Under the pieces are notes generated by a model. That model was not told the DNA's origin and made no database searches. It worked only from the letters and a program-made list of their open reading frames with translations. A program made the position numbers and the translations under genes. 35,681 nucleotides of DNA from Lactiplantibacillus garii (lineage in GTDB: Bacteria > Bacillota > Bacilli > Lactobacillales > Lactobacillaceae), in NCBI RefSeq assembly GCF_003885105.1, contig NZ_QWZQ01000034.1:1-35681 (forward strand). Direction: 5' to 3'. How positions within the stretch are numbered: the first letter of the stretch is position 1; every line of letters begins with the position of its first letter. Shown here piece by piece: positions 1 through 35,681 of the stretch.

Positions 1-50
1 ACTATATTTAAAACGCAATTAAACGGCAGAGAAACTTATCAATAACGGAC

Positions 51-89
51 GTAAAAATTCCCCGGACGCCGCGCCCGGAGAATTTTTAC
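51..89. terminator. Bidirectional hairpin terminator
   Basis: Inverted repeat GTAAAAATTC/GAATTTTTAC extended by CCGG/CCGG around a GC-rich loop. On the minus strand it lies just after the aldo/keto reductase stop and ends in a T-run, so it should end that transcript. The A/T-rich outer arms would also let it work on the plus strand. Confidence 0.8.
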
Positions 90-125
90 CTACTAATTAA
101 TTATCGAAAACGCCGCGTTTGACGG

Positions 126-998
126 TTACAGTTTACCCCCAAAGACCGGGAAGACGCTGGCATCGCCGTAGTCCATTCCGTTAATGGCCTTTAAAGTCTG
201 CATGTCGGCATCACTGATCACAAAGTCGATGTCGGCGTTGGCCGCCATGTGTTCCGGATTGGCGGACTTCGGTAAAACGATCGTGTTTAGTTGCCAGTCG
301 TAACGGATGCACAACTGCGGCACGCTGACTTGGTACTTTGCCGCCATCGCTTTGATGCGTTGATCCCGCATAGCGGCCCCGTGGGCGACCGGCGAGAAGG
401 CTTCCACGGCGATCCCCTGCGCCTGCGAGTAGTCGATGATTGCGGTGGGCGTTTCACCGATGTGAATTTGGACTTGGTTAACCGCCGGTTTGGTGGCACT
501 GTTTTGGATCAGGTTATCAAGATCGGCCTGGTTAAAACTAGAGACCCCGATGGTTTTGAGTTTGCCGGCTTTAACGGCGTCTTCCATCGCGCGCCAGGTC
601 TCCAAGTTGCCTTCAAAGTGGCGATCCGTACTTTGGTTGACTTCCTTCCACGGCTGCGGGTTGTGGATGATCATCATGTCCAAATAATCCAGCTGCATTT
701 TTGCCAAGGTCTCGTCGATCGACTGCTTGGCCTGGTCGTAATCCTTGATTTCAGCGGCCACTTTGGAATTGACGAACAACTGATCCCGCGGAACGCCCGC
801 GTTGCGGACCCCCTCACCGACGCCCCGTTCGTTGCCGTAAGCCTGCGCCGTATCAATGTGGCGGTAACCGATTTTGACCGCGCTTTGAACGGCGGCGGCC
901 ACTTGGTCATCGGGAATCTCCCACACCCCTAACGCCATTTGGGGAATGGTTAGACCGTTATTCAACTTGATGGTGGCGTTTAAAATTTGATTTGACAT
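126..998 (-). CDS. Aldo/keto reductase
   Basis: A 290-residue cytosolic NADPH-dependent carbonyl reductase of the aldo/keto reductase superfamily. The catalytic tetrad is visible as Asp49, Tyr54 (in AYGNE), Lys79 (in NSKV) and His112 (in IIHNP). The length is normal for the family and the ATG start gives MSNQIL. The substrate cannot be read from the sequence; related lactobacillar proteins are annotated as 2,5-diketogluconate reductase or glyoxal/methylglyoxal reductase. It is monocistronic: a terminator follows, and a TATAAT box (1044-1049) with a cre-like site overlapping the expected -35 lies upstream, suggesting catabolite control. A second, more canonical aldo/keto reductase lies at 23897-24706. 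Confidence 0.9.
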   Translation of the reverse strand: MSNQILNATIKLNNGLTIPQMALGVWEIPDDQVAAAVQSAVKIGYRHIDTAQAYGNERGVGEGVRNAGVPRDQLFVNSKVAAEIKDYDQAKQSIDETLAKMQLDYLDMMIIHNPQPWKEVNQSTDRHFEGNLETWRAMEDAVKAGKLKTIGVSSFNQADLDNLIQNSATKPAVNQVQIHIGETPTAIIDYSQAQGIAVEAFSPVAHGAAMRDQRIKAMAAKYQVSVPQLCIRYDWQLNTIVLPKSANPEHMAANADIDFVISDADMQTLKAINGMDYGDASVFPVFGGKL

Positions 999-1043
999 GT
1001 TTCAACCTACCTTCAATTAGTTTTAAATCAGTTTGTTAATTTA

Positions 1044-1075
1044 ATTATATGATGATAGTGATGAAAGCGCTAAAA
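1044..1075 (-). promoter_or_regulatory. Promoter -10 box with overlapping cre-like site
   Basis: On the minus strand a TATAAT hexamer (1044-1049) precedes the aldo/keto reductase. The site TGAAAGCGCTAAAA (1062-1075, read on plus) matches the CcpA cre consensus TGWNANCGNTNWCA at all but one fixed position. It covers the expected -35 region, so CcpA binding would most likely repress. Inferred from consensus only. Confidence 0.5.
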
Positions 1076-1155
1076 ATTGAACTTGGTCAGGATGAACGGC
1101 GGACTTATTTGAAAGTTAACCGGCCTAGGCTATTTTCAGCCGTTCTACCAGCGCC

Positions 1156-2943
1156 TTAAAGTTCCAAAATCGCGTTAAAGACGCTTTGGGGCAGCTTGAT
1201 TGCGTTTTTGGCCGCTTGCCTTTTATTGATACTTTGGCGTCGTAACAGTGCCGCTTTTTTAGAAATACTGTGGGCGTCGCCATTCACGGCGGCGTTTTTT
1301 CTTAACGGTGGAACGTCGACGCGCGCAACCGCCTTCCCCTCAACCACTGCTTGGACGGGCGTCGGGTAAAGCTGGCGGGGAACGGTCCGTTTGAGCTGGT
1401 GGACCAGGGCCTGCGTCATCGCACTGACATCGCTGCGGTGCACGATGAACGCCAACGCGTCGACCGCGGTATAGTTCATGTCAACCTCGACTTTGACTAA
1501 GTCACCGACCTCGTAGTCTAAAAATTCCGTGCTCAAACTCGCAAACCCGTGCGAAACGGATTTTAATTCGGAGAAAAAGTGGTACGCAATTTCCGATAAC
1601 GGGATCTTAATGATAATGACAACTAGGTCGTTATCATTTTTCATATCTAACAACTCGCCCTTATGGCCATCAACTAACTTAAGCACCGCGCTTAAACTAT
1701 CACTGGGCATCGTAATTTCCGCTTTCACGAAGGGTTCCTGCACTTCTTCGATCAAACTAAAGGCCGGAAACTGCACCGGGTTTTGGATCAGCAGCCGCTG
1801 ACCATTCTTTAATAAAACCTGGTAAGTCACGGTCGGTGCGGTCGTTAAAACGTCCAGGCCAAATTCCGCTTTTAACCGCTCCCGAATGATTTGTAAATGA
1901 AAGGCGCCTAAAAAGCCGCACCGAAAGCCCATCCCTAACGCCTCGGAGCGCTCCTCGGTATACGAAAACGACGTATCGTTGAGACTTAATTTTAAGATGG
2001 CACTTTTTAACGTCTCGTAATCGTTATCTTTCGGGAAGAGTCCCGCAAAGACTACCGGCTGCGCGGGCGAATAGCCGGTCACCGCGGCTGCGGTCGGCTG
2101 ACTTTTTAACGTGAGGGTCTCCCCCACGCGAACCGCCCGCGGGTCCTTTAAGCCCGTGACCACGTAACCAACTTCACCGGTCCGTAACGCTTTTTCGGGC
2201 TGCATGTTGGGGTCAAACGTTCCGAGTGCTTTTAACTTGAACGCCTCACCAGTCTGCATCAGCCGCAAGTCGTCATTTTGGTGGACGTGGCCGTCTATCA
2301 AACGCACGTACGCAATGATTCCCTGATAAGCATCGTACAGCGAATCAAAAACCAGGGCCTTCAGTGGTTGATCCGGGTGACCCTGAGGCGCGGGAATCCG
2401 CTCATGGATGGCTTCCAACACTTCGTGGACGCCTAACCCGGTCTTAGCCGAGATCAGTAGCGTCCGCGCCTTGGTAAACGTCGCGTCCAAAGTTTCAAGC
2501 TGTTCCTGGGTTCGTTGAACCTCCGTCGAACCGATATCGACCTTATTAATGACCGGAATAATGCTTAAATGATGACGTTTGGCGATCCGGTAATTCGCGA
2601 TCGTTTGGGCCTGAACCCCCTGGGTCGCATCGACTAATAGAATCGCGCCCTCGGTGGCGGCCAGGCTTTTGGAGACTTCGTACGTAAAGTCCACGTGGCC
2701 CGGCGTATCGATTAAATTATATTCATATTCCTGACCATCATCCGCGTGGTAATAATTACGCACCGTGCGGGCCTTTACGGTGACCCCGTGGGCTTTTTCA
2801 ACGTTCATGTCATCCAGTAGTTGCGCGTGCTGTTCACGCTGACTGACGGTTTGGGTGGCTTCCATGATCCGATCCGCTAACGTCGACTTACCGTGGTCAA
2901 TGTGGGCGATGATCGCAAAATTTCGAATTCGTGTTTGATTAAT
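1156..2943 (-). CDS. EF4/LepA-family GTPase paralog with apparent AUU/AUC start
   Basis: A translational GTPase of the EF4 (LepA) family, which acts on ribosomes and promotes back-translocation or rescue. Read from ATT at 2943 it has 595 residues, close to the usual ~600, and begins MNQTRIRNFAIIAHIDHGKS. It shows the P-loop (residues 13-21, AHIDHGKST), switch I with HGVTVK, G3 DTPGH and G4 NKVD. No ATG, GTG or TTG exists in frame between an upstream TGA and the ATG at 2865, and starting at 2865 would delete the P-loop. An AAGGAG motif lies 10 nt before ATT 2943 and 7 nt before ATC 2946. The ATT shares its last base with the TAA of the upstream tetR gene (ATTAA), implying coupled translation. 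The C-terminal domain is more divergent than in housekeeping LepA, so this looks like a second, regulated paralog. AUC at 2946 is an alternative start. Confidence 0.85.
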   Translation of the reverse strand: MNQTRIRNFAIIAHIDHGKSTLADRIMEATQTVSQREQHAQLLDDMNVEKAHGVTVKARTVRNYYHADDGQEYEYNLIDTPGHVDFTYEVSKSLAATEGAILLVDATQGVQAQTIANYRIAKRHHLSIIPVINKVDIGSTEVQRTQEQLETLDATFTKARTLLISAKTGLGVHEVLEAIHERIPAPQGHPDQPLKALVFDSLYDAYQGIIAYVRLIDGHVHQNDDLRLMQTGEAFKLKALGTFDPNMQPEKALRTGEVGYVVTGLKDPRAVRVGETLTLKSQPTAAAVTGYSPAQPVVFAGLFPKDNDYETLKSAILKLSLNDTSFSYTEERSEALGMGFRCGFLGAFHLQIIRERLKAEFGLDVLTTAPTVTYQVLLKNGQRLLIQNPVQFPAFSLIEEVQEPFVKAEITMPSDSLSAVLKLVDGHKGELLDMKNDNDLVVIIIKIPLSEIAYHFFSELKSVSHGFASLSTEFLDYEVGDLVKVEVDMNYTAVDALAFIVHRSDVSAMTQALVHQLKRTVPRQLYPTPVQAVVEGKAVARVDVPPLRKNAAVNGDAHSISKKAALLRRQSINKRQAAKNAIKLPQSVFNAILEL

Positions 2944-3601
2944 GATGCTTCAGCTCCTTTAAATAGGCCTTCAAGTAAAATTGCATTTGGGTTTGGGCTT
3001 CGGGGACCAAGTCAATTTCAAAATCGGGGTAATCGACCTTGAGCTCCGTGTGGTTAAACCGCGTGAGGGACGCCATGTTCATCAAACCGCTAATAATGCC
3101 ACTTTGGATGATGAACAGGTGGCTAAATTGGCTCTGACTCAATAGGCCGTTCGTTTTTTCAACCAGTTCCTGGCCGACCCGTTTACTGATGGCGTATAAC
3201 TCGTTGCGCTTGCTAACGGTCTCTTCCATGTTCGCCTTCCCCTCTAAAATCGGTCCCCGAATCGTATTCAAGCGGACTAGTACGGCGTGCTCTTTGATCA
3301 GGTTGGCCGTTTGCGCAACCATCCAATCAACGTAGGCGGCTGCCGACATTGCTGGATAGTCCGCTAGTTGGACGAGCAGGTCGGCAAAGAACCGCTGGTA
3401 GTTTTCCAGCAGGACACTCATAAAGAGGTCCTCCTTAGTGGCGAAGTAGTGAAAAGGCGTGCCCTTAGAAGTGCCGACCGTCTCGGCGATTTGTTTCATC
3501 GTGATTTCTGAGTAGCTGTGTCTTTTAAACAGCTGCACGGCCGCGTCCATGATTGACTGCCGTTTCGCATCCTTTTGATCAGTTGTATATTGATTCGCCA
3601 T
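2939..3601 (-). CDS. TetR/AcrR family transcriptional regulator
   Basis: A 220-residue dimeric repressor. The N-terminal helix-turn-helix is typical (ITMKQIAETVGTSKGTPFHY, then FATKEDLF); the C-terminal ligand-binding half is family-variable and gives no ligand. I choose the ATG at 3601 (MANQYTTD), preceded by a weak GTGAG, over the upstream ATG at 3661, because 3661 lies at the promoter's -10 region. Its stop overlaps the start of the LepA paralog by one base, so the two form one transcription and translation unit. The promoter contains a TGACNNNNNGTCA-like inverted repeat and a 14-bp perfect palindrome, so autoregulation is likely. A TetR gene governing a translation factor is unusual. Confidence 0.88.
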   Translation of the reverse strand: MANQYTTDQKDAKRQSIMDAAVQLFKRHSYSEITMKQIAETVGTSKGTPFHYFATKEDLFMSVLLENYQRFFADLLVQLADYPAMSAAAYVDWMVAQTANLIKEHAVLVRLNTIRGPILEGKANMEETVSKRNELYAISKRVGQELVEKTNGLLSQSQFSHLFIIQSGIISGLMNMASLTRFNHTELKVDYPDFEIDLVPEAQTQMQFYLKAYLKELKHH

Positions 3602-3617
3602 AACGTTCACGCTCACT

Positions 3618-3678
3618 TTCAAAATTGACCCGTGGTTAACATGCTGATCAGCATACTTCAAAATTGACCGTCAGTCAA
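3618..3678 (-). promoter_or_regulatory. tetR-lepA promoter and putative TetR operators
   Basis: On the minus strand TTGACT (-35, 3673-3678) and TATGCT (-10, 3650-3655) are separated by exactly 17 bp. TTGACTGACGGTCAA (3664-3678) is an inverted repeat over the -35. ATGCTGATCAGCAT (3641-3654) is a perfect 14-bp palindrome over the -10. The 13-mer GGTCAATTTTGAA occurs twice, at 3618-3630 and 3657-3669, 39 bp apart. Operators placed over both promoter elements fit autorepression by the TetR protein. Confidence 0.65.
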
Positions 3679-3719
3679 CTTTGAAGCGGACTGGTTTTAA
3701 CCGAGATGCAAAAAACAGA

Positions 3720-3830
3720 GTGTGCCAAAAGTCGGTTAGCTGGTGAGCATTAACGGCGTATGGCGAATAATCCTGGGTTTGGATTGTTTGACATACGTGG
3801 TTAAGCGGAGCCCGCTGACTTTTGGCGCAC
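3720..3830. repeat. 111-bp imperfect foldback (MITE-like) element
   Basis: The two ends are inverted copies (GTGTGCCAAAAGTC and, reversed, GTGCGCCAAAAGTC; one mismatch in 14). The similarity continues inwards through GCT, TTAA, CGTATG and AATCC blocks to a short central loop, so nearly the whole stretch folds into one long interrupted hairpin. There is no ORF. No clear target duplication is visible. It could be a miniature inverted-repeat element, a REP-like repeat or a structured RNA. Confidence 0.5.
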
Positions 3831-3861
3831 GTTTCGACAATAATTGTTCGGAGATAAAAAC

Positions 3862-3887
3862 GGGGCTGTGACTTTTGTCACAGCCCC
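3862..3887 (-). terminator. Strong hairpin, minus-strand terminator orientation
   Basis: A perfect 11-bp stem GGGGCTGTGAC/GTCACAGCCCC with a four-base loop. Read on the minus strand it is followed by GTTTTTATC, a U-tract; on the plus strand only TTGAATG follows. It would therefore stop minus-strand (antisense) transcription from the tnpB side before it reaches tetR. Confidence 0.6.
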
Positions 3888-3949
3888 TTGAATGCACATC
3901 ATCCTCGAAATGGAGTTGTTTTTGATAGAACTAGCGTTCCCGTTGGCGA

Positions 3950-3955
3950 TATAAT
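3950..3955 (+). promoter_or_regulatory. -10 box of tnpB
   Basis: A perfect TATAAT lies 25 nt before the preferred tnpB start. No convincing -35 stands at 17 bp; TTGATA at 3922-3927 is 22 bp away. Expression is probably weak. Confidence 0.4.
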
Positions 3956-3979
3956 ATAGCTTGCAAGGTGGTGTTATCC

Positions 3980-5239
3980 ATGGGTCAAACTATGGCACAA
4001 TTACCGTACCATTACGGAGTTAAAGTTCGCATTTTCCCATCCAGTCGACAAAAGCAGCTTATCAAAAAGAATAGTGACGCCAGCCGCTTTATTTATAACG
4101 CCATGAACGGGATGAACCGCGAGCTGTACGAATTACGGCAAGTTAAATTACTAATTTCGTTAGTGTTACAACGGATCAAGACCCTCGAAGATCGGTTGAA
4201 ACGACCGTCAACTGGCATTTCAAATCTTCACGGCTGGCTGAATGACCCCGACTTGGATAGTCTGATGAAAGCCAATGCGATTAAGAACTACCGCGCGGCA
4301 TGGAAACTGTTCCGACAAGTGCACCATGCCGGAACACCGGTCTTTCACAAGAAACGAATTGCACAAAAATATCAAACGTCAGCGCAATACGCCGCCCAAA
4401 TCAGCCAACCAAGCCTATACAACGGGTCAGTGCGGTTACTCGATAAGCACTTTGTACGGTTGCCGAAACTTGGTAAGTTACGTTTCAAGGGCTGGCCTAG
4501 TCGCCTACTGACCAGTGACACCGCTATTAGAATTGGCACGACTACCGTTAGCATGGACGCTACGGGCCGTTATTACCTTTCCATGCAACTCGGCGCTGAG
4601 CAGCCGTTTGTTAAGCAGTTGCCAGCAACCAAATCAGCACTGGGCATTGACCTTAATACTGAGAACTTCTTGACGGACTCACAGGGAAACGTTGTTGCCA
4701 ATCCCCGCTATTACCGGTCGATTAAAGGCCGGTTAGCTAAGGCACAACGGAAGCTTTCCCGGCGGGCACGGCGCGCCAAACGGGAACATCGGTCTTTACG
4801 GTCGGCGGCTAACTATCAGCGCCAACGAGTGTTAGTAGCGAACCTCCAACGCCGTGTTGCTAATCAACGTAAAAACTTTCTGCACGGCCTTTCCACAACC
4901 TTGATCAAAAACCACGAACTAGTTGTGGCCGAAGAACTGCGCAGTCGAAATCTACTGAAAAATCACGCCCTCGCAATGAGCATTGCGGATGTGGGCTGGC
5001 GGACGTTCCTAAGTATGTTGAGCTATAAGGCTGATCTATACGGGCGCCGGTTCGTCGCAGTCAATCCGCGTAACACCACGCAAACTTGCCATGCCTGCGG
5101 GTTTATCATGGGGACGGCTAACACGGCTAAATTAACGTTACGTGACCGTGAATGGACGTGCCCGCACTGTGGTACGCACCATGTCCGTGACCATAACGCC
5201 GCACAAAATATTCTGGCAAAAGGCTTAGCAAGGGCCTAA
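3980..5239 (+). CDS. tnpB: RNA-guided endonuclease TnpB (IS200/IS605 family)
   Basis: A 419-residue TnpB. This family cuts DNA under guidance of an omega RNA made from the transposon right end, favouring retention of the element. The RuvC motifs look intact: GIDLN (first Asp), VVAEEL (Glu) and RDHNAAQNI (last Asp). The zinc ribbon is intact as CHACG and CPHCG near the C-terminus. AAGGTGG 8 nt upstream favours ATG 3980; GTG 3968 and ATG 3992 are alternatives. No tnpA (Y1 transposase) lies in the window, so this is a tnpB-only, IS1341-type element needing TnpA from elsewhere. The reading frame is undamaged, so it may still be active. Confidence 0.92.
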   Translation: MGQTMAQLPYHYGVKVRIFPSSRQKQLIKKNSDASRFIYNAMNGMNRELYELRQVKLLISLVLQRIKTLEDRLKRPSTGISNLHGWLNDPDLDSLMKANAIKNYRAAWKLFRQVHHAGTPVFHKKRIAQKYQTSAQYAAQISQPSLYNGSVRLLDKHFVRLPKLGKLRFKGWPSRLLTSDTAIRIGTTTVSMDATGRYYLSMQLGAEQPFVKQLPATKSALGIDLNTENFLTDSQGNVVANPRYYRSIKGRLAKAQRKLSRRARRAKREHRSLRSAANYQRQRVLVANLQRRVANQRKNFLHGLSTTLIKNHELVVAEELRSRNLLKNHALAMSIADVGWRTFLSMLSYKADLYGRRFVAVNPRNTTQTCHACGFIMGTANTAKLTLRDREWTCPHCGTHHVRDHNAAQNILAKGLARA

Positions 5240-5400
5240 CTTGTTCGTCCGTCTGGCAACCTGCGGACGTTAAAGGCTTTGGTAATTAGCATGTAAGACC
5301 GATTTATCGGCAATCGCTGTATCTAAGCAAATTGTGGTCGTTACCCCGTTATGGGGAACTCTCACAAGCTTCCGACTTCAGTCGGGAGTGGTTGACTCCC
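5240..5400 (+). mobile_element. tnpB element right end and putative omega RNA scaffold
   Basis: The ~155 bases after the tnpB stop hold three compact hairpins: CCGATTTATCGG (5299-5310), CCCCGTTATGGGG (5344-5356) and CCGACTTCAGTCGG (5372-5385). The last is the typical IS200/IS605 right-end hairpin. The element probably ends about GGTTGAC (5390-5396), so a guide would begin there. A competing stem GGGAGT/ACTCCC (5384-5400) overlaps the last hairpin. The left end could not be fixed. The remaining bases to rarA at 5612 show no gene. Confidence 0.6.
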
Positions 5401-5611
5401 TAAAATTATTCTAGCGGACGCTGGTGATGATTTTAATTTCACGGCCATCATTTATTAATTGCTAAATGACGATGTTTTAGCCTCATTGCGGTCATCGTGC
5501 GAAATGGCATTCGTTAATTTTACAATTAATTGGCCGACCTCATTCATCAACGTTTCTATGGCTTCGTGCTATGATAAGGTTACTTAGAAGCATTCAGAAA
5601 GGACCCTAACT

Positions 5612-6883
5612 TTGGCATTTCAAACACCCTTAGCCGACCAGCTGCGACCACAGTCACTTGATCAGATGGTGGGCCAGCCCGACCTGTTAACGCCCGGTCA
5701 GCCGCTGCGGCAGATCATCGATCAACACGTGAACATTCCCCTGATCTTCTGGGGGCCGCCGGGGACTGGTAAAACCAGTTTGGCCCGGATCATCGCGGCG
5801 CAAAACGACTACCCGTTCGTGGCCTTTAACGCTTCAATCGACAACAAGGCCAAGCTGACCGACGCCGTCGCAGGCTACCCGCACCAGTCGTTCGTGCTGC
5901 TGATCGACGAGATCCACCGCATGACCAAAACGTTGCAGGACTTCTTACTACCGCACTTAGAAAACGGCCACGTCATGCTGATCGGTTCGACGACCGAAAA
6001 CCCAATCATGTCGATCGTGCCGGCGATCCGCTCGCGCTGTCAGATTTTCGAATTTCAGCCGCTGACCGAAGCGGACATCCAAACGACGCTGCAACGGGCG
6101 GTCACCGACGTGTACCAATTGGATACTGAGCAGATCGAACCGCAGGCCCTCGAATTGATCGCCGTGGCGGCCGACGGTGATCTGCGGGTCGCACTAAATA
6201 TTTTAGAAACGTTACACGCCGTGGAGCCCCAAAAACTGACCGTCGCCGCCGTTCAGAACTTTGCCCGCCAGCAGCACTTTAGTTACGACCGCAAAGCCAC
6301 CAAACACTACGACTACCTGTCCGCCTACTCGGATTCGATGGCCGGTTCGGACACCGACGCCGCATTGTACTACTTAGCGGTTCTCTTGAAAAATGACGAC
6401 CTGCCCTCCGTCGTGCGGCGGTTGCGCGAGATCCCCTACACCTACATCGGCTTAGCCAACCCGCAGCAGGTCACCCAGATCGTGGTCGCCGCTAACCAGG
6501 CCGAAAAAGTCGGCATGCCCAAAGCCAAGTACCCGTTGATGTTTGCCACGATGCTGATGTGTATCTCGCCCAAGTCCGGGTCGTTTGACGAGACCTGGGA
6601 ACAGCTGGACCAGGATAGTGAGCACCCCAACCAGCACCCGATGCCCAGCGAACTCCGCGATTCGCACTACCAGCACGCCAAGGAAATGACCGGCGGCGGG
6701 CTGACCCACAGTCCGTTTCAGAGTCCGCACCAGATTGCCCAACAAAACTACATGCCCAAGGGATTAGGTGGGCGCCAGTATTACCACCCTAAAGATAACC
6801 AAAATGAGCGTAAACTGGGTGAACAGTATTTCAAACTCCACCGTTTTATTTATGGTGAAGATTACCCCGAACAATCGGATTAA
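5612..6883 (+). CDS. rarA: Replication-associated recombination protein A (AAA+ ATPase)
   Basis: A 423-residue RarA/MgsA AAA+ ATPase that acts at stalled replication forks. Walker A is GPPGTGKT near residue 48 and Walker B is LLIDEIH near residue 96, with sensor GSTTENP following. The C-terminal half carries the family's tetramerisation region (MPKAKYPLMFATMLMC) and the typical GLGGRQYYHPK tail. The TTG start is supported by AGAAAGGA about 8 nt upstream; no better start exists. It is convergent with the HAD gene and shares a bidirectional terminator. Confidence 0.95.
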   Translation: MAFQTPLADQLRPQSLDQMVGQPDLLTPGQPLRQIIDQHVNIPLIFWGPPGTGKTSLARIIAAQNDYPFVAFNASIDNKAKLTDAVAGYPHQSFVLLIDEIHRMTKTLQDFLLPHLENGHVMLIGSTTENPIMSIVPAIRSRCQIFEFQPLTEADIQTTLQRAVTDVYQLDTEQIEPQALELIAVAADGDLRVALNILETLHAVEPQKLTVAAVQNFARQQHFSYDRKATKHYDYLSAYSDSMAGSDTDAALYYLAVLLKNDDLPSVVRRLREIPYTYIGLANPQQVTQIVVAANQAEKVGMPKAKYPLMFATMLMCISPKSGSFDETWEQLDQDSEHPNQHPMPSELRDSHYQHAKEMTGGGLTHSPFQSPHQIAQQNYMPKGLGGRQYYHPKDNQNERKLGEQYFKLHRFIYGEDYPEQSD

Positions 6884-6906
6884 TTTTCCGTTAATCCGTA
6901 AAGCTG

Positions 6907-6949
6907 AAATCGGACCACCATAGCAACATTCCATGGTGGTCCGATTTTT
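6907..6949. terminator. Bidirectional terminator between rarA and HAD gene
   Basis: A 15-bp inverted repeat AAATCGGACCACCAT/ATGGTGGTCCGATTT around an 11-base loop, with T-runs on both strands. It serves two convergent genes. Confidence 0.9.
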
Positions 6950-6973
6950 CATTTTATCAAACTTTCCAGCCCG

Positions 6974-7660
6974 TTAGTCCGCCAACAACGGCACTAACTG
7001 CTGCAAGTCATTAACTTCGTAGCGTGGTCGGTTGGTTGCTGGTTGCGCCGCGTGGTTGGGGTTAAACCAGACGCTATCCAGGTGAGCGGCCCGCGCGCCC
7101 TGAATGTCGGCGGTCAACGAATCGCCGATCACCAGCATGTTGGCCGGGTCGACCGTAGCGTACTTAGCCTTGACCGTTTGGAAAAAGCGCTGGTCCGGTT
7201 TACTGAAACCGACCTCTTCCGCCAAAAATAGCCGGTCAAAAAACTGGTCAATGTGCGCGTCACCCATTTGCCGGACTTGTTTGGCCCGGACTTCGTTAGA
7301 CACGACTGCCAAGTGGTAGCGTTGCTTCAACTGCGTGAGCATCGTCCGCGCGTGGGGCATTAAGGTATGTTCCGCAAAGAAGCGTTGTTGAAATTGGCGT
7401 TCCAACGTCGGTCCGTCCGCTGCAATGTCGTAGTGGGCAAAATACTTGCTAAAGCGCGTGTTGATCAGCTCGTCGCGGGTCATTTCTTTGCGTTCCAAGC
7501 CGGCCCACATTTGTGCTTGCAGCCGGTGCCAGTAATTGATCTTATCGGCGTTAAAGGTAAATTCAAACGGTAATTGCATTTTACGTAACGCGTTTTCCGC
7601 GTTGGTGTTGGTATCAAATAAAGTTTGGTCTAAATCAAATAATAAAAGTTGGTAATTCAC
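6974..7660 (-). CDS. HAD hydrolase, YjjG-type noncanonical pyrimidine nucleotidase
   Basis: A 228-residue haloacid-dehalogenase phosphatase. Motif I is FDLDQTLFDT, motif II VVSNE, motif III Lys in FSKPDQRFF and motif IV VIGDSLTADI. Overall layout and length match YjjG nucleotidases, which dephosphorylate (often damaged) pyrimidine nucleoside monophosphates; the exact substrate is inferred. The start is GTG at 7660 (MNYQLLLF) with GGAGG about 8 nt upstream. A longer open frame reaching 7822 would run into the neighbouring gene and has no such site. Confidence 0.85.
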   Translation of the reverse strand: MNYQLLLFDLDQTLFDTNTNAENALRKMQLPFEFTFNADKINYWHRLQAQMWAGLERKEMTRDELINTRFSKYFAHYDIAADGPTLERQFQQRFFAEHTLMPHARTMLTQLKQRYHLAVVSNEVRAKQVRQMGDAHIDQFFDRLFLAEEVGFSKPDQRFFQTVKAKYATVDPANMLVIGDSLTADIQGARAAHLDSVWFNPNHAAQPATNRPRYEVNDLQQLVPLLAD

Positions 7661-7781
7661 TAAAAAACCTCCGCTCCGTTTCCTAATCATCCCTGCTAGT
7701 ATAACAAAAGCGTTTAGCAAAATTAACCAAACTCTCATAAAAATAATTATTAGCATAGCAAAACACTGCGCGGCCAGGTCC

Positions 7782-8357
7782 TCAATCGTGCAATAACCGG
7801 CCGTAATCGTTCCAGTCGCCAAACATTTTGTTCTGTTCCGATTGGTCGATCAGGCGGTTCAAACGGCGGTCAAAAACCGCGCGATCCTTACGTTTATCCC
7901 GCTGAATGCTATCGATGCGGACCCGCTGATATAGGACCGGAAAACGCGTAAAGTTTTGCCAAGCCCGCGGGTGCTGATCAAACGCCGTTTGGATCTCGGC
8001 GTCGATCACAAACCCGCTCGCGGACATGTCCGGCAAAATTTTTCGGCCAGCCGGCGTCATCAGCCCGAGGCGTTCGAGTCGGCGACAGCGTTCCTTATTC
8101 AGTTCCGACCACGGACTCTTTTTAGCCCGAGGCATAAATTTTTGCATATTGACCCCGTTGATCGATTTATGGATCGTATCGATCCAACCAAAACAGAGCC
8201 CCTCCTCGACCGCGTCCAAGTACCAAATCACGTCGGTCGGTCGTTTTTTCCCCTTCTTGGCCACGATCCAACATTCCGTGGCTTGATCGTGGTTAGCGAC
8301 CAACCAGTCCCGAAACGCGGCGCGCGTCGTGACCGTTAAAATATTTTTTGGTTCCAT
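7782..8357 (-). CDS. YdeI/OmpD-associated family protein
   Basis: A 191-residue protein of the YdeI/OmpD-associated family, a poorly understood group linked in some bacteria to antimicrobial-peptide or bacteriocin resistance. Recognised by the N-terminal block around ECWIVAKKGK, DAVEEGLCFGWID and PRAKKSPWSELNKERCRRL, and by the basic C-terminal part. There is no signal peptide or membrane segment, so it is probably cytosolic. The ATG start is preceded by AGGGGTG. It lies 121 nt upstream of the HAD gene in the same direction and could be cotranscribed. The biochemical role is unknown. Confidence 0.8.
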   Translation of the reverse strand: MEPKNILTVTTRAAFRDWLVANHDQATECWIVAKKGKKRPTDVIWYLDAVEEGLCFGWIDTIHKSINGVNMQKFMPRAKKSPWSELNKERCRRLERLGLMTPAGRKILPDMSASGFVIDAEIQTAFDQHPRAWQNFTRFPVLYQRVRIDSIQRDKRKDRAVFDRRLNRLIDQSEQNKMFGDWNDYGRLLHD

Positions 8358-8424
8358 TGCCTGACACCCCTGTTTCTAATTTTTATCTTTATTTTACAAT
8401 AATTAATCCATCCGAACACCGTGA

Positions 8425-8631
8425 TTCATCGGCCTGGACGTGGGTGATACCTTCCAAGCCTGCATCATGACCGTCCTGCCCCGGCCACCGCGCGATGGTC
8501 GTGTCGGGTCTGAATTGGCTCAACCTTGGTATTTTGGTCGTTTTAACGGCGCTCTTCTCGCTGGTCGTCATGGCCTTGAATCGCAAGATCCAAATGATCG
8601 ACATGTTGGAGCCTTAAAGCCCGTGGATTAG
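8425..8631 (+). pseudogene. Decayed C-terminal remnant of an FtsX-type ABC permease
   Basis: Frame fragments together resemble an ABC permease end. One frame gives FIGLDVGDTFQ, like the extracytoplasmic MacB-type domain. Another (8495-8617) gives a hydrophobic helix WLNLGILVVLTALFSLVVM followed by ALNRKIQMIDMLE. One added base near 8611 would continue it as ALKPVD then stop, the usual permease C-terminus. Two frame changes and the missing body mark it as a relic. There is no RBS or partner ATPase. The rest of 8358-8697 shows nothing else. Confidence 0.45.
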
Positions 8632-8697
8632 GTACAGTTAAATCACTCAAACGCAAACTGGCAAGCGCAATTCAATGGCCTTAATACCGCCTTCATA

Positions 8698-8708
8698 TTA
8701 CAATGTAA
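8698..8708. promoter_or_regulatory. Small palindrome at RHH gene promoter
   Basis: TTACAATGTAA is a palindrome containing a TACAAT -10-like hexamer, 20 nt before the RHH start. It is a plausible autoregulatory operator for a ribbon-helix-helix protein; inferred only. Confidence 0.3.
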
Positions 8709-8727
8709 CCCATGGAGGTAAATGACT

Positions 8728-8964
8728 ATGGCAACCATCAACATTAAAGTCAGTACCGCGGAAAAGAAATGGCTTCAACGGATGGCCAATTTTCACGGCA
8801 TCAGTCTCTCGGAACTCATGAAAACGTACTCGCTGGATCAATTAGAAGACGAATACGACGCTCAGATTTATCAAACCGCCCATCAGAAATGGCTCGCGGA
8901 TGGCAAACGGACCGTTTCCCTGCAAACCATGTTGGCGGAATTTGGCAACTCCAATCGGCACTAA
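8728..8964 (+). CDS. RelB/DUF6290-like ribbon-helix-helix protein (orphan antitoxin-like)
   Basis: A 78-residue protein starting MATINIKVSTAEKKWLQRMA, the beta-strand plus two-helix pattern of ribbon-helix-helix DNA-binding antitoxins (RelB/DUF6290 type). The C-terminal half (YDAQIYQTAHQKWLADGKRT) is the kind of segment that wraps a RelE-type toxin. ATG 8728 is preferred because GGAGG lies 9 nt upstream; ATG 8722 is too close at 3 nt. No toxin ORF lies on either side: a terminator follows directly and an ABC relic precedes. It may be a solitary regulator, or pair with a distant toxin. Confidence 0.7.
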   Translation: MATINIKVSTAEKKWLQRMANFHGISLSELMKTYSLDQLEDEYDAQIYQTAHQKWLADGKRTVSLQTMLAEFGNSNRH

Positions 8965-9021
8965 CCTACCAAACAGATTAGATCCGTCGTAAACAGGCGT
9001 GATTGTCATCGTTTCACATCA

Positions 9022-9062
9022 AAAAGGACCACTGGAGTTTAAACCCCCGGTGATCCTTTTTG
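9022..9062. terminator. Bidirectional terminator
   Basis: AAAAAGGA and CACTGG are mirrored by CCGGTG and ATCCTTTTT around a short loop, with one wobble or mismatch. It lies between the RHH gene (plus) and the aldehyde dehydrogenase (minus) and can serve both. Confidence 0.85.
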
Positions 9063-9101
9063 CTAGCTGATCAAAGTGACCAGCGCTAAACACGAATTAA
9101 T

Positions 9102-10517
9102 TTATTTAAAAACGGCTAACCCGCCGGCCGGGTTGTTCCAATCCGGTTCCTGCGCGGTAACCACTAGTTTTTCGTTCGTAAAGGCGGTCAGGCCAAGCTG
9201 GCTCATTTCACGACCGTAGCCGGAACCCTTGACCCCGCCAAATGGTAATTCTGGTAAGGAAACTAGGAACGAGTTCACGAAGACCATCCCGGTTTCAATC
9301 TTTTCGGCAACTGCGCGACCGTGCTGGGCGTCTTCGGAAACGACGATCCCACCCAATCCGAGTTCGGAGTCGTTCGCGAGTTTTACGGCTTCTTCATCGG
9401 AAGACACCTTAAAGACTTGGGCGACGGGGCCAAACATTTCGTCGTAAAATTCAGGGTTGTCCTTGTCAATGTCGGTTAGGATCGTTGGTTGGATAAATTG
9501 CCCCGGTAGATCAACCGGTTGGTTACCGTAGTAAACCTTAGCACCGCCGGCCACCGCCTTGTCAATTTGACCCTGTAACTTGTCCTTGGCCCGCTTGGAG
9601 TTCATCGGCGCGATCGTCGTCTTCGGGTCCATCGGGTCACCCGGTACCAACTTTTCAAAGCTGGCCTTTAACTTCTTCAAAAATTCGTCATACAAGTTAT
9701 CGGCAACGATGAAGCGTTTGTCTGACGTGCAAACTTGACCGGCGTTGTAGATCCGCACCCGCCATGCTAAGTCGACCGCTTTATCAACGTCCGCGTCGGA
9801 TAACACAACGAAGGCGTCCGAGCCGCCTAATTCCATCGAGTTTTTCTTCAAATTTTTACCGGCAACTTCCGCGACGGACTGACCGCCCCGTTTGGAACCG
9901 GTCAGCGCAACACCTTGAACCCGCGGGTCGGCAATGATGTTGGCCACCTGGTCGTAACTGGCAAACAGGTTCGTCAGTGAACCAGCCGGCGCGCCGGCAT
10001 CCGTAACCACCTTTTCAAAAGCGGCCGCCGAGCCCGGCGTGTTGGAAGCGTGCTTTAAAATCATCGGGTTACCGACCATGAAGTTCGGCGCGAAGACCCG
10101 CATAATTTGGTAGTACGGGAAATTCCACGGTTCGACCATCATCAAAACGCCGGTCGCCTGGTGTAAAATTTCGGCGTCCCCGGTGTTACGACTGCTGATG
10201 GGCGTTGGTTTTAACATTTCGGCACCGTGTTCCGCGTAGTAGTCCGCGATGATGGCGCATAGTTCCACTTCACCCTGAGATTCCGCGTAAAGTTTCCCCA
10301 TGTCGACCGTCGCGATCCGGGCTAATTCATCCTCGTTGGCCCGTAACAAATCAGCGATTTTGTGCAAGGTTGCGGCGCGGCTGGCAACGGGTTCGTCCCA
10401 CCACTGGTTGTAAAGTCGGTCACCGGTCGCAATTGCCGTTTCAATTTCTTCGTTAGTTGCATCTGGATAAGCCTTAACTAGTTCATTTGTATATGGATTA
10501 ACGGTTTTATAAGCCAT
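9102..10517 (-). CDS. NAD(P)-dependent succinate-semialdehyde-type dehydrogenase
   Basis: A 471-residue aldehyde dehydrogenase superfamily enzyme oxidising an aldehyde to its acid. Catalytic residues are visible: Cys263 in GQVCTS, Glu229 in MELGGSD and Asn132 in PWNFP; the cofactor loop is LTGSKRGG. The overall sequence resembles the succinate-semialdehyde dehydrogenase (GabD/YneI) branch common in lactobacilli. No GABA-pathway gene lies nearby, so the substrate is inferred. ATG 10517 sits 7 nt after AGGGGGT; ATG 10520 and TTG 10523 are alternatives. A cre-like site 35 nt upstream suggests carbon catabolite control. Monocistronic. Confidence 0.88.
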   Translation of the reverse strand: MAYKTVNPYTNELVKAYPDATNEEIETAIATGDRLYNQWWDEPVASRAATLHKIADLLRANEDELARIATVDMGKLYAESQGEVELCAIIADYYAEHGAEMLKPTPISSRNTGDAEILHQATGVLMMVEPWNFPYYQIMRVFAPNFMVGNPMILKHASNTPGSAAAFEKVVTDAGAPAGSLTNLFASYDQVANIIADPRVQGVALTGSKRGGQSVAEVAGKNLKKNSMELGGSDAFVVLSDADVDKAVDLAWRVRIYNAGQVCTSDKRFIVADNLYDEFLKKLKASFEKLVPGDPMDPKTTIAPMNSKRAKDKLQGQIDKAVAGGAKVYYGNQPVDLPGQFIQPTILTDIDKDNPEFYDEMFGPVAQVFKVSSDEEAVKLANDSELGLGGIVVSEDAQHGRAVAEKIETGMVFVNSFLVSLPELPFGGVKGSGYGREMSQLGLTAFTNEKLVVTAQEPDWNNPAGGLAVFK

Positions 10518-10551
10518 CATCAATACCCCCTAGAATTATTCCGTGCTTTTA

Positions 10552-10565
10552 CACAAGCGCTTACA
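10552..10565 (-). promoter_or_regulatory. cre-like site before the dehydrogenase
   Basis: TGTAAGCGCTTGTG on the minus strand has a perfect TGTAAGCGCTT left half with the AAGCGCTT core of CcpA sites; the right end departs from CA. It sits just downstream of a TATATT -10-like sequence, a position that usually represses. Confidence 0.45.
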
Positions 10566-10590
10566 TGTTAATATAACCCCGTTTCACAAT

Positions 10591-10751
10591 AAAAAAAAGA
10601 CCCCACCTTTTGCTCAGTAAAACACTAAAAGGCAAGAATTGGGTCGCACCAATGTTTACAGCGGTCGCACTCGACTAAAAAATATTTTTCACCGGTCGCT
10701 CAACTAATTAAATAATTTGATTAATGGTAGCAGCACCGCTGATTACTTCAG
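10591..10751 (-). ncRNA. Candidate ~160-nt small RNA with own promoter and terminator
   Basis: On the minus strand TTGCCA (10781-10786) and AATAAT (10758-10763) stand 17 bp apart. About 160 nt downstream is a hairpin (GACCC/GGGTC plus CCTTTT/AAAAGG, 10599-10645) followed by eight T. No ORF with an RBS lies between. Inside, GCGACC occurs three times (GAGCGACCGGTG, GTGCGACCGCTG, GTGCGACCC). It is independent of the dehydrogenase, whose promoter lies after the terminator. Prediction only. Confidence 0.35.
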
Positions 10752-10871
10752 AGCTAAATTATTCTTTAAATTGAAATCAATGGCAACACGTTTAAGTTTA
10801 TGGTCACTAATTAATGATGACCTGTACAACCCTACTCTAGTGATTGACCTGCCCTTAATCATCGTGATATC

Positions 10872-10914
10872 AAAACCGGCCCACCAGTTCTAAAAGAATT
10901 GGTGGGCCGGTTTT
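10872..10914. terminator. Terminator after alpha/beta hydrolase 1
   Basis: A perfect 15-bp stem AAAACCGGCCCACCA/TGGTGGGCCGGTTTT that continues, with one G-U pair, to a five-base loop. It follows the hydrolase on the minus strand. Confidence 0.88.
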
Positions 10915-10987
10915 GTCATTTAATGATTGATGATGCTAAAAACCTAAACTGCGGCTCAACTCACGGGTTGCCTGATCAAACGACCGC

Positions 10988-11998
10988 CTACTTTAAGTTG
11001 TCCTTGAAGAAGCTGGCAAACTTATCGAACGGAATCAAATTCATCTGATCGTAGAGGTCCGTGTGGGTCGCCCCCGGTACGATCACGAGTTCCTTAGGAT
11101 CACGCAGCCGTTGGTAAGATTCTTCCGCCATGTAGCGCGAGTGCGCCTTTTCACCGGTAACAATCAACACTGGTCGTGGTGAAATGTCTTCAATGTGCGC
11201 CTGTAACGGGAAGTTATAGTAGCTCAACGGGGTCGTGGCGGTCCAGGCACTGGCCGAGTTGACGGAACGGGGATGGTAAGCGCGGCCCCGGTAATAGTTG
11301 AAAAATTCCGTGGTAACGGGGTCCGCGCCGGCTGGTAAGTCACCGTTAAACAACTTAGCGGCTTTGATTGGCCGGTTCTGATCGTCAAACGGTAATTCGT
11401 GTAACCCGGTCGCCGGCGTCCCCTTTTCAGCGTCTTCCCACCGTTGGTCCGCTAAGTACTGCTTTTCAATTTGGCGTTGTTCCGGGGTCTTGGAGTTATT
11501 GAGCCCCTTCCACATGGAATCGGACATGTCATACATTACGGACGTGGCAACGGCCTTGATCCGCACGTCCACCGACGCCGCGGTCAACACGTGACTGCCT
11601 AAACCGCAGATGCCCAAAGCCCCGATTCGGTCCCGGTCAACGAACTTTTGGAGGCCGATAAAATCAACGGCCGCCGAAAAGTCTTCGACAAAGAGATCCG
11701 GTGACGCCACGTTGCGCACCGCACCGGAACTTTCTCCGGTCGTGGACTGATCAAACGCTAAGGTGACGAAGCCGTGTTCTGCCAACGTTTGCGCGTACAA
11801 GCCACTCGATTGCTCCTTGACCGCACCGAACGGGCCGGAGATGACAATGGCAGCGTACTTTTGATCGTCGACAAAATTTAAGGGTAGGTATAAGTGCCCC
11901 GCCAGGTTAAAACCGTAGCGATTATTAAAACGGACGTTTTGAACGTCAATTGCGGGGTTGATTTTAAAAACCCGGGTGTCGTTTGCTAGTTTACTCAT
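10988..11998 (-). CDS. Alpha/beta hydrolase with Cys nucleophile (copy 1)
   Basis: A 336-residue cytosolic alpha/beta hydrolase of the dienelactone-hydrolase-like (YcjY/COG1073-type) group. The nucleophile elbow reads ALGICGLGS, with Cys where most relatives have Ser. The late Asp/Glu region is RPVLIVTGEKAHS and the catalytic His is in PGATHTDLYD. The substrate is unknown. It is the last gene of a minus-strand operon (small protein, SDR 1, hydrolase); the 88-nt gap to the SDR holds a small hairpin (12029-12047) without a U-run. ATG with GGAG about 9 nt upstream. It is clearly paralogous to 19839-20813: both contain KEQ and VEDFSAAVD. Confidence 0.82.
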   Translation of the reverse strand: MSKLANDTRVFKINPAIDVQNVRFNNRYGFNLAGHLYLPLNFVDDQKYAAIVISGPFGAVKEQSSGLYAQTLAEHGFVTLAFDQSTTGESSGAVRNVASPDLFVEDFSAAVDFIGLQKFVDRDRIGALGICGLGSHVLTAASVDVRIKAVATSVMYDMSDSMWKGLNNSKTPEQRQIEKQYLADQRWEDAEKGTPATGLHELPFDDQNRPIKAAKLFNGDLPAGADPVTTEFFNYYRGRAYHPRSVNSASAWTATTPLSYYNFPLQAHIEDISPRPVLIVTGEKAHSRYMAEESYQRLRDPKELVIVPGATHTDLYDQMNLIPFDKFASFFKDNLK

Positions 11999-12028
11999 AT
12001 AAGATTGCTCCGTTTCTCTTGGTTGATT

Positions 12029-12047
12029 TAACGGGGAAGCCCCGTTA
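12029..12047. other. Intra-operon hairpin
   Basis: TAACGGGG and CCCCGTTA pair around a three-base loop in the gap between SDR 1 and the hydrolase. It lacks a U-tract on either strand, so it is more likely an mRNA processing or stability element than a full terminator. Confidence 0.4.
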
Positions 12048-12086
12048 GTGGTTAATTTGATTTGTTAATAAACGAAATTAGCGAGC

Positions 12087-12815
12087 TTAGACGGCCTGAT
12101 CCGTCGGCCGAATGATCACTTCGTTGACGGCCACGTTATCCGGCTGGTTGATGGCAAAAGCCACGGCCTGCGCGATACTTTGCGGGTCGATCCCAATCGT
12201 TGCTTCGGTCTGGATCTCGGCTTGGCGGTGGGCCGGGTCCGGAATTGATTTATAAAGTTCCGTGTTGACCGAACCGGGTGAAATGAGGGTCGTTCGAATG
12301 TGGTTGACGTACTGTTCCTGCCGCAACCCTTCCATAATGGCACGCACCGCAAACTTCGACCCGTTGTACACGGCAAAGTTGGGAACAACAACGTGCCCGG
12401 CCACCGAGTCCGTGGCTAAAACGTGGCCGGACTTTTGTTGGACCATCACCGGTAACACCGCGGCGATCCCGTTTAACACGCCCATCACGTTAACGTCCAA
12501 AATGCGTTGCCATTCGTTGCGGGCACCCTTAACTAACGGGTTAACGGGCATGACCCCCGCGTTGTTGAACAGCACGTCCACCCGGCCGAACTTTTGAACG
12601 GCGAGTTGAACTAGGGCTTGGACGTCTTCAAACTTTGTGACATCGGTTTTTAACGTCAAGATCTGTTCGTCTGGAAATTCGGCTTTTAAGGCTTCCAACC
12701 GCTCCAACCGCCGGGCGCCGATCACCAGTTTGGCGTGTTGGCGCGCTAATACCCGTACTGATTCTGCGCCAATTCCACTGGAAGCGCCAGTAATGACAAT
12801 TACTTTATGATCCAT
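12087..12815 (-). CDS. SDR family oxidoreductase (copy 1)
   Basis: A 242-residue classical short-chain dehydrogenase/reductase, NAD(P)-dependent. The Rossmann motif TGASSGIG is at residues 9-16, NNAG at 84-87, and the triad is Ser137, Tyr150, Lys154 (YNGSK). The Arg pair after the second strand (GARRLERL) suggests NADP(H). The substrate is unknown. Its start overlaps the upstream 81-residue gene by 11 nt, so translation is probably coupled. It is paralogous to the SDR at 16431-17174; both end PTDQ plus two residues. The divergent LysR at 13165 is the likely regulator. Confidence 0.9.
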   Translation of the reverse strand: MDHKVIVITGASSGIGAESVRVLARQHAKLVIGARRLERLEALKAEFPDEQILTLKTDVTKFEDVQALVQLAVQKFGRVDVLFNNAGVMPVNPLVKGARNEWQRILDVNVMGVLNGIAAVLPVMVQQKSGHVLATDSVAGHVVVPNFAVYNGSKFAVRAIMEGLRQEQYVNHIRTTLISPGSVNTELYKSIPDPAHRQAEIQTEATIGIDPQSIAQAVAFAINQPDNVAVNEVIIRPTDQAV

Positions 12816-13050
12816 TATTTTTTAACACCTTTCTTTCCGCAGTTACCGGCCGATTAAGCTGGTAACGCAGGTAATCCAACTGCTCTAACTGTTCTTGACA
12901 ATGATGAATTTGGTGGAGGACCCCAGCGCGCGTTTGATCTAAAGCGACGCGCTGCTGCTGAACACTCTGGGTCTGAAAAATTCTGATCCACCGTTCTGAC
13001 AACTGTAGATCCGTTAAAATCGCGGCGACTTCAGCTTGATTTAGTTTCAT
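12805..13050 (-). CDS. Small coiled-coil protein of unknown function
   Basis: An 81-residue protein. The middle and C-terminal parts (ERWIRIFQTQ, then HQIHHCQEQLEQLDYLRYQL) have a heptad-like pattern, similar to the dimerisation helix of MerR-type regulators but with no winged-helix DNA-binding domain. ATG 13050 is favoured, 7 nt after AGGGGG; GTG 13053 is possible. It is the first gene of the SDR 1/hydrolase operon and overlaps the SDR start, so it is likely real. It could be a MerR relic or an independent small partner protein. Confidence 0.6.
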   Translation of the reverse strand: MKLNQAEVAAILTDLQLSERWIRIFQTQSVQQQRVALDQTRAGVLHQIHHCQEQLEQLDYLRYQLNRPVTAERKVLKNNGS

Positions 13051-13164
13051 CACGGAACCCCCTGACTACGTTAACTATCATATCGGCTTGGGTGTATAAT
13101 GTTAAATGCTGATTAATTATTGTTTGCCATAACTTACATGCATTACAAAAGAGGTTGTTGAAGA

Positions 13165-14034
13165 ATGGACTTACAACAATTGCAAAACTTTCTCATTATC
13201 GCCCAGGAAGAAAATATCACTCACGCGGCCGAATACCTGCACATTTCGCAACCGGCCCTTTCCCGCCAAGTTAAGGCCTTAGAAGCGGAATTTGGTAAAC
13301 CGCTCCTCAACCGTGAAAACAAACGCGTAACGCTGACCAACGACGGACTGTTGCTCAGAAGGCGGGCCACTGAAATCATCAAACTCGTGAATAAAACCAA
13401 TCACGAAATGTTAACCGACCACACCACCCTCGCCGGGGACGTTTTGTTGGGCGTCAGCGAAACCGACGCGATCCGTGACGTTGGTCACTACGTCCATCAA
13501 TTAAATCAACGGGGCGCGCAACTAACGCTTAAGCTCCGTAACGGCGATAACGAAGCGGTCCTCAACATGGTCAATAACGGCCTGGTCGACCTCGGGCTTT
13601 ACTTTGGTAAAATCGACCACCACGTTTTTAACGCCGTGGAATTTTCCGCACCGGACCACTTTGGGGTTTTAATGCCCCGCAACCATCCCCTGGCCCACAA
13701 GACAACGCTAACGCCCAACGACCTTCGCAACCAACCACTGATTCTTTACCAACCAGCCCTCGACGACCACTCCTTACAAGACTGGTTTCAACAGGACACC
13801 CGCGAATTAAACGTTACCGGGACCTTCGGCATGTACCTGAGTGCCAAGAAATTAGTTGAGAGCGGCTTAGGGATCGCCCTCGTTTTTGACGACCTCGTCG
13901 ATTACCACGACACTGAGTTAGTTTGCCGGCCAATTACCCCGGCGATCACCGTCCGGCCGCACCTGATTTGGAAAAAATACCAATTGTTCTCCGGCCCCGC
14001 GCAAGCCCTACTAGATCTGATCCAAGCAACGTGA
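13165..14034 (+). CDS. LysR family transcriptional regulator (module 1)
   Basis: A 289-residue LysR-type regulator. The N-terminal winged helix is clear (ITHAAEYLHISQPALSRQVK, residues ~18-37), followed by the periplasmic-binding-like effector domain. It is divergent from the small-protein/SDR/hydrolase operon with a 114-bp spacer, the usual arrangement for regulating both itself and the neighbour. A TATAAT box lies at 13095-13100 with a poor -35. The effector cannot be predicted. It resembles the LysR at 17346 in length and layout and probably arose with it by duplication. Confidence 0.92.
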   Translation: MDLQQLQNFLIIAQEENITHAAEYLHISQPALSRQVKALEAEFGKPLLNRENKRVTLTNDGLLLRRRATEIIKLVNKTNHEMLTDHTTLAGDVLLGVSETDAIRDVGHYVHQLNQRGAQLTLKLRNGDNEAVLNMVNNGLVDLGLYFGKIDHHVFNAVEFSAPDHFGVLMPRNHPLAHKTTLTPNDLRNQPLILYQPALDDHSLQDWFQQDTRELNVTGTFGMYLSAKKLVESGLGIALVFDDLVDYHDTELVCRPITPAITVRPHLIWKKYQLFSGPAQALLDLIQAT

Positions 14035-14039
14035 ATATA

Positions 14040-14090
14040 AAACGACGCCCACCGAAGACTGACTGTTCTTCGTTAGGCGTCGTTTTTTAT
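14040..14090. terminator. Bidirectional terminator between LysR 1 and acetyltransferase
   Basis: Stem AAAACGACGCC/GGCGTCGTTTT with an inner CGAAGA/TCTTCG-like pairing, and T-runs on both sides. It separates convergent genes. Confidence 0.85.
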
Positions 14091-14117
14091 TGATGTGCGG
14101 CGGTCATAACCCGTCGC

Positions 14118-14642
14118 TTACGCTTCAAGTTCCCGGATCACCTTCGCCGGCACCCCGACCACGACGGTATTGGCGGGTACGTCCTTCGTGACGATCGCAC
14201 CGGCACCGACCACCGCGTTTGCGCCCACGGTGACTCCCGGTAAGATGCGGGCATTCGCGCCGATCCAAGCGTTCCGTTTGACGTGCACCGGTTGCAATTC
14301 CAATTCGTGACGCTTCGCTGGCGCGACCGGGTGACCAACGCTTAGGAGACTCGCGCCGGGACCAATCAACACGTCATCGTCAATGTAGATGCCGCCCAGG
14401 TCGGAGAAGGTCACCCCGGTATTGATGAAAATATTTTTCCCGAGGTGGGTGTTAAACCCGTTATCGGTAAAAAATGGTAACCGGACTTCGTTAGAAGCAT
14501 CAACCGGTTCGCCCATGATGGTGCTCAAAAGCTGACGAATTTCATCGTCCGTATGTTCCGCCGAATTTAACCGCTGGATCAACGGTTTAGTCTTAGCAAT
14601 CAAGACTTTTTGTTCCGGTGTTAAAGTTGTTGATTTGATCAT
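14118..14642 (-). CDS. Sugar O-acetyltransferase, left-handed beta-helix (maltose acetyltransferase-like)
   Basis: A 174-residue hexapeptide-repeat acetyltransferase using acetyl-CoA. The C-terminal two thirds show the parallel beta-helix repeats (IGPGASLLSVGHPV, IGANARILPGVTVGANAVVGAGAIVTKDVP) with the catalytic His in VGHPV. The acceptor is inferred only from family resemblance. ATG 14642 lies 6 nt after GGGAG; a longer frame to 14735 runs into the flavodoxin gene. It is the last of five same-strand genes, 34 nt after the flavodoxin stop, and ends at a bidirectional terminator. Confidence 0.85.
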   Translation of the reverse strand: MIKSTTLTPEQKVLIAKTKPLIQRLNSAEHTDDEIRQLLSTIMGEPVDASNEVRLPFFTDNGFNTHLGKNIFINTGVTFSDLGGIYIDDDVLIGPGASLLSVGHPVAPAKRHELELQPVHVKRNAWIGANARILPGVTVGANAVVGAGAIVTKDVPANTVVVGVPAKVIRELEA

Positions 14643-14676
14643 ATCGACTCCCTCTGCTTTCAATTGCTTATTTTCT

Positions 14677-15330
14677 TTAATTATTGGTGAGGCCCACCGT
14701 TTGGACCCACTTTTTAACCAGGCTGGACGTGTCATCTAATTCGTCCGCCGTGATCGCCAACCCCTTACCAAACTGTGCGTGCTTGGCGTTGGCCTTGAGT
14801 TCCGTCAAACTGGAACCCAGGCCACTGCTGCCGCTCGTGGTAAATGGCAGGATCGTTTTACCCTTAAAAGTTGGGTAGGCGTTTAAAAACGTGTTGATGG
14901 CCATCGGGTTTTTATCCAGCCAAATTGGATATCCCAACACGATCGTCCGGTACGGTTTTAGATCGGGCAACTTCCCTGCTAACTTGGGACGCCGTTGCTG
15001 ATCTTGTTCCTTCCGGGCAATTTTAAGCATCTTTTCGTATTTTTGCGGGTACTTTTCCCGGGTCTTCAGCTCGTAAAGATCCCCACCAACTTGGCGGTGG
15101 ATTGCCCGTGCCACGGCCTTGGTGTGGCCGGTGTGCGACATGTAAACGACTAAGACCTTCCCACGCTTGTGCCGCGCTTGACTGGTTCGCTTTTCTGAAC
15201 GCGTCGCCACGCCGCTGACACTTGGCTGATTGTGCTTGGGCGTAAACGTTCCGTTATTTCGTAACACCAGTAGGATGCCGATGATGATCAGCAATCCCAT
15301 CCCCATTAACGTCAGTCCAATTTTTTTCAT
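14677..15330 (-). CDS. Membrane-anchored flavodoxin
   Basis: A 217-residue protein with one N-terminal hydrophobic helix (residues 5-23) after two lysines, a basic linker to ~57, then a flavodoxin domain. The FMN phosphate loop is SHTGHTK (65-71), with VLGYPIW and PFTTSGSSGLGSS as the other flavin contacts. There is no lipobox Cys, so the helix is a signal anchor, and the positive-inside rule puts the flavin domain outside the cell. Flavodoxin_4-type proteins of this sort often sit with cyclophilin-like proteins and reductases, as here. Its place in the operon suggests electron transfer linked to SDR or NAD(P)-binding partners, but no redox partner is proven. Confidence 0.87.
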   Translation of the reverse strand: MKKIGLTLMGMGLLIIIGILLVLRNNGTFTPKHNQPSVSGVATRSEKRTSQARHKRGKVLVVYMSHTGHTKAVARAIHRQVGGDLYELKTREKYPQKYEKMLKIARKEQDQQRRPKLAGKLPDLKPYRTIVLGYPIWLDKNPMAINTFLNAYPTFKGKTILPFTTSGSSGLGSSLTELKANAKHAQFGKGLAITADELDDTSSLVKKWVQTVGLTNN

Positions 15331-15359
15331 AGAACACCTTTCTTATTCGGGCGAGACCG

Positions 15360-16001
15360 TTACAACCAACTTGGCCGGTCACCAGCCGTATTCGGTTTAT
15401 TTAAACCAACGCTGGCCCGCTGGTACTGGGTCGGGTCGTTCAGCACTTTGAAGGCAAAATCGGCAACACTCGCCCGTGAAACTTCGGTCCCCTTAAAGTC
15501 TTCGACCAAGTTAGTCGTTTCGTAGTCGACTTCAGCCTGATCCGTTAACCAGGCCGGGCGGATCTCCGTATAGTCAACGTCGGAAGCCGTTAACAACCGC
15601 GCCGCTTCCCGGAAACCGGGTAAAAAGGCGGCGATCGCCTGTTCGTTCCATTCGCCAAACTTACCGGGAACTTCGTGGTGGGCACCTAAGGCACTAATGA
15701 ACAGCAGCCGGTGCTGAGCCGTCTGATGCATGGCCGTCAAAATACCCTTGGTCTGCGCCCCTAAGTCGGTCCCACCAACGTTGGAATAAACCAGGTCGGC
15801 GGATGCCATCGCCGCGGCCAAAGCGGCGGTATCCAGAACGTTACCATCCACTAAGGTGACGCGTGAATTATCTTGATACTGATTTAACCGCTGAGCATTT
15901 CTTAAAAACAGGATCAAGTCGTCGTCAGTTTCATCTAATAACCGTTGAATCAAAATTTTAGCGGTACCCCCGTTGGCACCAATGATCATCACTTTACTCA
16001 T
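15360..16001 (-). CDS. NAD(P)-binding atypical SDR (NmrA/YwnB-like)
   Basis: A 213-residue protein with an N-terminal Rossmann fold (MIIGANGGTAKILIQRLL) of the NAD(P)H-binding PF13460 type. It lacks the usual YxxxK arrangement of classical SDRs. Relatives include flavin reductase/biliverdin-reductase-like and redox-sensing NmrA proteins. The role is probably NAD(P)H-dependent reduction or sensing, but the substrate is unknown. It is cytosolic. It starts 14 nt after the DUF2255 stop and ends 29 nt before the flavodoxin start, so it is in the operon. Confidence 0.85.
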   Translation of the reverse strand: MSKVMIIGANGGTAKILIQRLLDETDDDLILFLRNAQRLNQYQDNSRVTLVDGNVLDTAALAAAMASADLVYSNVGGTDLGAQTKGILTAMHQTAQHRLLFISALGAHHEVPGKFGEWNEQAIAAFLPGFREAARLLTASDVDYTEIRPAWLTDQAEVDYETTNLVEDFKGTEVSRASVADFAFKVLNDPTQYQRASVGLNKPNTAGDRPSWL

Positions 16002-16015
16002 TTTCTTAACCTCAC

Positions 16016-16396
16016 TTATTTAGGCAGCACTTGCATCGTGGTCCCCCGCGGACCGGCCTGAACCATTGCATTCAGGTACGGGCTACCGGCGTACTTTGCC
16101 CGGTAAGCCTGATCCACCAGGGTGTTCACGGTTTCATCGTGGAGCGCTTCAAAGCGGACCTCGTGATTAGCGCCGGCCAGAAAAATGCGTCCGCCACCCT
16201 GTTGCACGGCCGAACGGTGCCAGCGCGAACGCTGACCGTTCCAGGCCCGCACGTAGAGGCCGTCGTTGACCACGACCGACCAGATCCAGGTCGGGGTGCC
16301 GTACGTTTTACCATCACTATAAAAGGGCGAGATTTGAAAATCATCCGCCCCCGCGAATTGACTTAACTGTTCAGCCGACCAGCACGTTGCTTTCAA
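16016..16396 (-). CDS. DUF2255 family protein
   Basis: A protein of about 126 residues matching DUF2255: a core with ISPFYSDGKTYGTPTWIWSV, then LYVRAWNG, RWHRSA and the ending VDQAYRAKYAGS with TTMQVLP. The family is uncharacterised but is usually found beside oxidoreductases, perhaps as a flavin or nitroreductase-like fold. No ATG is in frame after the SDR stop. TTG 16396 with GGGGGTG 6 nt upstream is the best start; GTG 16405 is an alternative. It is second in the LysR 2-linked operon. Confidence 0.78.
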   Translation of the reverse strand: MKATCWSAEQLSQFAGADDFQISPFYSDGKTYGTPTWIWSVVVNDGLYVRAWNGQRSRWHRSAVQQGGGRIFLAGANHEVRFEALHDETVNTLVDQAYRAKYAGSPYLNAMVQAGPRGTTMQVLPK

Positions 16397-16430
16397 CTCC
16401 AACACCCCCGTAGCAAACTTAGTTTCGTCA

Positions 16431-17174
16431 TTACCATGGTTGATCCGTCGGGCCGACCGTGAACTCACTAACGTTGGTATCATCCGGTTGGTCGATGGCA
16501 AAGGCCACCACGTTGGCGATCCGGTCCGGGCCGATTTGGTACTGATCGTACAAGTCCTGCATCCCCTTAGCGGATTCGGGGTCGGTAATGGTTTCCAGCA
16601 ACTCCGTGCGAATGGCCGCCGGGTAAATGGTGGCCGTGCGGATATGGCTATTTTCCTGCGCCGATTCCATCCGTAAAACTTCCATTAAATCACGCACCGC
16701 CCACTTCGTTGCGCCGTAGACCGCGCCACCGGGATAGGCCTTTAACCCGGCTACCGAAGAAGTGGCGATCACGTGACCGGAGCGCTGCCCCTTAAAGGTT
16801 GGCAACACGGCGGCGATTCCGTTTAAGACGCCCTTGATATTCACGTCCACCATTTGATTCCATTCGGTCGTCTTTAATTCGGACAACGGTGAACTCGGCA
16901 TCAAACCGGCGTTTAAGAACATCACGTCGACCTTGCCAAACCGTTCCTTGGCCAGGGCGACTAAGGCTTCGTTATCCGCTGGCACCGTCACGTCGGTCAC
17001 GCGGTACGTCGCTTCGCCGCCATTTTTTTCGATTTGATTGACAATGGTTTGTAACTTATCTTCACGACGAGCCCCCAGCACCAACTTGGCACCCTTACCA
17101 GCTAGTAGCAACGCGGTGGCCGCACCGATCCCGCTCGAAGCACCCGTAATAATCACAACTTTATCTTTAATCAT
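16431..17174 (-). CDS. SDR family oxidoreductase (copy 2)
   Basis: A 247-residue classical SDR. TGASSGIG is at residues 10-17, LNAG at 87-90, and the catalytic Ser140, Tyr153 and Lys157 (YGATK) are present. GARRED after the second strand favours NADP(H). ATG 17174 has GGAG 9 nt upstream; a longer frame to 17216 has no RBS. It is the first gene of the five-gene operon, divergent from LysR 2. Paralog of the SDR at 12087-12815; shared blocks include DVN..GVLNGIAAVLP and the PTDQ end. Substrate unknown. Confidence 0.9.
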   Translation of the reverse strand: MIKDKVVIITGASSGIGAATALLLAGKGAKLVLGARREDKLQTIVNQIEKNGGEATYRVTDVTVPADNEALVALAKERFGKVDVMFLNAGLMPSSPLSELKTTEWNQMVDVNIKGVLNGIAAVLPTFKGQRSGHVIATSSVAGLKAYPGGAVYGATKWAVRDLMEVLRMESAQENSHIRTATIYPAAIRTELLETITDPESAKGMQDLYDQYQIGPDRIANVVAFAIDQPDDTNVSEFTVGPTDQPW

Positions 17175-17265
17175 TTTAAAATCTCCGTTTCGTTTGTTAG
17201 TAGGCGGCCCCGCCACCGTTTCAATTCAGTTAACCGGGCCGCTTGGACAAGTAACAGCATAAGGC

Positions 17266-17294
17266 TTGACAGTGGCCATGTCTAATGCTTATAT
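17266..17294 (+). promoter_or_regulatory. Consensus-like promoter of LysR 2
   Basis: A perfect TTGACA (17266-17271) and TTATAT (17289-17294) are separated by exactly 17 bp, 52 nt before the preferred start. It is the cleanest sigma-70 promoter in the window and lies in the intergenic region shared with SDR 2. Confidence 0.75.
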
Positions 17295-17345
17295 TGAATT
17301 TAAAAGTATACGTAATTGTAATAATTAAGTGAAAGGATGGTTATG

Positions 17346-18236
17346 ATGGAACTCCGCGTACTCCGCTATTTTCAGGCCGTGGTCACCGAATTAAACATTA
17401 GTCGGGCGGCCGAACGCCTGCACGTTTCCCAACCGACCATTTCCCGTCAGCTTAAAGATCTCGAGGAAGAACTCGGCGTTGCGCTCTTTACCCGCAACGG
17501 TCGTAACATCCAGTTAACGAGTAACGGCGAATACTTTGCTAACCAGGCCAACCAGATCCTGGCGTTAGCCGATAAAACGGTGGACAACCTGCACCGTGAA
17601 CAGGAAGTGACGGGCTCGTTCGTAATCGGCTGCGCGGAATCCCGCAGTTTTTTAACCCTGGCGCAAGCCGTCCAAAAGTTACAGACGCGGTTTCCCAAAA
17701 TTAAAGTGAACCTGATCAGTACTAACGCGGACGAGATCCGCACCCACCTCAAATCCGGCAACTTCGACTTTGGCGTTGTGATGGAACCCGCCGATAAGGG
17801 GGAGTTCAACTTTATGCACTTACCCGGGGAAAGTCGCTGGGGACTCTTGATGCCCCGCAACGCCCCCCTGGCTCAAAACGACCACGTTCAGTTAAGTGAC
17901 CTGCAGGGGCAAAAAATCATTGTTTCCCGTCAGCGCGGTGTTCTAGACTTACTTAAAGAGTGGTACGGGGAAAGCACGCCGCAATTTGACGTCGTTGCGA
18001 CCTATAACTTGCTATACAACGCCTCGCTATTAGTCACGGCCGGCGTCGGTTACGCGCTGTGCGTTGACGGGATTATTAACACCAACCAGTCCGATTTGAT
18101 TTTTGTGCCACTGACCCCGCGCCGAACGACCGGTACCAGCCTCGTCTGGTACAAGGGCCAACGGTTATCCCCGGCCGCCGACGCGTTTCTTAAACAACTG
18201 ACAACGGACCTTAAACCAAGCAATTCCACAGAATAA
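17346..18236 (+). CDS. LysR family transcriptional regulator (module 2)
   Basis: A 296-residue LysR regulator. The N-terminal helix-turn-helix (ISRAAERLHVSQPTISRQLK) is textbook, followed by an effector-binding domain ending in VWYKGQRLSPAADAF. Of three in-frame ATGs, 17346 has AAAGGA 7 nt upstream; 17337 overlaps that site. It is divergent from the SDR 2/DUF2255/flavodoxin operon and upstream, in the same direction, of the lipoprotein/hydrolase genes, so it may control both sides. A terminator follows, so the downstream genes use their own promoter. Confidence 0.92.
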   Translation: MELRVLRYFQAVVTELNISRAAERLHVSQPTISRQLKDLEEELGVALFTRNGRNIQLTSNGEYFANQANQILALADKTVDNLHREQEVTGSFVIGCAESRSFLTLAQAVQKLQTRFPKIKVNLISTNADEIRTHLKSGNFDFGVVMEPADKGEFNFMHLPGESRWGLLMPRNAPLAQNDHVQLSDLQGQKIIVSRQRGVLDLLKEWYGESTPQFDVVATYNLLYNASLLVTAGVGYALCVDGIINTNQSDLIFVPLTPRRTTGTSLVWYKGQRLSPAADAFLKQLTTDLKPSNSTE

Positions 18237-18244
18237 ACCAAAAG

Positions 18245-18270
18245 CAGTGGCAATCTGGCCACTGTTTTTT
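18245..18270 (+). terminator. Terminator of LysR 2
   Basis: CAGTGGC/GCCACTG stem with a six-base loop, followed by six T on the plus strand. Confidence 0.85.
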
Positions 18271-18327
18271 CATAACACTTTTCATGGTTAACACGTCAGG
18301 CATAACTACCAGGCATTAATCACCATA

Positions 18328-18366
18328 TCCAATAAGCATTGGACATAGTACGGTATTAAATATATT
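18328..18366 (+). promoter_or_regulatory. Promoter with inverted repeat before the lipoprotein genes
   Basis: TTGGAC (18339-18344) and TATATT (18361-18366) are 16 bp apart. The inverted repeat TCCAAT-aagc-ATTGGA (18328-18343) overlaps the -35, a plausible operator, perhaps for LysR 2. Confidence 0.55.
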
Positions 18367-18400
18367 GTAAATGGCAGGTTATGACTGAGGAGGCGTTCAT

Positions 18401-18931
18401 ATTTTTAAAATTCAACGAAGTAAATTAATCTTGGGCCTTACCGGAATATTGACGGTATTACTCGCTGGTTGCACAGCGACGACCAGCCAGCACCCTACCA
18501 ATCCCCAAAGCGTGCGGGCAACTTCAAAAGTGCAACCGACACCGGCCACGCACCGTCAAGCCATTAAAATTACGGTCAACGGGGTTCGTTTGACTGCACA
18601 TTTAAATAATTCAAGTGCCGCGCGGGCCTTTGCGCAGGAACTGCCGGTCGACTTAACATTCCGAAATTTCATGGACATGCCGGAAAAAATTGCAGATTTG
18701 CACCACACACTACCCACCACCGGTATGCCGAGTGGTCACGCCGGCACCGCGGGGAGCATCGGTTACTGGTCCCCCGATAAACGAATCGTTTTCTATTGGG
18801 GTACCGAGGATTATTATGAAGGTATCCACATCATCGGTACTTTTGATCACCATGATTACAAAAAAGTCGTCCGCAAAATGGCGAAAAATACAACGGTAAA
18901 AATTGAGAAGGTCAATACAAATGAAAATTAA
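18401..18931 (+). CDS. Cyclophilin-like-fold lipoprotein with apparent AUU start
   Basis: A 176-residue lipoprotein. Read from ATT 18401 it starts MFKIQRSKLILG, giving a basic n-region, then a hydrophobic stretch and the lipobox LLAGC. After a low-complexity Thr/Pro/Ser linker comes a cyclophilin-like domain (IKITVNGVRLTAHL, then AFAQELPVDLTF and IGYWSPDKRIVFYWG), a family of unknown activity often linked with flavodoxins. A perfect GGAGG is 7 nt before the ATT. The only standard start candidate in frame, TTG 18431, has no RBS and would remove all basic residues of the signal. A TGA lies at 18386-18388, so no upstream start is available. It overlaps the next gene by 11 nt. Confidence 0.78.
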   Translation: MFKIQRSKLILGLTGILTVLLAGCTATTSQHPTNPQSVRATSKVQPTPATHRQAIKITVNGVRLTAHLNNSSAARAFAQELPVDLTFRNFMDMPEKIADLHHTLPTTGMPSGHAGTAGSIGYWSPDKRIVFYWGTEDYYEGIHIIGTFDHHDYKKVVRKMAKNTTVKIEKVNTNEN

Positions 18932-19834
18932 ACTAAGACACTGGCTAATCATCAGCACAGTGCTATCCCTCGTCATGGTGGTTAGTGCGTGCGCTCATAA
19001 AAGTACCAAGTCATCCACGGGGCCGTCCTATCAAAAAAGTAATAAAGTAGTAACGGACAAATCACTCAATGATCAAGTCTTATCCGTCCGCCATAACAAA
19101 GAAAAGATCGTTGGCCACCTCTATACGGCTAAAACTAACGTCAAGCACCGTCCCATCGCCATCATTTCGCACGGGCTTGGTGGTAACTATCAAGAACTAG
19201 AAGCTTATGCCCGCCGGTTAGCTAAACGGGGCTACCTAGCGTACGCCTTCGATTTTCCCGGTGGTAGCACCAACGGTCAGAGTACCGGCTTAAAACAAAC
19301 CCAGATGTCCATTTACACCGAAGAACAGTCCTTACTCGCCGTAATTACGGCTTTAAGAAGTCGAAAAGACGTTGATAAAAACAACGTCCTCTTAGTGGGT
19401 GGTAGTCAGGGGGCGTCGTATCCGCCCTGACCGCCTCACAACACCCGGCCTACATTCAAGGATTAGCTTTAATGTACCCGGCATTTTCCATCACCCACGA
19501 CGCACAGGCCCGGTACCATTCGGTTAGTCAAATTCCCCAAGAATCCGATATTTTCGGCTTTTCAGTGGGTAAAGCCTACTACCAAAAGTTGCTGAATATT
19601 GATATTACGAAGATTGCGACCAAGTATCGCGGCCCGGTACTGATCGTCCACGGAACGAGTGACGACGTTGTACCAATCAAATACGTCGAACGAGCCGCCC
19701 ACAACTTCCCGAACGCAACTTTTAAAAAGATCACGGGTGCCGGACACGGCTTTGAGGGGAGTGACCAACAACGAGCGTTACACTTACTTGATAATTTCGT
19801 TACTAAAACCCAAAGACACTCAGAAAGAGGTTAA
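18921..19834 (+). pseudogene. Lipoprotein alpha/beta hydrolase, frameshifted in a G5 run
   Basis: An alpha/beta hydrolase with an N-terminal lipoprotein signal (KIKLRHWL, lipobox VVSAC). The first part reads to 19430 and the second continues in another frame to 19834. Restoring one G in the five-G run at 19409-19413 gives GGSQGGVVSALTASQHP, joining the nucleophile elbow (Ser in GGSQG) to the rest, with Asp in GTSDDVVP and His in GAGHGF. The whole gene would be about 304 residues. All catalytic residues survive, so the lesion is recent, a sequencing error, or bypassed by slippage: a ribosome on GGG could slip back one base within the G run. ATG 18921 overlaps the upstream lipoprotein stop. Confidence 0.82.
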
Positions 19835-19838
19835 AATA

Positions 19839-20813
19839 ATGACAACTAATGACATGCGTGCCACCCGCGTCACGGCGGCTGACGAACACTACATTTTTAA
19901 ACTCAACGCAAACGTGGTCCGTAAACACGTGTATTACCCAACCCGCTTCGGCGTTGAAATCGCGGCCGACCTTTATTACGCTAAGGACTTAGACTTGACA
20001 GCTAAGTCCCCGGCCCTGATCATCGGAGCACCGTTTGGCGGTGTCAAGGAACAGGGACCCGGCGTCTACGCAAACGTGCTCGCCCAACGCGGATTTATGG
20101 TCGTGACGTTTGACCCCGCTTACCACGGTTATTCTGGTGGTCAGCCCCGTTTTAGCGGTTCCCCCGATACTTACGTAGAAGATTTCTCAGCAGCGGTGGA
20201 TTATTTAGGAACGCTCGCCTCGGTTGACCGCAACCGGATCGGCGTGCTGGGAATCTGTGCCTCCGGCGGGTTTGCATTAGCAGCCGCGGCTCAGGACGCC
20301 CGGATCAAAGCAGTCGCTACGGCGGTGATGTACGACATCCCCCACTTAGCTAACGCGGCTACGGGAACGGAGCGCAACCAACAATTAATTCAGTTAAGTA
20401 ACTTGCGGTGGGAGCACTTAGATCAGGCTCCACTGAACTACCCGGAACACCCCGTTGATCAGTTTCCAACTGGATTAGATCCGATTTCGAAAGAATTTTT
20501 TAGTTTTTATGGTTTTAAACGGGGCTGGCATCAAAACGCGACCCGCAATATCACGGCCGTTTCCAATTTAAGCTTCATGAACTTTGAAGCTACGCAGCGC
20601 ATTGGCGAGATCTCCCCCCGGCCCGTCTTAATGGTAACGAGTGAAGAGGCCCATTCGAAGGCTTTCACCGAAGCGACCTTCAAACGCCTCAACGAACCCA
20701 AAGAATTAGTCGTTGAACCCCACGGACAACACGTTGACTTTTACGACGACGTTAACGTGATCCCGTTTGATAAATTTGAACAATTCTTCAAGCAAAATTT
20801 AACGGGTAAATAA
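19839..20813 (+). CDS. Alpha/beta hydrolase with Cys nucleophile (copy 2)
   Basis: A 324-residue cytosolic alpha/beta hydrolase of the same dienelactone-hydrolase-like group as 10988-11998. The elbow is VLGICASGGF with Cys as the probable nucleophile; the His is in EPHGQHVDFYDD. Shared blocks with copy 1 include PFG.VKEQ, VEDFSAAVD and RIKAVAT. ATG 19839 has AGAGG 8 nt upstream and sits 4 nt after the frameshifted hydrolase stop, so it is cotranscribed; a longer frame to 19659 overlaps that gene and is rejected. Substrate unknown. Confidence 0.82.
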   Translation: MTTNDMRATRVTAADEHYIFKLNANVVRKHVYYPTRFGVEIAADLYYAKDLDLTAKSPALIIGAPFGGVKEQGPGVYANVLAQRGFMVVTFDPAYHGYSGGQPRFSGSPDTYVEDFSAAVDYLGTLASVDRNRIGVLGICASGGFALAAAAQDARIKAVATAVMYDIPHLANAATGTERNQQLIQLSNLRWEHLDQAPLNYPEHPVDQFPTGLDPISKEFFSFYGFKRGWHQNATRNITAVSNLSFMNFEATQRIGEISPRPVLMVTSEEAHSKAFTEATFKRLNEPKELVVEPHGQHVDFYDDVNVIPFDKFEQFFKQNLTGK

Positions 20814-20849
20814 CGGTTGACGATTCTGAAATAACCGTTACCCCACCCC

Positions 20850-20894
20850 AAAAAGCGGCGCCCCAATTCTTCTGAATTGCAGCGCCGCTTTTTT
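20850..20894. terminator. Bidirectional terminator
   Basis: AAAAAGCGGCGC/GCGCCGCTTTTTT outer stem plus an inner CAATTC/GAATTG stem. It separates convergent hydrolase 2 and GNAT genes. Confidence 0.9.
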
Positions 20895-20902
20895 AAACTT
20901 AT

Positions 20903-21568
20903 TTAGTTTTCAGCAGTCTCGTGTAGCGTGGCTTTACTGATAATTTCAAATTCTTCCTGGCTCGGTTGCCAGTGTTTGGGTAACGGCGGCAAGGTTGCAT
21001 CGTAGGCGGCGGCCGCAGCCAGATCAATTTCCATGGCCCGACTTTCCGTGTACGTCCACGAGTGCCCTGCCAAAACGTGTGGCACCAACTGCTTAACCAT
21101 CATGGCGGCTGGATAGCTGCCATCCGCGTTGGCAACTTGGTGTTTTAAACAGCTTTCAAAACCGCGACTGACGTAGTTACTGGGCATGCCAAAGATCACG
21201 ATCGTGTCGTAACCCATTGCTCGGGCCAACGTAAACGACCGGTTTAATAACCGTTTACCGACCCCTTGGCGCTGGTATTCCGGCGCAACGCAGAGCGGCC
21301 CAAACGTTAAAATTGGTTTAACGTGGCCACGCTCATCCGTTAGCTGGGCCTTGGTATACATGACGTTACCGATCACCGTCCCGTTTAACTCGGCAACCAG
21401 GTCGAGTTCGAGGATAAAATCGGCGTGCTGGCGTAGGACCCGTACGAGGTAGTGTTCAATACAGCCGGGCACGTACAAGTTCCAAAAGGCACGCCGGGTC
21501 ATCTGTTCCACCGCCAAATAGTCGGCGGGGCGTTCGTTGCGAATAGTAATAGTTTGTGCGTTGATCAA
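20903..21568 (-). CDS. GNAT family N-acetyltransferase
   Basis: A 221-residue GNAT acetyltransferase. The acetyl-CoA loop is VAPEYQRQGVGKRLL (around residues 93-107), preceded by GPLCV. The first 60 residues carry NERPADYLAVEQMTRRAFWNLY, typical of the YhbS-like branch. Ends in an extended helical tail after PLPKHWQPS. Acceptor unknown. ATG start with AGGAGG upstream. The 5' leader contains an inverted repeat GGAAGGT/ACCTTCC (21614-21651 region) of unknown role. Monocistronic. Confidence 0.88.
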   Translation of the reverse strand: MINAQTITIRNERPADYLAVEQMTRRAFWNLYVPGCIEHYLVRVLRQHADFILELDLVAELNGTVIGNVMYTKAQLTDERGHVKPILTFGPLCVAPEYQRQGVGKRLLNRSFTLARAMGYDTIVIFGMPSNYVSRGFESCLKHQVANADGSYPAAMMVKQLVPHVLAGHSWTYTESRAMEIDLAAAAAYDATLPPLPKHWQPSQEEFEIISKATLHETAEN

Positions 21569-21836
21569 TTTAAATTCCTCCTAAAAGTTAAGTGACGACT
21601 TCTGGAAGGTAACGATCCGTGAAACGTGACGAAACCTTCCGGCTAGGCCACACTCCCCGTGCTAATACGATTAGTCATAAGGCGACTCCTTTAATTTGAT
21701 ACCGTGATTGTACCATACTCAACCAATTAACGGCGACCTAGCACGCCATTTTAAAAGTGGTTCCCCTTGACTTTCTCACACTTTTGACTTACTTTTAATA
21801 AGTAAACTGATTTAACTTGAACGGAGGAATCGTATT

Positions 21837-22412
21837 ATGGCAGCAATTACAATTTTTGGTAAGGGTAACATGGGACAAGCAATTGGCGGCAACTTTGAGG
21901 CGGCTGGCAACCAGGTCACGTACGTCGGCTCACACGACCAAGTGCCCGCTTTAGGCGCCATTATCGTATTGGCGGTGCCCTACGCCGCCGCGGTCAGCAT
22001 CACTGAAAGTCACACGGACGAGTTCGCTGGTAAGGTCGTCGTTGACGTCACCAACCCGTTAAACTTTGATACTTGGGACGAACTGGTCGTCCCCGCGGAC
22101 AGTTCCGCCGCTGCCATTTTAGCCGACAAGGCGCCCCAAGCGAAGGTCGTCAAGGCGTTTAACACCACCTTCGCCGGCACCCTCGCCGCTAAGCAAATTG
22201 GTAACGACCACCCAACCACGGTGCTAATGGCCGCCGACGATGCCGACGCTAAAAAAGCCTTAGCCGATGCTTTAGACGGCAGTGGTTTGGTCACGATGGA
22301 CGCCGGTTCGTTAAAACGCGCCCGTGAAATGGAAGCCTTTGGTTTTCTCCAAATGACCTTAGCCGCCAGTGAACAGATCGGCTGGACCGGTGGTTTCGGT
22401 ATTTTTAAATAA
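21837..22412 (+). CDS. NADPH-dependent F420 reductase-like NAD(P)-binding protein
   Basis: A 191-residue Rossmann protein of the NADP oxidoreductase, coenzyme-F420-dependent family (PF03807). N-terminal nucleotide loop FGKGNMGQAIG; then VVDVTNPLNF and VKAFNTTFA, both family hallmarks; C-terminal REMEAFGFLQMTLA. Lactobacilli lack F420, so the real electron partner is probably another flavin or quinone; this is inference. ATG start with GGAGG 8 nt upstream. Alone between terminators. Confidence 0.85.
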   Translation: MAAITIFGKGNMGQAIGGNFEAAGNQVTYVGSHDQVPALGAIIVLAVPYAAAVSITESHTDEFAGKVVVDVTNPLNFDTWDELVVPADSSAAAILADKAPQAKVVKAFNTTFAGTLAAKQIGNDHPTTVLMAADDADAKKALADALDGSGLVTMDAGSLKRAREMEAFGFLQMTLAASEQIGWTGGFGIFK

Positions 22413-22474
22413 ACTAGTTCTAATTTAAACGTACAAGCAGCGACCCCACCATGCTGGTCGTTGTTCTTATTTTT

Positions 22475-22526
22475 AAAAAGCGTCCCGTCAAACACCGGTA
22501 ATTCGGAGTTTGACGGGACGTTTTTT
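22475..22526. terminator. Bidirectional terminator
   Basis: A near-perfect stem AAAAAGCGTCCCGTCAAAC/GTTTGACGGGACGTTTTT around a 14-base loop, between convergent genes. A second small stem (GCGACC/GGTCGT) lies just before it. Confidence 0.9.
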
Positions 22527-22534
22527 ACTGGGCC

Positions 22535-23671
22535 TCATTGGGCCGTCACTTGCATTCGGCCGTTGCGCTTAGATTGGTAAAGGTTGTGATCGACCCGGTT
22601 ATAAAAAGCCGTGGCGGTCTGGTCATCTGACGACAAATTAGCGACCCCGACGGACACCGATAATTGAATCCGTTGGTCCTTCCAAGTGACCGTTAAGTGG
22701 TTCAACGCGTTAAACACCTGGTGCACGATCACCAGGCTAGCGTCCAGGTCGTATCCGGGAAAAATCACGTTAAACTCCTCGCCCCCGGTCCGGTACAGTT
22801 TGACCCGCGGGTCGTTGGCGGCCAGCACGAGCTGGGCCGTTTCGGTGACACTTTTGAGGACCTGGTCCCCCGCGAGGTGCCCGTACGTATCGTTGATTTT
22901 TTTAAAGTGGTCAATATCAAACATCATCATGGTCAGCTTCAACCCGTTTTGGGAACTATTGGCTACCTGATAATTAATGGCCGCCGTATAGGCCGCGTAG
23001 TTACCGGTATCCGTCAGCGCGTCCTCGTTCGCAAATTTTACCAACTGCTGTTTAAGCGCGGTGTTATCCGACAGCATGCTGGCGTAAACGTACAGTAACC
23101 CTTCAAAAATCACGAGGTAGAACCATTCCTGCCAAAACGTGAGCCAACTTAAATCAAATTTCAACTTCATCATCAGCCACAACATCCCGCCAAACACGGT
23201 GCTGTTAAGCATGTAAATGCTGAAGCGCGCCCGGACCGAGTATTTTTGCAACCGCGGACGCAGGATGCCTAACACCGTGAAAAACGTAATTAGGACGACG
23301 CCGTGGACCCAGGACTCCCAAGAACCCAGTGAACGGTTAAAAATCATGAACAGTAAGTCTAGCGGGTATAAGTAGTAGTATTTAACTTTTAAATTTAAAA
23401 AATAACCGCAAAACGTGACGGCGATCAACTGAAAATTCATGAAGATCCACGAATTACTTTTACCAACCAGGAAGGCCTGCATGGCAAACACGAACAGCAG
23501 CATGTACGCTAAGCCGTACCACGAGTTGACCTGCTCATCGTCAACCTTGACGTGGCGGGCGTGCAGGTGTTCCAACAACCAGTTCACGGAGACCCAGTAC
23601 AACGTCAAAACGCCTAAAACAAAAAATACACTGGTAGTAAACGGTGCAATAATCCAGTTCGACCAGGTCAT
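22535..23671 (-). CDS. Membrane diguanylate cyclase (GGDEF protein)
   Basis: A 378-residue protein. The N-terminal ~200 residues form about six hydrophobic segments, then a GGDEF domain with FDIDHFKKINDTYGH and a GGEEF signature (residues 296-300), so cyclic-di-GMP synthesis from GTP is expected. The I-site (RxxD five residues before the signature) is not present: that position reads DPRV, so product inhibition at the usual site is unlikely. No EAL or HD-GYP phosphodiesterase or PilZ protein is in the window. ATG 23671 has GGGGG 7 nt upstream; GTG 23674 is possible. The sensed signal is unknown. Confidence 0.9.
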   Translation of the reverse strand: MTWSNWIIAPFTTSVFFVLGVLTLYWVSVNWLLEHLHARHVKVDDEQVNSWYGLAYMLLFVFAMQAFLVGKSNSWIFMNFQLIAVTFCGYFLNLKVKYYYLYPLDLLFMIFNRSLGSWESWVHGVVLITFFTVLGILRPRLQKYSVRARFSIYMLNSTVFGGMLWLMMKLKFDLSWLTFWQEWFYLVIFEGLLYVYASMLSDNTALKQQLVKFANEDALTDTGNYAAYTAAINYQVANSSQNGLKLTMMMFDIDHFKKINDTYGHLAGDQVLKSVTETAQLVLAANDPRVKLYRTGGEEFNVIFPGYDLDASLVIVHQVFNALNHLTVTWKDQRIQLSVSVGVANLSSDDQTATAFYNRVDHNLYQSKRNGRMQVTAQ

Positions 23672-23843
23672 CACTTGGCCCCCTTTCCATCCGTATCGTT
23701 CATTTCAATTAACTTAATATCTCGTATAAGTATAGTCTTTTACGCGCTAAATATCGATATCGTTGGGGTGCTTTTTAACCTAAATTGATGAAATAACGTT
23801 ATATTTTAATCATTTTTCTAGAATACAATGACCCCCAGATTAA

Positions 23844-23886
23844 AACATCCCGCCAGGACCAGATCACTGGTGCCTGCCGGGATGTT
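23844..23886 (-). terminator. Terminator of aldo/keto reductase 2
   Basis: AACATCCCG(C/G)CAGG...CCTG(C/G)CGGGATGTT stem with an inner CCAG/CTGG pairing, followed by TTTTAAT on the minus strand. Confidence 0.8.
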
Positions 23887-23896
23887 CAATATTAAT

Positions 23897-24706
23897 TTAG
23901 TTATCGTAATTTAAATGTTTATCCTGATCCAAACCGTTGATTTGTTCAATTTCGGCCGGCGTCAAGTTGAAATCAAAGATGTCGAAGTTTTCCTTGACCC
24001 GGGCAACTTGACGGGACTTAGGAAAGACCACGAAATCGGTATCCAAGTGCCACCGTAAAACGACTTGGGCCGGCGTTTTGCCGTGGGCTTGAGCGATCTG
24101 TTTGATGGTCGGGTCCTCCAAAACTAAGTGCCCGTGACCAATTGGGGAGTAGCCTTCGTTGACGATCCCGTTAGCCGTGTCAAACGCGCCCAATTCTTTT
24201 TGAACCTTGTAGGGGTGCCGTTCGATCTGGTTGACCATCGGCTTCGTTTTAGCCATGGCAAAGACTTGCTTTAACTGGTCCGCGGAGAAGTTGGACACCC
24301 CGATGGCTTTCACCTTGCCTTGATCGTAAAGGTGTTCGAGCGCTTTCCAAGTCTCTAACGATAAGTCAAAGTTATCTTCATTCGGCCAGTGAATCAAGTA
24401 CAGGTCCAAGTAGTCCAACTGCAGGTCGGTTAACGTTTGTTGAAAAGCGGCCAAGGTCTTGTCATAGCCCTGATCGGCATTCCACACTTTGGACGTCACG
24501 AAGAGGTCTTCCCGCTTCACGCCGCCGTCTTTAAACGCCTGACCGACTTGCTTTTCGTTACCATAAATGTGCGCACAGTCAAAGTGCCGGTAACCGTCGT
24601 CCAAAGCACCCTGAATGGCTGCGGGTACGTCTTGCGGGTCGATCCGATACGTTCCAAACCCCAGCATCGGGATCTTCACGCCGTTATACAACTGTTTATA
24701 TTCCAT
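23897..24706 (-). CDS. Aldo/keto reductase, 2,5-diketogluconate reductase-like
   Basis: A 269-residue NADPH-dependent aldo/keto reductase with the tetrad Asp43, Tyr48 (HIYGNE), Lys73 (TSKVW) and His106 (LIHWP), and the cofactor motif FPKSRQVARVKEN near the end. Length and motifs fit the AKR5 branch (2,5-diketo-D-gluconate/methylglyoxal reductases). Cytosolic and monocistronic with its own terminator. ATG start. It is more canonical than the reductase at 126-998; they share fold but are not close copies. Confidence 0.92.
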   Translation of the reverse strand: MEYKQLYNGVKIPMLGFGTYRIDPQDVPAAIQGALDDGYRHFDCAHIYGNEKQVGQAFKDGGVKREDLFVTSKVWNADQGYDKTLAAFQQTLTDLQLDYLDLYLIHWPNEDNFDLSLETWKALEHLYDQGKVKAIGVSNFSADQLKQVFAMAKTKPMVNQIERHPYKVQKELGAFDTANGIVNEGYSPIGHGHLVLEDPTIKQIAQAHGKTPAQVVLRWHLDTDFVVFPKSRQVARVKENFDIFDFNLTPAEIEQINGLDQDKHLNYDN

Positions 24707-24817
24707 GTGATTGCCTCCATTAATTAACTAATTCTAATTAAAATACTAATCAAAGTGGTTGCAATAAGCAATCAATATGCCGGTTAAAAACTGAACAGCG
24801 ACTTTCCACCACCTTAA

Positions 24818-25018
24818 TTAGTTGCCCCCCGACCACGCTTCGTTCAGCACTTCCTTGCCGTTTAGCCCCTCTACACCTAGGTATCCTTCAGAATCCAAAC
24901 GATTCCGGACCTTTTCGTAGGTAGCCGTTGTACTTTGACGGCGGCCATTGTACAATTTTTGAGGTGTAACTGGCATGGTGTTAGTCCGCCATTCACCAAA
25001 TAAACTAATTGTTACCAT
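24818..25018 (-). CDS. Doubtful small ORF, unknown function
   Basis: A 66-residue open frame with ordinary amino-acid composition and lactobacillus-like codons (SLFGEWRTNT, RRQSTTATYEKVRNRLDSEG). No family is recognised. There is no good SD before ATG 25018 or the internal ATG 24976. It is the only coding candidate in the 396-bp gap 24707-25102; it may be a relic or chance ORF. Confidence 0.25.
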   Translation of the reverse strand: MVTISLFGEWRTNTMPVTPQKLYNGRRQSTTATYEKVRNRLDSEGYLGVEGLNGKEVLNEAWSGGN

Positions 25019-25038
25019 TAGTTTTTAATGCAAAACGC

Positions 25039-25067
25039 TTGTTTTTCTGGTCATTATTCGTTATATT
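25039..25067 (+). promoter_or_regulatory. mscL promoter
   Basis: TTGTTT (25039-25044) and TATATT (25062-25067) stand exactly 17 bp apart, 36 nt before the mscL start. Confidence 0.6.
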
Positions 25068-25102
25068 TTATATTAAAACTAAACAAAGGGAGTCACTATC
25101 AG

Positions 25103-25489
25103 ATGATTAAGGAATTTAAAGAATTTATCGCCCGCGGTAACGTCATCGACCTAGCCGTTGGGGTCATTATTGGGTCCGCCTTTACGGCCATCGTTAAGTC
25201 GCTGACCAACAACTTGATCAACCCGCTCATCGGGATTTTTCTCGGCCGCATCGACCTATCCAATTTAAAAGTTAGCATCGGGGACGCCACCTTTAAATAC
25301 GGGGCCTTCTTAAATTCAGTGATTAACTTTTTTATCGTTGCCATCGTGGTCTTCCTACTGGTCAAAATTATTAACAAAGCCGTTAATAACAAATCCACTG
25401 AAGACGACGTCGAAGAAGAAACGCCGGCAGCTTCGGAACAGTACCTGGCGGAAATTCGTGATTTATTAAAAGAACAGTCTAAAAAATAA
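25103..25489 (+). CDS. mscL: Large-conductance mechanosensitive channel MscL
   Basis: A 128-residue inner-membrane channel that releases solutes on hypo-osmotic shock. N-terminal amphipathic helix [20 protein letters not shown], first membrane helix [19 protein letters not shown], a short loop, second helix [16 protein letters not shown], and an acidic C-terminal helical bundle. Size is normal for Gram-positive MscL. ATG 25103 with GGGAG 10 nt upstream is chosen; an upstream open frame to 25028 lies over the promoter. Confidence 0.96.
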
Positions 25490-25593
25490 TTAAAATCGTT
25501 CCCCAAGCAAAGTTTCTGCCAAATGTCTATATGGTATTGAAACTTTTTTTGTTATACAATATGTAGTGCAATTTTCTATAAAGAGGGGCTATC

Positions 25594-26241
25594 ATGGTGA
25601 TAATAACAGCAGGAATGATTGGGGTTGGCAAGACCACTTTAACGGGTATGATTGCCGATCACCTTGGAACTAAAGCATTTTACGAACCGGTCGGTGACAA
25701 CCCAGTCTTGCCACTTTACTACTCGGATCCTAAAAACTATGGTTTCCTATTACAAATTTACTTCCTAAACAAACGCTTTGCGATGATCAAGAAGGCATTG
25801 GCCGATGACAACAACGTTCTCGACCGCTCAATTTATGAGGATGCCCTCTTCACCAAGGAAAACAACGCTGAGGGGAACATCTCAGATACCGAATTAGACG
25901 TCTACTTACAATTGTTAGACAATATGATGACCGAATTAACCGAACTGCCCAAAAAGGCCCCGGATTTGATGGTCTATTCCGAAACCGACTTCGATACGAT
26001 TCTTTACCGGATCAAAAAACGTGGTCGTGATTACGAACAGTTTGATAACAATCCCGAATTGGAATCTTACTACTACAAAATGTGGACGGCCTACCGGAAA
26101 TGGTACGACGAATACGATGCTAGTCCTAAGATGAAGATCGACCTTCAAACTTACGACCTTGAAAAGCCAGAAAATCAAAAGGCCGTTTTGGCACAAATCG
26201 ACGCCGAACTCCGCAAGGTTCGCAACCCCGCCAACGTTTAA
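25594..26241 (+). CDS. Deoxynucleoside kinase (dAK/dGK type)
   Basis: A 215-residue kinase phosphorylating deoxynucleosides with ATP for dNTP salvage. P-loop GMIGVGKTTL at residues ~7-16, the DRSIYED motif (Glu-Arg-Ser equivalent, substrate and catalytic), and the lid KKRGRDYE. Lactobacilli are known to carry deoxyadenosine and deoxyguanosine kinases of this family, often as tandem pairs; only one copy is here. ATG with GAGGGG 5 nt upstream. A TTGAAA/TATGTA promoter at 17-bp spacing may lie at 25538-25566. A terminator follows. Confidence 0.9.
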   Translation: MVIITAGMIGVGKTTLTGMIADHLGTKAFYEPVGDNPVLPLYYSDPKNYGFLLQIYFLNKRFAMIKKALADDNNVLDRSIYEDALFTKENNAEGNISDTELDVYLQLLDNMMTELTELPKKAPDLMVYSETDFDTILYRIKKRGRDYEQFDNNPELESYYYKMWTAYRKWYDEYDASPKMKIDLQTYDLEKPENQKAVLAQIDAELRKVRNPANV

Positions 26242-26248
26242 TATCAGC

Positions 26249-26289
26249 AAAAACCACCTTCCGAAAATAGTCGGTAGGTGGTTTTCTTT
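26249..26289. terminator. Bidirectional terminator
   Basis: AAAACCACCT/AGGTGGTTTT with inner CCGA/TCGG, T-rich on both sides; lies between the kinase and ugpQ, which converge. Confidence 0.85.
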
Positions 26290-26298
26290 TACATCAAT

Positions 26299-26985
26299 TT
26301 AAATCGCAGCCCGCACGTCCTGTGCGAGTTCAAAGTCGTTGGTAATGACCGCACTAACCGCGTGATCAAAGAGTTCGCGCATTTCGCCCGGATCATCGAC
26401 CGTCCACACCCGTTCGGAAACGTGGTGCACGGGTTGGTAGTGTTCTAAGTGGAGCCCTTCGAGGTGTTCCGTTTTGGCAAAGCCCTCCGGATCACCAATT
26501 TTGGCCGAGGTCAAAAACGCGTATTTCTGTTCGGGATCCAGTGCGTAACCGCGTTGTAAGCTGTGCAAGTTAAACGAGGAAAAGACCACCGGATAAACTA
26601 AGTCGGTTTGGTGAACCATCCGCAGCACCGTGTGTTCAATGCCGGGATAGTACTGCCGGTCAGTCTTAAATTCCAAATTTAAGTGCACGTTTTCGCCACT
26701 AACGAGCGCCAAAAATTCGGCTAACGACGGCACCGGTTCACCGTTGCTCAACTTGCATTGACGCAGTTCCGCAAACGTGTGGTCCACAATTTTACCGCTT
26801 CCGGAAGTCGTCCGGTCAACCGTTTCATCGTGCATGATGACCGGCACGCCGTCCTTCGTTAAATGGACGTCAAACTCCAGTCCATCAATGTGTTGACTAA
26901 TGGCGTAAGCGAACCCCGCCAGCGAATTTTCTGGAAACTTCACTGGGACGCCCCGGTGACCATAGATCAACGATTTACTCGTCAT
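26299..26985 (-). CDS. ugpQ: Glycerophosphodiester phosphodiesterase
   Basis: A 228-residue cytosolic GDPD hydrolysing glycerophosphodiesters (such as glycerophosphocholine or lipid/teichoic acid breakdown products) to glycerol-3-phosphate and an alcohol. Motifs: YGHRG with PENSL, the metal-binding EFDVHLTKDG and MHDETVDRTT, and NLEFK. There is no signal peptide, so the substrate must first be imported. It starts 20 nt after the substrate-binding-protein gene, completing a ugpCAEBQ-type operon; this is the UgpQ arrangement. Probably PhoP-controlled with the operon. Confidence 0.92.
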   Translation of the reverse strand: MTSKSLIYGHRGVPVKFPENSLAGFAYAISQHIDGLEFDVHLTKDGVPVIMHDETVDRTTSGSGKIVDHTFAELRQCKLSNGEPVPSLAEFLALVSGENVHLNLEFKTDRQYYPGIEHTVLRMVHQTDLVYPVVFSSFNLHSLQRGYALDPEQKYAFLTSAKIGDPEGFAKTEHLEGLHLEHYQPVHHVSERVWTVDDPGEMRELFDHAVSAVITNDFELAQDVRAAI

Positions 26986-27005
26986 TTTAATTCCACCCTT
27001 TCTTC

Positions 27006-28367
27006 TTATCCCCGTCCATTGGCTCGGTTATTTGATTCTAACACTTTATTGTAAGAATTTTCAGCTGCTTTCAACGATTTGTAAATATCCTGACCCGCAA
27101 AAATCTGTTGCATGGCGTTTTGAATCGACGTGCGGGCGGGAACTAACCCGTCAATAAAAATACCAGAGTTCGTATCGTTCGGGGTCGTCCGTAACATTTG
27201 GTTACCGGAGACTTCGAGTACTGGCGACTTCTTAAATAACTGCTTAAGCAGGGGTTCGTCCTTGGCGTGCTTATTAACGGCCAGATAACCCGTTTTAGCT
27301 TGCCAAGTGGCTTGGTTTTTAGCGTTTACTAAGAACTTCGAAAATTCCCAGGCCCCGTTTTGAACCGCGGCCGGCTTATCATTTGAGATCCATAAAGAGG
27401 CGCCCCCAACGGCGATTCCGTTCGCCTTTTTCCCATCGGGACGTGGGAAGTACGTGACCCCTAAATTATTTTTCAAGACCTTATACAGTTGACCAGTCTT
27501 AGCCGAAGACTGCATGAAGATCCCTAAGTGGCCCGATAAGAACGACGCGGCTTCGTTAGCCGACGCGTTACCACCCGACCCGAAGTTGATAAAGTCGCCG
27601 TAGTCGATGTTTTCCTTGACCCACTGCATGGCCTTGATGGCGGCCGGACTAGTAAAGTCCACCTTGGTGGCGTCACCCGTATGACCATTATTATGGTTAG
27701 CCAGCGGAACGCCGGCATTGGCGACTAACTGTTCAAATAACCAGGAGTAGGCTTCCATCGTCATCCCCTTGACTTGTCCGTGTGACTTGTCGTGGATCTG
27801 CTTAGCTACCCGGGTAATATCACTGTACGTCGGGTCGACGGGCGGCGGCGTGATCCCGTACTTTTTCAAGACCGCTTTATTGTAGTACAGCGCCGTCTGG
27901 GACGAATTAAACGGCATTGATAACAATTTACCGTTCCGTGAGTAAATAGCGCGGGCCCCCGGGACCAGCTGATCTAAGTCGTAATGATCACGGTCCACAA
28001 ACTTCTGGACCGGTGTCGTAAAGCCGCTATGGTACATTTGGCTCGTTGAAATGTCCATGGACTGGAATAACGCCGGCGACGCGGCGGTACCGTGGGTATT
28101 CATGATCTTTTGAATAACCCCGTTATAACCACCTTCGAACTCGGCCACCACTTCGTACTTCGACTGCTTTTTATTAAAAGCCTTCACGTACGCGTCGATC
28201 TGCTTTTGGCCCGGCCCCTTCATTTCGTGCCAGAAGACCACCTTGATCCGTTTGGATTCGGCGTGGGCCTGGTTACCATACGCAAAACCGCCAATGATGG
28301 CTAAGAGTGCCAATAGACCCAGGCCCCACCGCCAGTGTGGTTTAAAAATACTTATCAATTTTGTCAT
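27006..28367 (-). CDS. ugpB: Glycerol-3-phosphate ABC transporter substrate-binding protein
   Basis: A 453-residue extracellular solute-binding protein. After ~40 residues with basic N-terminus and hydrophobic helix (GLGLLALLAIIGGFAYG, then AHA) comes a UgpB-like domain: VVFWHEMKGPGQ, ALFQSMDISTS and a C-terminal SGIFIDGLVPAR segment. No lipobox Cys is present, unlike most Gram-positive binding proteins, so it is either secreted after AHA or kept by an uncleaved anchor. Substrate (glycerol-3-phosphate or glycerophosphodiesters) is inferred from UgpB likeness and the adjacent phosphodiesterase. Start overlaps the permease stop by 4 nt (ATGA). Confidence 0.88.
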   Translation of the reverse strand: MTKLISIFKPHWRWGLGLLALLAIIGGFAYGNQAHAESKRIKVVFWHEMKGPGQKQIDAYVKAFNKKQSKYEVVAEFEGGYNGVIQKIMNTHGTAASPALFQSMDISTSQMYHSGFTTPVQKFVDRDHYDLDQLVPGARAIYSRNGKLLSMPFNSSQTALYYNKAVLKKYGITPPPVDPTYSDITRVAKQIHDKSHGQVKGMTMEAYSWLFEQLVANAGVPLANHNNGHTGDATKVDFTSPAAIKAMQWVKENIDYGDFINFGSGGNASANEAASFLSGHLGIFMQSSAKTGQLYKVLKNNLGVTYFPRPDGKKANGIAVGGASLWISNDKPAAVQNGAWEFSKFLVNAKNQATWQAKTGYLAVNKHAKDEPLLKQLFKKSPVLEVSGNQMLRTTPNDTNSGIFIDGLVPARTSIQNAMQQIFAGQDIYKSLKAAENSYNKVLESNNRANGRG

Positions 28368-29206
28368 TTAACAGAACCCTCGTTTAATCCGGATTTAAAG
28401 TAGTGTTGCCCAATAAACAGCACAATTAAGGTCGGAATGACCACGATGGCGGCACTCGCTTGAATTAGGCCCCAGTTCGTGGCCGTTTCTTCCGAGTGTA
28501 ACTGCCGTAAACCGTCTTGGACCGGCCGTAACCGGTTCGTAAAGGTTGTCAGCATCGGCCATAAGTACTGGTTCCAGCTCCCTAAAAAGCTGTAGGCGGC
28601 CAACGTTAAGATACTGATCCGTGAGTACGGTAAGGCCACTTTCCAATAAAATTGCCAGTGACTTAACCCGTCCACGTCCGCCGACTCTTTTAAATCGAGC
28701 GGAATTTGTTTAAAGGCTTGACGCAACATGAAAATCCCGAACGCCGAAGTCAAAAACGGAATAATCATAACGGCGTAGTGGTTCAACAAGTGCAACGTCC
28801 GCGCCGTTTGAAAGTTAGGAATAACTTCCGCTTCAAACGGTAACATCATCGTTGCTAACACCACGTAAAATAACAGGTCCCGGTATTTAAATTCCAGGAA
28901 AACAAACGCGTAGGCCGCAATCGACGCAAAGAATAAGTGCGCAAACATTTGGACCACCGAAATCACCAAACTGTTTAATAAGTACCGTAAAATGGGCGTT
29001 TGGGTAAACGCATCCACGTAATTTTGCCAGGACATCGTGCCGTGCAGGGCGCCCTTTGCAATTTGGGTCGTGGGTAAAAAGCTGGTCCATAGGCCCAAGA
29101 TAAACGGGAAAATCACAATGAACGCTAAAACTGACAAGAGTAAGTATTTAAAAACTAGGCCGACCCGCCGGTGTAAATTTGCCTGGGTCGCAATCGTATT
29201 TTCCAT
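28364..29206 (-). CDS. ugpE: ABC transporter permease, UgpE/MalG type
   Basis: A 280-residue permease with six hydrophobic segments. The conserved EAA loop that contacts the ATPase is seen as LKESADVDGLSHWQFYWKVALP. N-terminal start region typical of the carbohydrate CUT1 family. ATG 29206 overlaps the ugpA stop by one base (TAATG), so translation is coupled. Works with UgpA as the membrane pore. Confidence 0.9.
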   Translation of the reverse strand: MENTIATQANLHRRVGLVFKYLLLSVLAFIVIFPFILGLWTSFLPTTQIAKGALHGTMSWQNYVDAFTQTPILRYLLNSLVISVVQMFAHLFFASIAAYAFVFLEFKYRDLLFYVVLATMMLPFEAEVIPNFQTARTLHLLNHYAVMIIPFLTSAFGIFMLRQAFKQIPLDLKESADVDGLSHWQFYWKVALPYSRISILTLAAYSFLGSWNQYLWPMLTTFTNRLRPVQDGLRQLHSEETATNWGLIQASAAIVVIPTLIVLFIGQHYFKSGLNEGSVK

Positions 29207-30171
29207 TAGTAATTCACCCGTTTCGCTAAAAGTTTAAATTGAATAAAGGTAATGATTGCAATAATGATTGCGAGGACGATCGATTCCGTGCTGGCAACGG
29301 CGTAGTTTCCGTCAACAAACGCGTCCTTATAGATCCGGTAGACCAATAAATTGGTGGCGTTGGTCGGTCCCCCCGCGGTCATCAAGTCGATCAACCCGAA
29401 ACTCTTGAACGACGAGATCATGGTGATCACGGCAACGAAGAAAAACGTTGGCGAAATCATGGGTAACGTAATGTGGAAAAATTGGTACCGGCTGGAAGCC
29501 CCGGAAACGTCGGCGGCGTCGTAAAGCGTTTTGGGAACGGACTGTAACGCCCCGAAGAAAATCAAAAAGGTAAAACCGAGGTGCATCCACACACTGGTGG
29601 TGATCACTGAGACCATCGCCCAGTGCGGATTGGTTAACCAGTTGACCGTTGGTAAGTGTAAAAACAGGGCAATCTGATTTAAGACCCCGATCGACGGGTT
29701 AAACATGAATAACCAAAAGATTGCTGAAACGGAGACCGAAACCCCCATCGTGGCCGTAAAAATCGTCCGGAAGAACTCAATTCCGCGAATTTTTTGATTA
29801 GCGACCGCGGCCAGTAACAACCCGCAAATAATCGTAAAGGCGGTCACGCCAATGACGTACACCCCAGTTGCTTGGATACTTGCCATGTAAACTTTCGACG
29901 TTAATAAGTTGAGGTAGTTCTGTAAACCGACAAAAACGGTCGGCCGACCAAAACTGTCGGTTAAAAATAAACTGAGGTACAGCGTCCGTAACATGGGGTA
30001 AAAGACAAAGATTCCTAAAACTAAGAACGACGGGCCTAAAAAGAGCCACGCGTAGTACTTATCATTTTTCTGCAGTTCAAAATTTTTAACGTTAGCGCGG
30101 ACTTCTTCCTTAGGACCCGGCGCTTGGTTAGTTTGACGGCGGCGCTTAACCGACGGAAACGAGTTGATCAT
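29206..30171 (-). CDS. ugpA: ABC transporter permease, UgpA/MalF type
   Basis: A 321-residue permease with about six membrane segments after a ~50-residue basic cytosolic N-terminus. EAA loop: LYDAADVSGASSRYQFFHITLP. ATG 30171 lies 6 nt after GGAGGGG; the longer frame to 30195 lacks an RBS. It overlaps the ATPase gene end by 26 nt. Pairs with UgpE in the same transporter. Confidence 0.9.
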   Translation of the reverse strand: MINSFPSVKRRRQTNQAPGPKEEVRANVKNFELQKNDKYYAWLFLGPSFLVLGIFVFYPMLRTLYLSLFLTDSFGRPTVFVGLQNYLNLLTSKVYMASIQATGVYVIGVTAFTIICGLLLAAVANQKIRGIEFFRTIFTATMGVSVSVSAIFWLFMFNPSIGVLNQIALFLHLPTVNWLTNPHWAMVSVITTSVWMHLGFTFLIFFGALQSVPKTLYDAADVSGASSRYQFFHITLPMISPTFFFVAVITMISSFKSFGLIDLMTAGGPTNATNLLVYRIYKDAFVDGNYAVASTESIVLAIIIAIITFIQFKLLAKRVNY

Positions 30172-31252
30172 CAGAGACCCCTCCTTGTTCGGCAATTAAA
30201 GTTTGCTGGTCATCAAAAACGAAGGCCGGGCCCAGCGCACTTACCGTGACCCGTTGATTGATCTTTATTTGCACCTGACCAGCTTGAACGATCCGGACTT
30301 CCTGACCGCTGTCCATCGTGACTTCAATAATGGTTTGTTCACCTAACGTTTCAACGTTTAAAACGTTCGCGTTGCCCCCGGTCGTCGCCGGTTTCAGGGC
30401 CATTTGGTTTGGACGAATACCGACCGTATAGCGGCCCGCAGCTAGCGGTTGGTTCAACTGCACGTGCAGCGTGTCGTCAATCGTGATCCGTTCGGAAGCT
30501 TCATCCCCCGCAATGGTCGCCGCAAATAAGTTGATTTGCGGCGTACCAAAGAACTGAGCCACAAAATGGTTGGCCGGGTGGTTATAAATATCGAGCGGCG
30601 TATCGATCTGTTGGACGTGCTGATCGTTTAGCACCATCACGTGGTCGGCCATCGTCATCGCTTCGGTCTGGTCGTGGGTCACGTAAATCAGTGTTAATCC
30701 CAGTTTGCGTTGTAACTCCCGAATTTCCGAACGCATTTTGACCCGTAACTGGGCATCTAGGTTGGATAACGGTTCGTCCATCAAACAAATTTTTGAATCA
30801 CTAGCAATCGCTCGGGCTAGCGCCACCCGTTGCCGTTGTCCCCCGGAAAGTTCCCGGGGTTTGCGGTCGGCAAAATCCGTTAAACTAACCATAGCTAAGG
30901 CGTCCTGGACGCGGCGGGTAATTTCAGCCGGTGCCATTTTCCGCGCCTTTAACCCGAACGCGACGTTATCGGTCACGCTTAAAAACGGGTATAGGGCGTA
31001 ACTTTGAAAAACCATGGATAAGTTTCGGTCCTTGGGCGGAACCCCGTTCATGACCTGATCATTGATCGTCAGCGTCCCGCTAGTGATTGGAATGATTCCG
31101 GCAATCATGCGGAGCAACGTACTTTTCCCACACCCCGATGGCCCGACGATCACGAATAACTCGCCGTCTTGAATTTCTGCGTTAACGGTACTCAACACCG
31201 GTGCGGCATCCTGACCGTATGTTTTGGTGATTTCCTTTAACTCAATTCCCAT
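30146..31252 (-). CDS. ugpC: ABC transporter ATP-binding protein, UgpC/MalK type
   Basis: A 368-residue ATPase. Walker A GPSGCGKST (37-45), Q-loop in VFQSYALYPF, signature LSGGQRQRVALARA, Walker B CLMDEPLSNLDAQL, His-loop VTHDQTEAM, then a C-terminal TOBE/OB domain (residues ~240-350) as in MalK/UgpC. First gene of the five-gene operon. ATG with AAAGGGG about 11 nt upstream. Three PhoP-box-like repeats lie ~100 nt upstream. Confidence 0.92.
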   Translation of the reverse strand: MGIELKEITKTYGQDAAPVLSTVNAEIQDGELFVIVGPSGCGKSTLLRMIAGIIPITSGTLTINDQVMNGVPPKDRNLSMVFQSYALYPFLSVTDNVAFGLKARKMAPAEITRRVQDALAMVSLTDFADRKPRELSGGQRQRVALARAIASDSKICLMDEPLSNLDAQLRVKMRSEIRELQRKLGLTLIYVTHDQTEAMTMADHVMVLNDQHVQQIDTPLDIYNHPANHFVAQFFGTPQINLFAATIAGDEASERITIDDTLHVQLNQPLAAGRYTVGIRPNQMALKPATTGGNANVLNVETLGEQTIIEVTMDSGQEVRIVQAGQVQIKINQRVTVSALGPAFVFDDQQTLIAEQGGVSDDQLVSVG

Positions 31253-31339
31253 TACGTTTCGAACCCCTTTAGTTGTTCATGATTTGTGACCTTAATGGCG
31301 CTGGTCACTACCTAAATCATGCCAGAGCAACGTATCGAA

Positions 31340-31380
31340 ATTATCATGATGATGTAAAGATAATGTATGAGTTATGTATT
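31340..31380 (-). promoter_or_regulatory. PhoP-box-like array and -10 box of the ugp operon
   Basis: On the minus strand AATACA (31375-31380), CATACA (31364-31369) and TTTACA (31353-31358) repeat at exact 11-bp steps, followed 7 bp later by GATAAT (31340-31345) as -10. PhoP boxes of Firmicutes are TT(A/T/C)ACA-like hexamers with ~5-bp spacers, i.e. 11-bp periodicity. There is no separate -35, as expected for an activated promoter. The link to phosphate limitation is inference from architecture plus gene function. Confidence 0.6.
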
Positions 31381-31398
31381 TATTTTTTGAGCTAAACC

Positions 31399-31433
31399 AA
31401 AAAACGCCCACCGACGAAACCGTCAGTGAGCGT
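31399..31433 (-). terminator. Terminator of the usp gene
   Basis: ACGCTCACTGACGG/CGTCGGTGGGCGT stem with one or two mismatches, followed by TTTTTTGG on the minus strand. Confidence 0.8.
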
Positions 31434-31447
31434 CATGCTAAACTAAT

Positions 31448-31954
31448 TTAAACTTGTCGGGACAACCGTTTGGGCAGCTCGATTGGATTCTGTTGTAAGT
31501 CCGTCCGCACGACAATCGTATCGCACGTCGCGTTGCGAATGATATACGAGGCGTTCGAACCAATCAAAATCCGGGACACGTTATTGAGCCCGGTCGCACC
31601 GACCACGATCAAATCCGTACCGTATTCAGCCGGTAAAGTGGTCGCCAACAGGGTTTTAGAGTTGCCGGAGTGTAAGTGGACCGCCACGTCGCTCACGCCC
31701 GCTTGGACCGCTTCTTGGCGTGATTTAACCAAATTAGCTTTTAACTGCCGGGTCATCTCGTCTAACATCTGGGGAGTCGTCGCGCCAAACCCCATCGGTC
31801 CCTGCGTAATGCCGATAAACTTTTCCGTGTTGATCACCGTAACAATGTCGAGCCGTGCCCCGGTTTCCACCGCGATCGCAACCGCCTTTTCCAAGGCTAA
31901 TTGTGATTGGGGCGACGTATCGACGCCGACGAGAATCCGCTGATAGTTGGTCAT
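31448..31954 (-). CDS. Universal stress protein, UspA family
   Basis: A 168-residue ATP-binding-type universal stress protein. The N-terminal strand reads RILVGVDTSPQSQLALEKA; the nucleotide motif G-2x-G-9x-G is visible in VVGATGLNNVSRILIGSNAS. Cytosolic, usually dimeric; roles in stress survival are regulatory and ill-defined. It starts 25 nt after the pepV stop and ends at a terminator, so it is likely cotranscribed with pepV. ATG start with GGGGGAAG upstream. Confidence 0.92.
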   Translation of the reverse strand: MTNYQRILVGVDTSPQSQLALEKAVAIAVETGARLDIVTVINTEKFIGITQGPMGFGATTPQMLDEMTRQLKANLVKSRQEAVQAGVSDVAVHLHSGNSKTLLATTLPAEYGTDLIVVGATGLNNVSRILIGSNASYIIRNATCDTIVVRTDLQQNPIELPKRLSRQV

Positions 31955-31979
31955 GAAAACTTCCCCCTTAGATATTAGA

Positions 31980-33383
31980 TTATTTATCCGTTGCTAAAAC
32001 GGCGATTGATTCCGCGTAGATCGCCATGGCGGCCATTAAGTCGTCCACGGGTTGGAATTCGTTGGCTTGGTGCATCGTATCTTCCGTGTGTGGGAACAAC
32101 GCCCCAAACGCGACGCCGCGTTTCATCATCCGGCCGTACGTCCCACCACCGACAATTTCTGGTTGTGAATCTTGATCACCGGTTTGACGCCGGTAAACGT
32201 CCATCAAATCTTTAACAATCGGGTCCTCTGGGTCAACGTAGTGCGGCACCATGAAGTCGCCCTGACTAACCGTCGTCCCCACTGGAACCTGGTTTTGGAC
32301 CGCCGTCGTTAAGTCCGCGGGTTCGATTCCCTTTGGATAACGGAAGTTCAACGTCAAGTCACCGCCGTTTTGATGGTCAAAGTGTAACAGACCCACGTTC
32401 ATCGTTAAGTCGCCCATCACGTCGTCCGTGTAGGCTAAGCCTAAGTGGACCACCCGAGAATCGTCGTGCAACTTGTCCGCGATAAAGCTCAAAAAACCGG
32501 CCGCGTCCGCCGCAAAGGCGTAGTTGCTTAAGAAACTAGCTAAGTAGGTTCCGGCGTTGATCCCGTTGCGTGGTTCCATCCCGTGAGCCGCTTTACCGAT
32601 CACTTCCAGGCGCACGCCCTCGGGAACGACCGTCAATTCACCGGTCACTGGTTGCTGGTCTAAGAAGGCCGTAAAGTCGGCGGCAAACTGTTCATTATCG
32701 TCAGTCGCAACGACTGCCACGGCTTCCCGCGGCACCATGTTTTCCCGTAAACCGGAATCAAACGAGACGAGGTTGTCGTCGCCGGTGTCCTGGTTGCCAA
32801 AGTGAAGCTTTAAGCTGACGTTTCCCTTTTCACCGTTGATCAGCGGAAATTCGGCGTCGGGTGAAAAGCCCAAGGTCGGTGCCGGTTCAACTTCAAAGTA
32901 GCGTTTCATCCCGGTCCAGTTACTTTCTTCGTCGGTACCAACGATGAAACGGACCTTTTTATTTAACTTTAAGCCCAGTTCCTTAACGATCTTCAAACCG
33001 TAGTAGGCGGCCATTCCGGGACCCTTATCGTCCGAAGCACCGCGGGCGTATAGCTTGCCGTCCTTGATGGTCGGTTCAAACGGGTCGGTGTCCCAACCGT
33101 TACCGGCGGGCATTTCATCGACGTGCGCTAGGACGGCCAAGGTTTCGTCGCCCTCACCGTATTCGGCGTAACCCACTAAGTTATCGATGTTTTTAGTTTT
33201 AAAGCCGTCGCGTTCCGCAATCGCTAAAAAGGTCGTCAAGGCCTGCTTAGGTCCGGGACCTAACGGGGCGTCCTTGGTGGCCTTGCTGTCATCGCGAAAA
33301 CTCGGGACGCGTAACATTGTGGTTAAATCAGCTAAATAATCATCTTTATGCTTAGTTGCTTCATTTTGCCAATCAATTGTCAT
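31980..33383 (-). CDS. pepV: Dipeptidase PepV (M20 family)
   Basis: A 467-residue zinc dipeptidase that cleaves dipeptides, mainly with an N-terminal beta-Ala or hydrophobic residue, late in peptide use by lactic acid bacteria. M20 metal ligands are seen in LAHVDEMPAG (His), ARGASDDKGP (Asp), TDEESNW (catalytic and ligand Glu pair), SPDAEFP and the late PHTEDTMHQ (His). Length is exactly that of lactobacillar PepV. ATG with GGGAGGA 8 nt upstream. Divergent from the nnrD gene. Confidence 0.95.
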   Translation of the reverse strand: MTIDWQNEATKHKDDYLADLTTMLRVPSFRDDSKATKDAPLGPGPKQALTTFLAIAERDGFKTKNIDNLVGYAEYGEGDETLAVLAHVDEMPAGNGWDTDPFEPTIKDGKLYARGASDDKGPGMAAYYGLKIVKELGLKLNKKVRFIVGTDEESNWTGMKRYFEVEPAPTLGFSPDAEFPLINGEKGNVSLKLHFGNQDTGDDNLVSFDSGLRENMVPREAVAVVATDDNEQFAADFTAFLDQQPVTGELTVVPEGVRLEVIGKAAHGMEPRNGINAGTYLASFLSNYAFAADAAGFLSFIADKLHDDSRVVHLGLAYTDDVMGDLTMNVGLLHFDHQNGGDLTLNFRYPKGIEPADLTTAVQNQVPVGTTVSQGDFMVPHYVDPEDPIVKDLMDVYRRQTGDQDSQPEIVGGGTYGRMMKRGVAFGALFPHTEDTMHQANEFQPVDDLMAAMAIYAESIAVLATDK

Positions 33384-33467
33384 TTAAAAATTCCTCCCAC
33401 TTATTATTACCCTAATTTTATCATAGTGCGGTTAAACTTAATAATCGGAAGCTACCGTTTTCATTCA

Positions 33468-33476
33468 TGGTATACT
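33468..33476 (+). promoter_or_regulatory. Extended -10 promoter of the NAD(P)H-hydrate dehydratase gene
   Basis: TGG immediately followed by TATACT (33471-33476) forms an extended -10 element, 33 nt before the chosen start. Confidence 0.45.
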
Positions 33477-33508
33477 CGAAGTAAACGTTTTGAAAGTTGG
33501 TGACAAAT

Positions 33509-34351
33509 ATGCAACCCATTACAACTAAACTCGTCACCCAGACCATCGTGGAACGCCCCGCCGAATCTTACAAGGGCAACTACGGCCGGGTGCTACTAAT
33601 TGGCGGCAACCAGAACTTCGGCGGCGCGATCATCATGGCCGCCACCGCCGCCACTTACAGCGGGGCTGGCCTGGTCACCGTGGCGACCGACCCGCAAAAC
33701 TTCGCCAGTTTACACGCCCGTTTACCGGAAGCGATGGTGATGGACTACCACCAAACCGATTATTTGCTGGAACTGTTAGCCGGCATGGACGTTATCGTGA
33801 TCGGCCCCGGGCTGGGCACCGACACCTTTGCTGAACAACTCCTCGGTACGGTCTTAAACGCCGCTTGCGCGCCACAACGATTAGTTATCGACGGTTCGGC
33901 CCTCACGTTACTAGCGGCCCACCCGCGGCCATTGCCGGACCTGCCAATCGTCGTCACCCCGCACCAAATGGAGTGGCAACGTTTGTCGGGGCTTAAAATC
34001 AGCGACCAGACCCCGACGGCCAACCATAAGGCTCAGCAGGCACTTGGCGTGATTGCGGTCGTTAAGGCCCACCACACCACGATTTACACCAACGAAAAAA
34101 TTTGGTTCAACCCGGGTGGTACCCCGGCGATGGCCACCGGCGGTATGGGTGACACCCTCGCCGGCATGGTCGGCGGTTTTGCCGGTCAGTTTACCAACTT
34201 CACGGCCGCGATTTTAAGTGCCGTGTACTTGCACAGCGCAATTGCCGACGACCTGGCCGCGACGCGCTACGTCGTTTTACCGCACCAGATCAGTGCACTA
34301 ATTCCGAAGTACATGCACGATTTTAGCGTTGCGGACCCCGACGAAGCTTAA
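33509..34351 (+). CDS. nnrD: ADP/ATP-dependent NAD(P)H-hydrate dehydratase
   Basis: A 280-residue ribokinase-like enzyme that repairs hydrated NAD(P)H. Family blocks: GNYGRVLLIGGNQNFGGAI, VIGPGLGTD, VVTPHQMEW, VVKAHHT and the anion-hole/catalytic PAMATGGMGDTLAG. The epimerase (YjeF N) half is absent, as in many lactobacilli where NnrE is separate. ATG 33509 is preferred over TTG 33497 and GTG 33500. A weak cre-like site (33481-33494) lies in the leader. Ends at a very strong terminator. Confidence 0.92.
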   Translation: MQPITTKLVTQTIVERPAESYKGNYGRVLLIGGNQNFGGAIIMAATAATYSGAGLVTVATDPQNFASLHARLPEAMVMDYHQTDYLLELLAGMDVIVIGPGLGTDTFAEQLLGTVLNAACAPQRLVIDGSALTLLAAHPRPLPDLPIVVTPHQMEWQRLSGLKISDQTPTANHKAQQALGVIAVVKAHHTTIYTNEKIWFNPGGTPAMATGGMGDTLAGMVGGFAGQFTNFTAAILSAVYLHSAIADDLAATRYVVLPHQISALIPKYMHDFSVADPDEA

Positions 34352-34360
34352 TTGACTAAT

Positions 34361-34415
34361 AAAATTGGACCAACGTTAACGGGCAGACGTGCTCGTTAAC
34401 GTTGGTCCAATTTTT
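34361..34415. terminator. Very strong terminator after nnrD
   Basis: A perfect 21-bp inverted repeat, from AAAATTGGACC to GTTAACG on the left arm, around a 12-base loop, ending in five T. Confidence 0.93.
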
Positions 34416-34455
34416 AAGTTCGGGAAAGACCTGTCGCGGCGCGGTTGTCGCCAAG

Positions 34456-34509
34456 TTAACACAACCGTTACTGGTTCGATACGAAACCTATACATCCACG
34501 TGCTAGGCT
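34456..34509 (+). promoter_or_regulatory. PhoP-box-like array and extended -10 of the phosphonoacetate-hydrolase-like gene
   Basis: TTAACA (34456), GTTACT (34467), GATACG (34478) and TATACA (34489) start at exact 11-bp steps and share A/T-A-C at positions 3-5. Nine bp after the last is TAGGCT (34504-34509) preceded by TGC, an extended -10. The layout mirrors that before the ugp operon. Inferred PhoP binding. Confidence 0.55.
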
Positions 34510-34546
34510 ATTAACGCATTCAAATAAAAATAGAGAAGGTTTCAGC

Positions 34547-35668
34547 ATGCCCAGCAAAGCCATGATCATTTTAATCGACGGTGCGAGTGCCGCCTACCTT
34601 AATGCGACCAACGCCCCGCAAATCAACCGCCTCGCCCAAGTCAACGCCGGGTTTCTTAAAACCGTGGCTGGTCAGTTTCCAACCGTGACCAACGTTAACC
34701 ATGCCCGCATTTTGACCGGTGCGTTTCCCGCCGAAAACGGCATCAACGGGAACGGCTTTTTTAACCGTCAGACCGGGGAACAAACCTTCATTGAATCACC
34801 CGCTTACCTCAACGCTCCGACCATTTTTACCCGCTTAGCACACGCCCAGCGCTCCTCGGCCCTGCTGACGGTCAAGGGCAAAATCGACCAGGTTTTTGGT
34901 CAAAACGCTACCTACCGGATCAACGCCGAACGTCCGGACGAGGAACTGTTAAAGAAGATTAGCGCCCCGCTGCCACCAGACATTAGTAGCCTCAACAGTG
35001 GCGGCTGGGTCGTTCAAACCGCTAAACGCCTAATTGCCGCTAAGTCGCCGGACTTCGTCTACGCCACGACCAACGACTACGTCATGCACCACTTCGGGCC
35101 GGACACTCCCGAAGCCCAGGCCTTTATTCGCCAAATCGACGACCAAGTTGCGGCCATTCACGCCTTGGAACCGGAGCGGACCATCTACGTGACGGCCGAT
35201 CACGGCATGAACTTTAAACCGACCCTGTTAAACCTGGAACTACTGTTAAAAAGCCACGGGTTAGCCGCTCACATCCTGTTACCGTTAGCCGACCGGTACT
35301 TAAAAAACCACCAGTACCAAGAATCCGGTTCGGCCTACGTGTACGCGGCCACCAGCGACCTCCCCGCGATTCAGCGGCTATTGACCGCCACGCCGGGGGT
35401 GGCCGCCGTCTTGACCAACGACGAGGCCGCCCAGCGTTTCCAACTAGACCCCACCCGGATCGGCGACCTAGTCGTGCTCGCCACCGAGGATGTGGCCTTT
35501 GGACTGCAACCGCAAACGACCTTGACCAATTATCCGGGCCGTTCGCACGGCTCCTTAGCCGAACTGACGGTACCCCTGCTGCGAATTGCGACCAGTGGTG
35601 CCGATACGGCAGCTTTCCAAACCTCCCGCGACCTCTTTGACCAGCTACAAACAGCCCTCGATTTTTAG
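34547..35668 (+). CDS. Phosphonoacetate-hydrolase-like alkaline phosphatase superfamily enzyme
   Basis: A 373-residue metal hydrolase of the alkaline phosphatase/nucleotide pyrophosphatase superfamily. It looks most like PhnA phosphonoacetate hydrolase. Two-metal ligands and nucleophile are visible: Asp11 (LIDGAS), Thr48 (VTNVNH), Asp177 and His181 (TNDYVMHH), Asp218-His219 (TADHGMN) and His334 (RSHGS). Two lysines in LTVKGKI (110, 112) match the PhnA substrate-binding position as I recall it. There is no signal peptide, so it is cytosolic. PhnA breaks the C-P bond to give acetate and phosphate; other family members cleave phosphodiesters or pyrophosphates, so substrate is inferred. ATG with GAGAAGG 8 nt upstream. 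The PhoP-like promoter supports a phosphorus-scavenging role. Confidence 0.78.
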   Translation: MPSKAMIILIDGASAAYLNATNAPQINRLAQVNAGFLKTVAGQFPTVTNVNHARILTGAFPAENGINGNGFFNRQTGEQTFIESPAYLNAPTIFTRLAHAQRSSALLTVKGKIDQVFGQNATYRINAERPDEELLKKISAPLPPDISSLNSGGWVVQTAKRLIAAKSPDFVYATTNDYVMHHFGPDTPEAQAFIRQIDDQVAAIHALEPERTIYVTADHGMNFKPTLLNLELLLKSHGLAAHILLPLADRYLKNHQYQESGSAYVYAATSDLPAIQRLLTATPGVAAVLTNDEAAQRFQLDPTRIGDLVVLATEDVAFGLQPQTTLTNYPGRSHGSLAELTVPLLRIATSGADTAAFQTSRDLFDQLQTALDF

Positions 35669-35681
35669 CAAAATCCTAATC

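Follow-up and report, generated by a model that had tools for sequence, protein, structure and literature searches.

A probable AUU start codon in an extra lepA gene, sharing a base with the stop codon of the preceding tetR gene

The window, a stretch of 35,681 nucleotides from Lactiplantibacillus garii, carries on its minus strand a tetR-family regulator directly followed by a gene of the EF4/LepA family, here called lepA2 (Table 1). The encoded protein matches TIGR01393, the curated lepA equivalog, over residues 6-595 with 701.9 bits against a cut-off of 533.9, and contains the Pfam domains GTP_EFTU (PF00009), GTP_EFTU_D2 (PF03144), EFG_C (PF00679) and LepA_C (PF06421). The same genome (2.97 Mb in 158 contigs) also encodes a canonical lepA, which is 45% identical to lepA2. 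Given this second gene and the matches to TIGR01393 and LepA_C, lepA2 is an extra lepA, in agreement with an earlier sequence-only reading of the region that had proposed an EF4/LepA paralog. Within the genus, lepA2 has a patchy distribution, with 10 of 21 genomes lacking a match at 1e-180 and one (G011) containing a partial further lepA match. Such a distribution suggests that lepA2 may be dispensable. The copy in the window is nearest to that of Companilactobacillus mindensis, at 80% identity for lepA2 and 77% for tetR (L038/L164 and L165 compared). The lepA2 genes of its own genus are at best 73% identical, with tetR at 63-65% in those loci. Since both genes are closer to C. mindensis than to their own genus, acquisition of the tetR-lepA2 pair by horizontal transfer is possible.

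Table 1. Features at the tetR-lepA2 locus (positions of the window).
Feature	Position	Strand	Remarks
lepA2, EF4/LepA paralog	1156..2943	minus	595 codons from ATT 2943; stop TAA 1158-1156
TAA, tetR stop	2939..2941	minus	base 2941 shared with ATT (first of TAA, third of ATT); next in-frame stop is TGA, 14 codons on
ATT, inferred lepA2 start codon	2941..2943	minus	codon -12 before AHIDHGKST; aligns with ATG/TTG/GTG of relatives
ATC, alternative near-cognate start, less likely	2944..2946	minus	codon -13
AAAGGAG, Shine-Dalgarno motif	2954..2960	minus	AAAGGAGCTGA; predicted to pair with the 16S 3' end GGATCACCTCCTTTCT of the same genome
tetR-family regulator	2939..3601	minus	220 aa from ATG 3601; PF00440 (TetR_N)
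Second operator-like site	3625..3639	minus	TTAACCACGGGTCAA; one mismatch between arms; read by eye
TATGCT, -10-like hexamer	3650..3655	minus	17 nt from TTGACT; consensus match only
Palindrome, likely TetR operator	3664..3678	minus	TTGACTGACGGTCAA; overlaps the -35-like hexamer TTGACT (3678)

The pairing with tetR is widespread. Among 113 related loci (repeats included; selection described below), 62 have a tetR match upstream in the same direction, and 61 of these matches end no more than 73 nt from the lepA2 start, the other (L162) ending 371 nt upstream. Some loci are short of upstream DNA (74 bases in L062), and a missing tetR match is thus not proof of absence. Of 54 distinct regions upstream of tetR, 46 contain an exact TGACN5GTCA palindrome and the remaining 8 a version with a single mismatch; mononucleotide shuffles gave 0.0 exact and 1.5 one-mismatch occurrences per set. 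This palindrome is a candidate operator of tetR-lepA2 pairs across the Lactobacillaceae. As the palindrome is conserved before tetR and one site in the window overlaps a promoter-like -35 hexamer, TetR probably represses its own tetR-lepA2 operon through these promoter palindromes.

The beginning of lepA2 departs from the usual arrangement. The frame (IRNFAIIAHIDHGKST, minus strand) reads TGA (2952-2950), AGC (2949), ATC (2946), ATT (2943) and AAT (2940), followed by CAA. Between this TGA and the ATG at 2865 there is no ATG, GTG or TTG, and the ATG itself, the first standard start in the frame, lies past the P-loop, six codons beyond the last T of HIDHGKST. The sequence-only reading had described this gap as well as an AAGGAG motif, and both were recovered here, the motif ending at 2954, at distances of 10 nt from ATT 2943 and 7 nt from ATC 2946. 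The predicted duplex AAAGGAGCTGA/GGATCACCTCCTTTCT has an energy of -12.1 kcal/mol, compared with a median of -8.8 kcal/mol in the group of ATG starts and equalled or exceeded in strength in 9 of 86 other regions, a rough comparison only because the energies count interrupted pairing near the start. In 198 of 200 shuffles, the predicted folding is stronger than that of the 101 nt surrounding the start (z +2.18).

Relatives were drawn from 397 genomes of the family, from the genus, from two additional genera and from a scan of genome_contigs, which contributed 8 of its 15 loci. In the family scan, 94 genomes had a match at E<=1e-180, of which 93 were read (G038 was left out). Before start codons were counted, 19 canonical lepA loci (L002, L020-L037), 7 other matches from the window's own genome (L003-L009) and 7 distant LepA loci (L046-L052) were removed. 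The 113 loci carrying AHIDHGKST or a similar motif as anchor were merged by identity of the start codon and the 24 nt upstream into 87 distinct initiation regions, a set that includes one genus group with mostly codon -14 starts, no tetR found and unsettled LepA2 status. Most members of this group (L108-L131) are LepA matches of about 55-58% identity, and the canonical lepA likewise has one ATG at codon -14. The start codons of the 87 regions are ATG in 77, TTG in 6, GTG in 3 and ATT in one, the window. Counted back from the A of AHIDHGKST, a standard start falls between codons -9 and -14 in 86 regions, the window being the only exception. The usual start position of the relatives is codon -12, where the window has ATT.

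The AUU is not shared by the closest relatives. A quick tree built from 51 full-length proteins puts the copy of the window in a clade (SH-aLRT 98) with L038 (C. mindensis), L056 and L165, all three of which start with ATG. A gapless alignment of L164 (AAGGAATATAAGAAAAATGAATAAAGAACAA; this locus carries the same CDS as L038) and L165 (AAGGAATTAAAGAAAAATGAATGAAGAACAA) with the window (AAGGAGCTGAAGCATCATTAATCAAACACGA) places ATG opposite ATT. Most simply, the AUU at codon -12 would be derived from AUG in this lineage alone. Because AUU is absent from the 86 other distinct regions, the change is seen in one genome only, and as far as seen the AUU start would be peculiar to this species, which is represented by one assembly of 158 contigs. 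One of the observations that the sequence-only reading had named as counting against it, ATG at this codon in orthologs, is thus borne out. The comparisons do not support an AUU that evolved as a control sensing IF3, for which conservation among orthologs would have been the sign. A megablast search for other strains of the species, with positions 1100-3700 against plasmids, returned one record, a 112-base match to a Collinsella lepA. An exact pattern spanning the start, in which base 2941 was free to vary, had no match in viral_contigs.

The position of ATT is tied to the end of tetR. The first two bases of the lepA2 start codon precede the tetR stop, and its third base is the first base of that stop. 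In this register, ATG is incompatible with a stop codon beginning at the shared base. The overlap noted in the sequence-only reading is thus real as far as base 2941 is concerned, and its geometry is not of the TAATG type to which it had been likened. The tetR frames of L164 and L165 extend across the lepA2 start to AAT GAA TAA and AAT GAA TGA, respectively, where the window has CAT TAA TCA. A G-to-T change turning ATG into ATT also turns the GAA of tetR into TAA, and the stop used by the relatives one codon on is TCA here.

We suggest, with a probability of about two in three, that lepA2 has a real AUU start of low efficiency within a tetR-lepA2 operon, held in place by the overlap with the tetR stop. 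In this genome, the start codon of lepA2, the second gene of an operon that TetR would repress through the promoter palindromes, is likely to have changed from AUG to AUU at 2943. The same substitution would have given tetR a TAA one codon ahead of the stop of its relatives, and the older stop could then have become TCA. Base 2941 might since have been fixed by tetR, given that an AUG there would lengthen TetR by 14 codons. Ribosomes would initiate at the AUU at a low rate, aided by the long Shine-Dalgarno match, by the weakly structured start region and by ribosomes terminating on the adjoining tetR. The expected product is a full-length LepA2 of low abundance. Counting against AUU as the start are its lack of conservation and its spacing of 11 nt from GGA, compared with 8 nt as the most common value in the family.

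The same pattern could arise if lepA2 were dying, its start codon lost while a functional tetR retained its stop, with the intact frame reflecting how recent the loss was. The missing standard start and the patchy presence in the genus would fit, as would a tetR stop at its usual length where the AUG of lepA2 has gone. However, the frame runs through 595 codons without stop or frameshift. The window differs at 2 of 202 near-invariant columns, defined by agreement among at least 49 of 50 other distinct full-length proteins, compared with 0-16 differences in the other rows (L019 holds a run of N, which makes its stops uninformative on decay). The ratio pN/pS against five relatives is 0.145-0.239, with pS saturated at 0.77-0.92. 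Saturated synonymous sites leave the change to AUU undatable, and a recent loss would look alike at first. The strong Shine-Dalgarno motif has nonetheless been kept. Moreover, if ATT came first, the drift of the old tetR stop to TCA suggests that lepA2 has long lived with ATT, which would thus not be brand-new. On balance, a decaying lepA2 is unlikely, though still worth weighing.

An error at base 2941 in sequencing or assembly, with the true codon being ATG, is suggested by the ATG in all three clade members and by the reliance on a single draft assembly without reads. With another base at this position, though, TetR would be 14 codons longer, and the tetR stop would fall 44 nt after the lepA2 start, whereas the largest offset among tetR rows with a walkable frame is 20 nt (L074, L079, L083 and L161 were unusable because the frame walk ended early). 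In addition, the missing stop of the relatives, now TCA, is consistent with a new TAA. Two linked differences at neighboring codons are hard to obtain from a single base error, and we consider such an error very improbable.

Little weight is likewise given to initiation at AUC 2946, yielding MINQTR..., instead of or besides AUU 2943. AUC is also near-cognate and lies 8 nt from GGA, the most common spacing of the family (24 of 87 regions, 15 of the 87 being without a GGA core). Starts at codon -13 occur in L084 and L087, and in several rows both codon -13 and codon -12 are ATG. The usual start is nevertheless codon -12, and in L164 and L165 the ATG that stands opposite ATT is also spaced 11 nt from GGA. 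Of the two near-cognate codons put forward by the earlier reading, ATT 2943 is therefore retained on the strength of its position, and ATC 2946 appears less likely. Two other products, LepA2 fused to TetR through a +1 frameshift and a shortened protein initiated at ATG 2865, would make use of the overlapping frames and of an ATG that is present, yet both were rejected as hardly credible, the shift being confined to AAG CAT CAT (from the in-frame TGA 2952 to the tetR TAA) with no slippery run seen and the short form lacking the P-loop.

The genus offers a comparison in infC, which was read in 19 of 21 genomes (the window's own and 18 congeners; L143 and L154 were left out, as the anchor motif was unmatched). 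All 19 have ATT ACC ATA GCT with GGAG 10 nt before ATA, the same distance as between GGAG and ATT in lepA2. A TGA immediately precedes the ATT in 18 of these, the exception (L146) being open further upstream with standard codons there. Within the 18, standard codons ahead of IRAREVRLI occur only at a distance of 4-5 codons from it, and L155 has none. The infC genes of the genus (L135-L155) seem to start with AUA behind GGAGGTGA. The ATA appears to be the infC start by analogy with S. aureus infC and from its position, which presumably matches the N-termini of other bacteria. In L155 (G006), without any ATG, GTG or TTG before IRAREVRLI, a near-cognate start seems forced.

An AUU start in lepA has precedents. 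In the available portion of PMC1780047, AUU is given as the sole way to restore full length to lepA of Borrelia burgdorferi and Bacillus licheniformis, as inferred from sequence. The lepA2 described here would be a further case of an AUU-started lepA. Here the gene is an extra lepA2 behind tetR, with a base common to the start and the tetR stop. AUU also serves as a start in E. coli infC and pcnB according to excerpts of PMC1780047 and PMC4245954, where it was shown experimentally and, in the case of infC, linked to control of translation, unlike the probable AUU start of lepA2, seen in one genome only. Among Gram-positive bacteria, near-cognate starts described in the consulted part of PMC13009471 are the AUA of infC, the AUU of cvfC1 and the AUA of ccpN in S. 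aureus. AUU and AUA starts in S. aureus were given there as about 10% as active as AUG, with one case of up to 30%, and extended Shine-Dalgarno motifs were reported with them (PMC13009471). The lepA2 gene, like infC of the genus, resembles these genes in combining a probable near-cognate start with an extended Shine-Dalgarno motif, but the starts of cvfC1 and ccpN were reported as conserved, in contrast to the AUU of lepA2 (PMC13009471). Replacements by GUG or UUG tend to be compensated by stronger Shine-Dalgarno sequences, as summarized in PMC5622118. LepA2 occurs in primer names only in the accessible text of PMC4494060, and PMC4342817 makes no mention of lepA2 or of Lactobacill-. A literature search mostly outside subscription journals found no report of this lepA2 or of such a conflict between start and stop. 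With AUU inferred earlier for lepA and near-cognate starts known for infC, pcnB, cvfC1 and ccpN, lepA2 is a tidy example rather than a shock.

The usual gene finders skip start codons other than AUG, GUG and UUG. As a consequence, annotation is likely to begin lepA2 at 2865, giving a truncated gene, or to overlook it altogether. The case also illustrates how a weak start may be forced on a gene because the stop of an overlapping upstream gene claims the base needed for AUG.

Regulation of lepA2 by initiation fidelity through IF3 is possible. Excess IF3 inhibits non-canonical starts, as cited in PMC2268962, and the excerpted text also describes re-initiation as inhibited by excess IF3, less so with a Shine-Dalgarno sequence. 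Streptomyces sigR, with a GTC start repressed by IF3 (PMC5472188), and lepA2 are each a single gene with a rare start codon. The IF3 effect is claimed for sigR in the title of PMC5472188, whereas a role of IF3 at lepA2 is hypothetical. In a more far-reaching and rather doubtful scenario, the shared base would lock LepA2, a translation GTPase, into AUU, and its amount would follow both the level of IF3 and the traffic of ribosomes along tetR. If LepA2 itself has a role in initiation or in 30S assembly, as it may, it would be linked by feedback to the choice of start codons.

Two further observations concern other parts of the window. Adjoining tetR is a gene for a TnpB/OrfB-type transposase (3968-5239, plus strand), and a hairpin of 11 pairs followed by a T-run lies between the two at 3887-3862 (minus strand). 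At 18903-19834 (plus strand), a short alpha/beta-hydrolase-like fragment, just below the Pfam cut-off and covering profile positions 3-87, is followed by a small ORF, and the two may represent a broken gene.
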